Both the position numbers and the translations under genes were made by a program. DNA of 64,000 nt, taken from contig NZ_CP047210.1 of NCBI RefSeq assembly GCF_030408775.1, positions 186,001 to 250,000 of the forward strand, given 5' to 3'. Each line of letters begins with the position of its first letter. Within the stretch, counting starts at the first letter, position 1. The notes below the pieces were generated by a model. It saw only the letters and a program-made list of their open reading frames with translations. It ran no database searches and was not told the DNA's origin. This stretch comes from Corynebacterium fournieri (GTDB lineage: Bacteria; Actinomycetota; Actinomycetes; Mycobacteriales; Mycobacteriaceae). This document shows positions 1 through 64,000 of the stretch, one piece after another.

Positions 1-652
1 CCACGATGAGCACGCTCTTGCCCTCCAGGCGGATCCAACCGCGGTGGGCGAAGGTGGCCAGCGCCTTGTTCACCGTCTCGCGGGAAGCGCCGACGAGCTG
101 GGCGATTTCTTCCTGCGTCAGGTCGTGGTTGACGCGCAGCGCGCCGCCTTCGTGGGTGCCAAAGCGGTTGGCCAGCTGCAACAGGGTCTTGGCCACGCGG
201 CCGGGCACATCGGTGAAGATGAGGTCTGCAAGGGAGGCGTTGGTGCGGCGCAGGCGGCGGGCCAGCACGCGCAGGAGCTGTTGGGAGATTTCCGGGTGGG
301 AGTCGATCCAGGTGCGCAGCATGGTGGAGTCCATGGTGGCGCAGGTGACTTCGGTGACGCAGACGGCGGAGGAGGTGCGCGGGCCCGGGTCGAAGATGGA
401 CAGCTCGCCGAACATGTCGGACGGCCCCATCACGGACAGCAGGTTCTCGCGGCCGTCGGGGGCGTGGCGAGCGAGCTTAATTTTGCCCTCGACGATAATG
501 TAGAGGCGGTCGCCCGGCTCGCCTTCGTCGAAGATGGTGGTGCCCTTGGGGAAGGTCACCGTGTCCATCTCGTTGATCAGTGCGGCGACGGCTTCGGGGT
601 CCACCCCCTGAAAGATGCCGGCGCGGGCGAGCGTGTCCTGTACGCCTTCCAT
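1..652 (-). CDS. glxR: GlxR-type Crp/Fnr cAMP-responsive global regulator (3' end cut by window)
   Basis: Reads leftward from an ATG at 652 with a strong Shine-Dalgarno (AAGGAGG) just upstream; 217 codons are visible of the roughly 227 usual for GlxR, so only the C-terminal end is missing. The N-terminal cyclic-nucleotide fold carries the phosphate-binding cassette at about residues 81-96 ([16 protein letters not shown]). The C-terminal winged helix has the recognition segment [13 protein letters not shown]. GlxR is the cAMP-dependent master regulator of carbon, respiratory and envelope genes in corynebacteria. The following genes (29-residue peptide, nth, TlpA-like, NUDIX, marP) match the order in C. 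glutamicum and around crp (Rv3676) in M. tuberculosis, which makes the assignment firm. Confidence 0.96.
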
Positions 653-683
653 GAGTCCTCCTTGGTTTGGACGGCCAGGGGGC

Positions 684-699
684 AGTGGTTGCAGTCACT
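684..699. promoter_or_regulatory. Putative GlxR operator upstream of glxR
   Basis: AGTGGTTGCAGTCACT is a dyad with 7 of 10 matches to the GlxR consensus TGTGA-N6-TCACA. It lies 32 bp upstream of the glxR start. Autoregulation of glxR is established in C. glutamicum; that this particular site is used is inference. Confidence 0.45.
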
Positions 700-786
700 T
701 TCGGGTAACTTTTTTGCAGCCGTCACAGTGCTCCCCGAACTTTACCACCAACATGGTTGGTGGGCAGGTGGTTGGGGAAGTTGGTT

Positions 787-876
787 TTAATCCACCACTT
801 TGGACTCGAGCCGCTCCATCGCCAGCGGGAATGCGCCCAGCACCAGCGGAACCAACAGCACGAGAATCAGATTCAT
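787..876 (-). CDS. Small 29-residue single-span membrane peptide
   Basis: Peptide [19 protein letters not shown] followed by a short charged tail ending SKVVD. The first ~20 residues form one hydrophobic span and the tail would lie outside the bilayer. A peptide in this position, between glxR and nth, is also annotated in C. glutamicum. Start choice: TAGAAT (884-889, minus strand) lies exactly 7 nt before the ATG at 876, which is the spacing of a leaderless transcript. The ATG at 885 would lie upstream of that transcript start. Function unknown. It could be a small regulatory membrane peptide or an unrecognised subunit. Confidence 0.6.
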
Positions 877-883
877 AAGTGTC

Positions 884-893
884 ATTCTACGGT
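884..893. promoter_or_regulatory. Symmetric bidirectional -10 element for the small peptide and nth
   Basis: The ten bases ATTCTACGGT read as TAGAAT leftward (7 nt before the peptide ATG) and TACGGT rightward toward nth. The two -10 hexamers share the central TA. Confidence 0.55.
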
Positions 894-906
894 AGCCACA
901 ACTACC

Positions 907-1689
907 ATGGCCGTTATGCCGTCCACCACCCCGAGAAAGCACCGTCGCCCTGGTTCCCATCCGGCGGCGCGGGGTGCAGAGACAGACATCGGCCGCACCA
1001 GGCGCGCCCGCCGCATCAACCGCACGTTGGCGCAGACCTTCCCTCACGCCCACGCTGAGCTAGATTTTTCTAATCCGTTGGAGTTGTTGGTGGCGACAGT
1101 GCTTTCAGCGCAGACCACGGACGCGCGCGTCAACATGGTCACGCCCGCGCTGTTTGCGGCCTATCCCACCGCGCACGCCTACGCCGAGGCGAACCAGGCA
1201 GAGGTGGAAGAGATCATCCGCTCCACCGGCTTTTTCCGCTCGAAGGCGAAGAACTTGATTGGCCTGGGCCAGAAGTTGGTGTCGGACTTCGGTGGTGAGG
1301 TGCCGACGAAGCTGGAGGACTTGGTCACCTTGCCGGGGGTGGGCCGAAAGACGGCGCACGTGGTGCGCGGCAACGCCTTCGACATGCCGGGGTTGACGGT
1401 GGATACCCACTTCCAGCGCCTGGTCAAGCGGCTGATGCTCACGGAAGCGACGGACCCGGTCAAGATCGAGCACGCGATCGCCGAGCTGATCGAGCGCCGC
1501 GAGTGGACGATGTTTTCCCACCGCATCATCTTCCAAGGCCGCCGCATCTGCCACGCCCGCAAACCCGCCTGCGGGGTCTGCCCGATTGCGTACGACTGCC
1601 CGAGCTTCGGCGCCGGCCCGATCGAGCCGGAGGCGGCCGCGGACCTTGTCACCGGCCCCGAGCGCGAGCACATTTTGGGGATGGCATGA
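907..1689 (+). CDS. nth: Endonuclease III (bifunctional DNA glycosylase/AP lyase)
   Basis: Removes oxidised pyrimidines and cleaves the abasic site in base-excision repair. The helix-hairpin-helix is [12 protein letters not shown] at about residues 142-153, including the catalytic Lys. The catalytic Asp follows in TVDTHFQRL. The C-terminus carries the 4Fe-4S loop with C-x6-C-x2-C-x5-C spacing (about residues 215-231). The 260-residue length matches the family. Start is uncertain: ATG 907 gives the usual length, but ATG 916 has TACCAT exactly 7 nt upstream and could be the start of a leaderless transcript. First gene of a tight operon, overlapping the next gene by ATGA. Confidence 0.95.
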
Positions 1690-2219
1690 AACGTACGGTG
1701 TGGCTGAGCGCGGTGGTCATCGTCGTGGTCACCGCCCTTGTGGCCTTAGGCGCGCGCAGTTTGCTTGTCGACGATCAACCTTCGGAGGAACCTGTGGCCG
1801 TCGATAAGCACATGCCCGAACGTCCCGACTGCCCGGCGGCGCTGGACCTGCCGTGCCTCGGTGGGGAGGTGGCCGGCCAGGCCAAGGACGTCACCGTGGT
1901 CAACGTGTGGGCCTGGTGGTGCCAGCCGTGCCGCGCCGAGTTGCCTGCGGTGGACGAGTTCGCCCGCACCCACCCGGAGTACTCCGTGGTGGGCGTGCAC
2001 GCCGACGGCAACGCCGCCAACGGAGCGGCCCTGCTGGAGGACCTGGGGGTGGGCCTGCCCAGCTACCAGGACGACTCCGGCGCGTTCGCCGCGGTGCAGG
2101 GCCTGCCGCCTGTGGTGCCGGTGACGGTCGTGCTGCGCGGCGGACAACAAGTGGCGGTGTTCGCGCGCGAGTTCACCTCCGCCGCCGAGCTGGCCGACGC
2201 GGTGGCAGGGGTGCTGTAA
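1686..2219 (+). CDS. Membrane-anchored TlpA/ResA-like thioredoxin
   Basis: 177 residues. The N-terminal hydrophobic segment (about residues 4-24) is an uncleaved anchor or signal. It is followed by a thioredoxin fold with the active site WCQPC at about residues 77-81 and a cis-Pro region near PPVVPVTVV. It should act outside the membrane as a thiol-disulfide reductase, for example for cytochrome c maturation or for folding of exported proteins. The ATGA overlap with nth and direct abutment to the NUDIX gene indicate translational coupling. The neighbour marP carries two extracytoplasmic Cys, which makes a redox link plausible but unproven. Confidence 0.88.
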
Positions 2220-2918
2220 ATGGACGTGCCGCTCAGACCCGACCGGGCGCCGGTGTGGCTCAACACCCTGCTCGACGGCATAGCTAACGGCGGCGGCGCC
2301 ATCCCCCGGAAGCTGCTTTCCCCGCGCGTGGTGCAGCGCGACGGCGAGGACCAGGCCGCGGTGCTCATCCTCTTCGCCGGCGACCCGCGGGCGACGCAGC
2401 TGCCCGATAACGCGCGGGTGCTGATCACGCACCGCACCCCGCGCATGCGCAGCCACTCGGGCCAGATGGCCTTTCCCGGCGGGCACATCGACCCCGGCGA
2501 CGGCGGGCCCATAGGCGCTGCGTTGCGCGAGGCGGAGGAGGAGACGGGGTTGGACCCGGACCGGGTGATTCCGCTGGCGGTGCTGGACGCGGCGACTGTT
2601 GGCGGCAGCAACCGGCGCGTGCGGCCTGTCGTGGCCTTTAGCCCGGAGCCCGGCGAGGTGTACCCGGCCAGCGAGGAAGAGACTGACGCGGTGTTTTTCG
2701 TCCCCGTGCGCGAGTTGGTGGACCCGGTCAACCGCGCGATGCTGGGAATTCAAGAGTGGTCGGGCCCGGCGTTTTGGGCAGGCAAATACCTGGTGTGGGG
2801 GTTTACAGGGGTGCTGCTGGCGGTGGTGCTGCAGCTGGGCGGCTGGGTGCTGCCGTGGGACGAAAAGCCGGGCGACTTGCGGGCTGCGCTGGCGCGTTCT
2901 GCCAACCGCGAGCGGTAA
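2220..2918 (+). CDS. NUDIX hydrolase of the CoA-pyrophosphatase type
   Basis: 232 residues, starting immediately after the preceding stop codon. It has the extended motif of the CoA-diphosphatase subfamily: HRTPRMRSHSGQMAFPGG upstream and ALREAEEETGL as the NUDIX helix at about residues 86-109, whose glutamates bind the metal. The likely reaction is hydrolysis of CoA or a related nucleotide diphosphate to phosphopantetheine and adenosine phosphate; the exact substrate cannot be read from sequence. A hydrophobic stretch near the C-terminus (YLVWGFTGVLLAVVLQLGG) may give membrane association. Its stop codon TAA forms part of the promoter of marP. Confidence 0.88.
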   Translation: MDVPLRPDRAPVWLNTLLDGIANGGGAIPRKLLSPRVVQRDGEDQAAVLILFAGDPRATQLPDNARVLITHRTPRMRSHSGQMAFPGGHIDPGDGGPIGAALREAEEETGLDPDRVIPLAVLDAATVGGSNRRVRPVVAFSPEPGEVYPASEEETDAVFFVPVRELVDPVNRAMLGIQEWSGPAFWAGKYLVWGFTGVLLAVVLQLGGWVLPWDEKPGDLRAALARSANRER

Positions 2919-2921
2919 CAT
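2916..2921 (+). promoter_or_regulatory. -10 element of a leaderless marP promoter, overlapping the NUDIX stop codon
   Basis: TAACAT lies 7 nt before the marP ATG at 2929. Its first three bases are the TAA stop codon of the NUDIX gene. Confidence 0.5.
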
Positions 2922-2928
2922 CTGCGGA

Positions 2929-4116
2929 ATGTACCTGGCTATCGACGTCCTGCTCGTGCTCGCCGTCGTCGCTGCCTTCATCAGCGGTTGGCGCCAGGGG
3001 GCTCTTTCGGCGGTGGTCTCCGCCGTCGGCGTCGTCGCAGGTCTGGTTGTCGGACTCGCGCTTGCGCCGTTTGCGCTGGAGGTCGCGGACTCGCAGACCG
3101 TCCGCATCGTACTGCTGGTCGCGCTGATCGTGCTGTTTGTCGGTGTGGGCAACCTTGTCGGCATCACGGTCGGCGGCAACCTGCGAGGGCGCATGCGCTC
3201 GAAGGGGCGCCGGGTCGTGGATTCGGTGCTCGGCGCGGCGTTCCAGTCCGTGGCCGTGGCGGCGGTGCTGTGGTTTATCTCCATCCCGCTCGCGGCCTCG
3301 GTGCCGGGCTCACTCGGCGACGGCATCCGCTCGTCCCGCGTGTTCAGCTCCATCAACGCCGCAGCTCCCGCCAGCGCGTCGAAACTGCCCGCAAAGCTGG
3401 CGGCGCTTCTCGACGAGTCGGGGCTGCCGCCTCTGGTCTCACCGTTCGAGTCGCCGCGCGGCGCTAATGTGGCGGCGCCGGACGACGGTGTGGTGGAACC
3501 GGAGGTCGTCGAGAAGCTGCGCCCGAGCGTCGTGCACGTGATGGGGGACGCAGAAAGCTGCCGCCGCCGCCTGATGGGCTCGGGCTTCGTCATCGAGGAC
3601 GGCTACGTGCTCACCAATGCGCACGTGGTGGCCGGCACGGAACGGGTGGCGCTGGACACCGTGGTAGGGGTCAAACCCGCGCAGGTGGTGCTCTACGACC
3701 CCGACACCGACATCGCGGTGCTGCGCGCCGAAGATCTGGGGCTGCCGGCGCTGCGCTGGGCCGAAGACGAGCTCGCGATGGGCGACGACGCCGTGGTGAT
3801 GGGGCACCCGAAGTCCGGGCCGTTTCAGGCCGCGCCGGTGCGCATCCGCGGCAAGCTGGAAATCGCCGGTCCGGACATCTACACCACCGGCCGCGTGGAG
3901 CGCGAGGCGTACACGATCCGCGGCAACATCCGCCAAGGCAACTCCGGCGGGCCGCTGCTCACCCCGGAAGGCGAGGCCGCCGGCATGATCTTCGGCGCGT
4001 CCCTGGACACCTCAGAAACGGGATACGCGCTGACTGCACATCAAGTGCAGCAGCGCGTAGGGGATGTGCGGAGCCTGACTCGCCCCGCGGATACGCAAGC
4101 GTGCGTTAGCGGTTAA
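2929..4116 (+). CDS. marP: MarP-like membrane serine protease (acid/oxidative stress resistance)
   Basis: 395 residues. Four predicted membrane spans in the first ~150 residues (CvpA-like) precede an extracytoplasmic chymotrypsin-like protease domain. The triad is visible: His in LTNAHVV (about residue 231), Asp in DPDTDIAVL (about 259) and Ser in RQGNSGGP (about 339). Cys at about 210 and about 392 match the pair that forms a disulfide in M. tuberculosis MarP (Rv3671c), which is needed for acid survival. Gene order with nth, TlpA-like and NUDIX is as in mycobacteria. It converges with the next gene, overlapping it by 11 bp at the 3' ends. Confidence 0.92.
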   Translation: MYLAIDVLLVLAVVAAFISGWRQGALSAVVSAVGVVAGLVVGLALAPFALEVADSQTVRIVLLVALIVLFVGVGNLVGITVGGNLRGRMRSKGRRVVDSVLGAAFQSVAVAAVLWFISIPLAASVPGSLGDGIRSSRVFSSINAAAPASASKLPAKLAALLDESGLPPLVSPFESPRGANVAAPDDGVVEPEVVEKLRPSVVHVMGDAESCRRRLMGSGFVIEDGYVLTNAHVVAGTERVALDTVVGVKPAQVVLYDPDTDIAVLRAEDLGLPALRWAEDELAMGDDAVVMGHPKSGPFQAAPVRIRGKLEIAGPDIYTTGRVEREAYTIRGNIRQGNSGGPLLTPEGEAAGMIFGASLDTSETGYALTAHQVQQRVGDVRSLTRPADTQACVSG

Positions 4117-4663
4117 CCGCGGTGGAGCCGGTGCGCGGCAGGGAAGAACCGGTGCCGGAGGAGGTGTACAGGCCAGCCTCGTCCTTGGCCAGGTTCTTCT
4201 GCGCCTGACCCGGCTTGAGGTTCTTCAGTTCGTTGACGGACTCGATGGTCTTCTCCGGCGCCTTGATCTTCTTGATCTTCTTGAAGCCGATGAAGGCGAG
4301 CAGGCCAGCCAGGGCAATCATGATCAAAAAGACGATCAGGAACGCCCAGCCGCGGTGCATCCAGGAAGCGAGCATCTCTGCGAACGCGAAGAAGAGGAAG
4401 AAGGTGGAGTACAGCGCGATCACGCCGGCGACTGCGAACAGCCCGCCGCCCATCGCGCCCTTCTTCACCTCGCCGACGACCTCGGCCTTGGCCAGCTCGA
4501 TCTCGCCGCGTACCAGGGTGGAGACCTGCTGGGACGCGTTGGAAATCAGGGTGCCGATAGAGTCGTTGCCCGGCTGCGTGGCGTAGGTGTCGCGCAGCGG
4601 AATGGAATCCACCTTGGCGTTCACGGCGGTGGAGCCGCTGGTGTAGAGGCCTTCGTTGCTCAC
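4106..4663 (-). CDS. Phage-holin-III-superfamily / DUF1469-type membrane protein
   Basis: 185 residues with GTG start at 4663 behind AAGGTGAG. A charged amphipathic region (about 45-70, VSTLVRGEIELAKAEVV) is followed by two membrane spans (about 75-100 and 105-127), then a Lys-rich cytoplasmic tail. This is the layout of the actinobacterial putative holin-like family found beside marP in mycobacteria; no lytic role is implied. Unusual feature: the extreme N- and C-termini carry the same motif (GLYTSGSTAVN near residue 5, and GLYTSS...GSTAVN at the end). Molecular function unknown. Confidence 0.8.
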   Translation of the reverse strand: MSNEGLYTSGSTAVNAKVDSIPLRDTYATQPGNDSIGTLISNASQQVSTLVRGEIELAKAEVVGEVKKGAMGGGLFAVAGVIALYSTFFLFFAFAEMLASWMHRGWAFLIVFLIMIALAGLLAFIGFKKIKKIKAPEKTIESVNELKNLKPGQAQKNLAKDEAGLYTSSGTGSSLPRTGSTAVNR

Positions 4664-4773
4664 TGTTTTCTCACCTTCCTGGGTGGCTTTTGCACGGCAC
4701 CCGGGAAGGTGCCTGGAAATTCTTCACACGATGTTAGCCATGTATGGGGCCATTTGCCCGAATCGGGGTAAAA

Positions 4774-5601
4774 CTACGCCGAGTGGCGTTTGTCGTCCTT
4801 GCCCGAATCTTTGCCGCCCACGGCGCGCGCGATGAGCACGCCGGCCACCGCAAGCGCCGTCACACCTGCGATCACGCCGGCGCCGATGCCCACCTCGCGC
4901 GCGTTGGGCATCTGGATCAGCGGCTCTGGGTTTTTGAAGGTGCGGGCCTGCCAGCCGTTTGCCAGCGCGTGTTTTTTCAGCGCCCGGTCGGGGTTGACCG
5001 CCACCGGGTTGCCCACCAGCTCCAGCATGGGGATGTCGGTGGCGGAGTCCGAGTAGGCGAAGCTGGCGTCCAGGGCGTAGCCGTGTTCGGCAGCGAACTG
5101 GCGCACCGCCTCCGCCTTCGCCTCGCCCTTGAGGTAGCGGGTGATCTCGCCTGTGAGCTTGCCGTTTTCAACTGCCATCTCGGTTGCGACGACGGTGTCT
5201 ACGCCCAGCTCCGCGGCGATGGGCTCCACCAGGATCTTGGCGGACGCGGAGATGATGATGACGCGGTGGCCTTTGGTCCTGTGGTCGCGAATAAGCTCGC
5301 GCGCCTCCGCGTAAATGGCGGGGGCGACGACCTCGCGCAAGGTCTCGCGCGTGATGCGCTGAATGTCTTCGACCTTCCAGCCGGCGACCATCTGCGCGAG
5401 CGCGTCGCGGGTGGAGTCCATTTTTTCGCTGGACTGTCCCACCAGCATGTACTGCGCCTTGCTCAGGTAGAGCTCCCAGGCTTCCTGGCGGGTGATCATG
5501 CCGTTGTGGAGGAACTCTTTGCCGAAGGCGAACGCGGACGACGTCGCGATGATCGTCTTATCCAGGTCGAAAAACGCCGCCACCGGTCTGTTTGAAGGCA
5601 T
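4774..5601 (-). CDS. HAD-superfamily IB phosphatase, SerB-like, C-terminal membrane anchor
   Basis: 275 residues. Motif I is DLDKT (about residues 17-21, nucleophile and acid/base Asp). Motif II is in IIISAS, and motif IV is YSDSATDIPML (about 188-198). A C-terminal hydrophobic segment (about 242-262) suggests anchoring in the membrane. HAD-IB enzymes dephosphorylate phosphoserine or other small phosphoesters, including lysophosphatidate-type lipids; the membrane anchor argues for a lipid or envelope substrate. It is divergent from the ssd gene, as Rv3661 is from Rv3660c. TACACT 7 nt before the ATG supports a leaderless start at 5601. Confidence 0.85.
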   Translation of the reverse strand: MPSNRPVAAFFDLDKTIIATSSAFAFGKEFLHNGMITRQEAWELYLSKAQYMLVGQSSEKMDSTRDALAQMVAGWKVEDIQRITRETLREVVAPAIYAEARELIRDHRTKGHRVIIISASAKILVEPIAAELGVDTVVATEMAVENGKLTGEITRYLKGEAKAEAVRQFAAEHGYALDASFAYSDSATDIPMLELVGNPVAVNPDRALKKHALANGWQARTFKNPEPLIQMPNAREVGIGAGVIAGVTALAVAGVLIARAVGGKDSGKDDKRHSA

Positions 5602-5608
5602 GGTTCGC

Positions 5609-5614
5609 AGTGTA
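5609..5614 (-). promoter_or_regulatory. -10 element of a leaderless promoter for the HAD phosphatase
   Basis: Reads TACACT on the minus strand, 7 nt before the start codon at 5601. Confidence 0.5.
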
Positions 5615-5676
5615 GCGGCCGAACCCTACGGGCGCGTAGCTCTCGGCTGTGAAACCAGTGTGACGGTTGTGGCGAC

Positions 5677-5685
5677 TTATTCACA
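5677..5685 (+). promoter_or_regulatory. DnaA-box-like sequence TTATTCACA
   Basis: Matches the TTATNCACA DnaA box in the AT-rich patch between the HAD phosphatase and ssd genes. A second, perfect box lies 34 bp downstream. Confidence 0.4.
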
Positions 5686-5719
5686 AGAAAAATGTTGAGG
5701 CATAAACAAACTGGGTGGG

Positions 5720-5728
5720 TTATCCACA
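5720..5728 (+). promoter_or_regulatory. Perfect DnaA box TTATCCACA
   Basis: Exact match to the bacterial DnaA box, 52 bp before the ssd start, in a locally A/T-rich stretch of an otherwise G+C-rich region. No dnaA or dnaN gene is nearby, so this is a candidate dispersed DnaA site rather than oriC. Confidence 0.5.
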
Positions 5729-5779
5729 GAAAAATTTTCAGCCGTTGTTTCAGGGGATGCGCGGTTGCACGCTACCGGC

Positions 5780-6793
5780 ATGCACCACACGAACACAGGC
5801 CCCATCGTCGTCGCCGTCGGCGAACCGGCACTGCACTCCGAAGCCATCCACATCGCCGCCGCCACCGGCCGCTCCGTCATCGACGCCGCCGACGACGCCC
5901 AACTCACCCGCCACGCCGCCAAAGCGCATGCCGTGCTTATCGACGACCTCCGGGCCCCCGCCCTCGGCACCACCCGCGTACCGAACGTGTTCACCGTCGC
6001 AGCCGACACCGCAACGGGTGCTTTGCGCGAGGACGTCTTCGCCCTGCCCGCTCAGGCCGCCGACCTGCTGCGCGGCATCGGCGCGCTCACGCTCGCCGGC
6101 GCACCGGGCGCGGTTGACGGCCGCGTGATTGCGGTGCTGGGCGCCTGCGGCGGGGCGGGGGCGTCACTCCTGGCCGGGGCGGTGTGCCGGACAGCGGGCG
6201 AGGCCACGCTGGTGGACGCCCACCGCTATTCCGGAGGGCTGGACCTGCTGTTAGGGGTGGAGGACGTCCCCGGCGCGCGCTGGGGCGAGATCGACTTTTC
6301 CTCCTCGGGCACGGTCTCGCGCGCTGAGCTGCGCGGGGCGCTGCCCGCCACCGACGACGGCATAGCGCTGCTGACCTTCCCGCGCACCAAGGTCGCCGAC
6401 CCGTACCAGCTGTCCCTGGACGAGCTCAACGCGGTGGTCTCCGCCGCGGGCACGGAGGGTCTCACCGTGGTCGACGCGCCGCTTGCGCTGCTGCCGGACC
6501 GCTGCGACTTAGCGGTGATCGTGCTGCGCCCGGAGCTGCGCGCCGCGGCGGCGGCAGCCCGGATGGTCGCCGAATGCAACGCCGCCGGTGTCGCCACTGC
6601 GCTGGTGCTGCGGCGCGGCGCGTGGGCGTCGTTGGAGCCGGGGCAGGTGGAAGAGACCGCAAAGTCGGCTGTGGTGGCGCAGGTGCAGGAGGTGCGCGGG
6701 CTGACCAAGCAGGTGGACCAGTCCGGGTTGCCGGTGCGGCTGCCGCGCACGCTGACCCGCGCCGCCGAGGCTGTTTTGGGGGAGGCGGCCTAG
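5780..6793 (+). CDS. ssd: Ssd/CpaE-like septum-site/pilus-localisation protein
   Basis: 337 residues. A divergent receiver-like N-terminal domain is followed by a MinD/ParA-like fold with a degenerate Walker A segment (VLGACGGAGASLLA, about residues 121-134) that lacks the usual signature Lys. The downstream DAHRYSGGLDLLLG matches the Walker A' region of CpaE. In actinobacteria this protein (Rv3660c) heads the Flp/Tad locus and affects septum placement or pilus localisation. ATG 5780 was preferred to an in-frame TTG at 5765. It is followed directly by tadA, consistent with an operon. Confidence 0.82.
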   Translation: MHHTNTGPIVVAVGEPALHSEAIHIAAATGRSVIDAADDAQLTRHAAKAHAVLIDDLRAPALGTTRVPNVFTVAADTATGALREDVFALPAQAADLLRGIGALTLAGAPGAVDGRVIAVLGACGGAGASLLAGAVCRTAGEATLVDAHRYSGGLDLLLGVEDVPGARWGEIDFSSSGTVSRAELRGALPATDDGIALLTFPRTKVADPYQLSLDELNAVVSAAGTEGLTVVDAPLALLPDRCDLAVIVLRPELRAAAAAARMVAECNAAGVATALVLRRGAWASLEPGQVEETAKSAVVAQVQEVRGLTKQVDQSGLPVRLPRTLTRAAEAVLGEAA

Positions 6794-7915
6794 ATGGACG
6801 ACATCCTCGCCCGCGTGAAACGCCGCTTGGCCGACGAACCTGCGCAGCCCGACCCGGCGCGTGTGGCCGCCATCATCCGCGAAGAGGCGGTGGTGATCAG
6901 CGACATCGGGGTGCTCGACATCATGCGCAAGCTTCGCGACGACACCACAGGCGCCGGCCCCTTAGAGTCCATCCTGGCGGATCCGGCCGTGACCGACATT
7001 TGCGTCAACGGGGCGCACGAAGTCTACGTCGACACCGGGCAGGGGCTGGCTCGCTCGCCGCTGACCTTCGATTCGGAAGCTGCCGTGCGCCGCTTGGCCA
7101 CCCGACTGGCCGTAAGTTGTGGGCGGCGGCTAGACGACGCGCAACCGTTCTGCGACGGCCACGTCACCCGCGACGACGGCACCCTGCTGCGCTTCCACGC
7201 CGTGCTCGCGCCCACCTCGCAGGCGGGCACCTGCATTTCCCTGCGGGTGCTGCGCACCGCCTCGGCCACGTTGGGCGACTTGGTGGCCCGCGGAACGCTG
7301 GACGAGGAGCGCGCAGAGGTGCTGCGGCGGATCGTGGCCACGCGAAAGGCCTTCGTGGTCGTCGGCGGGACCGGCTCCGGCAAGACCACGTTGCTGTCTG
7401 CGCTGCTGGCGGAGGTGGAACCGGCAGAGCGCATCCTCGCCATCGAGGACACCTTGGAGCTGACCCCGGACCACCCGCACGTGGTGAACTTGACCAGCCG
7501 CGGCGCCAACGCCGAGGGCGCGGGGGCGATCACGATCGCGGACCTGGTGCGCCAGTCGCTGCGCATGCGCCCAGACCGCATCGTCGTCGGTGAGATCCGC
7601 GGCGGGGAGGTCGTCGACCTGCTCGCCGCGCTCAACACCGGCCACGACGGCGGCGCCGGGACCTTGCACGCCAACTCCATCGAGGAAGTGCCCGCCCGCT
7701 TCGAAGCGCTCGCCGCGCTGGGCGGGCTCGACCGCGCCGGGCTGCACGCCCAGCTCGCCGCCGCGATCGACGTGGTGCTGGTGGTCAAACGCCGCGCAGA
7801 CGGCACCCGCTACCTCCAGCAGATCGGCGTGCTTGAAGGCGAGCCGGTGCGCGCCCGCGTGGTGTGGGACGCGCAGCGCGGAGCGCTCGACGGCTACGAG
7901 GAGCTGGCCCGATGA
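6794..7915 (+). CDS. tadA: TadA/CpaF-type pilus assembly ATPase
   Basis: 373 residues. VirB11-like secretion ATPase that powers Flp pilus extension and retraction at the inner membrane. Walker A is GGTGSGKTTLL at about residues 193-203. The Asp box follows in ILAIEDTLELTPDHPH, Walker B is in RPDRIVVGEIRGGE and the His box is in LNTGHDGGAGTLHAN. It starts one base after the ssd stop and overlaps tadB by ATGA, so the series is translationally coupled. Shorter than proteobacterial TadA but typical for actinobacteria (Rv3659c). Confidence 0.93.
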   Translation: MDDILARVKRRLADEPAQPDPARVAAIIREEAVVISDIGVLDIMRKLRDDTTGAGPLESILADPAVTDICVNGAHEVYVDTGQGLARSPLTFDSEAAVRRLATRLAVSCGRRLDDAQPFCDGHVTRDDGTLLRFHAVLAPTSQAGTCISLRVLRTASATLGDLVARGTLDEERAEVLRRIVATRKAFVVVGGTGSGKTTLLSALLAEVEPAERILAIEDTLELTPDHPHVVNLTSRGANAEGAGAITIADLVRQSLRMRPDRIVVGEIRGGEVVDLLAALNTGHDGGAGTLHANSIEEVPARFEALAALGGLDRAGLHAQLAAAIDVVLVVKRRADGTRYLQQIGVLEGEPVRARVVWDAQRGALDGYEELAR

Positions 7916-8658
7916 TCGCCGCGATGCTCATCGCCGCCGCCGTAGCGGTGGCCGCGCCAGCCCCCGCCGGGCGGATGGCCGGGCGTAACCGCAAGCGCGC
8001 GCCCCAACTCATCCCCGCGACGGTGCTTTTGACTGCCGTGGGCGCGGTGGTGTTCGGGCGGGTCAGCCTCGTGGTGGCTGCGGGGCTGGCTGGGGCGACG
8101 GGCATACACGTCCTGCGCGCCCGCCGCGCCGCGGGGGCCGAGCGGCGCCGCAGCGCGGCCGCCGCGACCTACCTGGGCGCGGTGTCGACCAATCTGGAGG
8201 CGGGGGCCACGATGCCGGAAGCGCTGGCGCGTGCGGTGCACAGCGTGGGGGAGGGGCAGCTGCACCGGGAGGCCACGCGCATCTCCCACCAGGCCCGCAC
8301 TGGGGCGCGGCTGGAAACGCAGGTGCCGGAACTTGAGCGCCTCGGCGCGCTGTGGGCGCTGTCCGTTGCCCGCGGTGTGCCGCTGGCGCACCTTGTGGCC
8401 GCGCTGCGCGACGACATCGACCACGCCAACCGCCACCGCGACGCCACCCGCGCAGCGCTCGCCGGGCCGCGGACCACAGCCGCGGTGCTGGCCGCGCTGC
8501 CTGTCGCCGGTGTGCTCATGGGCACCGCGATGGGGGCGTCGCCGCTGGCGTTTCTCACCGGTGGCGGGCTCGGCGGGGTGCTGCTGGTGGTGGGAACGGC
8601 GCTTGTGTGCGCGGGTGTGGTGGTCTCGCGCCGAATCGTCGAAGGAGCAGCAGCATGA
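7912..8658 (+). CDS. tadB: TadB-like inner-membrane pilus assembly protein
   Basis: 248 residues with N-terminal membrane spans and a C-terminal pair of spans flanking a soluble type II secretion F domain (about residues 85-175, including LEAGATMPEALARAV). GspF-type proteins form the platform that couples TadA to the pilus subunit. ATGA overlaps at both ends (tadA upstream, tadC downstream) show operon membership. Ala/Arg-rich composition is normal for this organism. Confidence 0.85.
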   Translation: MIAAMLIAAAVAVAAPAPAGRMAGRNRKRAPQLIPATVLLTAVGAVVFGRVSLVVAAGLAGATGIHVLRARRAAGAERRRSAAAATYLGAVSTNLEAGATMPEALARAVHSVGEGQLHREATRISHQARTGARLETQVPELERLGALWALSVARGVPLAHLVAALRDDIDHANRHRDATRAALAGPRTTAAVLAALPVAGVLMGTAMGASPLAFLTGGGLGGVLLVVGTALVCAGVVVSRRIVEGAAA

Positions 8659-9209
8659 TCGGGCTTTTCCCCGCCGTGTTGGTCGCGGCCGCGCTCGTCG
8701 TCGCCCCGGCCGGGCCCGCTGGACGCGTCGGCGGCGGCACTGACCCGAAGGCTCCGCGCGACGGCCCGTTTGCGGCCGACCCGGAGCGCTGCGCAGCAGA
8801 CATCGAGCTGTTCGCGGCATGCGTCTCAGCGGGCCTGCCGGCCGCCACCGCGGCCGCTGCGGTCGCGGACACCCACGCCGGTGTGCGCAGTCCGTGGCAC
8901 ACCGTGGCCTCGCTGACGGCGCTGGGCGTTGAACCCCAGCGCGCCTGGGCCGAACTGCGCCACCTGCCTGGTGGCGAGGACTTGGCCGGGCTTGTGACCC
9001 TTTCCGCCACCTCCGGGACCTCGCTCGCACAAGGCTGCGGCCGCATCGCTGCCCAGCTGCGTGCCGGCGCAGAAGACCGGGCCAAAGCCAAAGCGGAACG
9101 CGCGGGCGTGCTCATCGCCATTCCGCTGACCGCCTTTTTCCTGCCGGCGTTTTTCGTCCTCGGGCTCGCGCCCGCGGTGATCAGCCTCGGCGCCACACTG
9201 ATCAAATAG
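8655..9209 (+). CDS. tadC: TadC-like inner-membrane pilus assembly protein
   Basis: 184 residues: an N-terminal hydrophobic segment, a compact T2SF domain (CVSAGLPAATAAAAVADTH at about residues 56-74) and a C-terminal span pair. It is shorter than the canonical TadC and likely pairs with TadB as a heteromeric platform. ATGA overlap with tadB. The stop precedes a clean ribosome site for the pilin gene. Confidence 0.82.
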   Translation: MIGLFPAVLVAAALVVAPAGPAGRVGGGTDPKAPRDGPFAADPERCAADIELFAACVSAGLPAATAAAAVADTHAGVRSPWHTVASLTALGVEPQRAWAELRHLPGGEDLAGLVTLSATSGTSLAQGCGRIAAQLRAGAEDRAKAKAERAGVLIAIPLTAFFLPAFFVLGLAPAVISLGATLIK

Positions 9210-9222
9210 AAGGAGTTTTCCC

Positions 9223-9444
9223 ATGCACCACCTCAATTCTGCACTCACCTCTGTCTACCTCTATGCTGTGTATCAAACCCGAAAAATGCGCTCTGACCAG
9301 GGCATGTCAACTATCGAATATGCTTTCGGTTCCCTGGCGGCCGCGGCGCTTGCCGGCGTGCTCTACCTCGTGGTCAACGGCGACGCCGTCACCAGCGCCA
9401 TCGAAGGCGTGATCACCGACGCGCTGAGCAACACCCCGGGCTGA
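9223..9444 (+). CDS. flp: Flp-type major pilin candidate (DUF4244)
   Basis: 73 residues, preceded by AAGGAG. The prepilin motif is DQG-MSTIEYAFGSLAAAALA: a short basic leader (about 27 residues), cleavage after Gly, Glu at mature position 5, then a ~20-residue hydrophobic helix. This is the structure of Flp/type IVb pilins, which polymerise through that helix. It is placed between the TadC platform gene and the two TadE-like genes. No prepilin peptidase gene is visible in this window, so processing would need an enzyme encoded elsewhere. Confidence 0.85.
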   Translation: MHHLNSALTSVYLYAVYQTRKMRSDQGMSTIEYAFGSLAAAALAGVLYLVVNGDAVTSAIEGVITDALSNTPG

Positions 9445-9451
9445 TAAGCGC

Positions 9452-9721
9452 ATGAGCACGGTCGAAACAGCGCTGTCGCTCGCCGCGCTCGTCGTGGTCA
9501 CCGCAGCGATCGTCGGCGGCATTGCCACCGTCGCCGCCTACGTCGCGGCGGTAGACGTCGCCGGGGCCGCAGCGCGCGCCTACGCGATCGGCGTCGACTA
9601 CTCCGCACCCCGCGGCGAGGTTGCCGTGAGCGAGCATGCCGGCCTGGCCACGGCCACGGCGTCCATCCCGGCACCCATCGGCACCATGCGCGCCACCGCC
9701 GTGTTCCCTGTGGAGTTCTAA
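9452..9721 (+). CDS. TadE-like minor pilin
   Basis: 89 residues. Begins directly with a pseudopilin-like sequence (MSTVETALSLAALVVVTAAI), with Glu at position 5 but almost no leader. The rest is a small soluble domain. TadE-like proteins are minor pilins of Flp systems. It starts 7 bp after the pilin stop and ends one base before the next gene. Confidence 0.75.
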   Translation: MSTVETALSLAALVVVTAAIVGGIATVAAYVAAVDVAGAAARAYAIGVDYSAPRGEVAVSEHAGLATATASIPAPIGTMRATAVFPVEF

Positions 9722-9722
9722 G

Positions 9723-10037
9723 ATGCGTGCGCTTGACGACGAAGGCTCCGCCACCGTCACCGCCACCGGCATCATCACCGCGATCGTCTCCCTGGCGCTG
9801 GCGGTGGTCGCCGTGGGGGTGCGCACCGCCGATACCCACCGGGCGCGCGTGGCCGCCGACTTAGCCGCTGTGGCGGGGGCGAGCGCGCTCTACCGGGGCG
9901 CGGACGCGTGCGCGACGGCCCAGCGCACGGCAGACCTCAACGGCGCGCGCCTCGCCTCCTGCGAAGTAGTCGGCGGCGACGTCATCGTGGAGGCCACCCG
10001 CCGCCGTGCGGAGGCCGCCGCCCGCGCCGGGCCGTAA
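9723..10037 (+). CDS. TadE-like protein of the helicase/secretion neighbourhood (Rv3654c-like)
   Basis: 104 residues: a short charged leader (MRALDDEGSATVTATG), a single membrane helix (about 14-35) and an exterior domain with two Cys (GADACATAQ and LASCEVV) that could form a disulfide. This family is recognised by its constant position between Tad genes and a DEAD-box helicase, exactly as here. Probably a minor pilin; its role has not been demonstrated. It ends 6 bp before the stop codon of the convergent helicase. Confidence 0.75.
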   Translation: MRALDDEGSATVTATGIITAIVSLALAVVAVGVRTADTHRARVAADLAAVAGASALYRGADACATAQRTADLNGARLASCEVVGGDVIVEATRRRAEAAARAGP

Positions 10038-10043
10038 CCGCCC

Positions 10044-12389
10044 CTAACGGGCAGTGGTTCCCGCCGTCATGGTCACAAGCGCGCCGAGCAGCTTCTGCGC
10101 GGCGCGCTTGTCCAGCGGCTGGTTGCCGTTGCCGCACTTCGGCGACTGGACGCACGACGGGCAGCCGTCCTCGCAGCCGCAGGAGCGCACGGTCTCCCAG
10201 GTGGCCTCGATCCATTCGTGGAAACGGGCGAAGCCTTCGTCGGCGAAGCCCGCGCCCCCGGGGTGGCCGTCGTAGACGAAGACGGTGGGCAGCATCGTGT
10301 CCTGGTGCAAGGCGGTAGACACCCCGCCGATGTCCCACCGGTCGCAGGTGGCCAGAAGCGGCAGCAGCCCGATCGCCGCGTGCTCGGCGGCGTGCAGCGC
10401 ACCGGGGATCTCGCCGGCGGTGATCCCCAGCTCCTCCAGCACCATCGGGTCGATGGTGTAGGCCACCGCGCGGGTGACAAGGCGCTGCTCCGGCAGATCT
10501 AAGGGGATGTGCTCGCTGACGGTGCCGTCCGCGAGCCGCACCACGTATCCGGTGACGCGGTCGACGACCTCAACATCCACGCTGGCCACCCAGAGCCCCG
10601 CCGAGGGGTTCACCAGCTCGTGGGGCTTGCCCAGAAGGGAGATGTCGGTGGTGGAGCGGGCCTGGGTGGAGTAGTCGGGCCGCTCGGGCGCGACCAGTGC
10701 CACGTAGTCGTCCAGGTCGAGGCGTTGCACCACGAAGTACTCGCCCTGGTGGATGTAGACCGCGCCGTCGTGGACCTGGCTCATGGCGCGCGCGGCGTCC
10801 ACGGTGCCCAAAAGGCGCCCATCGGTGACATCCACGACCATCACCTGCTCGCCGACACCGCCGCGCAGCGAGACCGAGGCGTGCGCCGACTCGGGCGAGA
10901 TGTCGCCCTCGAGCTGCGGCACCGCAAACCACCCCGCGGGACGCCGGCGCAACAGGCCCGACGCAGTCAGGTCGTCCACCACATCGCGCGCGCCGAACGC
11001 GTCGACGTCGGCCTGCGAAAGCGGGCGCTCCACCGCCGCGCAGTAGACGTGCCCGCGCAAGATAAACGGGTTGGAGGGGTCGAACACGCTGTTTTCCACC
11101 GGTGTGCCCAGCAGCGCCTGCGGGTGGTGGACCAGGTAGGTGTCCATCGGCTCGTCGCGCGCCACCAGCACCGCCACCGAGCCCTGCCCGCGCCTGCCCG
11201 CACGCCCCGCCTGCTGGCGGAAGGACGCCACCGTGCCCGGGAACCCAGCCATGACCACCGCGTCCAAGCCGCCGACGTCGATGCCCAGCTCCAGCGCGTT
11301 CGTGGATGCGACACCGAGCAGCTCGCCTTCATCCAGGCGGCGCTCCAGCTCGCGGCGGTCCTCCGCCAGGTAGCCCGCGCGGTAGGGCGCGACCCGGTCC
11401 GCCATGTCGGCGCGGCCCGCCACCACCAGGTGCTCCTGGGTGCGCATCGCCACCGTCTCCGCGGCGCGCCGGGACCTCACGAACGTCAGCGTCCGCGCGC
11501 CTTGCAGCAGAAGTTCGGCGGAGATCGAGGCCGCCTCCGTGGTGGCGGGGTAGCGCACCGGCGCCCCGCCTTCGCCCTCGGCGCCCTCGATGAACCCGGG
11601 CTCCCACAGCACGACGGTGCGCTCGCCGGCGGGGGCGGCGTCGTCGGTCACCGCCACCGCCTCGCGCCCGCTGAGCCGGCGCGCCTGGCCCGCCGGGTCC
11701 GCGGCGGTGGCGGAGGCGTAGATCAACGTCGGGTCCGACCCGTAGGCTTTCGCGATGCGCAAAAGCCTGCGCAGCACCAGCGCCACGTTCGCGCCGAACA
11801 CCCCGCGGTAGGTGTGGCACTCGTCGACCACCACGTACTTCAAGTGCCGCAGCAGCCGAGCCCACCTGGCGTGCGATCCCAGCAGGCCCGCGTGCAGCAT
11901 GTCCGGGTTGGTAAACACGTAGCGGGTCTGTTCCCGGATCCCTAAGCGGGCTTCTGCGGGCGTGTCCCCGTCGTAGGGCGCCGGGTGGATGCCGTCCAGC
12001 CCCGCGCCGCGGGTCATGCGCAGCGTGGCCTGCAGCTGGTCCGAGCCCAGCGCCTTGGTCGGGGTCAGGTACAGCGCGCACGCGGTCGGGTCTTGGGCCA
12101 GCGCGGTAAGCACCGGCAGCTGGTAGCCCAGGGACTTGCCCGACGACGTCCCCGTGGCTACCACCACATCCGTGCCCTGCCAGGCCAGCTCGGCGCATTG
12201 GGCTTGGTGGAGGTAGGGGCGGGACACATTTTCGTCGACAAGCAATTGCTTCAGCCGCGGTTCCACCCACTCGGGCCACTCGGCGTAGCGCGCTTGACGT
12301 GCGGGGACATGCTCGACGTGCGTGATGGTCGCCGCGGGGTGGCGGCGTTCGAGCGCGCCCATAAGCTCAGTGCCGAAGGTGGAAACCAT
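10044..12389 (-). CDS. DEAD/DEAH-box helicase with C-terminal Cys cluster (Rv3649-type)
   Basis: 781 residues from ATG 12389 (an in-frame TTG at 12401 is less likely). Motif I is [16 protein letters not shown], motif II is VVDECHTY, motif III is YASATAADP, and the helicase C domain has [24 protein letters not shown]. The C-terminal DUF1998-type region ends with four Cys ([10 protein letters not shown]...CG), likely a metal site. Related to the MrfA/YprA group of helicases implicated in repair. It is conserved beside the Tad locus in actinobacteria and converges with it. Confidence 0.92.
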
Positions 12390-12507
12390 GATGACAGGCA
12401 AGTATGCCAGTTTCCAGTGCTAAAGCCCGCACTTCGTGGCACACTAGGTGTCGGTCACAGATTTTGTGTGCGCCCGAAGAGGTGCTCGCGAGGATTGTGC
12501 ACGCGGG

Positions 12508-12532
12508 CACCAGGACCCGTTAGGCCCTGGTG
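12508..12532 (+). promoter_or_regulatory. Hairpin in the 5' leader of cspA
   Basis: CACCAGG (12508-12514) can pair with CCTGGTG (12526-12532) around an 11-nt loop, 38 nt before the cspA start. Cold-shock genes often have structured leaders that control translation by temperature; function here is inference. Confidence 0.35.
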
Positions 12533-12569
12533 GACGACATCATCACGCAATACTTTGAAAGGTTTCGCC

Positions 12570-12773
12570 ATGGCAACCGGCACCGTTAAGTGGTTCAACG
12601 CCGAAAAGGGCTTCGGCTTCATCGCCCCGGACGACGGCTCCTCCGACGTCTTTGTCCACTACTCCGAGATTCAGGGCTCGGGCTTCCGCACCTTGGAGGA
12701 AAACCAGCAGGTCGAGTTCGAGGTCGGCGAGGGCGCAAAGGGTCCGCAGGCGCAGCAGGTGCGCGCGATCTAG
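12570..12773 (+). CDS. cspA: Cold-shock protein CspA
   Basis: 67-residue single OB-fold RNA chaperone. RNP1 is KGFGFI (residues 13-18) and RNP2 is VFVHY (27-31), both intact. It melts structured mRNA in the cytoplasm, also outside cold shock. ATG 12570 follows AAAGG. It is monocistronic, with a structured leader before it and a strong hairpin terminator after it. Confidence 0.97.
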
Positions 12774-12790
12774 CAACAGAAGCTTTACGA

Positions 12791-12819
12791 CGGGGCCTTG
12801 CGGTAAGGCCCCGTTTTTT
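12791..12819 (+). terminator. Rho-independent terminator of cspA
   Basis: A 9-bp stem (12791-12799 with 12805-12813), GCGGT loop and T6 tract. The T tract contains the complement of the dedA stop codon, so the convergent gene reads into the same hairpin. Confidence 0.85.
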
Positions 12820-13444
12820 ATGTGGCGCTGATGCCCTGGCGCACGTCGCGCCACTCCGCCAGCCTGTTCTGCGCCTTCTGGATGACAAAACCCACCATCG
12901 AGCCCAGCGCCACACCCAGCAGCATGGCCAGCAGCGGGTAGTCCTGCAGGATGCGCCCGCCGAGGTAGCCCACACCGACGCTGAGCAGCGCCCAGACGAT
13001 CACGCCGACGGTGTCGAAGAAGAAGAACTTGAACCAGTTGTAGCGCACCGACCCCAGCACGATCGTGGCCACCCACCGCGCCCACGGCAAAAAGCGGGCC
13101 ACGATGATGGTCGCGCCCGCGCCGCGGTTCATGTTGCGCCGCACCCACCGGATCGCCTGGCCCGCCTTGGATTCCGGGTCTAGGGCCTCGACGCGGTGGA
13201 TGAGCTTGCCGCCGAGCGCGAAGCAGATGTTGTCGCCGATGATCCCGCCGATGATCGCGGCGAAGATGACCCCCCACACGCTGGGCACGCCGCGGGACGC
13301 GGAAAACGCGCCGGCCAAGTTCAGCACCGTCTCCGACGGCACCACCGGTGCCAGGGCGTCCGCGACGATGAGGACGGTGACGATGGGGTAAAACACCGGC
13401 ATCGCCATGAGCGTGTGCAGGAAATTGATCAGGGAATCGACCAC
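12818..13444 (-). CDS. DedA-family (SNARE-associated) membrane protein
   Basis: 208 residues with several hydrophobic spans and DedA signatures: PSETVLNLAG (about 34-43), a re-entrant GDNICFALGGK and the conserved R-x-x-P segment ARFLPWARW (about 117-125). DedA proteins are implicated in undecaprenyl-phosphate or phospholipid translocation and in envelope homeostasis. GTG start at 13444 behind AAGGATG. It converges with cspA and shares its terminator. Confidence 0.9.
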   Translation of the reverse strand: MVDSLINFLHTLMAMPVFYPIVTVLIVADALAPVVPSETVLNLAGAFSASRGVPSVWGVIFAAIIGGIIGDNICFALGGKLIHRVEALDPESKAGQAIRWVRRNMNRGAGATIIVARFLPWARWVATIVLGSVRYNWFKFFFFDTVGVIVWALLSVGVGYLGGRILQDYPLLAMLLGVALGSMVGFVIQKAQNRLAEWRDVRQGISAT

Positions 13445-13487
13445 GAAGAGGCATCCTTTCCGCCCCCGACAAACGCGGATTCGGGGT

Positions 13488-13517
13488 ACCCGAGCAGTGT
13501 AGTCGTATTACTCGGGT
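13488..13517. repeat. 7-bp inverted repeat in the dedA/topA divergent promoter region
   Basis: ACCCGAG (13488-13494) and CTCGGGT (13511-13517) flank a 16-nt spacer. The spacer includes TACACT on the minus strand (13496-13501), a likely dedA -10. It could be an operator; no regulator is identified. Confidence 0.3.
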
Positions 13518-13579
13518 GCACAATCGTGTGCTAGTTGTCTGTTAGGCAAAAACTTTCTGCGAAACGAGGTGTCAGTCAC

Positions 13580-16462
13580 GTGACTGCAGGCGGCAAGACT
13601 CTGGTCATCGTGGAGTCCGCGACGAAGGCGAAGAAGATACAGAAGTATCTGGGCGACGATTACATCGTCGAGGCCTCCGTCGGGCACATCCGCGACCTTC
13701 CTGGCCGCGCCGCCGACATCCCGGCGAAGTATAAGAAGGAACCGTGGGCGAAACTCGGCGTGAACCCCGAAGACGGCTTCACGCCCATCTACGTCGTCGA
13801 CGGCGACAAGAAAAAGAAGGTCTCGGACCTGAAAGCCAAGCTCAAGCAGGCCGACAAGCTGCTGCTAGCAACAGACCCGGACCGCGAAGGCGAAGCCATC
13901 GCCTGGCACCTGCTGGAAACGCTCAAACCCAAGGTGCCGGTGGAGCGCATGGTGTTCAACGAGATCACCGAAACCGCCATCCGCGAAGCCGCCGAAAACA
14001 CCCGAGAGCTGGACATGGACCTCGTCGACGCGCAGGAGACCCGCCGCATCCTGGACCGCCTCTACGGCTACGAGGTCTCCCCGGTGCTGTGGAAGAAGGT
14101 CATGCCGCGCCTGTCCGCAGGCCGCGTGCAATCCGTGGCCACCCGCGTGATCGTGGAACGCGAACGCGAGCGCATGGCGTTCATCTCCGCCGAATACTGG
14201 GACTTGACGGCCTCGCTCGTTCCTCGCGATGCCGTCAAGGAGAACCAGACCGAATTCGACGCCAAGCTCGTCGCCGTCGACGCCAAGCGCATCGCCCAGG
14301 GCCGCGACTTCGACGACCGGGGGCGGTTGAAGAGCGAAGCTGTTGTCGTCGACAAGCAAAAAGCCCACGAGCTCGCCGACGCTTTGGGCACGGCATCCAT
14401 GCGCGTGACCGCGGTGGAGGAAAAACCGTACTCGCGCAAGCCCTACGCGCCGTTTATGACCTCCACCCTGCAGCAGGAAGCCGGGCGCAAACTGCACTTC
14501 ACCTCCGCGCGCACCATGCGCATCGCGCAGCGGCTGTACGAAAACGGCCACATCACCTACATGCGTACAGACTCGACCTCCCTGTCCAAGCAGGGCCTCG
14601 ACGCCGCACGCTCCGCCGCGCGCGAACTCTACGGCGCAAACTACGTCACCGACGCCCCACGCATCTACGACCGCAAGGTGAAAAACTCGCAGGAAGCCCA
14701 CGAAGCCATCCGCCCCGCCGGCGAGCGCTTCGCCACCCCCGGCCAGCTCGCCGGGGCGTTGGACGCAGAGGAGTTCAAGCTCTACGAGCTGATCTGGGCG
14801 CGCACCGTCGCCTCCCAGATGCAAGACGCACGCGGGACCTCCATGAAGGTCACAGTCGCCGGCGACGCCGCAGGGGAGAAGTGCGAATTCGCCGCCACCG
14901 GCCGCACCGTCACCTTCCCCGGCTGGCTGCGCGCCTACGCCGACCGCCAAGCCAACGAAACCCGCCTGCCGCAGCTTGCCGAAGGCGACGAGCTGAACAC
15001 CACCAAGGTCACCGCGGACGGCCACTCCACCAACCCGCCGGCGCGCTACACCGAAGCGTCGCTGGTGAAGAAGATGGAAGAGCTCGGCATTGGGCGCCCG
15101 TCGACCTACGCCTCCATCATCAAAACCATCCAGGACCGCGGCTACGTCTTCGTCCGCGGCAACGCCCTGGTGCCGTCCTGGGTCGCGTTTTCCGTGGTGG
15201 GGCTGTTGGAGAACAACTTCGACGCTCTGGTGGACTACGACTTCACCTCCTCGATGGAAGACGAGCTCGACGAGATCGCCCACGGCAACCAAAACCGCAC
15301 GAAGTGGCTGTCCGGCTTCTACTTCGGCGACGCCGACGCCAAGGAATCCATGGCGCAGGCGCTCGCGCGCCGCGGCGGGCTGAAGCACATGATCGAGAAC
15401 AACCTCGAATCCATCGACGCGCGCAAGGCCAACTCGCTGAAGCTTTTCGACGACTCCGAAGGCCGCCCCGTCATCGTCCGCGTCGGCCGCTACGGCCCCT
15501 ACATCGAACGCGTGGTGGGCGAGAAAGACGGCGAGCCCGAGTACCAGCGCGCTAACCTGCCCGAATCCGCCACCCCGGACGAGATCACCCTCGAGATGGC
15601 GGAGAAGCTCTTCGCCACCCCGCAGTCCGGCCGCGAGCTCGGCGCCAACCCCGCCAACGGCCGCACCGTCGTGGCCAAGGAGGGCCGCTTCGGCCCCTAC
15701 GTCACAGAGCTCGTGCGTGACGACGAGCGTTCCGTCGCCGAAGCCCGCGCCGAAGAAATCATCGCCGCCGAGCGCGCCGAAGAGGACAAGCAGCGAGCCG
15801 AGGAAGGCAAGCGCGCCAAGAACTGGGAGACCAAAACGGCCGCCGCGCAGAAGGAAAAGCGCATGGCCCAGCTGGTGGACGAGCAGCTCAAGCCCGCCAC
15901 CGCCTCCCTGTTTTCCTCGATGGAGCCGGCTACTGTCACCTTCGACGAGGCGATGCAGCTGCTGTCCCTGCCGCGCGAAGTCGGCGTCGACCCAGCCGAC
16001 GGGGAAGTGATCACCGCTCAAAACGGCCGCTACGGCCCGTACCTGAAGAAGGGCTCCGACTCGCGCTCGCTGGCTTCGGAGGACCAAATCTTCTCCATCA
16101 CCCTGGAGGAGGCGCGCCGCATCTACGCCGAACCGAAGCGCCGCGGCCGCGCCGCCGCGAAGCCGCCGCTGAAGATGCTCGGCGACAACGACGTCTCCGG
16201 CAAGCCCATGAGCATCAAGGACGGCCGCTTCGGCCCGTACGTCACCGACGGCGAAACCAACGCGTCCCTGCAGCGCGGCGACACCCCGGAGACCATGACG
16301 GACCAGCGCGCCAACGAGCTGCTGTCCGCACGCCGCGCCCGCGAGGCCGAAAACGGCGGCAAGAAGGCGACGAAGAAGAAGTCCACCAAGAAAAAGGCCG
16401 CGAAGAAGGCGACGAAGCCGAAGAAAACCACCAAGCGCGTGGTCAAGGCCCGCAAGCGCTAA
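13580..16462 (+). CDS. topA: DNA topoisomerase I
   Basis: 960 residues from GTG 13580, chosen because TAGGKTLVIVESATKAKKI is the family N-terminus and CGAGGTG lies upstream. The TOPRIM acidic residues are in VIVESATK and DPDREGEAIAWHL, and the active-site Tyr is in HITYMRTDS (about residue 327). Several C-terminal GRFGPYV repeats replace zinc ribbons, as usual in actinobacteria. A Lys-rich tail (KKATKKKSTKKKAAKK) binds DNA and is needed for processive relaxation in mycobacterial TopoI. It relaxes negative supercoils. Confidence 0.98.
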   Translation: MTAGGKTLVIVESATKAKKIQKYLGDDYIVEASVGHIRDLPGRAADIPAKYKKEPWAKLGVNPEDGFTPIYVVDGDKKKKVSDLKAKLKQADKLLLATDPDREGEAIAWHLLETLKPKVPVERMVFNEITETAIREAAENTRELDMDLVDAQETRRILDRLYGYEVSPVLWKKVMPRLSAGRVQSVATRVIVERERERMAFISAEYWDLTASLVPRDAVKENQTEFDAKLVAVDAKRIAQGRDFDDRGRLKSEAVVVDKQKAHELADALGTASMRVTAVEEKPYSRKPYAPFMTSTLQQEAGRKLHFTSARTMRIAQRLYENGHITYMRTDSTSLSKQGLDAARSAARELYGANYVTDAPRIYDRKVKNSQEAHEAIRPAGERFATPGQLAGALDAEEFKLYELIWARTVASQMQDARGTSMKVTVAGDAAGEKCEFAATGRTVTFPGWLRAYADRQANETRLPQLAEGDELNTTKVTADGHSTNPPARYTEASLVKKMEELGIGRPSTYASIIKTIQDRGYVFVRGNALVPSWVAFSVVGLLENNFDALVDYDFTSSMEDELDEIAHGNQNRTKWLSGFYFGDADAKESMAQALARRGGLKHMIENNLESIDARKANSLKLFDDSEGRPVIVRVGRYGPYIERVVGEKDGEPEYQRANLPESATPDEITLEMAEKLFATPQSGRELGANPANGRTVVAKEGRFGPYVTELVRDDERSVAEARAEEIIAAERAEEDKQRAEEGKRAKNWETKTAAAQKEKRMAQLVDEQLKPATASLFSSMEPATVTFDEAMQLLSLPREVGVDPADGEVITAQNGRYGPYLKKGSDSRSLASEDQIFSITLEEARRIYAEPKRRGRAAAKPPLKMLGDNDVSGKPMSIKDGRFGPYVTDGETNASLQRGDTPETMTDQRANELLSARRAREAENGGKKATKKKSTKKKAAKKATKPKKTTKRVVKARKR

Positions 16463-16516
16463 AACTTGGCAGCGTAGGTCGCGGTGGTGCTGTTGCGCCA
16501 CCGCGTTGTTCGTTGC

Positions 16517-16525
16517 TGTGGATAA
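16517..16525 (-). promoter_or_regulatory. Perfect DnaA box downstream of topA
   Basis: TGTGGATAA on the plus strand is the exact complement of TTATCCACA. It lies in the 155-bp gap between topA and the HNH gene. Confidence 0.5.
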
Positions 16526-16555
16526 GGCGGCGTGGTTGTTGATGCTTCAACCCGG

Positions 16556-16564
16556 TTGTCCACA
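16556..16564 (+). promoter_or_regulatory. DnaA-box-like sequence TTGTCCACA
   Basis: One mismatch to TTATCCACA, in the opposite orientation to the perfect box 30 bp upstream, giving an inverted pair. Confidence 0.35.
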
Positions 16565-16604
16565 GCCTCCGGGACCGGGCCTTGTCGGGGTTGCGGTCGC
16601 GCCA

Positions 16605-16610
16605 TAGCTT
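16605..16610 (+). promoter_or_regulatory. -10 element of a leaderless promoter for the HNH gene
   Basis: TAGCTT is separated by 7 nt from the ATG at 16618; there is no Shine-Dalgarno. Confidence 0.5.
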
Positions 16611-16617
16611 CCGGGGC

Positions 16618-17661
16618 ATGAACTTTATGTCCTTTGTTTCCGCCGGTGTGGCGGTGCTTGCCGACTTCGACCGTGATGTGGCGATGGCCGCCGGGCTGTC
16701 GCCGGGTCGGGTGCGTGACCTGGCCCGGGTGCACCACGCGTTTTACGGCCCGACGCGCTACACCCGCAAACAAGCCGAAGCCCTCACGCTCGCTGAGGGC
16801 ATGCCGATTGATCAGCTCATCCTGATTGAGAAGAAGCTGCGCGCCGTCGACGACCCTGCCGAGCGCTGGCGCATCCGCCTTGATTTGGTGCGCCACCGCG
16901 GGGCCTTTCGCACCTTGACCAAACGCATCGCACGGTTGATCAAACAACCGGTCAAACCCCCAGCCGCCGCGTGCCGGTTCACCCGCTCACGGGCCGGGAT
17001 GCGCACCATGATTTTCACCTACAACGAACGCGACCTCGCCGATGTCGAACACACGCTTCGCGCCATGATCGACAACACCACCCCCGCCGGCGCCCAACTC
17101 GCCGACGCGCTGATGCAGCTTTTGCGCGACGGCGACACCATCCCGCACGCCACCTTCCGACCGATCGTGTTGGTGCCGATCGCGGACTTCGCGCGCATCC
17201 ACGCCGGCACCGGCGACGACGTCACCCTCACCTGCACCGACGGCACCACCATGACCGGAGCGGACTACCTCCAGCATGAATTCGGCGACGTCCTCGAAGT
17301 CGCCGCGTTTCACCCCCAGCACGGCCCGGTCAACCTGTATCAGGCCGAGCGCTTCGCCAACGCGAAACAGAAGACGATGTCGAAGCTGTGCTGCCCGGCG
17401 TGTGCGTTTCCCGACTGCAAACACTCCGCCGAGACCACCCAGACCCACCACATCAGAGCGTGGCGCTACGGCGGGATGACCAACATGGACAACCTCGCCG
17501 AACTGTGCCCCTTCCACAACGGCGTCAACGCCGACAACCAAGCTGGCGCCTTCGGCTACATCAACAACCCGAACGGGCGCATCCGCTGGGTCGCTCCCAA
17601 CGGCGCACAGGTGCCCATGACCACCCCCGGCGCCATGGAACTGCTTTTCGACCCCACCTAA
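16618..17661 (+). CDS. HNH endonuclease-domain protein
   Basis: 347 residues. The N-terminal two thirds are a helical region without a recognised domain. The C-terminus is an HNH/McrA-type nuclease: CPACAFPDC...THHIRAWRYGG...NLAELCPFHN, with four Cys that can hold zinc and the His-His/Asn/His core. Such DUF222/13E12-like HNH proteins occur in many copies in corynebacteria and mycobacteria, and their biological role is unclear (mobile-element remnants, defence or recombination have been suggested). It stands alone with its own promoter between topA and cyaB. Confidence 0.8.
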   Translation: MNFMSFVSAGVAVLADFDRDVAMAAGLSPGRVRDLARVHHAFYGPTRYTRKQAEALTLAEGMPIDQLILIEKKLRAVDDPAERWRIRLDLVRHRGAFRTLTKRIARLIKQPVKPPAAACRFTRSRAGMRTMIFTYNERDLADVEHTLRAMIDNTTPAGAQLADALMQLLRDGDTIPHATFRPIVLVPIADFARIHAGTGDDVTLTCTDGTTMTGADYLQHEFGDVLEVAAFHPQHGPVNLYQAERFANAKQKTMSKLCCPACAFPDCKHSAETTQTHHIRAWRYGGMTNMDNLAELCPFHNGVNADNQAGAFGYINNPNGRIRWVAPNGAQVPMTTPGAMELLFDPT

Positions 17662-17718
17662 CCCCCACACACAACACCCGCCCCACACAGGGTGGGAGAA
17701 TCAGCATGCCCGAAAACG

Positions 17719-19242
17719 CTACGCGCGATCCGCCATGGTGGAGCGCACCGGGCGCGCCAGCTGCGTCATCTTGCCGCGGCCGCGCAGCTCCACCGACTTC
17801 ATCAGGGTCCAGCGCTGCTGCTCCACCTCGTTGGCGGCGCGCAGGGTGGCGGCATTGGTGAGCACCATCCCCGGGGTGTCCTTGGCCATGTCGGTCAGGC
17901 GCGCGGCACCGTTGACCGCGTCGCCGATGACGGTGTACTCGAACCGGTCGGAACCGCCGACGTGGCCGGCCACCACGTGCCCGGAGGCCACGCCGATGCC
18001 GGCCTTGAGCTCCAGCCCGGCTAAATCGCGCTGGAGTTCGCGGGCGGCCTGGAGGGCGTGCGAGGTAGCGTCGTGAAGCGAGGCGGGCGCGCCGAACACG
18101 GCCAACGCCGCGTCGCCCTGGAACTTGTTAATCACGCCCTTGTTGCGGTGCACAACCTCGACCACCACGTCGAAGAAGTCGTTCAACGCCGCCACGACCT
18201 CCTCGGGAGTGTGGTCGACGGCGTAGGTGGTGGACCCGACAACGTCGATGAACAGCACCGCGACCCTGCGCTCCTCGCCGCCGAGCTCCGGCACCTCCTC
18301 CAGCGCCTTTTGCGCCACCTCGGCGCCGACGTACTGGCCGAAGATGTCGCGCACGCGCTGGCGGTCGCGCAGGCCCTTCATCATCTCGTTGAACCCGGCC
18401 TGGAGCACGCCGATTTCGGAGCCGTCGTAAATGTCCACCTGGGTGTTCTGCTCGCCGCGGCGCACCCGGTTGATGGCGGACTGCAGCTCCTTGATCGGAT
18501 CCACCACGCTCATGATCACCAGCGCGGTGCCCACGAACCCGGTGACCATGCCGGCGGTGATCAGCGCCACGATCGCGGAGGTGAGCTCGCCGACGGTGCC
18601 GCCGAAGTAGCCGTAGCGCTGCGCGATGGTCAGCAGCAGCACGCCCACCATCGGCACGGCGGAGGTGGTGAACCACGTCAGGTACAGCTGCCACTTGATC
18701 GGCGGCTGCAGGGTCGAGTCCTCGAAGCGGCGCGCCAGCGCGGAGGCGGCGATGGGGCGCACGAGGCGCTCGGCCTGCAGGTAGGTCAAAACGGCGGTGA
18801 CGAAGGTGGTCAGCGCGGCGGTGGCGAGGACCACGGTGGCCAGGCGGACGTCCACCCGCCAAGCGCCAACGGTCACGATGGCGGTGCCGATGCCCCACAC
18901 CCCGACCACGATGATGGTTTGCAGCACCGGCAGCCGCATGACCAGGTGGCGCACCATGTTCGGGTCGTGGCCTTCGGGGTGGCGCTGCCACTCCAGCACG
19001 GGGCGGAACAGGTAGAGGGTGACCACCACGCCGAGCACGACCGCGACGGCGGCGTAGATCACGCCGATTGCGCCCAGTTGCCCGTCGAAGTCGAGCTCTT
19101 GTACTTCCGGCATGGGGATGAGGTAGCGCACGAACAGCATCGACCCGATCGCTGCCAGCACGTTTGTGCCTAGCACGGTCGCGGCATACAGGGGCCATGA
19201 CGTGCCCCAGAGCCACCGCAGCTCGCGCCAGAATCGTTCCAT
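17719..19242 (-). CDS. cyaB: Membrane-bound class III adenylate cyclase
   Basis: 507 residues. Six N-terminal membrane spans, then a HAMP linker (about 240-300, IKELQSAINRVRRGEQN) and a class III catalytic domain (about 315-500). The metal-binding Asp is in LFIDVVGSTTYAV and a second in NKFQGDAALAVFGAP. It makes cAMP, the co-effector of GlxR encoded 18 kb upstream. Same gene order (topA-cyaB-holB) as in C. glutamicum. TAAGGT 8 nt before the ATG suggests a leaderless transcript. The six-span/HAMP architecture implies sensing of a membrane or external signal. Confidence 0.94.
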   Translation of the reverse strand: MERFWRELRWLWGTSWPLYAATVLGTNVLAAIGSMLFVRYLIPMPEVQELDFDGQLGAIGVIYAAVAVVLGVVVTLYLFRPVLEWQRHPEGHDPNMVRHLVMRLPVLQTIIVVGVWGIGTAIVTVGAWRVDVRLATVVLATAALTTFVTAVLTYLQAERLVRPIAASALARRFEDSTLQPPIKWQLYLTWFTTSAVPMVGVLLLTIAQRYGYFGGTVGELTSAIVALITAGMVTGFVGTALVIMSVVDPIKELQSAINRVRRGEQNTQVDIYDGSEIGVLQAGFNEMMKGLRDRQRVRDIFGQYVGAEVAQKALEEVPELGGEERRVAVLFIDVVGSTTYAVDHTPEEVVAALNDFFDVVVEVVHRNKGVINKFQGDAALAVFGAPASLHDATSHALQAARELQRDLAGLELKAGIGVASGHVVAGHVGGSDRFEYTVIGDAVNGAARLTDMAKDTPGMVLTNAATLRAANEVEQQRWTLMKSVELRGRGKMTQLARPVRSTMADRA

Positions 19243-19250
19243 GGTCTATC

Positions 19251-19271
19251 ACCTTAGCGCGCGGGTAGTCT
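19251..19271. promoter_or_regulatory. Divergent leaderless promoters of cyaB and holB
   Basis: In a 37-bp gap, the minus-strand TAAGGT (19251-19256) is 8 nt before the cyaB start and the plus-strand TAGTCT (19266-19271) is 8 nt before the holB GTG. Confidence 0.5.
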
Positions 19272-19279
19272 GATCATTC

Positions 19280-20479
19280 GTGACTACCCGCAGCGTCAGC
19301 GAGCGCCTCGCCGGCACCCCGGCGGTGCGCGACACGATCATGTCTGCAGCCAAGGCTGCGAGGCTTGGCGACGGCTACGCCATGACCCACGCCTGGCTTT
19401 TCACCGGCCCTCCGGGCGCGGGCCGTTCTCAGGCCGCCCTGGCGTTCGCTGCGGCGCTGATGTGCACGGACCCGGACGAGATCGGCTGCGGGCGCTGCGA
19501 GGCGTGCCACCTGGCGTTGGCCGGCACGCACACGGATCTGCTGCACGTGGTGCCGCAGCGGGTGAACATCCCGGTGGAGTACGTACGCCGCACGATCGTG
19601 CCGCAGGCGGCGCGCTTGCCCACGGTGGCGCCGTGGCGCGTGATCATCATCGAAAACGCCGACCGTTTGAACACTGACGCCGCCGACGCGCTGCTGAAGA
19701 CGGTGGAGGAACCGCCGGAGCACACCGTGATCATCATGTGCGCGCCCTCGACGGACCCGCAGGACTTCTCGCAGACGCTGCGTTCGCGCTGCCGCCACCT
19801 GTACGTGCCGGCGCCGACGGAGGACGAGGTGGTGCGCATCCTGGTGGACGAGGAGGGGGCCAGCGAGCACGATGCCCGCCTCGCGGCCGCGGCGACCATG
19901 CGGCACGTGGGCCGCGCCCGCCTTCTGGTGCGCTCCGAGAAGGTGCAACAGCGCCGTTCCATGGCCATCAACTTGGCGGAGCTGGTCTTCCACGGCGCGC
20001 AGGCGTTCCAAGCCGTCGGCGCGCTGGTGAAGGCGGCGGAAAGCGAGGCCGTGGAGGCGCACAAAGCCGAAGACGAGGCCGAGCGGGCGAAGCTGGAAAA
20101 CGCCCTCGGCATGGGCGCGAAGGGCAAAGGCGCGGCGAGGGCGTTGGGGGGCGTGGCGTCGTCGATAAAAGCGCTCGAAGAGGAGCAGAAGAAGCGCGGC
20201 ACGCGCCGCAAGCGCGACATGTTCGACCTGGTGCTGGTGGATTTGGCCGGGGTGTACCGCGACGCCATGATCATCCAGTCCGGCGCCGACTTGCCGCTGA
20301 TCCACCCGGACTACGAGGGTCTGGCCCGCGAGATCGCCGAGCGCACCACCGCGGACGGCCTGGTGGAGTGTCAGGAGGCGATTGCGCAGTGCCGGCTGCG
20401 GCTGGCGCAGCAGGTGCAGCCGGCGGTGGCGTTCAACGGCATGCTCGGCCGCATCCGGCTCGCCTGCAACGTGCGTTGA
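19280..20479 (+). CDS. holB: DNA polymerase III delta' clamp-loader subunit
   Basis: 399 residues. The AAA+ N-terminal domain has GPPGAGRSQ at about residues 43-51; the P-loop Lys is replaced by Arg, as fits a subunit that need not bind ATP. A zinc-binding Cys set is present (MC...GCGRCEACH). VRRTIVPQAARLP and ENADRLNTDAADALLKTVEEPP are typical of delta'. A Glu/Lys-rich insert (about 250-300) precedes the C-terminal collar domain. It loads the beta clamp at the replication fork. GTG start from a leaderless promoter. Confidence 0.93.
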   Translation: MTTRSVSERLAGTPAVRDTIMSAAKAARLGDGYAMTHAWLFTGPPGAGRSQAALAFAAALMCTDPDEIGCGRCEACHLALAGTHTDLLHVVPQRVNIPVEYVRRTIVPQAARLPTVAPWRVIIIENADRLNTDAADALLKTVEEPPEHTVIIMCAPSTDPQDFSQTLRSRCRHLYVPAPTEDEVVRILVDEEGASEHDARLAAAATMRHVGRARLLVRSEKVQQRRSMAINLAELVFHGAQAFQAVGALVKAAESEAVEAHKAEDEAERAKLENALGMGAKGKGAARALGGVASSIKALEEEQKKRGTRRKRDMFDLVLVDLAGVYRDAMIIQSGADLPLIHPDYEGLAREIAERTTADGLVECQEAIAQCRLRLAQQVQPAVAFNGMLGRIRLACNVR

Positions 20480-20544
20480 CCTGCTGGTTTCTCTAGCCGG
20501 TCGCGCTGCGATAAACTCCCTGTCTGGTGCATCGCGTATGCCCG

Positions 20545-20617
20545 GCCACCTTAGCTCAGTCGGTAGAGCATCTCACTCGTAATGAGAAGGTCGCGAGTTC
20601 GATTCTCGCAGGTGGCT
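20545..20617 (+). tRNA. tRNA-Thr (anticodon CGT)
   Basis: 73-nt cloverleaf. The acceptor GCCACCT pairs with AGGTGGC, the D loop is AGCTCAGTCGGTAGAGC, and the anticodon stem TCTCA/TGAGA encloses loop CTCGTAA with anticodon CGT. The T arm is TCGCG-AGTTCGATTC-TCGCA-like. The 3' CCA is not encoded. A TAAACT element at 20512-20517 is a possible -10. A T7 run follows (20621-20627). The discriminator base T617 is also the last base of the stop codon of the convergent acyl-CoA ligase gene. Confidence 0.97.
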
Positions 20618-22254
20618 CAATTTTTTTGCCCTAAACCCGGCAAGAAGCGCGGCACGACCTTGCCCACGGCGTTGCGCGGCAGCGAGTCCACGAAGTGCAC
20701 GTCGCGCGGCACGGAGTGGTCGGCCAGGTGCGAGCGCACCCAGTCGCGCACCGCCTCTGCGCTGATGTCGGAGGCGATGTCGGCGCTGCGCACCACCCAC
20801 ACGGCGATGCGTTTGAAGGTGTCGTCGTCGTCGACGCCGTGCGCGTAGACCTCGCCCACGCCGGGCATGTCTTCGAGCACTTCCACCACGGACTGCGGGT
20901 GGACGTTTTCGCCGCCGACGATGATCATGTCGTCGGAGCGGGACTGCACGTGCAAGAACCCGTCGGCGTCGAAGTAGCCGAGGTCGCCCATCTCAATCAG
21001 CCCGTCGATTTCCACGGTTTCGGTCTCTGGGTTGGTGTAGCCGCGCAGTGCCGTTTCGTTGTGCAGGAAGATGCGTCCCGTTTGTCCGGTGGGGACTTCG
21101 TGGCCTTGGTCGTCGTAAAGCTTGAGCACTGTGCCGGGCGGGACTTTGCCCACGGTGGTGGGGTCGGCCTGCATCTGTTCGGGCGAGGCGGCGGCGGCAA
21201 GCGCGAGTTCGGTGGAGCCGTAGATGTTGGCCAGGATCGGCCCGAAGCGTTCGGTGGTGCGGCGCAACAGCGACGGGGTGATGGCGTTGCCGGCGGAGGC
21301 GAGGTAGCGCAGCGAGGACGTGTCGTAGCTTTCCTGAAGGTCCAGCATCTGTTTGAAGAAGATGGGCGAGGAGATCAGCCCGTCGCAGCGGTACTTTTCA
21401 ATCTGGCGGAAGCACTTCTCGGCGTCGAAGATGCGTTGGGTGACGATGGTGGAGCGCGTCGCTAACGCCACTTGCAGCGCGGACCAGCCCCAGGTGTGGA
21501 ACAGGGAGGCGGTCAGTTGGACGGTGTCGCCGGCGCGCCACGGGATGGCTTCGAGGTAGCCGGCGACCACGAACGGCAGGCGCGGTTCGGGGCGCACGAT
21601 GCCTTTGGGGATGCCGGTGGTGCCGGAGCTCATGAGCACGAGGTTGCCGTGTTTGGGCCAGCGGGGCAGTTGCCTATCGACGTCCCTTCGGCCCACCACC
21701 TGCCTGATGCTCAGCCCGGTGCCGCCGTCTTCGTCCGCGCGGACGATGGTGATGCCTGGGGTGGCGGGGAGGCGGTCGGCGAATTCGTCGTCGATGAACA
21801 GCACGTTGATGTCGTTTTCGGCGAAGATGCCGGCGAGCTGTTCGGGGGAGGAGCCGATGTTGAGCAGGAAGATGTGGGCGCCGGCGTAGCCTTTGGCGGC
21901 GAGCGGCAGGATGATGCCGCGGCCGTTGCGGGCCATCACGCCGATGCGCAGCTCAGCGAGGCCGCGTTGTTCTTTGAGGGTGAGCAGCCAGGAGGCGAGG
22001 CGGCGGGAGTCGTCGCGGAGTTGGCGGTAGGTGAGCACGCCTGCGTCGTCGATAAGTGCGATGCGGTCGGGGACCGCGGCGGCGCCTTGTTCGACTTCGC
22101 GGGCGGTGGTGAACCAGTAGCGCGCGAGGTTGGGGGCGAGCGCGAGGGCTGCGCGGGGGCCTCCTTCGGCGCTGATGAGGCCTGCGCGTGTAACGGCGGG
22201 CACGAAGCGGGCGAAAGATTTGAGTAAGAACATCGGACGGTGGGTGGGACGCAT
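20617..22254 (-). CDS. ANL-superfamily acyl-CoA synthetase (long-chain fatty acid-CoA ligase type)
   Basis: 545 residues. The adenylate-forming motif is MSSGTTGIPKGIVRPEPR, with YGSTELALAA (A5) and the A7/A8 segment MGDLGYFDADGFLHVQSRSDDMIIVGGENVHP. The A10 Lys is in PRNAVGKVVP near the C-terminus. It activates a carboxylic acid, probably a fatty acid, to acyl-AMP and then the CoA ester. Start 22254 has TACATT 6 nt upstream; ATG 22233 is an alternative. The 17-bp operator motif shared with the two fadD genes lies over the promoter. The stop codon overlaps the tRNA 3' end by one base. Confidence 0.88.
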   Translation of the reverse strand: MRPTHRPMFLLKSFARFVPAVTRAGLISAEGGPRAALALAPNLARYWFTTAREVEQGAAAVPDRIALIDDAGVLTYRQLRDDSRRLASWLLTLKEQRGLAELRIGVMARNGRGIILPLAAKGYAGAHIFLLNIGSSPEQLAGIFAENDINVLFIDDEFADRLPATPGITIVRADEDGGTGLSIRQVVGRRDVDRQLPRWPKHGNLVLMSSGTTGIPKGIVRPEPRLPFVVAGYLEAIPWRAGDTVQLTASLFHTWGWSALQVALATRSTIVTQRIFDAEKCFRQIEKYRCDGLISSPIFFKQMLDLQESYDTSSLRYLASAGNAITPSLLRRTTERFGPILANIYGSTELALAAAASPEQMQADPTTVGKVPPGTVLKLYDDQGHEVPTGQTGRIFLHNETALRGYTNPETETVEIDGLIEMGDLGYFDADGFLHVQSRSDDMIIVGGENVHPQSVVEVLEDMPGVGEVYAHGVDDDDTFKRIAVWVVRSADIASDISAEAVRDWVRSHLADHSVPRDVHFVDSLPRNAVGKVVPRFLPGLGQKN

Positions 22255-22260
22255 GAGAGT

Positions 22261-22270
22261 AATGTAGCCT
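22261..22270. promoter_or_regulatory. Symmetric bidirectional -10 element, acyl-CoA synthetase / SGNH hydrolase
   Basis: AATGTAGCCT reads TACATT leftward (6 nt before the ATG at 22254) and TAGCCT rightward toward the SGNH gene, sharing the central TA. Confidence 0.55.
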
Positions 22271-22283
22271 ACCGTTACGTAAG
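22267..22283 (-). promoter_or_regulatory. 17-bp dyad operator, copy A (acyl-CoA synthetase)
   Basis: In gene sense CTTACGTAACGGTAGGC, abutting the TACATT -10. It matches copies B and C at the two fadD genes. The dyad halves are CTTACG and (C/G)GTAGG with a 4-bp spacer. Confidence 0.6.
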
Positions 22284-22305
22284 TTTCCCCTGTGAAAGGA
22301 TTGCC

Positions 22306-23130
22306 GTGTCTCTTTCCCGCCGCATCGCCGCCACTGTTGCTGCGGCCGCAGCGCTGTTCGCGCCCCTGTCGCCTGCCGCCGACGCCCAGGACCGCAACAT
22401 GGTCATCTTCGGCGACTCCGTCATCTCCGACCCGAACGTGCCCGAATGGGCCGCCGGCAAGCTGGGCCTGGACCCGCGGGGCCGCTCCGACAACGGCACC
22501 TGGTGCCCGACCTCCCCGACGAACTGGGGCAAGCGCTCCGCCGCCAAGCTGGGCCTGGCCGCGCGCGACTACTCCTGCACCGGCGTGGTCACCGTCTCCA
22601 AGGGTCCCGGCTTCTTCCAGCAGGTCGACCGCGCCATCGCCGACCGCGGCCTGTCCCCGGCGACCGCGCGCGTGATCATCTCCGTTGGGTTCAACGACAC
22701 GTACAACAACACCTCCCGCCCGGACGCGGACATCCGCCGAGACTTTGTCAACTACATGGTCCCGCAGATCAACCGCATCCGCGCCGCCGCCCCGAACGCG
22801 CGTATCCAGTTCGTCGGCTACCCCAAGGTCACCGCCGGCGACCGCGTGTGCCTGTTCCATGTCGCCCCGAACGTCGCCGACGCCACCCGCTTCGCGGACG
22901 TGCAGCGCTGGGAGAACCTCGCGCAGTGGATGCAGGTGGACGCCGCCCGCGCCACCGGCACGGAGTTTTTGGACCTGAAGCCGTCCACGTGGAACAACAA
23001 CATGTGCGCGCCCGACAACCAGCGCATGTGGGCCGGGCTGGTGGACTTCTACGGCGGTCCGGGCAACCTGCCCATCCACGTGAACCAGCGCGGCCACGAG
23101 CACGTGGCGAATGTCATCGCGCGCTCGTAG
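22306..23130 (+). CDS. Secreted SGNH/GDSL-family hydrolase
   Basis: 274 residues from GTG 22306, preceded by GAAAGGA. The N-terminal signal peptide (basic SLSRR, hydrophobic Ala/Val core, likely cleavage after ADA) leads to a mature SGNH hydrolase. The catalytic Ser is in IFGDSVISD (block I), block III is GFND, and the Asp/His pair is near [13 protein letters not shown] at the C-terminus. Six or so Cys could form disulfides outside the cell. A lipase/esterase acting on an external or mycomembrane ester is likely. It is divergent from the acyl-CoA synthetase through a shared promoter, suggesting a release-then-activate fatty-acid pair. Confidence 0.87.
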
Positions 23131-23133
23131 CCT
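23128..23133 (+). promoter_or_regulatory. -10 element of a leaderless adhE promoter overlapping the SGNH stop codon
   Basis: TAGCCT is 7 nt before the ATG at 23141; its TAG is the stop codon of the SGNH hydrolase. Confidence 0.5.
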
Positions 23134-23140
23134 TGTGGAC

Positions 23141-24235
23141 ATGACACAGACAGTCCAAGGAGTCATTGCCCGCGAGCAAGGCGCACCCGTCGAGGTCGCC
23201 AACATTGTCATCCCAGATCCCGGCCTGAACGACGTGGTGGTCAAGGTGCAGGCCACCGGCGTGTGCCACACGGATCTGGCCTACCGCAACGGCGACATCG
23301 CCGACGAGTTCCCGTTCCTACTCGGCCACGAAACGGCCGGCGTCGTCGACCAGGTCGGCGAGGACGTCACCCACGTCGCACCGGGCGACTTCGTGGTGCT
23401 GAACTGGCGCGCCGTGTGCGGCGAGTGCCGCGCCTGCCGCAAGGGCGACACGAAAAACTGCTTCAACACCCACAACGCCTCGCAGCCCATGACGCTCGAG
23501 GACGGCACCGCCCTGACCGCCGCCCTCGGCATCGGCTCGTTCGCGGAGAAGACCCTCGTGCACGAAAAGCAGTGCACGAAGGTCGACCCGGACACCGACC
23601 CCGCCGCCGCTGGCCTGCTCGGCTGCGGCATCATGGCCGGCCTTGGCGCGGCGGCGAACACCGGCGCGGTACAGCGCGGCGAGTCGGTCGCAGTCTTCGG
23701 CCTCGGCGGCGTCGGCCTGGCTGCCGTGGCGGGAGCTGCGTTGGCGGGGGCGACGAAGGTCATTGCCGTCGACGTGGACGAACGAAAGTGCGACGCCGCC
23801 ACCACGTTCGGCGCGACGGAGACCATCTGCTCCAAGGACATGAGCGAAGACGAAGTCATCGAGCGCGTGCGCGAGCTCACCGGCGGCTTCGGCACGGACG
23901 TGACCATCGACGCGGTGGGCATCCAGCCCACCTGGCGCCTGGCGTTTTACGCCCGTGACTTCGCCGGACGCATGGTCATGGTCGGCGTGCCCAACCAGAC
24001 GGACCATGTGGACATCCCCGCGATCGACCTGTACGCCCGCGGCGGCTCGATCAAGCCCGCCTGGTACGGCGACTGCCTGCCGGAGCGCGACTTCCCCGCC
24101 TACGTGGAGCTGTACAAGCAGGGCCGTTTCCCGCTCGGCGAGTTCGTCTCCGAGCGCATCGGCGTCGGCGACATCGAGGAAGCCTTTGACAAGATGAAGC
24201 GCGGCGACGTGCTGCGAAGCGTGGTGGAGTTCTAA
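23141..24235 (+). CDS. adhE: Mycothiol-dependent formaldehyde dehydrogenase (class III-type zinc ADH)
   Basis: 364 residues. Catalytic zinc ligands are in [10 protein letters not shown] and GHETAG, and the structural zinc site is [15 protein letters not shown]. The NAD-binding Rossmann motif is [13 protein letters not shown] (about 185-197). It oxidises S-hydroxymethyl-mycothiol to S-formyl-mycothiol in formaldehyde detoxification; mycothiol synthesis is represented here by mshA. It closely fits C. glutamicum AdhE in length and context, followed by a metallo-hydrolase in a TAATG overlap. Other zinc ADHs are the main alternative. Confidence 0.9.
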
Positions 24236-24855
24236 TGCGCATCGACAACGTAGTCACTTCCGGGCTGTTCAAGCTTGACGGCGGCGAGTGGGAGGTGGAC
24301 AACAACGTCTGGATCGTCGGCGACGATTCCGAGGTCTACATCATCGACGCCGCCCACAACGCCGAAGCGATCGCGCAGGCGGTGGGGGACAGACGCGTCA
24401 AAGGCATTTTGGCCACCCACGGCCACTCCGACCACATCGACGCCGCGCCCGAGCTGTCCCGCCTAGTCGACGCACCGGTGTACCTGCACCCGACCGACGG
24501 CTTTTTGTGGCAGCGCCAGAACCCGGGCGCGCACTACCGCCAGCTGCTCGACGGTGCCACGTTCGACATCGCCGGCACCGAGCTGCGCGTGATGTCCACC
24601 CCGGGCCACTCGCCGGGCTCTGTGGTGATCTACGCCGAGGAGGCCGGCGAGCTGTTTTCCGGCGACACCCTGTTCCAGGGCGGGCCGGGCGCGACGGGGA
24701 GGTCTTTCTCCTCGTTCGACACCATCATCCACTCGCTGCAAAAGTCCGTGCTGGACCTGCCGGCGGAGACGGTGGTGCGCACCGGTCACGGCGACCACAC
24801 CACCGTCGGCGCGGAGGCACCGCATTTAGAGGAGTGGATCCGCCGCGGCTTCTAG
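24235..24855 (+). CDS. Metallo-beta-lactamase-fold hydrolase paired with adhE
   Basis: 206 residues. Zinc motif THGHSDHID (about residues 60-68), later His in STPGHSPGS and Asp in FSGDTLF, and the terminal His in GHGDHTT. This is the glyoxalase II-type layout. The one-base TAATG overlap with adhE shows translational coupling. By analogy with thioester hydrolases that follow thiol-dependent formaldehyde oxidation, it probably hydrolyses S-formylmycothiol or a similar thioester; the substrate is inference. It converges with the DUF2304 gene 8 bp away. Confidence 0.87.
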   Translation: MRIDNVVTSGLFKLDGGEWEVDNNVWIVGDDSEVYIIDAAHNAEAIAQAVGDRRVKGILATHGHSDHIDAAPELSRLVDAPVYLHPTDGFLWQRQNPGAHYRQLLDGATFDIAGTELRVMSTPGHSPGSVVIYAEEAGELFSGDTLFQGGPGATGRSFSSFDTIIHSLQKSVLDLPAETVVRTGHGDHTTVGAEAPHLEEWIRRGF

Positions 24856-24863
24856 GCGGTTGC

Positions 24864-25226
24864 TTAGCGACGTTCCTTCGGTTCGTCGCCAAGCACCTGC
24901 CCCGGCGCCTGCGCGTTTTGCAGCGCTACCGCGCGCGCCAGGCGGGCGTAGCGCAGCTCCTGCTCGCGGAAGCGCGTCCAGGTGGAGATGGTGGTGAAGA
25001 AAAACGCCACCACCAGCACGTACAGCATCAGGTCCGTGCCGCGGGCGACGCCGAGCCAGTTGGCTAGCACGGTGACGTCGTCGGGGCGCGCGATCGCCCA
25101 GATCGCCGCGAGGATCATCAGCGCGAAGCCGATTTTCACCCAGGCTTTGGCGTTCGCCTTACGCCGGTTGGCAAAGAAGTACCAGGCCAACGCGACAACC
25201 GCGAGCAGCAACAACGCTTGGATCAT
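24864..25226 (-). CDS. DUF2304 small membrane protein
   Basis: 120 residues with three hydrophobic spans (about 1-18, 28-46 and 62-84) and a charged C-terminal helix (RFREQELRYARLARAVALQN). DUF2304 proteins are commonly encoded next to GT2 polyprenyl-phosphate sugar transferases and may anchor them or modulate them. Here the 4-bp ATGA overlap with the upstream glycosyltransferase supports that partnership. Confidence 0.8.
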   Translation of the reverse strand: MIQALLLLAVVALAWYFFANRRKANAKAWVKIGFALMILAAIWAIARPDDVTVLANWLGVARGTDLMLYVLVVAFFFTTISTWTRFREQELRYARLARAVALQNAQAPGQVLGDEPKERR

Positions 25227-25912
25227 GGCAGCCTCCTTGCAACGAGTCCGTCGGCGAGGATGTTCACGCCGTTGATCAGGCTCTGCCCCTTGGACATGGA
25301 GTACTCGGTGTAGAGGATGTCCACCGGTTCCTCGTCCACGCGCCAGCCACACTTGTCAATCATGTTCACGATCTCGGAGGCGTGCGACATGCCGTTCATG
25401 CGGATGTTCATCTCCTCGGCGACTGTGCGGTTGAAGGCGCGCAGCCCGTTGTGCGCATCCGTCAGCCCGAGGCGCTTCGTGCGCGGGGAGAGCATCACCA
25501 CGGTTTTCAGCACGGCGCGCTTGATCCAGGGCACCTGGGAGTTGTCCTGGCCGGCGAAGCGGGTGCCCACGATGATGTCCAGCGGTTCGGTGCGCAGCCG
25601 CTCGATCATGCGCTTGACGTCTTTGACCTGGTGCTGGCCGTCGGCGTCGAAGGTGACAAAGTACTCGGCGCCGGGCTGGGCGCGGGCGTATTCCACGCCG
25701 GTTTGGATGGCGGCGCCCTGGCCCAGGTTCACCGGGTGGTCCACCAGGTGGGCGCCGGCGGCGCGGATTTGGGCCGCGGAGTTGTCGCGGGAGCCGTCGT
25801 TGACCGCCACGATGTTGGGGAACGTCTCGCGCGCGTGGGTAAGCACGTCGAAGATGACCGTGCCCTCGTTGTAGCAGGGCACGATCAGCCAGGTGTCCTC
25901 GAAACCACTCAT
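25223..25912 (-). CDS. GT2 family glycosyltransferase (DPM1/polyprenyl-phosphate type)
   Basis: 229 residues from ATG 25912. It starts WLIVPCYNEG, with nucleotide-sugar motif VNDGSRDNS and metal-binding FDADGQHQ (DxD, about 92-94). The length and motifs fit transferases that move a sugar from an NDP donor to a polyprenyl phosphate at the inner membrane face. Coupled to DUF2304. The rhamnose genes just upstream suggest a role in arabinogalactan or another envelope glycan. Confidence 0.85.
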   Translation of the reverse strand: MSGFEDTWLIVPCYNEGTVIFDVLTHARETFPNIVAVNDGSRDNSAAQIRAAGAHLVDHPVNLGQGAAIQTGVEYARAQPGAEYFVTFDADGQHQVKDVKRMIERLRTEPLDIIVGTRFAGQDNSQVPWIKRAVLKTVVMLSPRTKRLGLTDAHNGLRAFNRTVAEEMNIRMNGMSHASEIVNMIDKCGWRVDEEPVDILYTEYSMSKGQSLINGVNILADGLVARRLP

Positions 25913-25925
25913 ATCGAGCGTTAGG

Positions 25926-26723
25926 TTACTCCCCGCGGTGGAACAACGCGGCATACACGCGCCGAAGAAGACCTGTGGGTAGCGCGCGGTACGCCGAGCG
26001 CGCCGCCAGGTTGAACACCGCGCGTGGGCGGCCGATCAGCCCGTAGGCGACTAGGTTGCGCTGCATCTGCGCTTCCGCGGCGAACATGTCGCGGCCGGTG
26101 CGGCGGGAAAACTGCGCGTCGGTGACCTGGAAGTCCGTCAGTGCCTCTTGTAGGTTGCGCACTTGCCAGCCGCCGGCGATCAGTCGCGCGTAGAGGTCGT
26201 AGTCCTCCATGAAGTGCACGTCGTGGTACCCGCCGACCTCCTTGACCGCGCGGGTGCGCAGCATCACCGACGGGTTGTTCACCGGCGAGTTCATCTTCGC
26301 GTAAGTGTGGGGGTTTTCCGGCAGGGCGCGCACGTTGCCGGTATCGCCCGGTTCGCGGGCGAACTCTTCGACGGCGGTGCCCAACGCCCCGACGTCCGGG
26401 TGGGCTTCCAGGTATTCCAGCTGCCGGGCGAAGCGTTCGGGTTTGGCGGCGTCGTCGGAGTCGAGGCGGGCGGTGTAGTCGGAATCGATCGTCGTTAAGC
26501 CTGCCTGCGATGCGGGGCCTGCGCCTAAGTTTTCCGGCAGCCACAGCACGCGGGCTTTCTGCTTGTCGACGACCCTTCGGACCGCTTCCGAGACCGGACC
26601 GTCCGCCACAATGACCAGCTCGTCCGCCGGGCGGGTCTGCGCGCGAAGCGAGTCGAGCGCGCGGGCGAGGTCGTCGGCGTCCGTGCCGTGGTAGACGGTC
26701 ACCAGAGCAGTAATCGTGGCCAT
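25926..26723 (-). CDS. GT2 family glycosyltransferase (rhamnosyltransferase-like)
   Basis: 265 residues. GT-A fold: ALVTVYHGTDADDLARALDSL at the N-terminus, nucleotide pocket in IVADGP, DxD in ARLDSDDAAKPER (about 89-91) and catalytic acidic segment HFMEDYDLYARL. It lies immediately downstream of rmlA, so dTDP-rhamnose is a reasonable donor, but the acceptor is unknown. AAGGGA precedes the ATG. It stands between rmlA and the second GT2 gene with 13 bp separation. Confidence 0.82.
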   Translation of the reverse strand: MATITALVTVYHGTDADDLARALDSLRAQTRPADELVIVADGPVSEAVRRVVDKQKARVLWLPENLGAGPASQAGLTTIDSDYTARLDSDDAAKPERFARQLEYLEAHPDVGALGTAVEEFAREPGDTGNVRALPENPHTYAKMNSPVNNPSVMLRTRAVKEVGGYHDVHFMEDYDLYARLIAGGWQVRNLQEALTDFQVTDAQFSRRTGRDMFAAEAQMQRNLVAYGLIGRPRAVFNLAARSAYRALPTGLLRRVYAALFHRGE

Positions 26724-26726
26724 TGG

Positions 26727-27590
26727 TTAATCCCTTGCTGCGTCGATGAGGTAGCGGCCGTAGCCGGATTTGAGCACCTGCTCGCCGAGCGCCTGAAGCT
26801 GGGCGGCGCTGATGAAGCCTTCGCGGTAGGCCGCCACCTCCGGCGAGCCGATGACGGTGCCGGTGCGTTTTTGCAGCACCTCCACGTAGGCGCTGGCCTC
26901 GCTCATGGAGTCGATGGTGCCGGTGTCTAACCACACGTCCCCGCGGTGCAGGCGGTGGACTTTGAGGTCGCCGCGGTCGAGGTAGGCCTCGTTGACCGAG
27001 GTGATCTCCAGCTCGCCGCGGGCGGACGGCGTGATCGATTTGGCTATCTCGATGACGTCGTTGTCGTAGAAGTACAGCCCCACCACGGCGAAGTTGGATT
27101 TCGGCTGCGCGGGTTTTTCCTCGATGGACAGCGCGGTGCCGTCCGCGTCGAACTCGACCACGCCGTAGCGCTGCGGGTCGGAGACCTCGTAGGCGAAGAT
27201 CGCGCCGCCTTCGATGTCGTGGATCTGCCCGAGCGCTTGGGCGATGCCGCCGCCGTCGAAGATGTTGTCGCCGAGGACTAAGGCCACCGAGTCGTCGCCG
27301 ATGAACTCCTCGCCGATCAAAAACGCCTGCGCCAGCCCCTCCGGTTTCGGCTGCTCGGCGTAGTGGAGCATGATGCCGAGGCGTGAACCGTCGCCAAGCA
27401 AACGCTCGAAGTTGGGCCGGTCCTCCGGGGTAGTGATGATCAAAATCTCCCGGATGCCCGCGCTGATCAGCGTGGACAGCGGGTAGTAGATCATCGGCTT
27501 GTCGTAGATGGGCATGAGCTGCTTCGAAATGCCCTGGGTGATCGGGTACAGGCGCGTGCCCGACCCGCCGGCGAGGATGATGCCCTTCAT
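26727..27590 (-). CDS. rmlA: Glucose-1-phosphate thymidylyltransferase
   Basis: 287 residues; first step of dTDP-L-rhamnose synthesis. Nucleotide-binding signature [16 protein letters not shown] at the N-terminus, catalytic-site PEG in [12 protein letters not shown], metal site LVLGDNIF and VVEFD. The length matches RmlA exactly. Rhamnose links arabinogalactan to peptidoglycan in Corynebacteriales, so the pathway is envelope-essential. TAGACT 8 nt before the ATG offers an internal leaderless promoter within the cluster. Confidence 0.97.
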
Positions 27591-27598
27591 GTCTGCGC

Positions 27599-27604
27599 AG
27601 TCTA
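27599..27604 (-). promoter_or_regulatory. -10 element before rmlA
   Basis: Reads TAGACT on the minus strand, 8 nt before the ATG at 27590 and beginning 1 nt after the rmlCD stop codon. Confidence 0.45.
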
Positions 27605-27605
27605 G

Positions 27606-28937
27606 CTACCGCAGCGCCGCGTACAGCGCCAGCGCCGCGCGCCAGTTCGTGGGCGCGAAGCCGGTGGCCTTGATCTTGTCCAGCGACAACGTGGATTCTT
27701 TCGGGCGCGGCGCCTCCACGCCGAATTCGGCGCCGTACTGCTCGGTGGTCACGGGGTGCACGTCCGCCGGGTCGCCGCCGACGGCGACGAACACCGCCAT
27801 GGCGATCTCATCGCGCGTGGCCACGTCCCCGTCGGAGGAGATGTTGTACACGCCGTAGTCCGCGCCCGTGTCCAACAGGTGCGCGATCCCTTTTGCCAGG
27901 TCTTCGGCCCAGGTGGGGCGCCCGCGCTGGTCGCAGACCACTTTGGGTGACACGCCGCGCGCGGCCAGGTCTGCCATCACGGACATGAAGTTGCGCCCGT
28001 CGCCGAACACCCAGCTCGTGCGCACCACGTAGTGCTTGCGCGCCACCTGCGCCGCCGTGTCGCCGGCAGCCTTGGACGCGCCGTAGGCGCTCAGCGGCGA
28101 GGGCAGCTCGGTTTCGTCGTGGACCTCGGTGCCGCCGTCGAAGATGTAGTCGGATGAGACGTGCACGAGTGTCAGGTCGTGCGCGTTGCTGATCTGCGCG
28201 AGCTTCGCCGGCGCCGCCGCATTCACCGCCCATGCCCCGGCCCGGTCGTCCTCCGCGCCGTTGACGTCGTTGTAAGCGGCGCAGTTCACGATCGCCCAGT
28301 AGTCCGACCAGTCGATCCCCGCGCTGTCCGCCGCGTCAGCGGCGCGGCAGATGTCGAATTCGTCGTGGCCCACAAAATGAGCCTGCGCATCCGACCAGAG
28401 CTGGCGCAGCGCCCGGCCCAGCTGGCCGTTCGCGCCGGTGACCAGGATGCGGCGCGGGGGAAGCGGGGAGGCGTCCGCGAGCATGGGGTGCGCGAGGTCT
28501 TTCGCGGAGAGCTCGGTGGGCTCGAGAGGCCAGTCGATCTCACGGTAGGAGCAGAACGCCCCACCGGGGCGGTAGCGCTGGTTGACCAGGTAGATGTAGG
28601 TGGTGTCGTCCTCGAGCGCCTGGAAGCCGTTGGCCACGCCGCGGGGGACGTACACGGCGGTGTCCGGGCCGATCTCGCAGGTGTACTTCGCCCCAAAGGT
28701 GGCGGAGCCTTCGCGCATGTCCACCCAGGCGCCGAAGACCCGGCCGGTGGCTACGGAGACCCACTTGTCCCACGGCTCGGCGTGCATGCCGCGGGTGGCG
28801 CCGCGCCGGGCGTTGAAGCTGACGTTGTGCTGCTTCGGGAGAAGGTGCTGCCCGGACCAGTTCTCCTTGAACCAGCCGCGGTTGTCCTCGTGGACGGTCA
28901 GTGTGTGGACCTCGAGGCCGTCGATGGTGGTTTCCAT
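27606..28937 (-). CDS. rmlCD: Fused dTDP-4-dehydrorhamnose 3,5-epimerase / reductase
   Basis: 443 residues from ATG 28937. Residues ~1-165 are an RmlC cupin (GWFKENWSG, RGATRGMHAEPWDKWV, GVANGFQALEDDTTYIYLV). Residues ~175-443 are an RmlD reductase with NADP motif VTGANGQLGRALRQLW and catalytic Y-x3-K in SAYGASKAAG. Both late steps of dTDP-rhamnose synthesis sit on one chain, the fusion also seen in C. glutamicum. The gene starts 2 bp after the rmlB stop. Confidence 0.96.
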   Translation of the reverse strand: METTIDGLEVHTLTVHEDNRGWFKENWSGQHLLPKQHNVSFNARRGATRGMHAEPWDKWVSVATGRVFGAWVDMREGSATFGAKYTCEIGPDTAVYVPRGVANGFQALEDDTTYIYLVNQRYRPGGAFCSYREIDWPLEPTELSAKDLAHPMLADASPLPPRRILVTGANGQLGRALRQLWSDAQAHFVGHDEFDICRAADAADSAGIDWSDYWAIVNCAAYNDVNGAEDDRAGAWAVNAAAPAKLAQISNAHDLTLVHVSSDYIFDGGTEVHDETELPSPLSAYGASKAAGDTAAQVARKHYVVRTSWVFGDGRNFMSVMADLAARGVSPKVVCDQRGRPTWAEDLAKGIAHLLDTGADYGVYNISSDGDVATRDEIAMAVFVAVGGDPADVHPVTTEQYGAEFGVEAPRPKESTLSLDKIKATGFAPTNWRAALALYAALR

Positions 28938-28938
28938 G

Positions 28939-29928
<990 letters not shown>

Positions 29929-31113
29929 CTACTTTACAAGGCCCGCCAGGTGCACGAGCGCGCCGACGATGGGCCCGGCGAACAGCGCGACCACCACGGT
30001 GGCGGCCACACCACACGGTGCGAGGAAGAGCACGGCGAAGGAGGTGGCGGTGGCGGCGAGCCAGCCGGCGACGTAAAACGCGTGCTTTTCCAGCGCGAGC
30101 ACGGCCACGCCGGTGATCATGAGCATGCCCATGAACGCGGAGGCGAAGGTGAGCAGGCCGAGCGTGAGCCCGCCGACGAACAGTTCCGGCTTGTAGGCCA
30201 CGCGCAGAATCCAGGGGCCGATGAGCCAGGCCGCGGCGAAACCGAGCGCGCCGAGGCCCAGGATCGCCCCGATGGGGGCCGCCAGCGCCGCGTAGATGTT
30301 GCTGCGGCGCTCCACGAAGCGGACCACCAGGGCGGATTGGAAGCGCTGCAGCGGAACCAGCACCGGCGCGCGGGTGAGCATGACGGCGTTGTTGATCGCG
30401 GCCACCGCAGCGCCCGAGGCCGCGGCCGGGAAGGCGGCGGAAGCGGCGGTGGGAAAGCCCGTGATCAGCGCGGCGGAGGCGCCGGAGGCGACCATGGCGG
30501 AGCCGACGCGGCGCGCAAACGCGGCGCGGTCCACGTCCAGGCAGACGCGCACCGGGGAAAGCGCCAGGATCACCGCCCAGCTCACCGCCCCGATGACGGT
30601 GATGGCCAAAAACGCCACCAGCCCGCCGCCGAGCGCCCACACCACCACGGCCAAGACCAACCGCACGCCCGAGTCCAGGGCTACCAGCGCCGCGTAGCGC
30701 TCCCACAGGCCGGAGCCGCTGAGGATGCCGGAGAGCACCGCCTGAAAGGCGTAGCTAAACAGCCCGAACGCGAGCAGCGAGGTGGCGGTGCCGGGGTGCG
30801 TGGGCACGATGCGGCTCATCGAGGCGAACCCGGCGCCCAGCACCACCACGGCGAGCCCGCCGCCTATCGCGGCGCCGAGTTTCCACGGGTTGGCGCCGCC
30901 GCGCGCCTGCGTGTTCTGGGCGGCGGCCACGGCGCGGGTGGTTTCCTGCGTGATGCCGTCGATGAGCCCGGTGGCGGCGAAGAACAGCCCCCAGTAAGCC
31001 AAGAAGTAGCGGTAGCCGTGCTCGGCGTCGAGCGCCCAGCTGGCAATCCACATGACCACAAAGCCGCTGGCCGCGGCGAAGACGGTGGCCAGGGAGAGGT
31101 GTTTCACGGGCAC
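29929..31113 (-). CDS. Multispanning polysaccharide flippase-like membrane protein
   Basis: 394 residues with about ten to twelve hydrophobic spans, few charged loops and an Ala/Gly/Val-rich composition resembling MOP/MATE-fold Wzx or polysaccharide exporters. No unambiguous family motif is visible. Position in the rml/GT2 cluster suggests that it moves a lipid-linked glycan across the membrane; this is contextual. The 5' end overlaps the M1 peptidase gene by 10 bp. Confidence 0.65.
   Translation of the reverse strand: MPVKHLSLATVFAAASGFVVMWIASWALDAEHGYRYFLAYWGLFFAATGLIDGITQETTRAVAAAQNTQARGGANPWKLGAAIGGGLAVVVLGAGFASMSRIVPTHPGTATSLLAFGLFSYAFQAVLSGILSGSGLWERYAALVALDSGVRLVLAVVVWALGGGLVAFLAITVIGAVSWAVILALSPVRVCLDVDRAAFARRVGSAMVASGASAALITGFPTAASAAFPAAASGAAVAAINNAVMLTRAPVLVPLQRFQSALVVRFVERRSNIYAALAAPIGAILGLGALGFAAAWLIGPWILRVAYKPELFVGGLTLGLLTFASAFMGMLMITGVAVLALEKHAFYVAGWLAATATSFAVLFLAPCGVAATVVVALFAGPIVGALVHLAGLVK
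29931..29936 (-). promoter_or_regulatory. -10 element before rmlB, overlapping the upstream stop codon
   Basis: Reads TAAAGT on the minus strand, 8 nt before the rmlB ATG. Its last base is the first base of the TAG stop (29929-29931) of the flippase-like gene. Confidence 0.4.
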
Positions 31114-32351
31114 TCCGGAAGTTCAGGGTGGTTGATCCACTGGTCCAGCAGGTCGCTGATTTCCACGCCCTGGCGCGCGAAGGCGTTGACCAGGTCGAAG
31201 GTCTCCACCACGCCGTGGGCGCCGCGGGAGACGTAGTCGCGCACCGCGGCGAAGAAGGCGGGGTCACCTGCGGCGCGTCGGAAAGCGTGCAGCGCGATCG
31301 CGCCGCGCTTGTACACGCGGTCGTCGAACATGTCGCGCGCCCCCGGGTCCTGCAGCGTGAAATGCATCGGGGTGATCTTGTTGTAGTGGGCGCGCACGGA
31401 GGCGTCGAGAGGCATCTGCCCCGAATAGTCGGCCCACAGCCACTCCGCGTAGCAGGCGAAGCCCTCGTTGAGCCAGATGTCCTCCCACTGCGCGATGCCG
31501 AGCGAGTTGCCGAACCACTGGTGCGCCAGCTCGTGGGCGATCAGGCGCTCGTTGCCCCGCAGGTGGTTGACGCCGAAGATGGAAAGCCCCTGCGCCTCCA
31601 GCGGAATTTCCAGCTCGTCCTCGTGCACGACCACCTGGTAGTCCTCGAAGGGGTAGGGGCCGAAGACGGTTTCGAAGCAGTCCAGCATTGCCTGCTGCTT
31701 ATCCAGGTCGCCCACCAAGGTGTTCGGCGGCAGCCAGGCGACGGTGTTGCGGCCCAGCGCCACGCGGTGGAACTGGCCCACCTGGACTGTGGCCAGGTAG
31801 GTGGCCATGGGGCGCGCAGTCGTGTTCGTCACCGCCACGTAGCCGCGGTCCGCGCGCACGTTGAAGGAGTAGGTGGCCTTCTCGTCCGGCGTGTCGTCGC
31901 AGGGGAACCAAGAGGGCGCGCCGTTGGGCTGGTTCGCCGTCAACGCGCCGTTTTCCAGCTCCTCCCAGCCCAGCATCCCCCAGGCGGTGCGGCGCGGGCG
32001 CGGGGTGCCGGCGTAGCGGATGGTCAGCTGCAGCTCCGTGTCCACCGGGATGAACTGGTCGAAGGTGATGCGCAGCTTGCCGCCGGACTGGCGGTAGCGC
32101 TTGATGCCGAAGCCGTTGGTGGCCTCGATGCGGCGCACCGACAGCCCCGAGGTCAGATCCAGCGTGAGGTGGTTGAGCTCGCGCCAGGTGGTCAGCGTCA
32201 GGGTGGCCACCGCGTCGAGGCGGTTCGGCGCGACCTTGTAGTCGAAGTTGAGGTCGTAGTGCGTGACGTGGAAGCCGAGGTTGAACTCAACCCCCGTGTA
32301 ACGATCGCGAGTGCCGGGGATAGGTGTGGAGCGCAGCCTGAGGTTTTTCAT
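31104..32351 (-). CDS. M1-family zinc aminopeptidase
   Basis: 415 residues from ATG 32351. The zinc motif is HELAHQWFGNSLG with the third ligand Glu in WLNEGFACYAEW (about residues 260-285). The exopeptidase loop reads QGLSIFG rather than GAMEN. It lacks the long C-terminal domain of PepN, as in the compact actinobacterial M1 enzymes. No signal peptide, so a cytoplasmic enzyme. TAGACT 8 nt upstream indicates a leaderless transcript; its TAG is the stop codon of the S9 peptidase gene. Confidence 0.9.
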   Translation of the reverse strand: MKNLRLRSTPIPGTRDRYTGVEFNLGFHVTHYDLNFDYKVAPNRLDAVATLTLTTWRELNHLTLDLTSGLSVRRIEATNGFGIKRYRQSGGKLRITFDQFIPVDTELQLTIRYAGTPRPRRTAWGMLGWEELENGALTANQPNGAPSWFPCDDTPDEKATYSFNVRADRGYVAVTNTTARPMATYLATVQVGQFHRVALGRNTVAWLPPNTLVGDLDKQQAMLDCFETVFGPYPFEDYQVVVHEDELEIPLEAQGLSIFGVNHLRGNERLIAHELAHQWFGNSLGIAQWEDIWLNEGFACYAEWLWADYSGQMPLDASVRAHYNKITPMHFTLQDPGARDMFDDRVYKRGAIALHAFRRAAGDPAFFAAVRDYVSRGAHGVVETFDLVNAFARQGVEISDLLDQWINHPELPECP

Positions 32352-32359
32352 CGCCGGGA

Positions 32360-32365
32360 AGTCTA
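32360..32365 (-). promoter_or_regulatory. -10 element of the M1 peptidase gene overlapping the S9 peptidase stop codon
   Basis: Reads TAGACT on the minus strand, 8 nt before the ATG at 32351. TAG is the in-frame stop of the S9 gene. Confidence 0.5.
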
Positions 32366-34381
32366 CGCCAGGCCCTCGCGCGCCTTGTCGTGGATCCGGC
32401 GGGAGATCCATTCGTAGATCAACGCCTCCACCCGCGACACCTGTGCATTATCGGCGGCGCCGGCGTGCCCGCCTGCGGTGTTTTCGAAGTAGTCCACCGG
32501 CTGGCCCGCCTTCCACAGCGCAAGGGCGAAGGTGCGGGCGTGGGCGGGGTGGACCCGGTCGTCGCGCGTGGAGGTGGTCACCAGCGCTGGGGGATAGACC
32601 ACCTCCTCGCGCGGGCGGATGTTGTGCAGCGGCGACCACCGCTCGATGGCGGCGCGCTCGTCGGGGTTGTCCGGGTCGCCGTACTCCGCCATCCAGGACG
32701 CGCCGGCGGAAAGCATGTGGTAGCGCAGCATGTCTGTCAGAGGCACCTGGATCACGGCGGCGCCGAAGCACTCCGGGTACTGCACCAGCGCGCCGGAGGT
32801 GAGCAGCCCGCCGTTGGAGCCGCCGCGGATGGCAATCTGCTCTGGCGTGGCGTAGCCCCGCTCGACGACGTCCTCCAGGACGGCCCGGTGGTCCTCCCAG
32901 ACCTTGTGCCGGTTGGTCTTGACCGCCTGCGAGTGCCATTCGGGGCCGAATTCGCCGCCGCCGCGCAGGTTGGGCTGGACGTAGAAAAAGCCGCGCTCGA
33001 GCCACGCGATGCCGCGCACGTTGGAAAACGCCGGCGTGAGCGAGACCTCGAAGCCGCCGTAGCCGCCCACCAGCGTCGGCCGCGCGCCGCGGGAGAAGTC
33101 GCCGGTGATGAAGTAGGGCACGCGCGTGCCGTCGGCGGATTCCATCCAGTGCTGGCGCGTTTCCAACCCGGTGGTGTCGAAGTACGCTGGGGCGCGCCTG
33201 ACTTCGGTGAGTTCGCCGGAGGCGTCGCCCACTAGCAGCGTGGTGGGGGTGGTAAACGAGGAAGCGGCGATCCAGAACTCGTCGCCGTCGAGCGGGCTCG
33301 TGGCCACCACGTGCGCGCTCGCGGCCTCCGGCAACGCCAGCTCGGTGCGCTGCCACGACCCCAGGCTGATGCGGAAGATGCGGGTGGCCACGTCCGCCAG
33401 GCAGGTCACCAGCACAGCTGTTTGCGTCAGCGCGATCGATTCCACCGTCGCGTCCTGTTCCAGCACGGTGAATTCGCGCTCGCCCTGCTGGAACGCGTCG
33501 AGTTCGATCACGCCCAGGGCGCCGGCGGGGACGCCGGCGAATGCGGTGCGCGGTTGGATGAACAACCACTCGCGGTGGCAGATGGCGTCGCAGTCGTCCG
33601 GCACGTCGATGAGCTCGCCGTCGACCCAGGTGCGGGAGGTGTAGAAGTCGAGCGCCCGCGTGACGACGGTCCTTCGGGCGCCCACCTCATACCCCGCGCC
33701 CACCGCCACGTCTTCGGGCTCGCCGGTGAAGATGACGGTTGCGTCGCCGCCGCGCGTGACGCGCACGACCTGCATGGGGTAGCCGGAATTGGTCAGGGTG
33801 CCGGGGCCGAAGTCCGTGCCGACCAAAATGGTGTCGCGGTCGACCCAGCTGACGTCGGTTTTGGCTTCGTCGAAGACGAAACCGACGTCGTCGGCGCTGA
33901 GGAAGCTGCGGGTGTCCAGATCGAACTCGCGCACCACGACCGCGTCCGCGCCGCCGCGCGACAGGCGGATCAGCGCCCGGTCCCAGGTCAGCGGAAGCAG
34001 CGACGAGCCTTTGAACACCCAGTCTTCGCCCTCGTCGGCAGCCAGGGCGTCGAGGTCGAGCAGCACCTCCCACTCAGTGCCGCCTCCTCCTGCTCCTTCA
34101 CTTCGTTCACCGAGGAACGAGGTGAACGAAGTGAACGAGGTGAAGGAGCAGCGCCGCCACAACCCTCGCGGGTGCTCGGCGTCGCGCCAGAAGTTGTAGA
34201 GGTAGTCGCCGCGCCGGGTGACAAACGGGATGCGGTCGTCGGAATCGAGCGCGGCGAGGATGCGTTCGCGCAGGGCGTCGGTGTCGAGCCCGGCCTCCGT
34301 CGCGTTGGACCACTGTCGGGCCCATTCGAGGGCGGGGGTGCCCGTGAGGTCGTCGAGAAGCTGCGGCTCGATGTCGCGCAT
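32363..34381 (-). CDS. Prolyl oligopeptidase family (S9) serine peptidase
   Basis: 672 residues. An N-terminal beta-propeller (GDYLYNFWRDAEHPRGLWRR...) leads to a C-terminal alpha/beta-hydrolase with nucleophile GGSNGGLLTSG, Asp in TRDDRVHP and His in GGHAGAAD. It cleaves short peptides, often after Pro; no signal peptide is seen. Oddity: at about residues 79-98 the usual 'WRR-TT..EYR' segment is replaced by CSFTSFTSFTSFLGERSEG, encoded by a palindromic repeat. The start ATG directly abuts the stop codon of the preceding mycolyltransferase gene. Confidence 0.92.
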   Translation of the reverse strand: MRDIEPQLLDDLTGTPALEWARQWSNATEAGLDTDALRERILAALDSDDRIPFVTRRGDYLYNFWRDAEHPRGLWRRCSFTSFTSFTSFLGERSEGAGGGGTEWEVLLDLDALAADEGEDWVFKGSSLLPLTWDRALIRLSRGGADAVVVREFDLDTRSFLSADDVGFVFDEAKTDVSWVDRDTILVGTDFGPGTLTNSGYPMQVVRVTRGGDATVIFTGEPEDVAVGAGYEVGARRTVVTRALDFYTSRTWVDGELIDVPDDCDAICHREWLFIQPRTAFAGVPAGALGVIELDAFQQGEREFTVLEQDATVESIALTQTAVLVTCLADVATRIFRISLGSWQRTELALPEAASAHVVATSPLDGDEFWIAASSFTTPTTLLVGDASGELTEVRRAPAYFDTTGLETRQHWMESADGTRVPYFITGDFSRGARPTLVGGYGGFEVSLTPAFSNVRGIAWLERGFFYVQPNLRGGGEFGPEWHSQAVKTNRHKVWEDHRAVLEDVVERGYATPEQIAIRGGSNGGLLTSGALVQYPECFGAAVIQVPLTDMLRYHMLSAGASWMAEYGDPDNPDERAAIERWSPLHNIRPREEVVYPPALVTTSTRDDRVHPAHARTFALALWKAGQPVDYFENTAGGHAGAADNAQVSRVEALIYEWISRRIHDKAREGLA
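34090..34151. repeat. In-frame palindromic repeat inside the S9 peptidase gene
   Basis: A 21-bp left arm (34090-34110) is complementary to a right region (34122-34151) that contains an extra 9-bp GTGAACGAG unit. The element is open in the coding frame and encodes Ser-Phe-Thr repeats. It looks like an inserted palindromic element, not an ancestral part of the propeller. Confidence 0.7.
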
Positions 34382-35503
34382 TTAGACCCCCAGGGCGGGC
34401 GCGATGGTGGTGGTCCAGGCGCGGTTCATGTCTTCGGTCCAGTACGGCCAGGAGTGGGTGCCCGCGTTGCGCAGCTCGAAGTGGGCGGGGATGCCCAGGC
34501 CGTCCAACTTGGCCTTCAGGTCGTGGGTGCAGGTGTTCACTGCGGCCTCGATGACGCCGCCTTCGACCTGCAGCACCGCGGAGCCGGCCTGCGCGGCGAT
34601 CTGCGGGGCGCCGATGCCCATGAGGTAGCTGACCTGGTCCGGCCTGCCCGCAAGTCCCGTGCCGGAGGAGATGTACAGCTTGGTGCCGCGCAGTTTTTCA
34701 GCGCCCAGCAGTGCGTCGTTGTAGCGGTTGTACGGGCTGTTCATCGGACCCCACATCTTCTCCGGAGTGACCGTTTTGAAGTCGGGGGTGGCCGATGCGC
34801 GGTTGACCGTTACGCGGGCGAAGTTGTAGCCGTGCGGCGAGGATGTGGCCGCGCAGCCGGAAAACGCCGCCGCGGCCTGGTACATCCCTGGGTTGTGCTG
34901 CGGCAGCAGCAGGGCGGAGGTGGCGGACATGGACACGCCTGCCACGGCGCGGCGGCCGTTGGCGCCCACCACGCGCTCGATCGGGCCCGGCAGCTCCTTG
35001 GTTAGGAAGGTCTCCCACTTCTGCGGGCCGTTGATGTAGTCGGAGTGCACGTTCTCGTCTACCCAGTCGGTGTAGTAGGAAAACGCGCCGGCCTGCGGCA
35101 CGACCACGTTGACCCGCTTGCCGGCGAAGAAGTCCTTGGCCGGGTACAGCTTCAGCCAGTCCTGGTTCTGCTCCGCGCCGCCGGCGCCGTTGAGCAGGTA
35201 CAGGGTGGGCGCGTTTGGCACGCGGTTGCCCGCCTGGTCGGTCGCGGGGATGACGGCCACGGGGATGTCGCGGCGCATGGAAGGGGAAAAGACCTTGTAG
35301 GAGAGCACGTTTTTGTGGTCGACCTGGTTGACCCACTCCTGCACCTGGCCGGTGCGGGTGATCCGCGGCGGGTCGGCCGGGGCGTCCCACGGCTTGACCG
35401 TCCCCTCCGGGGCCGCTGTCTGGGCCGGCGCTGCGGGGGCGCCGGAGCATGCGAGGGAGATTGCGGTGAGGGCGGACAGCGCCGCCGCCTTGATCTTCTT
35501 CAT
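34382..35503 (-). CDS. Corynomycolyltransferase (antigen-85/Cmt family)
   Basis: 373 residues from ATG 35503. Signal peptide (KKIKAAALSALTAISLAC, cleavage probably after APA). The esterase-type alpha/beta-hydrolase has TLYLLNGAGGAEQNQDW, nucleophile Ser in AGVSMSATSALLL and catalytic His in GTHSWPYW near the C-terminus. It transfers corynomycolate between trehalose mycolates, arabinogalactan or O-mycoloylated proteins outside the membrane. With the PorA-like peptide and the second mycolyltransferase it forms the same trio as cmtC-porA-cmtB in C. jeikeium. TAGAAT at 35555-35560 (minus) is a likely -10. Confidence 0.92.
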   Translation of the reverse strand: MKKIKAAALSALTAISLACSGAPAAPAQTAAPEGTVKPWDAPADPPRITRTGQVQEWVNQVDHKNVLSYKVFSPSMRRDIPVAVIPATDQAGNRVPNAPTLYLLNGAGGAEQNQDWLKLYPAKDFFAGKRVNVVVPQAGAFSYYTDWVDENVHSDYINGPQKWETFLTKELPGPIERVVGANGRRAVAGVSMSATSALLLPQHNPGMYQAAAAFSGCAATSSPHGYNFARVTVNRASATPDFKTVTPEKMWGPMNSPYNRYNDALLGAEKLRGTKLYISSGTGLAGRPDQVSYLMGIGAPQIAAQAGSAVLQVEGGVIEAAVNTCTHDLKAKLDGLGIPAHFELRNAGTHSWPYWTEDMNRAWTTTIAPALGV

Positions 35504-35554
35504 CTGTGTATCCAGTCCTGGGGGAGGGGTTAAGCTGACAGGCACTATTGCGCC

Positions 35555-35560
35555 ATTCTA
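35555..35560 (-). promoter_or_regulatory. Likely -10 element of the first mycolyltransferase gene
   Basis: Reads TAGAAT on the minus strand, leaving a leader of about 45 nt before the ATG at 35503. It lies within the 141-bp region divergent from the PorA-like gene. Confidence 0.4.
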
Positions 35561-35644
35561 AAGGACATTCGTTACTGTAGTGGCCAGCGTTACGCGTGTG
35601 GCGTGTTGCGTCACAGGCTTGTGCAACCCCGAAAGGATCCCAAC

Positions 35645-35755
35645 ATGAACCCCATCGAAACTATCCAGGTGCAGATCAACCAGGTGCTCGGCGAGCTCGT
35701 GCACGCAGGCTCTTCCATGTCCTCCACCATCGCCTACGGCCTGGGCATGTTCTAA
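35645..35755 (+). CDS. porA: PorA-like 36-residue mycomembrane channel peptide candidate
   Basis: Peptide begins MNPIETIQVQINQVLGELV and ends IAYGLGMF; it has no signal peptide and no Cys. ATG 35645 is preceded by GAAAGGAT at good spacing and the frame is closed by a strong hairpin. Corynebacterial PorA/PorH porins are 36-60-residue peptides of this type, exported without a classical signal and, in C. glutamicum, O-mycoloylated on Ser. In C. jeikeium the 40-residue PorA gene lies between cmtC and cmtB, the same placement as here. A run of Ser/Thr (SSMSST) offers candidate acylation sites. Assignment rests on synteny and character rather than visible homology. Confidence 0.72.
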   Translation: MNPIETIQVQINQVLGELVHAGSSMSSTIAYGLGMF

Positions 35756-35778
35756 GCGGCGACACCGCCAGCAACCAC

Positions 35779-35816
35779 AAAGCGGCGCCTCCCGGAATGT
35801 CGGGAGGCGCCGCTTT
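35779..35816. terminator. Bidirectional hairpin terminator between the PorA-like gene and the second mycolyltransferase
   Basis: A perfect 16-bp stem (35779-35794 with 35801-35816) and a 6-nt loop. A-rich on one end and T-rich on the other, serving the convergent genes. Confidence 0.85.
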
Positions 35817-35837
35817 AGCGTCGTCAAGCAGGGGGTG

Positions 35838-37268
35838 CTACTTGTCCAGGCCCAGCGCCTGCTTGAACACCTTGTCGTAGGACAGCTTGAGATCGTCGCG
35901 CCAGGTGCCCCAGCTGTGGGTGCCCACATTGCGCAGCTCAGCGTGGTTGACCTCGACGTCGTTGGCGCGCATCTTCACCATCAGGTCGTGGGTGCAGGCG
36001 TTCATCGCCGCCTCAATCACGCCGCCTTCAACCTGCAGCGTCAACGCGTTGGCGAATGCGCGCGAGGACGCGTCGCCCTCGTCCACGCCGAGCTTGACCA
36101 GGCGGTCCTTCAGGTAGCCCGCCGTGTCCATCTCGCCCGCCAGGCCAGTGCCGGTGGACAGGTACACCGCGGTGCCCTTCAGCTTCGCGGCGTTGACCAG
36201 CGCGTCGTTGTGCCGGTTGTAGTCGGAGCCGCGCTCGCCGAAGATGTGCTCCGGCGTCATCACGCCCGGTGCGCCACGGTCCACGGTCAGGTTCACAAAC
36301 TCCCACGGCAGCGGGGTCGAGGTGGCCGCGCAACCAGAGAAGGAGCCGACGGCGTCGTAGAAGCCCGGGTTGTGCTCTGCAAGCAAAAGCACGGAGGTCG
36401 CCGCCATGGACAGGCCCGCCACCGCGCGGTGGTCCTGGTCGGCGTTCATGTACGGCTCAACCGTCTGCGGCAGCTCGTGCGCCAGGAAGGTCGACCACAT
36501 CTGCTTGCCCTTGTAGAAGGTGTTCTTCACCGGCGGGGCAGCAGCCCAGTCCACGTAGTACGAGAATGCGCCCTCCTGCGGCACCACCACGTTCACGCCC
36601 GCGCGGCCGTAGGTGTCGAACATCTGGCGGAATGCCTGCGCAATCCAGTCGGAGTCCTGCTCGGAGCCGCCGGCGCCGTTGAGCAGGTAAACCGTCGGCG
36701 CGTTGTCCACCAGCTGGCCGTTTTCGTCGGTGGCGTGGAAGATAGCCACAGGGATGTCGCGGTCCATGGACGGGGAGTGGACGCTGATCGCCTCGTTCTT
36801 CCACACGTCCTTGTTCTGCTCCATGATGGAGACCCACCGCTGGTCGACGCCCTTGTAGGTCTTCGGCGCCTCCTGCAGCGGCTTGATGTCCGGGTGGCCC
36901 ACCGGCTCCTCCGGCACAGAGGTCAGCTCGGAGCCCTGCACCTCAGGGTTTTCGCCGTCCACCGGGTCGCTGGCCAGCTTCCCCGGGTCCTCGTCCGCGA
37001 AGACCTCGTCGACCACGGTCATCTCCGTGGTGGTGGCAACTGCCGGGGCCTCGCTCGACGGCGTGGCATCAACCACCGACGGCTTCGGTGCCTCCTCGGT
37101 GGACGTCGGCGCGGCGATGGTGGAATCCACCACAGAGACGGCCGGGTCCAGCGTGGTCACCGGCTTGCTGGCGTCGCCGTCGGCCGCGAGGTGGTGCACG
37201 GCGGGGACGGAACCTGCAGCGACAAGGGCTGCGGCAGCGATCGCCACCGCGGAGCGTGTGAGTTTCAC
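35838..37268 (-). CDS. Corynomycolyltransferase with extended acidic/Thr-rich linker
   Basis: 476 residues from GTG 37268. Signal peptide (KLTRSAVAIAAAALVAAG), then about 100 residues rich in Thr, Ser, Pro, Glu and Asp before the antigen-85-like domain. Nucleophile Ser in AGLSMAATSVLLL, catalytic His in GTHSWGTW. The linker may span the peptidoglycan/arabinogalactan layer. Catalytic domain is paralogous to that of the neighbour at 34382-35503. Likely function is mycolate transfer at the outer envelope, possibly including modification of the PorA-like peptide between the two genes (inference). Confidence 0.9.
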   Translation of the reverse strand: MKLTRSAVAIAAAALVAAGSVPAVHHLAADGDASKPVTTLDPAVSVVDSTIAAPTSTEEAPKPSVVDATPSSEAPAVATTTEMTVVDEVFADEDPGKLASDPVDGENPEVQGSELTSVPEEPVGHPDIKPLQEAPKTYKGVDQRWVSIMEQNKDVWKNEAISVHSPSMDRDIPVAIFHATDENGQLVDNAPTVYLLNGAGGSEQDSDWIAQAFRQMFDTYGRAGVNVVVPQEGAFSYYVDWAAAPPVKNTFYKGKQMWSTFLAHELPQTVEPYMNADQDHRAVAGLSMAATSVLLLAEHNPGFYDAVGSFSGCAATSTPLPWEFVNLTVDRGAPGVMTPEHIFGERGSDYNRHNDALVNAAKLKGTAVYLSTGTGLAGEMDTAGYLKDRLVKLGVDEGDASSRAFANALTLQVEGGVIEAAMNACTHDLMVKMRANDVEVNHAELRNVGTHSWGTWRDDLKLSYDKVFKQALGLDK

Positions 37269-37335
37269 AGGGATTCGCTCGCTTTCAATCAAGGAAAGAA
37301 ATAGGTGCTCCGCAACATTTTGCCAGACGGGCACG

Positions 37336-37341
37336 TACCAT
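37336..37341 (+). promoter_or_regulatory. -10 element of a leaderless lpd promoter
   Basis: TACCAT is 7 nt before the GTG at 37349; no Shine-Dalgarno is present. Confidence 0.5.
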
Positions 37342-37348
37342 ATGCATC

Positions 37349-38761
37349 GTGAGTAAAGAACATTTTGACGTTGTTGTCCTCGGCGCCGGCCCCGGTGGTT
37401 ACGTCGCCGCCATCCGTGCAGCTCAGCTTGGTAAAAAAGTGGCTGTCATTGAAAAGCACTACTGGGGCGGTGTCTGCCTCAATGTGGGCTGCATCCCCTC
37501 CAAGTCCCTGATTAAGAACGCCGAAGTGGCGTCGATCTTCAACCACGATGCGAAGACGTTCGGCATCAAGGGTGACGTGGAGTTCGACTACACGGACGCC
37601 CACAAGCGTTCCCGCAAGGTCTCCGAGAAGATCGTTGGCGGTGTGCACTACCTGATGAAGAAGAACAAGATCCAGGAGATCAACGGCCTGGGCTCGTTCA
37701 AGGACGCCAACGCCATCGAGATCACCGACGGTGACGACAAGGGCATGACTGTCACCTTCGACGATTGCATCATCGCCACCGGCGCAGTTGTGCGCACCCT
37801 GCCGGGCATCGAGCTTTCGGAAAACGTCGTCTCCTACGAGGAGCAGATCCTCAACCCGGAGGCTCCGGAGAAGATGGTCATCGTCGGTGCCGGCGCCATC
37901 GGCATGGAGTTCGCTTACGTGCTGTCCAACTACGGCGTGGACGTCACCGTTATCGAGTACCAGGACCGCGTGCTGCCCAACGAGGACAAGGACGTGTCCA
38001 AGGAGATCGCCAAGGCGTACAAGAAGCTTGGCGTGAAGCTGCTCACCGGCCACGCCACCACCGAGGTGCGCGACAACGGCGACTCCGTCGAGGTCGACGT
38101 GAAGAAGAACGGCTCCGACGAAACCCAGACGCTGACCGCGGACCGCGTGATGATCTCCGTCGGCTTCGCCCCGCGCACCGAGGGCTACGGCCTGGAGAAC
38201 ACGGGCGTTGAGCTCACCGAGCGCGGCGCCATCGCCATCGACGAGCGCATGCGCACCAACGTCGAGCACATCTACGCCATCGGCGACGTCACCGCGAAGC
38301 TGCAGCTGGCGCACGTGGCCGAGGCCCAGGGCATCATCGCCGCCGAGACCATCGCCGACGCGGAGACCCTCGAGATCGAGGATTACATGATGACCCCGCG
38401 CGCGACGTTCTGTAACCCGCAGGTCGCCTCCATGGGCTACACCGAGGAGCAGGCGAAGGAGAAGTGGCCGGACCGCGATATCAAGGTCGCTACCTTCCCG
38501 TTCACCGCAAACGGCAAGGCAATGGGCCTGGCGGAGACCGCAGGCTTTGGCAAGCTCGTCGCCGATGCCGAGTTCGGCGAGATCCTCGGCTGCCACCTGG
38601 TCGGCGCGAACGTCTCCGAGCTCATGCCGGAGGTTGTCCTGGCGCAGCGCTTCGACCTGACCGCAGGCGAGATCGCGCGCTCCATCCACATCCACCCGAC
38701 GCTGTCTGAGGTGCTCAAGGAGATCTCCCACGGCGTCGAGGGCCACATGATCAACCTCTAG
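37349..38761 (+). CDS. lpd: Dihydrolipoamide dehydrogenase (E3)
   Basis: 470 residues. FAD motif VLGAGPGGYVAA, redox disulfide GGVCLNVGCIPSK (about residues 41-53), NAD motif VGAGAIGMEF, and the C-terminal His-Glu of the active site in HIHPTLSE. It re-oxidises lipoyl groups of the pyruvate and 2-oxoglutarate dehydrogenase complexes and, in actinobacteria, can also serve the glycine cleavage system. Monocistronic: leaderless promoter in front and strong hairpin behind. Same neighbourhood as C. glutamicum lpd upstream of sdhCAB. Confidence 0.97.
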   Translation: MSKEHFDVVVLGAGPGGYVAAIRAAQLGKKVAVIEKHYWGGVCLNVGCIPSKSLIKNAEVASIFNHDAKTFGIKGDVEFDYTDAHKRSRKVSEKIVGGVHYLMKKNKIQEINGLGSFKDANAIEITDGDDKGMTVTFDDCIIATGAVVRTLPGIELSENVVSYEEQILNPEAPEKMVIVGAGAIGMEFAYVLSNYGVDVTVIEYQDRVLPNEDKDVSKEIAKAYKKLGVKLLTGHATTEVRDNGDSVEVDVKKNGSDETQTLTADRVMISVGFAPRTEGYGLENTGVELTERGAIAIDERMRTNVEHIYAIGDVTAKLQLAHVAEAQGIIAAETIADAETLEIEDYMMTPRATFCNPQVASMGYTEEQAKEKWPDRDIKVATFPFTANGKAMGLAETAGFGKLVADAEFGEILGCHLVGANVSELMPEVVLAQRFDLTAGEIARSIHIHPTLSEVLKEISHGVEGHMINL

Positions 38762-38782
38762 GCTCTCGCTTTACGACGTACC

Positions 38783-38818
38783 AAAGGCGGGCCCGCTCAC
38801 CGGAGCAGGCCCGCCTTT
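38783..38818. terminator. Hairpin terminator after lpd
   Basis: An 11-bp stem (38783-38793 with 38808-38818) with an inner 4-bp GCTC/GAGC stem. Flanking A3/T3. Serves lpd and the convergent SRPBCC gene. Confidence 0.85.
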
Positions 38819-38839
38819 AGTGCGTCGTCAAGCAGGTGC

Positions 38840-39304
38840 TTATGCGCCCGCGACTGCTGCCGCGAGGGAGTCCAGGGACTTGGCCAGGAACTCGTCGTCG
38901 AACGTCTCGGTCATGGAAAGCAGGTTCTCTTCCAGCTCATCGCGCTGGTAGGTGAGGGTGACGTTGGTGTTGTCCGCGTCGATGGGCTCGAGCTCGTAGA
39001 GCCACTTCGCGCCGACCTTCACCTCAGCGGTGGTGTTTTCGACGTTCTTCCAGCCGATGACGCGGTCCTGCTGGATGGCGAAGACCTCGTTGACGGTCTG
39101 GTAGTCGCCGTCCTCCTTGGTCATGTTCATGGTGAAGGTGTCACCGACGTTCTTCAGGCGCTCGCCCTGGTCCGCGGAGACGACCATGCCGGAGTTGTCG
39201 GTCTCGGCGTGGCGCTGGGGGTTGGAAAGGATGTCGAAGATCTCGGCCGCGGGGGCGTCGATCTGGCGGGTTGCGGAGTTCTCAGTGTTCTTGTCGATAG
39301 CCAT
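38840..39304 (-). CDS. SRPBCC (START-like) family protein
   Basis: 154 residues. Helix-grip fold: RQIDAPAAEIFDILSNPQRHAETDNSG at the N-terminus, then antiparallel strands and the long C-terminal helix (about 125-152). Such proteins bind hydrophobic ligands or act in lipid or polyketide metabolism; the ligand is not predictable. TACGCT is 7 nt before the ATG at 39304 (leaderless). It stands alone between lpd and sdhC in opposite orientation. Confidence 0.82.
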   Translation of the reverse strand: MAIDKNTENSATRQIDAPAAEIFDILSNPQRHAETDNSGMVVSADQGERLKNVGDTFTMNMTKEDGDYQTVNEVFAIQQDRVIGWKNVENTTAEVKVGAKWLYELEPIDADNTNVTLTYQRDELEENLLSMTETFDDEFLAKSLDSLAAAVAGA

Positions 39305-39311
39305 GGCAGCA

Positions 39312-39317
39312 AGCGTA
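39312..39317 (-). promoter_or_regulatory. -10 element of a leaderless promoter for the SRPBCC gene
   Basis: Reads TACGCT on the minus strand, 7 nt before the ATG at 39304. Confidence 0.5.
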
Positions 39318-39425
39318 CCGATTTCTCCGCCATCCCGCGGCGCTGCGGGTTAGGGGAAACTAACCAACCAAAGATTGACACTGAAAAGGGTGAGGAATGT
39401 GGGATTGGGGGGTGAAGGGCCGTGT

Positions 39426-39441
39426 GGTGTCAAAGGTCACA
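39426..39441. promoter_or_regulatory. Putative GlxR operator in the sdhCAB promoter region
   Basis: GGTGTCAAAGGTCACA matches 8 of 10 consensus bases of TGTGA-N6-TCACA, about 100 bp upstream of the sdh -10. GlxR control of sdh is known in C. glutamicum; this site is a prediction. Confidence 0.5.
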
Positions 39442-39532
39442 TTCGGTGCGGAGTGCATGTTGAATGGCTCAACTGACAGTTGAGACTGGTGTGATCCTGG
39501 CAATCCGGTGTGTGTGAGCGGGGGCTATCTCT

Positions 39533-39538
39533 TAGAGT
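39533..39538 (+). promoter_or_regulatory. -10 element of the sdhCAB promoter
   Basis: TAGAGT lies 21 bp before the sdhC start, leaving a short leader with a GGAGG ribosome site at 39551-39555. The 255-bp gap upstream holds the GlxR-like site and G-rich tracts that could bind RamA-type regulators. Confidence 0.5.
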
Positions 39539-39559
39539 GTTAGCGACACTGGAGGTGCC

Positions 39560-40333
39560 ATGACTGTACAAAACGCAGACCGTGAAGCCATTCGTCACGG
39601 AAAAATTACTGAGAAGCCGCTGCGCGAGCGGCCGTCCTACCCCACGTGGGCTCTCAAGCTGACCATGGCCATCACTGGCCTTATCTTCGGCCTGTTCGTG
39701 TTGGGCCACATGGTTGGCAACCTGAAGATCTTTATGCCGCTGGACGCCGGCGGCGTCGCGCCGATTGATGACTACGGCGAGTTCCTGCGCACGATCGGCG
39801 AGCCGCTGTTTCCGCGCGAGGGATTCCTGTGGATTGTCCGCATTGTCCTGCTGGCCTGCTTGGTGCTGCACGTCTGGGGCGCATTCGCCCTGCGTGCCCG
39901 CTCCGCGCAGTCCCGCGGCCGCTTCAAGCGCACGAACCTGATGGGCGGCTGGCAGTCCACCGCCACGAAGTCGATGATCTGGACCGGCATCATCTTGCTG
40001 CTGTTCATCATCTTCCACCTGCTCGACCTCACCCTCGGCCAGGTCGTGGCGTCCAACGAGTTCGTGGAAGGCGCGGTGCGCAACAACCTACTCGCCACCT
40101 TCGCCCCGGGCCGCTGGTGGGTCACCCTGGTGTACGTGGTTGCCAACCTGGCGCTGCTGCTGCACCTGACGCACGGTGTTTACCTTGCGGTGTCCGACCT
40201 GGGTTGGCTGGGCAAGCGCGGCGAGGGCCTGATGGTCATCCTCGCCTACATCCTCCCGTTCATCGTTGTCGCAGGCAACGTTGTCATGCCGCTCGCCATC
40301 GCGTTCGGCTGGGTCCCGGATTTTTCCAGGTAA
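39560..40333 (+). CDS. sdhC: Succinate dehydrogenase cytochrome b subunit
   Basis: 257 residues with five membrane spans, the architecture of the type B (di-heme) SdhC. Conserved His in the spans (GHMVGNLK, LHVWGAFAL, FHLLDLTLG, LHLTHGVYL) can ligate the two hemes. It carries electrons from the flavoprotein to menaquinone across the membrane. First gene of sdhCAB, with 21 bp to sdhA. Strong GGAGG ribosome site. Confidence 0.96.
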   Translation: MTVQNADREAIRHGKITEKPLRERPSYPTWALKLTMAITGLIFGLFVLGHMVGNLKIFMPLDAGGVAPIDDYGEFLRTIGEPLFPREGFLWIVRIVLLACLVLHVWGAFALRARSAQSRGRFKRTNLMGGWQSTATKSMIWTGIILLLFIIFHLLDLTLGQVVASNEFVEGAVRNNLLATFAPGRWWVTLVYVVANLALLLHLTHGVYLAVSDLGWLGKRGEGLMVILAYILPFIVVAGNVVMPLAIAFGWVPDFSR

Positions 40334-40354
40334 CGGCTTTTTAGGAGAAAAACT

Positions 40355-42433
40355 ATGACTACCTCTATTTCCGGTCTTTCCGGGGCGCAGGATTCCAACC
40401 GCGGCGAGCAGACCACCGCTGAGGCACAGGGCCAGCAGCGCACCGGCGGCTTCCGCCAGCCCGAGTCCGCTGCCGCAGGCGTGACCCCGGGCAACATCCT
40501 CGAGTCGAGCGAGCCGAACCGCGACGAAGTTCGCATGAAGGACATGTGGCAGCACCAGAAGGACCACATGAACCTGGTCTCGCCGCTGAACCGTCGCAAG
40601 TTCACCGTCCTCGTTGTGGGCACCGGCCTGTCCGGCGGCGCCGCTGCGGCCGCCCTCGGCGAGCTCGGCTACAACGTCAAGGCGTTTACCTACCACGACG
40701 CACCGCGCCGTGCGCACTCCATTGCTGCGCAGGGTGGCGTGAACTCCGCCCGTGGCAAGAAGGTCGACAACGACGGCGCGTACCGCCACACCAAGGACAC
40801 CGTCAAGGGCGGCGACTACCGCTGCCGCGAGTCCGACTGCTGGCGCCTGGCCATCGAGTCCGTCCGCGTGATCGACCACATGAACGCCATCGGCGCTCCG
40901 TTCGCGCGCGAGTACGGCGGCACGCTGGCCACCCGCTCCTTCGGTGGCGTGCAGGTCTCCCGCACCTACTACACCCGCGGCCAAACAGGCCAGCAGCTGC
41001 AGCTGTCCACCGCGTCTGCGCTGCAGCGCCAGATCCACCTCGGCAACGTGGAGATCTTCACCCACCACGACCTGATGGATCTGATCATCACCGAAAAGGA
41101 CGGCAAGAAGCACTGCTCCGGCATTGTCACCCGTAACCTGATCAACGGTGAGATCGCGCCGTTTACCGGCCACGCTGTCATCCTCGCTACCGGCGGGTAC
41201 GGCAACGTGTACCACAAGACCACGCTGGCCAAGAACTCCAACTCCTCGGCCATGATGCGCGCCTACGAGCGCGGCGCCTACCTGGCGTCGCCGTGCTTCG
41301 TGCAGTTCCACCCGACCGGCCTGCCGGTCAACGCGAAGTGGCAGGCGAAGACGACGCTGATGTCCGAGTCGCTGCGTAACGACGGCCGCATCTGGACCCC
41401 GAAGGAAAAGGGCGACGACCGTGACCCGAACACCATCCCGGAGGAGGAGCGCGACTACTTCCTGGAGCGCCGCTACCCGGCCTTCGGCAACCTGGTGCCG
41501 CGCGACGTGGCCTCGCGCGCTATCTCCCAGCAGCTCAACGCCGGCTACGGCGTGGGCCCGCTGCACAACTCCGCGTACCTGGACTTCTCCGACGCGATCG
41601 AGCGCCTCGGCGAGGACACGATCCGCGAGCGCTACTCCAACCTCTTCGAAATGTACGAGGACTCCACCGGCGAGGACCCGTACAAGGCCCCGATGCGCAT
41701 CGCCCCGACCGTCCACTTCACCATGGGCGGCCTGTGGACGGACTTCAACGAGATGACCTCCATCGACGGCCTGTTCGCCGCCGGCGAGTGCTCCTGGACC
41801 TACCACGGCGCGAACCGCCTGGGCGCGAACTCGCTGCTGTCCGCTTCGGTGGACGGCTGGTTCACCCTGCCGTTTACTGTGCCGAACTACCTGGCAGACC
41901 ACCTCGGCGAGGAAGCCCTGCCGGAGGATTCCCGCGAGGCACAGGACGCGGTGGCTGAGGTCACCGAGCGCATCGAGCGCATCATGTCCATCCGCGGCCC
42001 GGAGCCGCACGGCCCGGAGCACTTCCACGAGCAGCTCGGCGACATCCTCTACGAGCACTGCGGCGTGTCCCGTACCGTGGAGGGCCTGGAGGAGGGCATC
42101 CGCAAGATCCGCGCCCTGCGCGAGGACTTCTGGACCAACATCTCCATTCCGGGTTCGCCGAACGACATGAACCAGACGCTCGAGGCCGCACTCCGTCTCG
42201 TCGACTACATCAACCTCGGCGAGCTGATGTGCATCGACGCACTGGACCGCGACGAGTCTTGCGGTGCGCACTACCGTATGGACCACCTCACCGATGACGG
42301 CGAGGCAGAGCGTGACGACGACAACTGGTGCTTCGTGTCGGCGTGGGAGCCGGCCGGCGAAGGCCAGTTCATCCGCCACGCAGAACCCCTGCACTTTGAT
42401 TCGATCCCGCTGATGGCAAGGAACTACAAGTAA
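40355..42433 (+). CDS. sdhA: Succinate dehydrogenase flavoprotein subunit
   Basis: 692 residues. FAD motif VVGTGLSGGAAAAALGELG and covalent-FAD His in RRAHSIAAQGGVN (about residue 128). Substrate-site and catalytic Arg lie in the HPTGLPV and GANRLGANSLL regions. It is of the large type-B form (quinol:fumarate reductase-like). A poorly conserved Gln/Glu-rich N-terminal extension of about 60 residues precedes KDMWQHQKDHMNLVSPLN. Oxidises succinate in the TCA cycle. One-base TAATG overlap with sdhB. Confidence 0.97.
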   Translation: MTTSISGLSGAQDSNRGEQTTAEAQGQQRTGGFRQPESAAAGVTPGNILESSEPNRDEVRMKDMWQHQKDHMNLVSPLNRRKFTVLVVGTGLSGGAAAAALGELGYNVKAFTYHDAPRRAHSIAAQGGVNSARGKKVDNDGAYRHTKDTVKGGDYRCRESDCWRLAIESVRVIDHMNAIGAPFAREYGGTLATRSFGGVQVSRTYYTRGQTGQQLQLSTASALQRQIHLGNVEIFTHHDLMDLIITEKDGKKHCSGIVTRNLINGEIAPFTGHAVILATGGYGNVYHKTTLAKNSNSSAMMRAYERGAYLASPCFVQFHPTGLPVNAKWQAKTTLMSESLRNDGRIWTPKEKGDDRDPNTIPEEERDYFLERRYPAFGNLVPRDVASRAISQQLNAGYGVGPLHNSAYLDFSDAIERLGEDTIRERYSNLFEMYEDSTGEDPYKAPMRIAPTVHFTMGGLWTDFNEMTSIDGLFAAGECSWTYHGANRLGANSLLSASVDGWFTLPFTVPNYLADHLGEEALPEDSREAQDAVAEVTERIERIMSIRGPEPHGPEHFHEQLGDILYEHCGVSRTVEGLEEGIRKIRALREDFWTNISIPGSPNDMNQTLEAALRLVDYINLGELMCIDALDRDESCGAHYRMDHLTDDGEAERDDDNWCFVSAWEPAGEGQFIRHAEPLHFDSIPLMARNYK

Positions 42434-43182
42434 TGAAACTGACACTTGAAATCTGGCGCCAGGCTGGTCCTGACACCGAGGGCAGCTTCGAGACCGTCCA
42501 GGTCGATGACGCTGTGGAGCAGATGTCCATCCTGGAGCTGCTCGACCACGTGAACGAGACCTACGTCGAGCAGGGCAAGGAGCCGTTCGTTTTCGCCTCC
42601 GACTGCCGCGAAGGCATCTGCGGCACCTGCGGCCTGCTGGTCAACGGCCGCCCGCACGGCGCCGGCCAGAACACCACTGCGTGCCTGCAGCGTCTGTTCA
42701 ACTACAAGGACGGCGACACCCTGAAGATCGAGCCGTTCCGCTCCGGCGCGTTCCCGGTGATCAAGGACCTCGCTGTGGACCGTTCCGCTCTTGACCGCGT
42801 GATGCAGCAGGGCGGCTACGTCTCCGTCAACGCTGGTACCGCACCGGACGCCGACACGCTGGCCGTGAACCACCACGACGCGGAGACCGCGCTGGACTAC
42901 GCCGCCTGCATCGGCTGCGGCGCATGTGTGGCTGCGTGCCCGAACGGTGCTGCACACCTGTTCACCGGCGCCAAGCTGAAGCACCTGAAGCTGCTGCCGC
43001 TGGGTAAGCAGGAGCGCTCCCGCCGCGCCCGCAACATGGTCGACGAGCTGGAGACCAACTTCGGCCACTGCTCGCTGTACGGTGAGTGTGCCGACGTGTG
43101 CCCGGCAGGCATTCCGCTGGATGCGGTCGGCGCGATCAACGCCGAGCGCGCTCGCGCCGCCTTCAAGGGCGGCGACGACTAG
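42433..43182 (+). CDS. sdhB: Succinate dehydrogenase iron-sulfur subunit
   Basis: 249 residues. 2Fe-2S ligands in CREGICGTCGLLVNG, then the dicluster domain with CIGCGACVAACPNG and HCSLYGECADVCPAGIP for the 4Fe-4S and 3Fe-4S centres. It relays electrons from SdhA to the hemes of SdhC. Translationally coupled to sdhA by the TAATG overlap. Confidence 0.97.
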   Translation: MKLTLEIWRQAGPDTEGSFETVQVDDAVEQMSILELLDHVNETYVEQGKEPFVFASDCREGICGTCGLLVNGRPHGAGQNTTACLQRLFNYKDGDTLKIEPFRSGAFPVIKDLAVDRSALDRVMQQGGYVSVNAGTAPDADTLAVNHHDAETALDYAACIGCGACVAACPNGAAHLFTGAKLKHLKLLPLGKQERSRRARNMVDELETNFGHCSLYGECADVCPAGIPLDAVGAINAERARAAFKGGDD

Positions 43183-43190
43183 GCCTGTCG

Positions 43191-43196
43191 TATACT
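43191..43196 (+). promoter_or_regulatory. Internal promoter after sdhB
   Basis: TATACT is a near-perfect -10 just after the sdhB stop; the following gene starts 60 bp downstream behind GAAGGAA. Confidence 0.5.
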
Positions 43197-43256
43197 CGAA
43201 CCAACGCAGCAGCTCACGCTGAATCCTCCACAACGCTGAAGAAGGAAACAAGAACA

Positions 43257-43625
43257 ATGGGTTCCACCGCAGTTGCAGACATCCGCAACGAGTCCTACCC
43301 GGAGTACACCGGCCGCATCGATGACACCTACATCGATGGCTACGACCCGGTTTCTTTGGGTGCGCCGCACGCATCGCTGTCGCACACCCAGACCTGGATC
43401 GCCATGGGCCTGATTCTGTCCACCCTCTTCGGCATCGGCCTGGCCGTGTGGGGCGCCGGCGCGATGGCGTTCGGCTTCGGTTCCCAGACGCACGGTCTGG
43501 CGCAGCGCCTGCTCATCCTGGGTGTCGCTGAGGCAGTGATCACCGCTGTGCTGGGCGCGATCTTCATCGTCTCCGGCCGCAAGGAGTACAAGGCGTACCG
43601 CAAGCGCACCGGCCGCGTGAACTAA
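43257..43625 (+). CDS. Small two-span membrane protein downstream of sdhCAB
   Basis: 122 residues with an acidic, Tyr-rich N-terminus (NESYPEYTGRIDDTYIDGYDP) and two hydrophobic spans (about 47-70 and 84-105), then a basic tail. A comparable protein follows sdhB in C. glutamicum. It could be an accessory factor of the Sdh complex, but it has no resemblance to SdhD and function is unknown. It may be read from sdh mRNA or its own TATACT promoter. Confidence 0.75.
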   Translation: MGSTAVADIRNESYPEYTGRIDDTYIDGYDPVSLGAPHASLSHTQTWIAMGLILSTLFGIGLAVWGAGAMAFGFGSQTHGLAQRLLILGVAEAVITAVLGAIFIVSGRKEYKAYRKRTGRVN

Positions 43626-43642
43626 ACCGGCAGCGCGCCGAA

Positions 43643-43674
43643 ATGCCCTCTCCACCTGCGGAGGGGGCATTTTT
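43643..43674 (+). terminator. Rho-independent terminator of the sdh region
   Basis: An 11-bp stem with one G-U pair (43643-43653 with 43660-43670), a 6-nt loop and a T run to 43674. Confidence 0.85.
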
Positions 43675-43710
43675 CGTGCCCGTGTCGGAGCGCCTGCTTT
43701 AATCGAGGGC

Positions 43711-44994
43711 ATGAGCGAGCAGCTTTCGATGATGCCCACCCCCAGCAACGAGGCCGAGCGCCGCCGCGTCCTGCGCCGCCACAAGGTCGCGGTGACGAGC
43801 TTGCTCGCGCTGATGGCCGTCATCTTCATCGCCTGTTCGTGGGCGCAGTCCCGGGGCAACACGGCCGGGTGGATCGGCTACCTCCGCGCGGCCGCAGAAG
43901 CCGGCATGGTCGGCGGCTTGGCGGACTGGTTCGCCGTCACGGCACTGTTTAAGTACCCGATGGGCATTCCCATTCCGCACACGGCGATCATCCCGAACAA
44001 GAAGGATCAGGTTGCCGGGGTGCTCAGCGACTTCGTCAGCGAGAACTTCCTCAACGCCCGCACGATCACGGATAAGGTCATGGCCGCGGGCATCCCGGAG
44101 CGCGTGGGGCGCTGGCTGGCGCAGCCGGACAACGCCGAGCGGGTCAGCGCGGAAGCGGGCAAGTTCACCGTGCGCATGGTCGAAGGCATCGACCCGGCGG
44201 AGGCGGAATCCTTCATCAACGCCCAGCTGATTAACCGTGTGGCGGAGCCGATCTGGGGACCTCCGCTGGGGCGCGCGCTCGAGGGCCTGATCAACGACGG
44301 CAAGGTCGAGCCCGTGGTGGACGACATCGTCGCCTGGGCGCGGCGCAAGGTCGACGGCATGGAAGACACTGTGGTCAGCATGATCGACGAGCGCATGCCG
44401 CGCTGGGCTCCCCGTTTTGCCAAGGAGCTGGTGGGCCAGCGCGTCTACGACGAGATGGTGGCGTTTATGGCCGACGTGGACACCAACCAGCACCACGAGG
44501 CGCGCCGCGCCATCCGCCGCCAGATCAACCAGTTCGCCCAGGACCTCCAATTCGACGGCGAGATGATCTCGCGGGTCGAATCGCTCAAGGCCGACGTGAT
44601 GGGCTCGACGGCCGTCACGTCCGCCGCCGGCGGGATCTGGGAGCAGCTCTCGGCGTCGATTGTGGCCCAGGCGTCGGACGGGCAAAGCGGGTTGCGTCGT
44701 AAAGCAGCTGCGTCTGTGCGCGAGTGGGGACAAAAGCTTGTCGACGACCCTTCGGTGCGCGCCGACGCCGAACGGACCCTGGAAAAGGCCACGCACTTCG
44801 CGGCTGAAAACGGCGCGGACCAGATTGTGGGCATCATCGCCGAGACCATCGAGCGCTGGGACGGTGAGGAAGCCGCAGACAAGATCGAGCTCATGGTGGG
44901 CAAGGACCTGCAGTTCATCCGCCTGAACGGCACAATCGTCGGTGCGCTGGCGGGCCTAGCTATTTACACTGTGTCCCAGATCGTCTTTTACTAA
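43711..44994 (+). CDS. DUF445 family membrane protein
   Basis: 427 residues. An N-terminal span (about 28-48), a re-entrant/second span around AEAGMVGGLADWFAVTALFKYPMGIPIPHTAIIPNKKDQ (family signature), a long helical soluble middle domain and a C-terminal span. DUF445 proteins are widespread and poorly characterised. TTTAAT lies 7 nt before the ATG, so the mRNA may be leaderless. Followed 15 bp later by the coiled-coil gene. Confidence 0.85.
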   Translation: MSEQLSMMPTPSNEAERRRVLRRHKVAVTSLLALMAVIFIACSWAQSRGNTAGWIGYLRAAAEAGMVGGLADWFAVTALFKYPMGIPIPHTAIIPNKKDQVAGVLSDFVSENFLNARTITDKVMAAGIPERVGRWLAQPDNAERVSAEAGKFTVRMVEGIDPAEAESFINAQLINRVAEPIWGPPLGRALEGLINDGKVEPVVDDIVAWARRKVDGMEDTVVSMIDERMPRWAPRFAKELVGQRVYDEMVAFMADVDTNQHHEARRAIRRQINQFAQDLQFDGEMISRVESLKADVMGSTAVTSAAGGIWEQLSASIVAQASDGQSGLRRKAAASVREWGQKLVDDPSVRADAERTLEKATHFAAENGADQIVGIIAETIERWDGEEAADKIELMVGKDLQFIRLNGTIVGALAGLAIYTVSQIVFY

Positions 44995-45009
44995 TGACAG
45001 GAGTGAGCA

Positions 45010-45525
45010 ATGACTGAAAACACCGGCAACATCTTCGACGACCAGAACCCCACCGGCGACGACAATGAGGTGCGCAGCAACCTGCGCGAGGCGGGCGACG
45101 CGCTGCTGGCCGCCGGTTCCGCCATCGGCGCGGCGCTGAGCAAGGCCACCGGCGAGCTGTCGGACCGGTTCAAGATCGCCACCGAGGACGCGCGTCAGAA
45201 CCTGAGCTCGGCTACTACCGAGGGCGAGGTCCGCGGCGCGGCGACCAGCTTCACGGACGAAGCGGAGAAGCTGTTTAACAGCCTGCGCGAGCGCGACCTG
45301 CAGTTCACCGACGAGATGAAGGCGAAGCTACGCAGCACGATCGAGGAAGCTCGCAGCGCGTTCAACGACCGCATGGAGGGCACGCAGACCGAGGGGATCG
45401 AGGGCACCGTCGACGACCTGCGTTCCCGCTTTGAAAACCTGGTGGAGCGCGTGCAGGAGCAGTTCGCGGGCGAGAAGTCCGGCGGCGATATCATCGACGG
45501 CGAAATTATCGACGAGCAGAAGTAG
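45010..45525 (+). CDS. Coiled-coil protein of unknown function
   Basis: 171 residues, acidic and almost entirely helical. Heptad-like stretches run from about residue 60 to 155 (DEAEKLFNSLRERDLQFTDEM, DDLRSRFENLVERVQEQF). Ends with DIIDGEIIDEQK. No membrane span, Cys or catalytic motif. Conserved in corynebacteria by my recollection; the role is unknown. AGGAG precedes the ATG. It lies in a run of three small genes with DUF445 and DUF2516. Confidence 0.75.
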   Translation: MTENTGNIFDDQNPTGDDNEVRSNLREAGDALLAAGSAIGAALSKATGELSDRFKIATEDARQNLSSATTEGEVRGAATSFTDEAEKLFNSLRERDLQFTDEMKAKLRSTIEEARSAFNDRMEGTQTEGIEGTVDDLRSRFENLVERVQEQFAGEKSGGDIIDGEIIDEQK

Positions 45526-45530
45526 GAACC

Positions 45531-45845
45531 ATGGATACCGCCACTGTCAGCCAAATCCATCAGATCATGATGATTCCGTCTTACGTGAGCATGGTGCTCA
45601 TGCTCGTAGTCGGTGTCGCTGGCATTGGCGGGGCCGTCTTGGCGGGCACCACCCGCGCCGACGCGTTTGAGGCGGCCAACCGCCAGTCGAAGGGTGTCTG
45701 GGTGGGCATCCTGGTGCTGGTGGCGCTGGCGTGCCTGCTGCGCTTGCAGTTCATCGCCTGGTTCGGCGCGGTAGCGATCGGCATCTATTTCTTCGACGTT
45801 CGCCCGCAGATCCAGCGCATCCTGGGCGGCAGCTACGACTGGTAA
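45531..45845 (+). CDS. DUF2516 family small membrane protein
   Basis: 104 residues with about three hydrophobic spans (16-38, 58-75, 77-93) and a short soluble end (VRPQIQRILGGSYDW). It matches the actinobacterial DUF2516 layout. The start is 5 bp after the preceding stop, so it is co-translated with the coiled-coil gene. Function unknown. Confidence 0.78.
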   Translation: MDTATVSQIHQIMMIPSYVSMVLMLVVGVAGIGGAVLAGTTRADAFEAANRQSKGVWVGILVLVALACLLRLQFIAWFGAVAIGIYFFDVRPQIQRILGGSYDW

Positions 45846-45884
45846 GCGCACTAGCGCCCGCCAGCCGCCGCTGGCGGAAAAAGC

Positions 45885-46691
45885 CTAGGACTGCAGCTCC
45901 GGCTCCGACTGTTGCTGGGGCTGCTCCTGCGACTGCGGTTGGGGTTGCTGGCCTGGCTGGCCCTGCTGCATGTCCTGCAGCTCCTTGAAATTGACGTTGT
46001 CGCCCGACACGCTCACTCGGAGGCCACCGTCGACGACCGTGAAGTCGTCCACGTTCATTCCGCCCGTGGCCTCCTGCGCGACACCCTGGGACATGGCGGA
46101 GCTGATGGCGGAGGCGACCTCCTCCGGCAGCTCAAAGCCGAACAGTTCGGTGCTGCGGGCCTGGAGCTGCAGCTGGCCGTCCTGCATGGTCGGCTGCAGC
46201 TCGATGCCGGCCGCGCCCGAGGTGAACACGAGGGTGAACGTGCCGTCGTCCGGGTTGGAAGTCACGTCGGAGACGGTGATGAAGTTGCCCAGGAAGCTGT
46301 CGCCCATCTGCTGCTGGATCTGCTGGTTCAGCATCGCGCGCACGAAGTCGTTCGGCAGCTCAGTGGTCAGGCGCAGCGACTCCGCCACCGGCTCGCCGCC
46401 GTTGAGGCGCACATTGTCCATGTCCACCACAGACGCCGGGGTGCCGGTGATCTGGTCGCCGTTGATCTGCAGGTCGGACTGCTGGTCCACGGTCATGTGG
46501 GGGAACTTTCCGCTGAGCAGCCCGAACGTCACGGGGCTGGCGCCGAAGGACACGGAGGTGCCCTCCGGGGACTGGGAGGTGACCTGGTGGGCCACGAAAG
46601 CACGGATGCCTATCTCCGCCACGGCAAACAGCAGCAGCACCGCCGCGACGATGGAGAGGGCTACTTTCCACGCAGTACTCATGCGATTCAT
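45885..46691 (-). CDS. LmeA-like (DUF2993) phospholipid-binding protein
   Basis: 268 residues. An N-terminal membrane span or signal anchor (about 8-30) is followed by a DUF2993 beta-rich domain (GIRAFVAHQVTSQSPEGTSVSFG, GKFPHMTVDQQSDLQINGD). In mycobacteria LmeA binds phosphatidylinositol and supports lipomannan elongation in the periplasm, so an envelope lipid role is likely. The C-terminus is an unusual Gln/Pro-rich tail (QQPQPQSQEQPQQQSEPE). TAGACT 7 nt before the ATG indicates a leaderless mRNA; TAG there is the stop codon of the methyltransferase gene. Confidence 0.82.
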   Translation of the reverse strand: MNRMSTAWKVALSIVAAVLLLFAVAEIGIRAFVAHQVTSQSPEGTSVSFGASPVTFGLLSGKFPHMTVDQQSDLQINGDQITGTPASVVDMDNVRLNGGEPVAESLRLTTELPNDFVRAMLNQQIQQQMGDSFLGNFITVSDVTSNPDDGTFTLVFTSGAAGIELQPTMQDGQLQLQARSTELFGFELPEEVASAISSAMSQGVAQEATGGMNVDDFTVVDGGLRVSVSGDNVNFKELQDMQQGQPGQQPQPQSQEQPQQQSEPELQS

Positions 46692-46698
46692 GCGGGCT

Positions 46699-46704
46699 AG
46701 TCTA
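46699..46704 (-). promoter_or_regulatory. -10 element of the LmeA-like gene overlapping the methyltransferase stop codon
   Basis: Reads TAGACT on the minus strand, 7 nt before the ATG at 46691. TAG is the stop codon of the gene ending at 46702. Confidence 0.5.
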
Positions 46705-47511
46705 CGAAGCAGGAGCGACTGCCAGCCAATCCACAGTGACAGCGTTGTCCTGCAGGCGGCGCCGCTGGGGCGCGATGGGCCAGTCTTGGGCCAGCTCTTC
46801 TAGGGCGTGGCGCCACCGCACCCGCGGCCCGTGGGGCTCCCAGCCGCTTGCGCGGTCCCAGGCGGCGTCCGCGTCTGTGAGGAACGTGTGGATGGATTCG
46901 CCGGGGGCGTTGCGGTGAATCAGCGCCTTGGGCAGGCGCTCCGCCGCGTCGGAAGGCCGTGCGGTGTGGTGCGGGTCCCAGGACAAGGTGAGGGTTTGGG
47001 GGCCGGAGGCGTCGATAAGCAACCATGCGCACCGCCTACCCAGCTCGTCGCAGGTGCCCTCGATGAACACGCCGCCTGGGGCCAGCCGCTCGCTGACGGT
47101 GCGCCACACGTCCGGCACCTGGTCCACGTCGTACTGCCGCAGCACATTGAACGCGCGCACGATGTGGGGGCGGTAGCCGGCCAGCTCGAAGCCGCCGAGT
47201 TCGAAGCGCACCCCGTCGCGCGGCGGCAGCACGCGGGCGGGATCGATTTCTAAGCCCACCACCTCGATGTCGGGGCGGATCTGGCGCAGCCAGCCGGCCC
47301 ACTCCACTGTGGTGGTGTGTGAGGCGCCGTAGCCCACGTCCACCGCCAACGGGTGCTGTGCGGCGCGCAAAAGAGACTGGACCCGCGGGTGAAAGCGGGT
47401 CCAGCGGTCTGACCTGCGCAGCCGGTTGACCCCCGTGGTGCCGCGGGTGATCACCCCGTAGGGCTTTCCCGCCGCGGACGGGGTGGCGCGCAGGTTGTGG
47501 TAGTGGGGAAT
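46702..47511 (-). CDS. SAM-dependent class I methyltransferase, apparent ATT start
   Basis: Core protein has a Rossmann SAM motif AVDVGYGASHTTTVEWAGWL and acidic loop VVGLEIDPARV. Conventional starts would begin at GTG 47454 (250 residues). However, the frame upstream to 47511 reads IPHYHNLRATPSAAGKPYG before VITRGTTG, which resembles the family N-terminus, and holds no ATG, GTG or TTG. ATT at 47511 forms TAATT with the stop codon of the upstream gene, parallel to the TAATG overlaps elsewhere in the window. I give the longer form; GTG 47454 is the conservative alternative. Substrate unknown. Confidence 0.7.
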   Translation of the reverse strand: MPHYHNLRATPSAAGKPYGVITRGTTGVNRLRRSDRWTRFHPRVQSLLRAAQHPLAVDVGYGASHTTTVEWAGWLRQIRPDIEVVGLEIDPARVLPPRDGVRFELGGFELAGYRPHIVRAFNVLRQYDVDQVPDVWRTVSERLAPGGVFIEGTCDELGRRCAWLLIDASGPQTLTLSWDPHHTARPSDAAERLPKALIHRNAPGESIHTFLTDADAAWDRASGWEPHGPRVRWRHALEELAQDWPIAPQRRRLQDNAVTVDWLAVAPAS

Positions 47512-48002
47512 TAGAGGTTCTCGCTAATCCACTGCTCGGTGAGCTTGGCCTCGTTTTCCACGATCTCCTCCAGAGCGTCGGCCACCTTCGGCTCCAGCGC
47601 GGCGCCCATGAACGGGATGTTCACCTTGGCCTCGAGCTCGTAGTCCAGCTTGGTGGCGTCGCCGTCGCGGGTGGCGGTGTACTCGGCACCCAGGTCCACC
47701 GGGGTACCCTTCACGTCGCCGGTCATGGTGTGCTTCGCGGAGTCGCCCTCCAGCGCGCCCACGGTGACCACGCGCTTGAGCTTGAGGTCCTGGGAGACCA
47801 TGGCCTGCGCGGCCTCCGGGAGGATGGACTTGGGCAAAATCTCGAACAAGGTGGCGGTGTTGTCCGCGAACTCGTTGAGCTCGCCCGGCTCCGGGGAGAG
47901 CTTCTCGGCGATGAACTCCCAGTACTCGCGGGTGTTGTACGCCTGCGCGACCTTCTCGATCGGCTGGTTGATGGTCACAGTGATCTCACTACGTGCAGTC
48001 AT
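47511..48002 (-). CDS. DUF2505 (SRPBCC-like) protein
   Basis: 163 residues in a START-like fold: SEITVTINQPIEKVAQAYNTREYWEFIAEKL at the N-terminus, alternating strands, and a long C-terminal helix (ADALEEIVENEAKLTEQWISENL). This matches actinobacterial DUF2505, of unknown ligand. TAGTCT lies 7 nt before the ATG at 48002. Its stop overlaps the putative start of the methyltransferase by one base. Divergent from murB. Confidence 0.82.
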   Translation of the reverse strand: MTARSEITVTINQPIEKVAQAYNTREYWEFIAEKLSPEPGELNEFADNTATLFEILPKSILPEAAQAMVSQDLKLKRVVTVGALEGDSAKHTMTGDVKGTPVDLGAEYTATRDGDATKLDYELEAKVNIPFMGAALEPKVADALEEIVENEAKLTEQWISENL

Positions 48003-48009
48003 GGGTCAC

Positions 48010-48019
48010 AGACTACCGT
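48010..48019. promoter_or_regulatory. Symmetric bidirectional -10 element, DUF2505 / murB
   Basis: AGACTACCGT reads TAGTCT leftward (7 nt before the ATG at 48002) and TACCGT rightward (7 nt before the GTG at 48027). The two leaderless promoters share the central TA within a 24-bp gap. Confidence 0.6.
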
Positions 48020-48026
48020 TGTCCAC

Positions 48027-49028
48027 GTGACTGACCCATCATTCGCCTCCCTGACCACGCTGCGCGTCGGCGGCACCCCGGCCGCGGCCTACGAGTGCTT
48101 AAGCGCCGAGCAGCTCGCCGAGACCGTGGCCAAGCTCGACCGCGACCGGGATCCGCTGCTGATCGTCGGCGGCGGATCCAACCTCTTAGTCGCCGACGGT
48201 GATCTTGCTCTCTCTGCCGTGCTCGTGCGCAACGAAGGCATCTCGCTTGTCGACGACCTCCGGTTGCGCGTCCAAGCCGGCACCGAGTGGGACCAGGTGG
48301 TCGCCTCCGCCGTGGAGCACGGCCTCGGCGGCATCGAGGCACTTTCCGGCATCCCCGGCTCCGCGGGCGCCACACCGGTGCAAAATGTGGGGGCCTACGG
48401 CTCGGAGATCTCCGACGTGCTCACCCGGGTTCGCCTGTACAACCGCGAGACCGGCGCGGACGAGTGGGTTTCCGCCGAGTCGCTGGACTTGGCGTACCGC
48501 TACTCCAACCTGAAGTTCACCTCCCGCGCGGTGGTGCTGGAAATCGAGCTGCAGCTCGAGGCGACGGACCTGTCCATCCCGCTGCGCCACCTCGGCGGCG
48601 AGCGCGTGCCGTTGGCGCAGGCCCGCGAGTCTGTCCTGGGCACCCGCCGGGCCAAGGGCATGGTCTTAGATGTCGCCGACCACGACACCTGGTCCGCTGG
48701 CTCTTTCTTTACCAACCCGGTGGTGCCCACCGCCGTCGCCGATGAAATCGAGGCCAAGGTCGGCGAGGACCGCATGCCTCGCTTCGCCGCCGGCGACGGG
48801 CAGGAAAAGCTTTCCGCGGCCTGGCTCATCGAGCGCGCCGGCTGCCCCCGCGGCTTCCCCGGAGAGGACGCGCCGGCGCGCCTGTCCACCAAGCACACTC
48901 TGGCGCTGACGAACCGGGGCAAGGCGCGCGCCGCCGACATCGCCGACCTGGCCCGCCGGGTGCAGGACCAGGTGCGCGAGGCGTTCGGGGTGGAGCTGCA
49001 CCCCGAGCCCGTCTGGGTGGGGCTGTAG
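48027..49028 (+). CDS. murB: UDP-N-acetylenolpyruvoylglucosamine reductase
   Basis: 333 residues from GTG 48027. FAD-binding LLIVGGGSNLLVAD, substrate/flavin segment SGIPGSAGATPVQNVGAYG, catalytic Ser in AGSFFTNP (type I MurB has the Ser in a GSFFKNP-like motif), and SAAWLIERAGCPRG near the C-terminus. It reduces UDP-GlcNAc-enolpyruvate to UDP-MurNAc in peptidoglycan synthesis. Leaderless promoter TACCGT. Ends before a large inverted repeat. Confidence 0.96.
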   Translation: MTDPSFASLTTLRVGGTPAAAYECLSAEQLAETVAKLDRDRDPLLIVGGGSNLLVADGDLALSAVLVRNEGISLVDDLRLRVQAGTEWDQVVASAVEHGLGGIEALSGIPGSAGATPVQNVGAYGSEISDVLTRVRLYNRETGADEWVSAESLDLAYRYSNLKFTSRAVVLEIELQLEATDLSIPLRHLGGERVPLAQARESVLGTRRAKGMVLDVADHDTWSAGSFFTNPVVPTAVADEIEAKVGEDRMPRFAAGDGQEKLSAAWLIERAGCPRGFPGEDAPARLSTKHTLALTNRGKARAADIADLARRVQDQVREAFGVELHPEPVWVGL

Positions 49029-49068
49029 GCGCCAGCCATTAGCCTGGTCGATCACCGCAGATCGCAAC

Positions 49069-49134
49069 AACCGGCTACCTACATCCGGCTACCACGCCGT
49101 TTTCGTGTTGGTAGCCGGATGTAGGTAGCCGGTT
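49069..49134. repeat. Perfect 26-bp inverted repeat between murB and fadD
   Basis: Arms 49069-49094 and 49109-49134 are exact complements around a 14-nt loop. Each arm carries two copies of the 9-mer CCGGCTACC (or its complement) 5 bp apart. TTTT follows the right arm. It may be a bidirectional terminator for the convergent genes, but it is longer and more regular than the other terminators here. Confidence 0.8.
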
Positions 49135-49193
49135 TTCGGGGCGGGGCGGGCCAGAGGCGGGGGCAGAGGCCGGGGCCAGGCAGGCCCCGGCCT

Positions 49194-50930
49194 CTAGCGC
49201 TCGTTGAGCTTGTTTAGCAGGTCCTCGCGCACCTCGCGGCGGCGGATCTTGCCCATCTGGTCTTTCGCCAGCTCGTCGAAGTGGTAGAAGGTGCGGGGCA
49301 CCTTGTAGCGGGTCAGCCGCTCGCGGGCGAAGTCTTTGAGGCCTTCGGGGTCGAGAGCGGAGCCGTCGTTGAGCACGATGCACGCGACGACATCCTCGGA
49401 GCCGTCCGGGCGTGGGCGGCCCACGACGGCGACATCCGCGACGTCCTTGTGGGTGCGGATGACTGCCTCGACCTCGGCCGGGTAGACGTTGAAGCCGCCG
49501 GTGATGATGAGTTCCTTGATGCGCGAGACCAGCTTGATAAAGCCGTCTTCCTCCATGATCCCCATGTCGCCGGTGCGGAACCAGCCGTCGTGGAAGACCT
49601 TTTCGGTCGCTTCGGGGTTGTTGAAGTAGCCGTTGAAGACTTGGGGGCCTTTGGCCAGGATCTCGCCGGCCTCGCCGAACGGCATGTCCTCGTCCGGGTT
49701 GTCGGGGTTGACAATGCGGATCTGCGTGTCGGGGAAGGGGATGCCGATGTAGCCGGGGCGGCGGTCTTCGGATTCGGGGTTGCCCACGATGATGGGGGAG
49801 GTCTCGGTGAGCCCGTAGCCTTCCACCAGGCGGCCGCCGGTGGCGCGCTCCCACTCCTCAATCACGTCTTCTGGCAGGGAGGACGCGCCGGAGAAACCGA
49901 TCTTCACGTCGGACAGATCCACGTTTTTCTTCTTCGCGGTTGTGACGATGCGCTCGAAGACGGTGGGCACGCCTGGGATGAAGCTCGGCGGGGTGATGCG
50001 GATGGCCTTCATGATCAGGTCCATCTTCGGGGCGGGCAGCAGCACGAGCTCAGAGCCGACGAGCATGGTCAGCGTCAACGAGAACGTCAGGCCGTAGGCG
50101 TGGAAGAACGGCAGGGTGGCGAGCATGCGCTGGTTGCCTTCCTGCAGCTCCTTGACCCACGCCTGGCCCTGCAGCGGGTTGGCAATGAGGTTGCGGTGCG
50201 ACAGGGCAGCGCCTTTCGGGGTGCCGGTAGTGCCGGAGGTGTAGAGGATCACGGCGGTTGAATCAGGGGTGACCTCTTCGGGGGTGTTCAGGTCCGTGCC
50301 TAAACCACCGATGGCGGAGCTGGTCAGCGATTCCCAGGGCACCGTGTGCAGGGAGGTGTTCTTGCTGGTGGAGGTCAGCGCCGCGCGGGCTTCCAGGAGT
50401 TTGGGCAGGGGGATGCGCAGGGCGAGCTGCTGGGCGCGTGGCATGGCCTTGGTCATGTTCACGCTCACCACGGTCTCCAGTGCGGTGTCTTTGCGCAGCT
50501 TCTCCAGAGTGTCGGCTGCTTTGTCCCACACGATGGCGATGCGGGCGCCGTGGTCCAAAAACTGCGGGCGCAGCTCGTGGGCGGTGTAGAGCGGGTTGTG
50601 CTCAACCACTACGCCACCGATCATCTGCACGGCGAAAAACGCGGCCACGTGCTGGGGGCAGTTGGGCAGCATGATGGCCACGCGGTCGCCGGGGCGCACG
50701 CCGAAGGCTTTCAGGCCGGCGGCGGCGCGGCGGACCTCGCGGTCGAGCTCGCCGAAGGTCTGGGTGCGCCCGAAGAAGCGCGTGGCGATGCGCGAGACAT
50801 TGCGCGAGAGGTTGTCCTTATACAGCTCGCCGAGGGTGTGGTCGCCGTACTCCAGCGAGTGGGCTGTCCACTCGGGGTAGTACTGCAGCCAGGGCTTTTC
50901 GTCGTTCACGTTGGATGGGGTGAGAGCCAT
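49194..50930 (-). CDS. fadD: Long-chain fatty acid-CoA ligase (FadD type), copy 1
   Basis: 578 residues. AMP-binding P-loop YTSGTTGTPKGAALSH, A5 motif VEGYGLTETSP, A7/A8 WFRTGDMGIMEEDGFIKLVSRIKELIITGGFNVYP, and catalytic Lys near KDQMGKIRRREV at the C-terminus. It activates fatty acids to acyl-CoA for beta-oxidation or for lipid/mycolate synthesis. The start ATG 50930 has TAGGGT 7 nt upstream. The operator motif copy B is at 50962-50978. Strongly similar to the next gene, so a tandem duplication. Confidence 0.93.
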   Translation of the reverse strand: MALTPSNVNDEKPWLQYYPEWTAHSLEYGDHTLGELYKDNLSRNVSRIATRFFGRTQTFGELDREVRRAAAGLKAFGVRPGDRVAIMLPNCPQHVAAFFAVQMIGGVVVEHNPLYTAHELRPQFLDHGARIAIVWDKAADTLEKLRKDTALETVVSVNMTKAMPRAQQLALRIPLPKLLEARAALTSTSKNTSLHTVPWESLTSSAIGGLGTDLNTPEEVTPDSTAVILYTSGTTGTPKGAALSHRNLIANPLQGQAWVKELQEGNQRMLATLPFFHAYGLTFSLTLTMLVGSELVLLPAPKMDLIMKAIRITPPSFIPGVPTVFERIVTTAKKKNVDLSDVKIGFSGASSLPEDVIEEWERATGGRLVEGYGLTETSPIIVGNPESEDRRPGYIGIPFPDTQIRIVNPDNPDEDMPFGEAGEILAKGPQVFNGYFNNPEATEKVFHDGWFRTGDMGIMEEDGFIKLVSRIKELIITGGFNVYPAEVEAVIRTHKDVADVAVVGRPRPDGSEDVVACIVLNDGSALDPEGLKDFARERLTRYKVPRTFYHFDELAKDQMGKIRRREVREDLLNKLNER

Positions 50931-50937
50931 GCGCACC

Positions 50938-50943
50938 ACCCTA
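50938..50943 (-). promoter_or_regulatory. -10 element of a leaderless fadD promoter
   Basis: Reads TAGGGT on the minus strand, 7 nt before the ATG at 50930. Confidence 0.45.
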
Positions 50944-50961
50944 CGCCCTTAACGGCCCGTA

Positions 50962-50978
50962 ACCTACGGTTGCGTAAG
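50962..50978 (-). promoter_or_regulatory. 17-bp dyad operator, copy B (fadD copy 1)
   Basis: In gene sense CTTACGCAACCGTAGGT, an imperfect dyad CTTACG-N4-CGTAGG about 30 bp upstream of the fadD start. It overlaps the last codons and stop of the second fadD gene. Confidence 0.65.
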
Positions 50979-52658
50979 AAATTGCAGGAGAGTGTCGCGC
51001 ACCTCGCGCCGGCGGATCTTGCCGGTTTGGTCCCGTTTGAGCTGGTCGAAGTGGTAAAACTCGCGCGGGACCTTGTAGCGGGTCAGACGCTGCCGGGCGA
51101 AGTCTTTCAGGCCGTCGGGGTCGAGAGCGGAGCCGTCGACAAGCGTGATGCACGCGACGACATCCTCGGAGCCGTCCGTGCGGGGCCGGCCCACGACGGC
51201 GATGTCGTCGATGTCCGGGTGGTTGCGCATCACGCCCTCCACCTCGTCGGGGTAGACGTTGAAGCCGCCGGTGATGATCATTTCCTTGATGCGCGCGACC
51301 AGCTTGATCCACCCGTCCGGCTCCATCACCGCCATGTCGCCGGTGCGGAACCAGCCGTCGTGGAAGGCGCGCTCGTTGGCCTCGGGGTTGTTGAGGTAGC
51401 CGGAAAAGACTTGCGGTCCGCGCGCGAGCAGCTCGCCCGGTTCGCCGTCGGGCATGGTGCGCGCGGGGTCCTGCGGGTCGGCGATGCGGATTTCCGTGTT
51501 GGGAAACGGCAGGCCGATGTAGCCGGGGCGGCGCGTGCCGTCGAGCGGGTTGCCCGCCAGGATGGGGGAGGTCTCGGTGAGCCCGTAGCCCTCGATCAGC
51601 CGCCCGCCGGTGGCGTTTTCCCAGCGCTCGATTGTCTCCACCGGCAGCGTGGAGGCGCCGGAGATGGAGGTGTGGATGGATGAGAGGTCCGCGTCGGTCT
51701 CCAGAGCCCAATCGATGATCTTGTCGTAGAGCGTGGGCACGCCCGGCAGCACCGTGGGGCGCGTTTTGGTGATTGCGGCCTGGTACAGCTTCGGCTTCGG
51801 CGCTGCCACGAGCACCATTTCCGCGCCGATGCTCAGCGGCAGCGCGTAGTTCAGCGCCAGCCCGTAGATGTGGAACATGGGCAGCACGCCGAGCACCTTT
51901 TCGCGCACGGCGCCCCAGTTGTGCAGCCATTCCATGCCCGCCTTGAGCACCGAGACGATGTTGCCGTGCGTCAGGGGCGCGCCTTTGGGCTTTCCGGAGG
52001 TGCCGGAGGTGTAGAGGATGAACGCTGCCATGTCTTGGGTGATCCGCGGGAAGTGCACGGAGCGTGAGCGCGTGCGCATGAATTCGCGCCACGCAATCGC
52101 GCCGGGTGCGGGCGCGGTCAGCTCGGCGCGCGCCTTGGTCAGCGGCGGGATGGGCAGGCGCAGCGCGGCGCGCAGGTGCAGCGGGACCTCGTCGAGCATG
52201 TTCACGGCCACCACGGTCTCAAGCGGGGTGCTGTTGCTTAACGACGTAAACGTGCCCGCCACCTTGTCAAAGACAATTGCTACCCGCGCCCCGTGGTCGA
52301 GGAACTGGGGCTGCAGTTCCGCTGCGGTGTAGAGCGGGTTGTGCTCCACCACGGTCGCGCCCAGGCGGAGGGTGGCGGTGACAGCCACGACGTGCTGCGG
52401 GCAGTTCGGCAGCGCCACCGCCACGCGGTCGCCGGGGTGCACGCCCAGTTGCGTGAGTGCTGCGGCGGCGCGGGTGACTTGCTCGTTGAGTTGGCTGTAG
52501 GTCAGCGTCTTGCCCATGAACCAGGTGGCCACGCTGTTCGGCTGCATCGCTACGGCCTGGTTGAACCAGCTGACCAGCGTGTCTGTGCCCGTGTCCGGTA
52601 CCGGGTTGGTCCACGCCGCGTAGTGGTCGATCCAAGCCTTGTTCTCAAACGCTCCCAC
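50964..52658 (-). CDS. fadD: Long-chain fatty acid-CoA ligase (FadD type), copy 2
   Basis: 564 residues from GTG 52658, chosen because AGGAGGAG lies 6-8 nt upstream and GAFENKAWIDHYAAW resembles the family N-terminus; ATG 52676 is the alternative. P-loop YTSGTSGKPKGAPLTH, A5 IEGYGLTETSP, A7/A8 WFRTGDMAVMEPDGWIKLVARIKEMIITGGFNVYP, catalytic Lys in RDQTGKIRRREV. Fatty-acid activation as for copy 1. The operator copy C lies at 52712-52728, next to a TACACT -10. Paralogue of the downstream gene, 33 bp away. Confidence 0.93.
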   Translation of the reverse strand: MGAFENKAWIDHYAAWTNPVPDTGTDTLVSWFNQAVAMQPNSVATWFMGKTLTYSQLNEQVTRAAAALTQLGVHPGDRVAVALPNCPQHVVAVTATLRLGATVVEHNPLYTAAELQPQFLDHGARVAIVFDKVAGTFTSLSNSTPLETVVAVNMLDEVPLHLRAALRLPIPPLTKARAELTAPAPGAIAWREFMRTRSRSVHFPRITQDMAAFILYTSGTSGKPKGAPLTHGNIVSVLKAGMEWLHNWGAVREKVLGVLPMFHIYGLALNYALPLSIGAEMVLVAAPKPKLYQAAITKTRPTVLPGVPTLYDKIIDWALETDADLSSIHTSISGASTLPVETIERWENATGGRLIEGYGLTETSPILAGNPLDGTRRPGYIGLPFPNTEIRIADPQDPARTMPDGEPGELLARGPQVFSGYLNNPEANERAFHDGWFRTGDMAVMEPDGWIKLVARIKEMIITGGFNVYPDEVEGVMRNHPDIDDIAVVGRPRTDGSEDVVACITLVDGSALDPDGLKDFARQRLTRYKVPREFYHFDQLKRDQTGKIRRREVRDTLLQFLTQP

Positions 52659-52711
52659 GGGGTGCTCCTCCTGCATTGTTAGGTGCGTAAAACCAATTAG
52701 CGACAAGTGTA

Positions 52712-52728
52712 ACCTACGGATGGGTAAG
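52712..52728 (-). promoter_or_regulatory. 17-bp dyad operator, copy C (fadD copy 2)
   Basis: In gene sense CTTACCCATCCGTAGGT, immediately followed by TACACT, the likely -10. Same position relative to the -10 as copy A. Confidence 0.65.
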
Positions 52729-52805
52729 TTCGTTGCACTGCGCGGGCGGAAGGTTTGTTTTAGGCTGTGGCGCGAACACGTCAACGGGGGATTTCTGGGG
52801 GAATC

Positions 52806-53855
52806 ATGACCACCTATTTCGAGCCGTCCTACGGCACCGTTTCTGATGCCGCTTCCGGCACTGCCGGGGCTGCTTCCACCACCTCATTCGAGCCTGCGAG
52901 AATGCAGGAACTTGAGCTTCGGCCGCCTGCGGTGCTGGACCAGTCCAACCTGGTCGACCCGGTGAAGGCGCCGCCGAAACAGGGCTGGCGCAAGCTTGTC
53001 CACTCCGCCAGCCGCGGCCGTATCAACCCCGGCGGATCGCGCAAGGAACTCGAGCAGCAGCAGCTTTTTGGCGCCATCCGGGCGCCGCTGCGCGGGGACT
53101 ACCGCATCGCCGTGATGAGCCTGAAGGGCGGGGTGGGCAAGACCACCACCACGGTGGCACTCGGCGGGGTGTTCGCGCAGACCCGTGGCGACCGCGTCAT
53201 CGCCATTGACGCCAACCCGGACTTGGGCACGCTCGCCCAGCGCGCCGCCACCGCGCCGCCGGCAACCATCCGCGACCTGCTGCAAGCCCCCGACACGGAC
53301 CGCTACCCGCAGGTGCGCGCCTACACCAACCAGGCCTCGTCCCGCCTGGAGGTCATCGGTTCTGAGCGCGACCCGGCAGTCAGCGAGGCGTTTTCGGAGC
53401 ACGACTACCGCTGCGCCATCGACATCCTGCAGCACCACTACAACGTCATGCTCACCGATTGCGGCACCGGTTTGATGCACTCCGCCATGGCGGGCGTGCT
53501 CGACTTGGCCAACACGCTCGTGCTGGTCACCTCGCCCGCGCTCGACGGCGCGCAGTCCGCCTCCGCGACCCTGGACTGGCTCAACCTGCACGGCTACGAC
53601 CAGCTCGCCGCCAACGCCGTGGTGGTGGTTTCGGCGTCCGCGCCCGGCAAGCCGACCATCGACATGGATAAGGTCGCCGAGCACTTCGCGTCGCGCACCC
53701 GGGCCGTGCACACCATCCCGTACGACCGCCACCTGGCGGAAGGCGCGGTGGTGGACCTGGAGCGCATGGCCCCGGCGACGCTGAAGGCCTACCAGCACCT
53801 CGCGGCGACGGTCGCCACGGACTTCGGTTCCTGGCACCGCCACGCTGCCTGCTAG
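52806..53855 (+). CDS. Orphan MinD/ParA-family ATPase with disordered N-terminus
   Basis: 349 residues. About 100 residues of low-complexity Ser/Thr/Ala and charged sequence precede a deviant Walker A ATPase: [18 protein letters not shown] (about residues 104-121), Walker A' [16 protein letters not shown] and switch [15 protein letters not shown]. The architecture resembles the EspI-type and MinD-like ATPases of mycobacteria that accompany secretion or septum functions. No ParB, ESX or pilus genes adjoin it. A TAGGCT element upstream and GGGGGA before ATG 52806 mark its own expression signals. Confidence 0.83.
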
Positions 53856-53865
53856 CCCGGCGCGC

Positions 53866-53871
53866 TAGTCT
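53866..53871 (+). promoter_or_regulatory. -10 element of a leaderless mshA promoter
   Basis: TAGTCT is 7 nt before the ATG at 53879, in the 23-bp gap after the ParA-like gene. Confidence 0.55.
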
Positions 53872-53878
53872 GGCCCGC

Positions 53879-55141
53879 ATGCGCGTCGCCATGATTTCCA
53901 TGCACACCTCCCCGCTTGAGCAGCCGGGAACCGGCGACGCGGGTGGCATGAACGTCTACGTCCACAACACCGCCACCCAGCTGGCCCGCAAGGGCGTGGA
54001 GGTGGATGTGTTCACCCGCGCGACCCGGCCCAGCCAGGGCGAGGTGGTTCACGTCGAGCCCGGCTACCGGGTGGTCAACGTGGTGGCCGGGCCCTACGAA
54101 GGGCTGGAAAAGCACGACCTGCCCACTCAGCTGGCCGCGTTTTCCGGCGGGGTGGTGCAGTTTGTCCGCGCGAACGGTTTGGCATACGACCTCATCCACT
54201 CCCACTACTGGCTGTCCGGCCAGGTGGGTTGGCTGCTCGCGGATCTGGCGGGCATTCCGCTGGTGCACACCGGGCATACGTGGGCGGCGGTGAAAAACGC
54301 CTACAGCACGGATGCCTCGGAGTCGGAGGCCCGGCGCATCTGCGAACAGCAGCTGGTGGACAACGCTGAAACGCTGGTGGTCAACACCGAGGATGAAACG
54401 AGCGAGCTGGCCCGCTTCTACGACGTCGATCCGGCCAAGATCTCCGTGGTCAGCCCAGGTGCGGACACGGATCTGTTCACCCCGGGCACGAACCGCAACA
54501 CGGAGCTCGCACGGCGCCACCTGGGCATTCCGCTGCACGCGAAGGTGGTCGCGTTTGTGGGCCGGCTGCAGGAGTTCAAGGGCCCCCAGGTGCTCCTGCG
54601 CGCGATGGGGGAGGTGGTCCGCCGCGGCCGCGTCGAGGGCCCGCTGCGGGTCATCATCTGCGGCGGGGCGAGTGGGGCGGGCTCGTCGGTGGAGCGCTAC
54701 CGCCAGCTCGCCGCCGAGGAGGGCATTGGCGGCTGCACGCGCTTTCTGGGTCCGCGCCCACCGGAGGAGTTGGTCAGCATCTACCAGGCCGCGGACATTG
54801 TCGCGGTGCCCAGCTACAACGAGAGCTTCGGCCTTGTCGCGGTGGAGGCGCAGGCCGCGGGCACGCCGGTCATCGCCGCGCGCGTCGGAGGTTTGCCACT
54901 GGCCGTCGCGGACGGGGAGACCGGGCTGCTCGTCGCGGGCCACGGCACGCCCGAGTGGGTGGAGGCGTTGGAGCAGTTGCTTATCGACGACGAAACGCGC
55001 ATCCGCATGGGCGAATCGGCTGTCGCCCACGCCAAGGCGTTTAGCTGGTCCGCCTCGGCGGAGCAGCTGCTCAGCGTCTACGCCGGCACCCTCGACGGGT
55101 ACGTCCCGGGTGAGGCCACCCGGGACGCCGGAGGGATGTAG
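53879..55141 (+). CDS. mshA: D-inositol 3-phosphate glycosyltransferase (mycothiol synthesis)
   Basis: 420 residues of the GT4/GT-B fold. N-terminal acceptor-binding [21 protein letters not shown] and [12 protein letters not shown], and donor-site [16 protein letters not shown] and [23 protein letters not shown] with the EX7E-type glutamates. It joins GlcNAc from UDP-GlcNAc to inositol 3-phosphate, the first committed step to mycothiol, which is the cofactor for the adhE product in this window. Position before gpmA matches corynebacteria and mycobacteria (Rv0486). Confidence 0.96.
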
Positions 55142-55156
55142 CGGGCTGAGGCGCTA

Positions 55157-56293
55157 CTACAGGTGGTTGGTGATCTCCTGGGCGGCTGAAGCGCCGAGCC
55201 AGAACCCGATCTGCTCGGAGTGGTGTCCCACCGCCTGCTCCACCTCGGCCGGGTTGAATTGGCCGTGGGTCGCCTTGTCCGCCAACGCGGCGGCGTCTTG
55301 CTGCGCGTTGCCCACTGCCTCCTGGAGCTTCCCGCGCGGCTCTGGCAGCTCAAAGTCCGGGTTGAGCTCGTCGATCTGCTGGCTCACCTGCTTTTCCTCG
55401 TCCGCGGTGATGCCGAACTCGGCGCGCGGGGCGGAGGAATCGGGCAGAGTGAAGTGCTCGTTGACCTGGCCGTCGGGGATGCCGTAGGCGTCCTCGAGGA
55501 TCCGGTCCGCCGGCTGGGCCTTGCCGAGCGGGCCGAGCGTCATGGAGCTGACACCGATGATGGAGTTGTCTCGCGGGTCGAAATTCACACCGCCGGAGTC
55601 GCCATGCTGGTAGCTCAACCCCCAGCTCCACACGCCGTTTCGGGTGCGCCCGATCTGGGTGGCGCAGTTGCGCCCGGAGGTCGAGCCGTCCTTGCAGATG
55701 GGCTGGCCGAAGTTGTCCGCCGAGACCTCGCCGGGCTGCAGGGTGCGGTAGTCCTTGATCCCGCTCAGTGCCACAGGCTCGCCTGCGTTGCCGCCGTTGT
55801 AGTCGCGCGAATTGGAGATGTTGGTGGCGGAGACGTTGTCGTCGATGCGCATGATGCCCCAGTCCGCAGTGCGGATGCTCTCCATCGGATCGGACAGGTC
55901 GATCGCGCCGGGCTTGAGGTCGTTGGAGGCGATGCGCTCGCCGATGCGCGGGTACTTGCCGTCTACTGGCACGGAAAACTCGTTTTTGATCGGCGGCAAG
56001 CCGGGGGTCGTGTTGATGCAGTGGGAGGCGGTCAGCATCACACGCTGCGTGTCGCCTTCCATCGTGCGCACGGTGCCGGTCGGGCCCTGGGTGCAGGTGC
56101 GCAGCCAAGCCATCGGCGAGACCTTCAGCTCGTCGCCGCTGGGCAGAGTCATCGTCTCAGGTGCTTTCTCCGGGAAGCTGCGGAACGGAGCGCCGGGGGC
56201 GGCGAGTGCCGGCTCGGCCGCTGCGGCTGGGACGGCCAGGGCCGGGGTGAGCAGTAGCGCCGCGGCGGCGGCCAAGAAACGCGTCTTTTTCAT
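55157..56293 (-). CDS. Secreted trypsin-like serine protease, copy 1
   Basis: 378 residues from ATG 56293 behind GGAGGA. Signal peptide KKTRFLAAAAALLLTPALAVPAAA. Triad: His in LTASHCIN, Asp in RTADWGIMRID, Ser in GDSGGV; paired Cys (WLRTC and SHC; IC and NC). A helical C-terminal extension of ~100 residues (FGITADEEKQVSQQIDELN onward) follows the protease domain. It shares order and wording with the next protease, so they are paralogues. The target outside the cell is unknown. The start is 2 nt after the stop of a small overlapping-frame ORF. Confidence 0.88.
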   Translation of the reverse strand: MKKTRFLAAAAALLLTPALAVPAAAAEPALAAPGAPFRSFPEKAPETMTLPSGDELKVSPMAWLRTCTQGPTGTVRTMEGDTQRVMLTASHCINTTPGLPPIKNEFSVPVDGKYPRIGERIASNDLKPGAIDLSDPMESIRTADWGIMRIDDNVSATNISNSRDYNGGNAGEPVALSGIKDYRTLQPGEVSADNFGQPICKDGSTSGRNCATQIGRTRNGVWSWGLSYQHGDSGGVNFDPRDNSIIGVSSMTLGPLGKAQPADRILEDAYGIPDGQVNEHFTLPDSSAPRAEFGITADEEKQVSQQIDELNPDFELPEPRGKLQEAVGNAQQDAAALADKATHGQFNPAEVEQAVGHHSEQIGFWLGASAAQEITNHL

Positions 56294-56295
56294 GG

Positions 56296-56454
56296 TTATC
56301 CTCCGATTCCGAATTTTTCTTCTATTACGAGCCCGCCCCACAGGCCGACCTCGTTGATGCGCCTATCTGCACGGCGGGCAGCCTCGTCCGGGCTCAGTGC
56401 GCCCCGAAGGGCGTCTTCTGCGGTGCGGAGTGCGCTGGGGCAGCCGCCACCCAT
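56296..56454 (-). CDS. Possible 52-residue small ORF coupled to the protease gene
   Basis: From ATG 56454: MGGGCPSALRTAEDALRGAL and then an Asp/Glu/Arg-rich stretch ending EEKFGIGG. Its codon choice and composition look protein-coding. The stop TAA lies 2 nt before the protease ATG, and its last codons supply the GGAGGA ribosome site. It overlaps the signal-peptide ORF at 56394-56504 in another frame. It may be the mature part of that secreted peptide after a frameshift. Existence as a protein is uncertain. Confidence 0.4.
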   Translation of the reverse strand: MGGGCPSALRTAEDALRGALSPDEAARRADRRINEVGLWGGLVIEEKFGIGG

Positions 56455-56504
56455 GCCAAAGATGCCACCAATGTCGAGGCGGTAAGCAGTACAGGGTTTC
56501 GCAT
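56394..56504 (-). CDS. Possible 36-residue ORF encoding a signal peptide
   Basis: MRNPVLLTASTLVASLAWVA followed by AAPAHSAPQKTPFGAH: a basic start, hydrophobic core and AHSA-type cleavage site, then only ~10 residues before TGA. TATGCT stands 6 nt before the ATG (leaderless). The very short mature part and the coding-like continuation in another frame suggest a frameshifted or broken small secreted protein gene. Confidence 0.4.
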   Translation of the reverse strand: MRNPVLLTASTLVASLAWVAAAPAHSAPQKTPFGAH

Positions 56505-56510
56505 ACTTCG

Positions 56511-56516
56511 AGCATA
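56511..56516 (-). promoter_or_regulatory. -10 element before the signal-peptide ORF and protease copy 1
   Basis: Reads TATGCT on the minus strand, 6 nt before the ATG at 56504. Confidence 0.4.
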
Positions 56517-56562
56517 ACCGCTGCGATCCGCAATTTTTGGGCGGCGAAAAAATGGGGGTGGT

Positions 56563-57669
56563 CTAGCGCAAGTACTCGTCGATGGCCGCGCGTACCTCGC
56601 CTGCTCGGCCCCGCGCCGCCGCGTCCGCGCGGCCGGCCAGATCCTGGGCCGCCGCAACCGGATTGGGGGCGGACGGCAGCTGCGCCGCCTCCGCGCTCAG
56701 TTGCGCCGCATCGGCTTGGGCGCCCATCACGGCGTTGTCCAGCATCTCACGCGGCTGCGGGCCGTCGACCGTTTCCGGAGCCTGCGGGGAAGACTGCGCG
56801 ACCTCCTCGTACAGCGGCGCGAAATCAGCCCGGTCGGCCGGCGCAGCCGGGGTGAACGCTTGGTTGACCTGGCCGTCGGGAATGCCGTAGGCGTCCTCAA
56901 CCGCCCTGTCCACCTGCTGCGAATTACCCAGCGGGCCGAAGCCGATGATGCTCAATCCCACAGCCTCGCCCGTGCGCGGGTCGTAGTTGATGCCGCCGGA
57001 ATCCCCGGGCTCGTAGCCCACGCCGAAGTGCCACACGAAGTTCTGAGTGCGAAACATTTGCACGCCGCAGGAGCGGCCGGTGCGCATACCGTCCTTGCAC
57101 ACCGGCTCGCCGGCGTTGTCGAAGCTGATCAGTTCGTCTGCGCGCAGGTTGCGGTAGTCCTTCACCCCGGTAATTGCCACAGGGGAAGACGGGCCGCGGC
57201 CCTTCTGGTCCCGGGAGGTGGAGGTGCCGGATGCGTCCACCCCTTGGTCCAGACGCACCATTGCCCAGTCCGGCTCGTCGATGATGCGGTAGAAATCCAT
57301 CAGCTCGCCATTGCCGATCTCGAAGGGTGTGCGCTGTTTGTCCACGGCGCCCACGCGCGGGTACTGCACTCCGCCGCCTTCGCGCACCGGCGCGAACACG
57401 ACCGGCAAGACGGTTTTGCTCTTGGACTCGAAGCAGTGGGCCGCGGTAACCATCACCTGCTGCGTGTGCCCGTCAGGAGTGCGTACGGTGCCCGCCGGTC
57501 CCTGGCTGCAGCGGGCGGTGTGGGCGAAAGAATCGGAGTCGTTGAACTGCATGGCAATCGGCGCGCCGGGCGCGGCCAGTGCCGGGGCAGCAGCTGCGGA
57601 AGGTGCGGTCAGGGCGCCGAGAGCGACGCAGGCGGCGGCGAAAGTGGCGGGAAGGGAAGTTTTGCTCAT
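56563..57669 (-). CDS. Secreted trypsin-like serine protease, copy 2
   Basis: 368 residues from ATG 57669. Signal peptide SKTSLPATFAAACVALGALTAPSAAA. Triad: His in VTAAHCFES, Asp in EPDWAMVRLD, Ser in PGDSGGI. The Ala/Gln-rich helical C-terminal tail (about 275-368) parallels that of copy 1. It shares APALAAPGAP just after the signal and DAYGIPDGQVN with copy 1, showing duplication. TAGGGT lies 8 nt before the ATG. Divergent from gpmA. Confidence 0.88.
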   Translation of the reverse strand: MSKTSLPATFAAACVALGALTAPSAAAAPALAAPGAPIAMQFNDSDSFAHTARCSQGPAGTVRTPDGHTQQVMVTAAHCFESKSKTVLPVVFAPVREGGGVQYPRVGAVDKQRTPFEIGNGELMDFYRIIDEPDWAMVRLDQGVDASGTSTSRDQKGRGPSSPVAITGVKDYRNLRADELISFDNAGEPVCKDGMRTGRSCGVQMFRTQNFVWHFGVGYEPGDSGGINYDPRTGEAVGLSIIGFGPLGNSQQVDRAVEDAYGIPDGQVNQAFTPAAPADRADFAPLYEEVAQSSPQAPETVDGPQPREMLDNAVMGAQADAAQLSAEAAQLPSAPNPVAAAQDLAGRADAAARGRAGEVRAAIDEYLR

Positions 57670-57677
57670 GCCTTTAG

Positions 57678-57683
57678 ACCCTA
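57678..57683 (-). promoter_or_regulatory. -10 element of protease copy 2
   Basis: Reads TAGGGT on the minus strand, 8 nt before the ATG at 57669. Confidence 0.45.
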
Positions 57684-57736
57684 AACCCGCCCCGTAACGG
57701 CCGACTCGTTGCACCATCCGTGGCATGCTTGAAGGC

Positions 57737-58483
57737 ATGGGTAACGGAAAGCTGATTCTCGTGCGCCACGGGCAGAGCGAGTGGAATAAGTCGAACCAGT
57801 TCACCGGCTGGGTGGACGTGGACCTCACCGAACAGGGCGAGGCCGAGGCGGTCAACGCCGGCAAGCTCTTAGTGGACAAGGACGTCCTGCCGGACGTGCT
57901 GTTTACCTCGCTGCTGCGCCGCGCCATCCGCACCGCAAATATCGCGCTCAACGCCGCGGACCGCCACTGGATCCCGGTGGAGCGCAACTGGCGCCTCAAC
58001 GAGCGCCACTACGGCAAACTGCAGGGCCTGAACAAGGCGGAGATCCGCGAGGAGTTCGGCGAGGAGCAGTTCATGGAGTGGCGCCGCTCCTACGACACCC
58101 CGCCGCCGGAGATTGACACCGACAACCAGTACGCGCAGACCAACGACCCGCGCTACGCCTTCCTGCCCGAGGTGCCGCGCACCGAGTGCCTCAAAGACGT
58201 GGTGGAGCGTTTCCTGCCGTACTACATCGACGTCATCGCGCCGCAGGCTATGGCCGGCAAGAACGTGATGATCGCCGCGCACGGCAACTCCCTGCGCGCT
58301 TTGGTGAAGTACCTGGACAACATCTCGGACGAGGACATCGCCGGGCTGAACATCCCCACCGGCATGCCGCTGGTCTACGAGATCGACGAAAACGGCAAGG
58401 TGCTCAACCCGGGCGGCACCTACCTGGACCCGGAGGCCGCTAAGGCCGGCGCCGCTGCGGTGGCCAACCAGGGCCAGAAGTAG
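57737..58483 (+). CDS. gpmA: Phosphoglycerate mutase (2,3-bisphosphoglycerate-dependent)
   Basis: 248 residues from ATG 57737. Phosphohistidine motif [10 protein letters not shown] (His about residue 12), substrate-site [14 protein letters not shown] and second catalytic His in [15 protein letters not shown]. Interconverts 3- and 2-phosphoglycerate in glycolysis. The start at 57737 fits GpmA ([11 protein letters not shown]) and has CATGCT 7 nt upstream; an ATG at 57725 is less likely. Fixed position between mshA and senX3 as in related genomes. Confidence 0.96.
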
Positions 58484-58494
58484 AAGCCGTCCAC

Positions 58495-59664
58495 GTGACG
58501 CCGATTCTCGCCTTCCTTGTCGGCGCCGCGCTGACCGTGCCCGCTGTGCTGCTTGGCCAGCGGGCGCTTCGCTGGCGTGCCCGCAACCTTGCCGTGGACA
58601 GCGGCGAAGACTCCGGGGTGAGCACCGTCAACCAGGTGCTGCACTTGGTCACCCAGGGCTCGCCCACCGGCATCGCGGTGATCAACCGCCGCGGCAACGT
58701 GATGCTGTCCAACGCGCGCGCCCACGACATGTCGCTGGTGCACGACGGCAGCGTCAACCCACGCGTGCTCGAGGTGGTCGAAGAGGTGCTGGAGAGCCAA
58801 GATGAGCACGTGCTCGACCTGGACCTGCCGCAGCGCACCACCGGCAGCCGGATCCGGAACGTGCGCGCCTTGGTTGCCCCGCTGACGTTGACGGACAACT
58901 CCTACGCCATCGTCTACGGCAGCGACGAGAGTGAAAACGTGCGCATGGAAAGCGCAAGGCGCGACTTCGTGGCCAACGTCTCCCACGAGCTGAAAACGCC
59001 GGTGGGCGGCATCGCCCTGCTGGCGGAGGCGCTGCTGCAGGACCCCACGGACCCGGAGATGGTGGAGTACTTCGGCACCAAGCTGCACAAAGAGGCGCGC
59101 CGCATGGGGGAGATGATCACGGATCTGATCAACCTGTCCAAGCTGCAGGGCGCCGAGGCGCTGCCTGACATGGCGCCGGTGCGGGTGGACGACATCGTCG
59201 ACGACGCGGTGGCGCGCAACCTGGTCAAGGCGGAAAACCACGGCATTGAACTGACCCGGGGCAAGTATTCAGGCCTGCGTGTGATGGCCGACCGCGCGCT
59301 GCTTACCGTGGCGGTGTCCAACCTGATCACCAACGCGATCAACTATTCGCCAAACGGGCAACCGGTGAGCGTGACGCAGAAGCTGGTGCGAGACAACGTC
59401 GTGCTCATCCGTGTGACCGACCGCGGCATCGGCATCGCGCCGGAGGACCAAAAGCGCGTGTTCGAGCGTTTTTACCGCGTGGATAAGGCGCGCTCGCGCT
59501 CCACGGGCGGCACCGGTTTGGGTTTGGCCATTGTCAAGCACGTGGTGGCAAACCATGGCGGTAGCATTACGTTGTGGTCGAGGCCTGGGACGGGCTCCAC
59601 GTTCACCATCGAGCTGCCCCTCTACGACCCCGAAGCCGCCGGCAGAACAGAAAAGGAAGAGTGA
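58495..59664 (+). CDS. senX3: Sensor histidine kinase SenX3
   Basis: 389 residues from GTG 58495. One N-terminal membrane span, a PAS-like sensor (about 45-145), then HisKA with phospho-acceptor His in FVANVSHELKTPVGG (about residue 165). HATPase_c follows with N box NLITNAINYSPNG and G boxes DRGIGIAPEDQ and GTGLGLAIVKHVV. With RegX3 it controls the phosphate-starvation response in mycobacteria, and the neighbouring polyphosphatase-type gene ppx fits that theme. regX3 follows 1 bp after the stop. Confidence 0.93.
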   Translation: MTPILAFLVGAALTVPAVLLGQRALRWRARNLAVDSGEDSGVSTVNQVLHLVTQGSPTGIAVINRRGNVMLSNARAHDMSLVHDGSVNPRVLEVVEEVLESQDEHVLDLDLPQRTTGSRIRNVRALVAPLTLTDNSYAIVYGSDESENVRMESARRDFVANVSHELKTPVGGIALLAEALLQDPTDPEMVEYFGTKLHKEARRMGEMITDLINLSKLQGAEALPDMAPVRVDDIVDDAVARNLVKAENHGIELTRGKYSGLRVMADRALLTVAVSNLITNAINYSPNGQPVSVTQKLVRDNVVLIRVTDRGIGIAPEDQKRVFERFYRVDKARSRSTGGTGLGLAIVKHVVANHGGSITLWSRPGTGSTFTIELPLYDPEAAGRTEKEE

Positions 59665-59665
59665 A

Positions 59666-60355
59666 GTGACGACCATTCTCATCGTTGAAGACGAGGAATC
59701 GCTGTCAGACCCCTTGGCCTACCTGTTGCGCAAGGAAGGCTTTGAGGCAGTAGTAGCCGCGGATGGGCAGACAGGGCTGGACCTGTTCGGGTCCCACAAC
59801 ATCGACTTGGTCCTGCTGGACCTCATGCTGCCGGGCATGAGCGGCACCGAGGTGTGCAAGAAGCTGCGCGCCGAGTCGTCGGTGCCCATCATCATGGTCA
59901 CCGCCCGCGACAGTGAGATTGACAAGGTCGTGGGCCTGGAGCTCGGCGCGGACGATTACGTAACTAAGCCGTACTCCACCCGCGAGCTGGTCGCCCGCAT
60001 CCGCGCCGTGCTGCGCCGCGGCCCGGAAACCGAGACGGTCGAGGAAGCCGACGAGCAGCTGCTGCAGGGCGGGCGCGTGACCATGGACGTGGAGCGCCAC
60101 ACCGTGATGGTGGACGGCCAGCCGGTGCCCATGCCGCTCAAAGAGTTCGACCTGCTGGAGTACCTCATGCGCAACGCGGGGCGTGTGCTCACTCGCGGCC
60201 AGCTCATCGACCGGATCTGGGGCGCCGATTACGTCGGCGACACCAAAACCCTGGACGTGCACGTCAAGCGCCTGCGCACCAAAATCGAGGCAGAGCCGTC
60301 GCGCCCGACCCAGCTGGTCACCGTGCGCGGCTTGGGCTACAAGTTCGAGGCCTAA
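59666..60355 (+). CDS. regX3: Response regulator RegX3 (OmpR/PhoB type)
   Basis: 229 residues from GTG 59666. The receiver domain has acidic pocket VEDEES, phospho-acceptor Asp in LVLLDLMLPG (about 52), switch Thr in VTARD and Lys in VTKPYSTRE. The winged-helix DNA-binding domain is about 130-229 (PLKEFDLLEYLMRNAGRVLTR, DVHVKRLRTKIE). Operon partner of senX3, separated by one base. Regulates phosphate-responsive genes in relatives. Confidence 0.95.
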   Translation: MTTILIVEDEESLSDPLAYLLRKEGFEAVVAADGQTGLDLFGSHNIDLVLLDLMLPGMSGTEVCKKLRAESSVPIIMVTARDSEIDKVVGLELGADDYVTKPYSTRELVARIRAVLRRGPETETVEEADEQLLQGGRVTMDVERHTVMVDGQPVPMPLKEFDLLEYLMRNAGRVLTRGQLIDRIWGADYVGDTKTLDVHVKRLRTKIEAEPSRPTQLVTVRGLGYKFEA

Positions 60356-60388
60356 AAACACCTCTCGCCGGTGCCGCCGCGGGAGCGC

Positions 60389-61300
60389 TTAGGGCGTCTC
60401 GTGCGCGGCGCGAGTGGCGGGGTGGGGGGCTCGGAGGTCGCGGTCAAGCTGCGAGCGCTTCTCGCAGTGCGTTGCCACGACACCGTACGGCTTTTCCCCG
60501 ATCAGCGCGATGAGCTCGTCTTTCATGGATTGCCAAATCGGCGTGCCGCCGGTGTGGCAGGCGGGCGCGGAGGTACACCACCAGTCGAAGTCTTCGCCGC
60601 CGCCGCCCCACTGACGGCGGTGGTACTCGCCGATGGTGGTGCGCAGGATCTCTTGGCCGTCTGAGCGCTCCTCCCACGCGTCCTCGCGCGAAAACGGCAC
60701 TTGCCAGCACACTTCCGGCTTCGTGCCGACGATGTTGCGGCCTTCAGCCATGGCGAACTGGTGGAACGCGCAGCCGGCGCCGGTCGGGTGGCCGGGGCGG
60801 TTGGCAAAGATGCAGGCGCCGTCCACGACCTTGGTCTTGATGTGGGGGCCGGCCTCCTCGTCTTCCGGGTCGGCCTCCATGGCGTCGTCTTCGTCCCACT
60901 CCAGCCACGGCTCGAGCCAGGTGGGGTCGTTCGCGGCGAAGTAGGCGTCCGTATCCGCGGGGCGCAGTTGCCAGAATTTCGCCGGCATCTCCTTGACGGC
61001 GTTGTAGACGGTGTCGCGGTCTTCCTCGTCGGCGATGTAGGCGCCGTGGATGCAGCAGCCCACCGCCGGGTTGGACTCGTCGATGCCGTGGCACTCGGGG
61101 GTGCCGAAGCGGCAGGACCAGGTGGATTCCGCCCACGTCAGATCGATGGAGAAGATGTGCGTCGGGTCGTCCGGGTGGACGAATTCGAACCATTCGCGGG
61201 GGAAGTCTGGGCGGGTTTCGCGCCCCGCCAGGATGGAGCGGCCGGCGGGTGAGTCCGCGGGGAAGCCGAGAAAAACGGGTTTCGGGGCTGGTTGATTCAC
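60389..61300 (-). CDS. Conserved Cys-rich protein of unknown function (Rv0493c-like position)
   Basis: 303 residues with ten Cys grouped as [56 protein letters not shown] and THCEKR. The early C...C...CC set resembles putative metal or Fe-S binding families such as DUF3109, but I cannot confirm a family. Rich in Trp and acidic residues, no signal peptide or membrane span. It lies between regX3 and ppx on the opposite strand, the same place as Rv0493c in M. tuberculosis. GAGGTGTGA precedes the ATG at 61300. Confidence 0.8.
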
Positions 61301-61321
61301 ACCTCGACACGGTAGACCCGT

Positions 61322-61327
61322 TACCCT
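61322..61327 (+). promoter_or_regulatory. -10 element of a leaderless ppx promoter
   Basis: TACCCT is 6 nt before GTG 61334 (and 3 nt before GTG 61331), which favours 61334 as the start. Confidence 0.4.
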
Positions 61328-61333
61328 GGGGTG

Positions 61334-62284
61334 GTGCGATTAGGTGTATTAGATGTCGGCAGCAACACGATCCATCTCGTGGCGGTCGACGCGTACAGCG
61401 GTAGCAGGCCGACGCCGATGAGCGATTGGAAGCAACCGCTGCGTCTTGTGGAGTTGCTGGATAAAAAGGGCAATATTGAGGACAAGGGCGTGGACAAGCT
61501 TGTCGACGCTGTCCAGGAGGCATCCGACCTCGCGGACAACCTCAAGTGCGAAGAGCTGGTTGCGTTTGCCACCTCCGCGGTGCGCTCCGCAACCAACTCC
61601 GAGGACGTGCTCAAGCGCGTGGAGAAGAAGACGGGGGTGCGCCTGAACATTCTCTCCGGCGAGGAAGAAGCGCGCCTGACCTTCTTGGCTGCGCGCCGCT
61701 GGCACGGCTGGTCCGCCGGCCGCCTCACCAACTTCGACATCGGCGGCGGTTCCCTAGAGATCTCCTCGGGCACTGAGGAGATGCCGGACCTGGCAGTCTC
61801 GCTGGATCTGGGCGCGGGCCGGTTGACCCACGAGTGGTTCGACACCGACCCGCCGGAGCGTAAGAAGATCAATATGCTGCGCGATTACATCGATGCGGAG
61901 CTTGCGGGCCCGGCGGAGCAGTTCAAGGCGATGGGGGAGACCGGCCTGGCTGTGGGCACCTCCAAGACCTTCCGCTCCCTGGCGCGTCTGACGGGTGCCG
62001 CCCCCTCGTCCGCGGGTCCGTTTGTGAAGCGCACGCTGACCGCGCCGGGTCTGCGTCAGCTCATCGCGTTCATTTCCCGCATGACGGCGGCGGACCGTGC
62101 GGAGCTCGAGGGCATCAACTCGGACCGCTCCCACCAGATCGTCGCAGGTGCGTTGGTGGCGGAGGCTGCGATGCGCGCGTTGAATGTTGATAAGTTAGAG
62201 ATCTGTCCGTGGGCCTTGCGCGAGGGCGTGATCTTGAAACGCATCGACCAGGGATCCCTGGGCACCGAAAAAACGAGCCGATAA
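61334..62284 (+). CDS. ppx: Ppx/GppA-family exopolyphosphatase
   Basis: 316 residues from GTG 61334. Actin-like ATPase fold: phosphate 1 loop [17 protein letters not shown], catalytic Glu region in [12 protein letters not shown] and phosphate 2 loop [12 protein letters not shown]. It is the short, two-domain form found in actinobacteria (Ppx1/Rv0496), degrading short-chain polyphosphate or (p)ppGpp-related substrates. It is near senX3-regX3, which respond to phosphate. The next gene starts 15 bp downstream. Confidence 0.92.
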
Positions 62285-62299
62285 AGGAGACGACAACTC

Positions 62300-63295
62300 A
62301 TGGCCGACAAGCAGCTCACTGTTGCCGAGCTCCTCGCGCGCGCTGAGAAGGAAAACCCGTCCGGCGAGCGCCGCCCGCGCCGTCGCCGCAGCCTCGAGGA
62401 CGGTGGCGTTTCTGTCGCCGAGCTGACGGACTCCTTTAAGAAGGTCGACGTCAAGCCGGCCGAGGTGAAGCACTCCAGCGTGCCTATCGACGCACCTTCG
62501 GATACCTCCAAAAAGACCCCCAAGCCCGCCGCGGCTCAGCCGGCAGACGCAGCACCTGCCGCCTCGAATGCTCAGGCGGGGCAGTCCAAGCGGGTGGAAG
62601 TCACGCATGTCCCGGCGAAGCCGGACAAGGCGCAACCGGCCGCGCCGAAGCGTGCCGAGGACGCCCCAGCTGAGGTGAAGCAGGTTGAGGTGAAGCAAGC
62701 TGAGGCGAAGCCCGCCGCAGCCAAGCCCGCGCAGGGCGAGTCTGTGAAGCTGCGCCCGGCCGCGAAGCCGGAGGCGCCGAAACCTGCCGCGGCGCCAGCC
62801 GCAGCTCCCGCCGCCCCCAAGCCCGCCGCAGCGCCAGCTGCGGCAGCTGCGGCGCCGGCCGCCGACGAGACCACGGTGCTGCGCAAGGTTGAAGCCAAGC
62901 CGGAGGCGCAGCGCGCGACCGCGCAGCCGGACGACACCAACGAGATCCGTGCCGTGGACGCCCCGGAGCCGCAGCGCGCGGAGAAGGACATCTTCGACGA
63001 GCCCGCCGCCGAGCTCGATGAGGTGGGCGATTACGAGGTTGAGGAGGCATCCGTCAACCCGATCCTGCTGGTCCTGCTGGTGTTCTTCGGCGTGCTGCTG
63101 GGCGTGCTGGGGTTCCTGGCGTTTAAGTGGCTGTGGGCCAACATCATGACGATTGTGGCGGTGCTGCTGGGCATCGCCCTCATCGCTGGCGTCGTGGCAG
63201 CCGTCGGCGCGCTTGGAAGCAACCGCGACAAGATCACCATGACCATCGCTGGTCTGGCCGCCGCGGTTATCGCGTTCGGCCCGTCCCTGCTGTAA
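62300..63295 (+). CDS. Ala/Pro/Lys-rich membrane protein (Rv0497-like position)
   Basis: 331 residues. A charged N-terminus ([34 protein letters not shown]) is followed by a ~150-residue Ala/Pro/Lys disordered region (about 65-200), then acidic sequence and three C-terminal spans (about 253-330). The N-terminal motif is shared with actinobacterial proteins at this position between ppx and proC. A cytoplasmic tail attached to the membrane is likely, with unknown function. AAAGGAG ribosome site. Confidence 0.82.
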   Translation: MADKQLTVAELLARAEKENPSGERRPRRRRSLEDGGVSVAELTDSFKKVDVKPAEVKHSSVPIDAPSDTSKKTPKPAAAQPADAAPAASNAQAGQSKRVEVTHVPAKPDKAQPAAPKRAEDAPAEVKQVEVKQAEAKPAAAKPAQGESVKLRPAAKPEAPKPAAAPAAAPAAPKPAAAPAAAAAAPAADETTVLRKVEAKPEAQRATAQPDDTNEIRAVDAPEPQRAEKDIFDEPAAELDEVGDYEVEEASVNPILLVLLVFFGVLLGVLGFLAFKWLWANIMTIVAVLLGIALIAGVVAAVGALGSNRDKITMTIAGLAAAVIAFGPSLL

Positions 63296-63332
63296 TAGCA
63301 CACACGGCTGCAGCGCCGTAAGGAGGAGCACC

Positions 63333-64000
63333 ATGGACCGCATCGCCGTCATCGGAGCGGGAAACATCGGGGAAGCGTTCATCTCCGGCCTCGTCGGCGC
63401 CGGGGTGGATCCTGCGAAGATCACCGCGACGAACAGGTCGGAATCCCGCGGTGCCGAGCTGGCGCAGCGCTACGGCGTGCGCACCACCACCAACAACCGG
63501 GAGGCGGTGCGCGATGTGGACGTGGTGCTCCTGTGCGTCAAACCCGCGCAGATCCTTGATGTCATCGCGCAGCTGGGCGAGGAGCTGACAGTCGCCGACA
63601 CGTGCCCCGTGCTCGTCTCGATGGCCGCTGGCATCACCCTCGCCTCGATGGAGGAGGCGGTCTCTGCCGCCGGCACGCCGATCGTGCGCGTGATGCCCAA
63701 CACCCCGATGCTCCAGGGCAAGGGTGTGCTGGCCGCCGCGTGCGGCAGGTTTGTTGATGAGGGGCAACGGGACGACGTCGTCAAGCTTTTGTCCACTGTG
63801 GGCCAGGTGTTCGAGATCGCCGAGTCCCAGATGGATGCCGTGACCGCCATCTCCGGCTCCGGCCCGGCCTACTTCTTCTTGGTGGCTGAGGCGCTGGTGG
63901 ACGCTGGCGTCTCCCTCGGCCTGTCGCGCGAGCTGGCGGAGCAGCTGGCGTGTGCGACGGCTGCGGGCGCCGGTGTGATGCTCGAGGGCGAGGACAGTCC
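63333..64000 (+). CDS. proC: Pyrroline-5-carboxylate reductase (3' end cut by window)
   Basis: 222 codons visible from ATG 63333 behind AAGGAGGAG. NADP motif VIGAGNIGEAFISGL, TNRSESR, LCVKPAQ and the diagnostic VRVMPNTPMLQGKGV, then AISGSGPAYFFLVAEALVDAGV. It catalyses the last step of proline synthesis. The reading frame is open to the window end; about 50 residues are missing relative to typical ProC. Confidence 0.96.
   Translation, partial: MDRIAVIGAGNIGEAFISGLVGAGVDPAKITATNRSESRGAELAQRYGVRTTTNNREAVRDVDVVLLCVKPAQILDVIAQLGEELTVADTCPVLVSMAAGITLASMEEAVSAAGTPIVRVMPNTPMLQGKGVLAAACGRFVDEGQRDDVVKLLSTVGQVFEIAESQMDAVTAISGSGPAYFFLVAEALVDAGVSLGLSRELAEQLACATAAGAGVMLEGEDS

What the first reader, a model, noticed from the sequence alone, without database searches (positions are those of the whole stretch)
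34382..37268. PorA-like 36-residue peptide between two mycolyltransferases
A short, signal-less, well-expressed-looking ORF (35645-35755: good ribosome site, 16-bp hairpin after it) lies between two mycolyltransferase genes. In C. jeikeium the 40-residue channel PorA is encoded in the same position between cmtC and cmtB. The peptide could be a divergent mycomembrane channel, and the two adjacent transferases its modifying enzymes. Ser/Thr in SSMSST are candidate O-mycoloylation sites. Genes this short are usually missed by annotation.
Basis: partly seen in the sequence, partly recalled or inferred. Interest (0 to 1): 0.7.

Follow-up and report, generated by a model that had tools for sequence, protein, structure and literature searches.

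The report
Conserved 36-residue Corynebacterium envelope peptide
A tiny, easily missed gene found in most sampled Corynebacterium species, usually near the enzyme that attaches mycolic acid to proteins and missing where mycolic-acid synthesis is lost, probably makes a short helical protein of the bacterial outer membrane; it is not the known channel protein PorA.

Summary
The ORF at 35645-35755 is a real gene. Its profile matches 185 of 242 Corynebacterium genomes and none of 199 other genomes drawn from the order. It is under purifying selection; 75 of 91 distinct copies are exactly 36 aa. Usual neighbours are Cmt1-type mycolyltransferases (the protein O-mycoloyltransferase type) and lpd. The peptide is missing from all 12 high-quality genomes called Pks13-less; in six of these the transferase is gone too and the outer neighbours adjoin.

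In a genome I infer to be C. glutamicum ATCC 13032, the peptide starts about 90 nt after the expected start of the published sigma-D promoter 'P2lpd', suspected of making a small RNA (PMC6338062). I read that RNA as the peptide's mRNA.

The PorA argument fails: C. jeikeium PorA lies between groEL2 and ppk2 (PMC3792995), this genome has porH/porA there, and homology to PorA, PorH or ProtX is undetectable.

Best reading: a new family of small, signal-less mycomembrane proteins, probably Cmt1 substrates. Modification, location and channel function are untested.

The parts
35645..35755 (+). Gene for the 36-aa peptide, stop included
   Evidence: conserved in 185 of 242 genus genomes; purifying selection
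35631..35637 (+). Ribosome-binding site GAAAGGA
   Evidence: Read; similar A/G-rich sites upstream of relatives
35708..35725 (+). GSSMSS codons, candidate O-mycoloylation linker
   Evidence: SSx[ST]S in 78 of 96 distinct copies; modification itself not shown
35779..35816 (+). 17-bp hairpin between the convergent peptide and right-hand transferase genes; possible terminator
   Evidence: z -6.8; not called by the terminator scan
34382..35503 (-). Left Cmt1-type mycolyltransferase, divergent from the peptide
   Evidence: Best PDB match Cmt1, E 4.6e-93; Ser/Glu/His aligned
35838..37268 (-). Right Cmt1-type mycolyltransferase, convergent with the peptide; present at this place in only 6 of 58 loci
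   Evidence: Best PDB match Cmt1, E 1.4e-77; 6 of 58 loci
35568..35593 (-). Sigma-D-like site GTAAC-N17-CGAA pointing at the left transferase
   Evidence: listed under L218, which is this genome; consensus in PMC6338062
37349..38761 (+). lpd (dihydrolipoamide dehydrogenase; name recalled and used in PMC6338062), usual right-hand neighbour in the genus
   Evidence: Downstream on the same strand in 56 of 58 loci
32363..34381 (-). Prolyl-oligopeptidase-like gene (name recalled), outer left neighbour; adjoins lpd in six Pks13-less genomes

Best explanation
35645-35755 encodes a member of an undescribed, Corynebacterium-specific family of about 36-residue, signal-less, acidic proteins. The likely form is an amphipathic N-terminal helix, a GSSxSS linker and a short hydrophobic C-terminal segment. 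The most likely working: it is made from its own promoter (sigma-D-type in many species), leaves the cytoplasm by the unknown route used by PorA and PorH, is O-mycoloylated on a linker serine by a Cmt1-type enzyme such as those encoded beside it, and so settles in the mycomembrane as a structural or pore-type protein. Shown here: coding, conservation, synteny, absence where Pks13 is absent, Cmt1 type of the neighbours, a promoter motif upstream in part of the genus. Inferred: export, modification, location, role.
For: Profile: 185 of 242 genus genomes, 0 of 199 others from the order. Synteny: of 58 loci, lpd downstream in 56 and a transferase on the other side in 54. All 189 neighbouring transferase ORFs (178 distinct) are closest to the Cmt1-like one of six paralogues in the inferred C. 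glutamicum. Window transferases match Cmt1 in the PDB with Ser/Glu/His aligned. Peptide in 0 of 12 Pks13-less genomes versus 183 of 227 others, Fisher P 1e-8, relatedness not corrected; in six of the 12 the transferase and peptide are both gone and POP adjoins lpd. GTAAC-N17-CGWW upstream on the peptide strand in 27 of 96 loci, shuffled mean 0.3. In the inferred C. glutamicum, CTAAC-N17-CGTT puts a transcript start about 360 nt before lpd and about 90 nt before the peptide, where PMC6338062 reports sigma-D-dependent P2lpd with a GTT -10 and a possible small RNA (passage). MytC (Cmt1) modifies PorA Ser15, modelled in a linker between two helices (PMC11927696, passages). Helical periodicity in columns 3-21, permutation P 0.008.
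Against: No protein or modification data. The Ser cluster is not universal: SSx[ST]S in 78 of 96 copies, and absent in several diverged peptides at the same site. The window lacks GTAAC-N17-CGWW on the peptide strand; it has it on the transferase strand. 25 of 38 Pks13-bearing genomes without a profile match show no peptide over 10 bits upstream of lpd, although 37 of the 38 keep the transferase. In the inferred C. glutamicum the Cmt1-like gene is about 24 kb away. The part of the O-mycoloylome table that I saw (PMC11066868) names no such peptide, though the authors say the method is not ideal for small proteins. PMC6338062 says lpd was not sigma-D-dependent in C. glutamicum R. The C-terminal segment shows no significant helical periodicity (P 0.27).
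Confidence: 0.55

Rival explanations
1. The peptide is not a substrate but a partner of Cmt1: a small adaptor, activator or chaperone-like cofactor that binds the enzyme and helps choose or deliver proteins for mycoloylation.
For: Usual proximity to Cmt1-type genes; joint absence with them in six Pks13-less genomes. A precedent: small protein Cgl2215 binds and activates MytA (PMC10441969, passages). PMC11066868 raises an adaptor protein as a possibility (passage).
Against: MytC alone modifies PorA in vitro (PMC11927696, passages). The Ser cluster is among the most conserved parts of the peptide.
Confidence: 0.2
2. The peptide forms a homo-oligomeric mycomembrane channel, as the 40-aa PorA of C. 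jeikeium does. This is compatible with its being a Cmt1 substrate.
For: Length, lack of Lys/Arg (73 of 91 copies), amphipathic N-terminal segment; single 37- and 40-aa peptides are known to form channels (PMC5944148, PMC3792995, passages).
Against: No homology to PorA or PorH; porH and porA are present elsewhere in this genome and in the inferred C. glutamicum, so no channel is missing.
Confidence: 0.15
3. The ORF is a leader peptide or part of a small RNA that regulates lpd.
For: It usually lies directly upstream of lpd on the same strand; PMC6338062 suggests a small RNA from P2lpd.
Against: In the window and in 6 of 58 loci a gene on the other strand lies between it and lpd; the amino-acid sequence, not only the RNA, is under selection; length and C-terminal residue are conserved; lpd is kept in genomes without the peptide.
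Confidence: 0.05
4. A membrane-active stress or toxin-like peptide unrelated to mycoloylation.
For: Short, partly hydrophobic, stress promoter in part of the genus.
Against: Fixed synteny in the genus and absence from all 12 Pks13-less genomes.
Confidence: 0.04

Closest known systems
ProtX (cg2875, C. glutamicum)
   Same: 38 aa versus 36, no Lys or Arg, mycoloylated in a MytC-dependent way (PMC5310785, passages); works like the proposed role
   Different: No detectable homology; different locus; modified Ser37 near the C-terminus, not in a central cluster
PorA and PorH (groEL2-ppk2 locus)
   Same: Short, helical, signal-less and Cmt1-dependent (PMC12632848, PMC11927696, PMC5944148, passages)
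   Different: Different locus; both also present in this genome; hhalign probabilities 0.8 and 0.3 percent; the window genome's PorA finds 12 of 151 genomes at E<=0.01, the peptide 80 of 151
Single-peptide channels PorA of C. jeikeium and C. urealyticum
   Same: 40 and 37 aa, no partner needed (PMC3792995, PMC5944148, passages)
   Different: Encoded at groEL2-ppk2; the 41-aa homologue in a genome that I infer to be C. jeikeium Cj37130 scores 1.1 bits, 22 of 1000 shuffles as good
Cgl2215, activator of MytA
   Same: Small corynebacterial protein tied to a mycoloyltransferase (PMC10441969, passages)
   Different: Authors found homologues in only a few species; partners MytA, not Cmt1; sequence not compared here

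Membership tests
PorA/PorH channel family | Gene between groEL2 and ppk2 | tested here: not met
   Peptide lies at the transferase-lpd locus; groEL2-ppk2 of the same genome holds separate porH and porA
PorA/PorH channel family | Sequence homology | tested here: not met
   hhalign probabilities 0.8 and 0.3 percent; five PorA/PorH sequences score from no reported hit to 1.1 bits against the peptide profile
PorA/PorH channel family | Under 60 aa, no signal peptide, amphipathic helix | tested here: inconclusive
   36 aa; helical periodicity P 0.008 for columns 3-21 but P 0.27 for 27-36; no signal peptide seen by eye, no predictor run; structure prediction switched off
PorA/PorH channel family | Channel activity in lipid bilayers | not testable with these tools
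   None
O-mycoloylated mycomembrane proteins | Covalent mycolate on Ser, Cmt1-dependent | not testable with these tools
   Indirect only: Cmt1-type neighbours, Ser cluster, absence with Pks13
ProtX | Sequence homology | tested here: not met
   Profile score -2.3 bits, 763 of 1000 shuffles as good
Cmt1/MytC (the two neighbouring enzymes) | Closest to Cmt1, catalytic Ser/Glu/His kept | tested here: met
Cmt1/MytC (the two neighbouring enzymes) | Transfers mycolate to protein | not testable with these tools
   None
Sigma-D regulon | GTAAC-N17-CGAT-type promoter | tested here: inconclusive
   27 of 96 loci on the peptide strand, 20 with CGTT and 1 with CGAT, versus 0.3 expected; not on that strand in the window; P2lpd reported for C. 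glutamicum

The most novel reading that the evidence does not exclude
The sigma-D-driven 'small RNA' from P2lpd of C. glutamicum is the mRNA of a further class of mycomembrane protein: an ancestral 36-residue O-mycoloylated peptide, conserved in sequence far more widely than PorA, that is a founding substrate of Cmt1 and assembles as an envelope-stress pore or as a mycomembrane-to-wall link.
Probability: 0.25. Interest if true: 0.8.

Novelty: new member of a known kind. Interest (0 to 1): 0.62.

Why it matters
If right, the corynebacterial outer membrane has a widespread small protein that the work I could read has not described, encoded near the enzyme that lipidates proteins. It would give Cmt1 a conserved natural substrate or partner, reinterpret a published small RNA of the model organism as a protein gene, and offer a very short system for asking how signal-less proteins reach the mycomembrane, which the literature that I saw calls an open question (PMC5944148, PMC12632848, passages).

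Tried and rejected
Rejected: chance ORF; leader peptide of lpd; orthologue of PorA, PorH or ProtX. NCBIfam gave no family for the peptide at E<=1; Pfam gave only UBA_6 at 14.6 bits, under its cut-off of 23.5; PHROGs and PADLOC were not searched. Existing reports: ten paper searches listed none whose title or abstract start names this peptide; they cover only the held open-access library. PMC7775120 (C. glutamicum envelope mutants; it mentions dihydrolipoamide dehydrogenase once) was seen only as a listing. The papers cited were read as passages found by term, never whole. The C-terminal segment failed the helix test. The peptide-length figures are invalid (index mismatch) and were redone. Not examined: lpd upstream DNA of 8 of the 57 genomes without a profile match (6 not fetched, among them G224, Pks13-less; 2 without an lpd match); transferases elsewhere in the Pks13-less genomes; independence of the Pks13 losses on a tree.
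Full report
WHAT IS THERE. The window lies in a 2.39-Mb single-contig genome. By lpd the nearest named loci (95-96 percent) are C. haemomassiliense, C. mucifaciens, C. wankanglinii and some unnamed species (which may leave out the window's own record). At 35645-35755 (+) there is a 36-codon ORF with a GAAAGGA ribosome site and a 17-bp hairpin after it. It has one copy in the genome. It is flanked on the minus strand by two PF00756 genes, then lpd on the right and a prolyl-oligopeptidase-like gene on the left (that last name is recalled).

IT IS A GENE. With the single sequence, 106 of 151 genus genomes match at E<=1, 80 of 151 at E<=0.01. With a 36-row profile, 185 of 242 match at E<=0.01; the profile's own members are among these by construction. 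Of 200 genomes drawn from the order (61 genera) only this one matches (20 rows shown). Pooled pN/pS is 0.23 over 7 close relatives, with most variation at third positions. Of 96 distinct copies over 25 bits, 91 have a Met start, 75 of the 91 are exactly 36 aa, 73 of the 91 have no Lys or Arg, 77 of 96 end in Phe and 78 of 96 carry SSx[ST]S.

DIVERGED OR MISSING COPIES. The 57 genomes without a profile match were found by subtraction. Of these, 55 have lpd, and I fetched the DNA upstream of lpd in 49: 11 Pks13-less and 38 others. Of the 38, 37 keep a transferase upstream of lpd and 13 show a weak peptide match over 10 bits, eight of these exactly 36 codons, several without the Ser cluster; 25 show none. 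In the 11 Pks13-less ones the best score was 2.1 bits. Among 38 named Corynebacterium loci, 30 show the peptide (3 of them at 11.7 to 20.2 bits) and 8 do not; in one of the 8 (L169) the contig ends before the place. Two C. jeikeium loci (L189, L192) are among the 8. Of 19 loci from other genera none shows it.

NEIGHBOURHOOD. In 58 loci of about 11.5 kb around a peptide, lpd follows on the same strand in 56, a transferase lies on the other side on the opposite strand in 54, and in 6 a further transferase lies between peptide and lpd as in the window. These 58 were picked from matches; two come from one genome. Both window transferases have Cmt1 (4h18, 8qhf) as best PDB match, at E 4.6e-93 and 1.4e-77 against 3.7e-28 and 3.3e-19 for the next protein, PS1, with catalytic Ser, Glu and His aligned (residues named in PMC11927696). 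All 189 neighbouring transferase ORFs (178 distinct; named and unnamed loci overlap) are closest to the Cmt1-like one of six paralogues in the inferred C. glutamicum. PMC11927696 and PMC12632848, both seen as passages, name this enzyme as the one that mycoloylates PorA and PorH. In that genome the Cmt1-like gene is at 362-363 kb and the peptide at 387 kb (peptide place as fetched in L140), with no transferase in the 4.7 kb before lpd. PMC7533341 lists a deletion cg0414-cg0440 (passage), which fits a cluster between cmt1 (cg0413) and lpd (cg0441) there.

ABSENCE WITH MYCOLATE SYNTHESIS. Twelve high-quality genomes have no Pks13 match or one no better than 1.9e-14, while the rest reach 1e-109 or better, apart from two incomplete genomes (G077, G118) that I left out together with a third incomplete one (G214). 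The peptide is in 0 of the 12 and in 183 of the other 227 (P 1e-8, relatedness not corrected). I looked at 11 of the 12 lpd regions: no transferase in any; in 6 the oligopeptidase-like gene and lpd lie 128-149 nt apart; in 5 that gene was not found either. By arrangement and lpd score these seem to be at least three lineages (my judgement, no tree). PMC8733736 (passages) reports that four species without mycolates lack the fadD32-pks13-accD4 locus.

EXPRESSION. In the 260 nt upstream of 96 distinct peptides, GTAAC-N17-CG[AT][AT] occurs on the peptide strand in 27 and on the transferase strand in 14, shuffled mean 0.3; spacings of 15, 16 and 18 give 0, 1 and 0 on the peptide strand. The rate in whole loci predicts 0.6. 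This is the sigma-D pattern of PMC6338062, though 20 of the 27 have CGTT and only 1 CGAT. That paper reports sigma-D-dependent P2lpd 360 nt upstream of lpd, GTT in its -10, and a possible small RNA (passage). In the inferred C. glutamicum, CTAAC-N17-CGTT puts a start 358-362 nt before the aligned lpd start, if transcription begins 4-8 nt after the motif, and the motif ends 95 nt before the peptide ATG. So I read that RNA as the peptide's mRNA. The window has no such motif on the peptide strand; it has one toward the left transferase.

WHAT IT IS NOT. This genome has a 42-aa PorH and a 48-aa PorA at groEL2-ppk2, and the inferred C. glutamicum has PorH of 57 and PorA of 45 aa there. Profile comparisons with PorA and PorH are negative, and so is ProtX; the nearest, a C. 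jeikeium-type PorA, reaches 1.1 bits with 22 of 1000 shuffles as good. A PorA profile run on 14 genomes found groEL2-ppk2 copies in 12 and not the peptide (most of its rows come from these genomes).

MECHANISM. Columns 3-21 have helical periodicity (P 0.008); columns 27-36 do not reach significance (P 0.27). With the Gly/Ser linker this suggests helix, linker, short hydrophobic tail. In the published MytC-PorA model the target Ser15 sits in a linker between two helices, and mapped sites favour Ser among Gly, Ala and Ser. I therefore favour a Cmt1 substrate that ends in the mycomembrane.

Noticed in passing
window 34095-34153: Near-palindromic stretch (cttcacttcgttcac ... gtgaacgaagtgaacg) inside the oligopeptidase-like ORF, giving an in-frame SFTSFTSFTSF segment; looks like an inserted repeat.
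   Followed up: no
window 36860-37200: The right-hand Cmt1-type enzyme has a Ser/Thr/Glu/Pro-rich N-terminal stretch of roughly 100 residues that the left one lacks.
   Followed up: no
L068 and L069 (both genome G144): Two peptide copies in one genome, one beside lpd and one with no transferase or lpd found within about 5.7 kb. G226 also has two matches.
   Followed up: no
L189, L192; also L188, L190, L193: C. jeikeium strains and similar loci (lpd 70-71 percent) keep a transferase upstream of lpd but show no recognisable peptide.
   Followed up: partly
L092 (genome G111): Contig length 2,311,380 equals that given for C. atypicum DSM 44849 in the abstract start of PMC4153484 (listing), a species once reported to lack mycolates (PMC8733736, passage); it has peptide, transferase and Pks13.
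   Followed up: partly
L263, minus strand, start near 3111: ProtX gene of the inferred C. glutamicum, 38 aa, serines at the six positions given in PMC5310785.
   Followed up: yes
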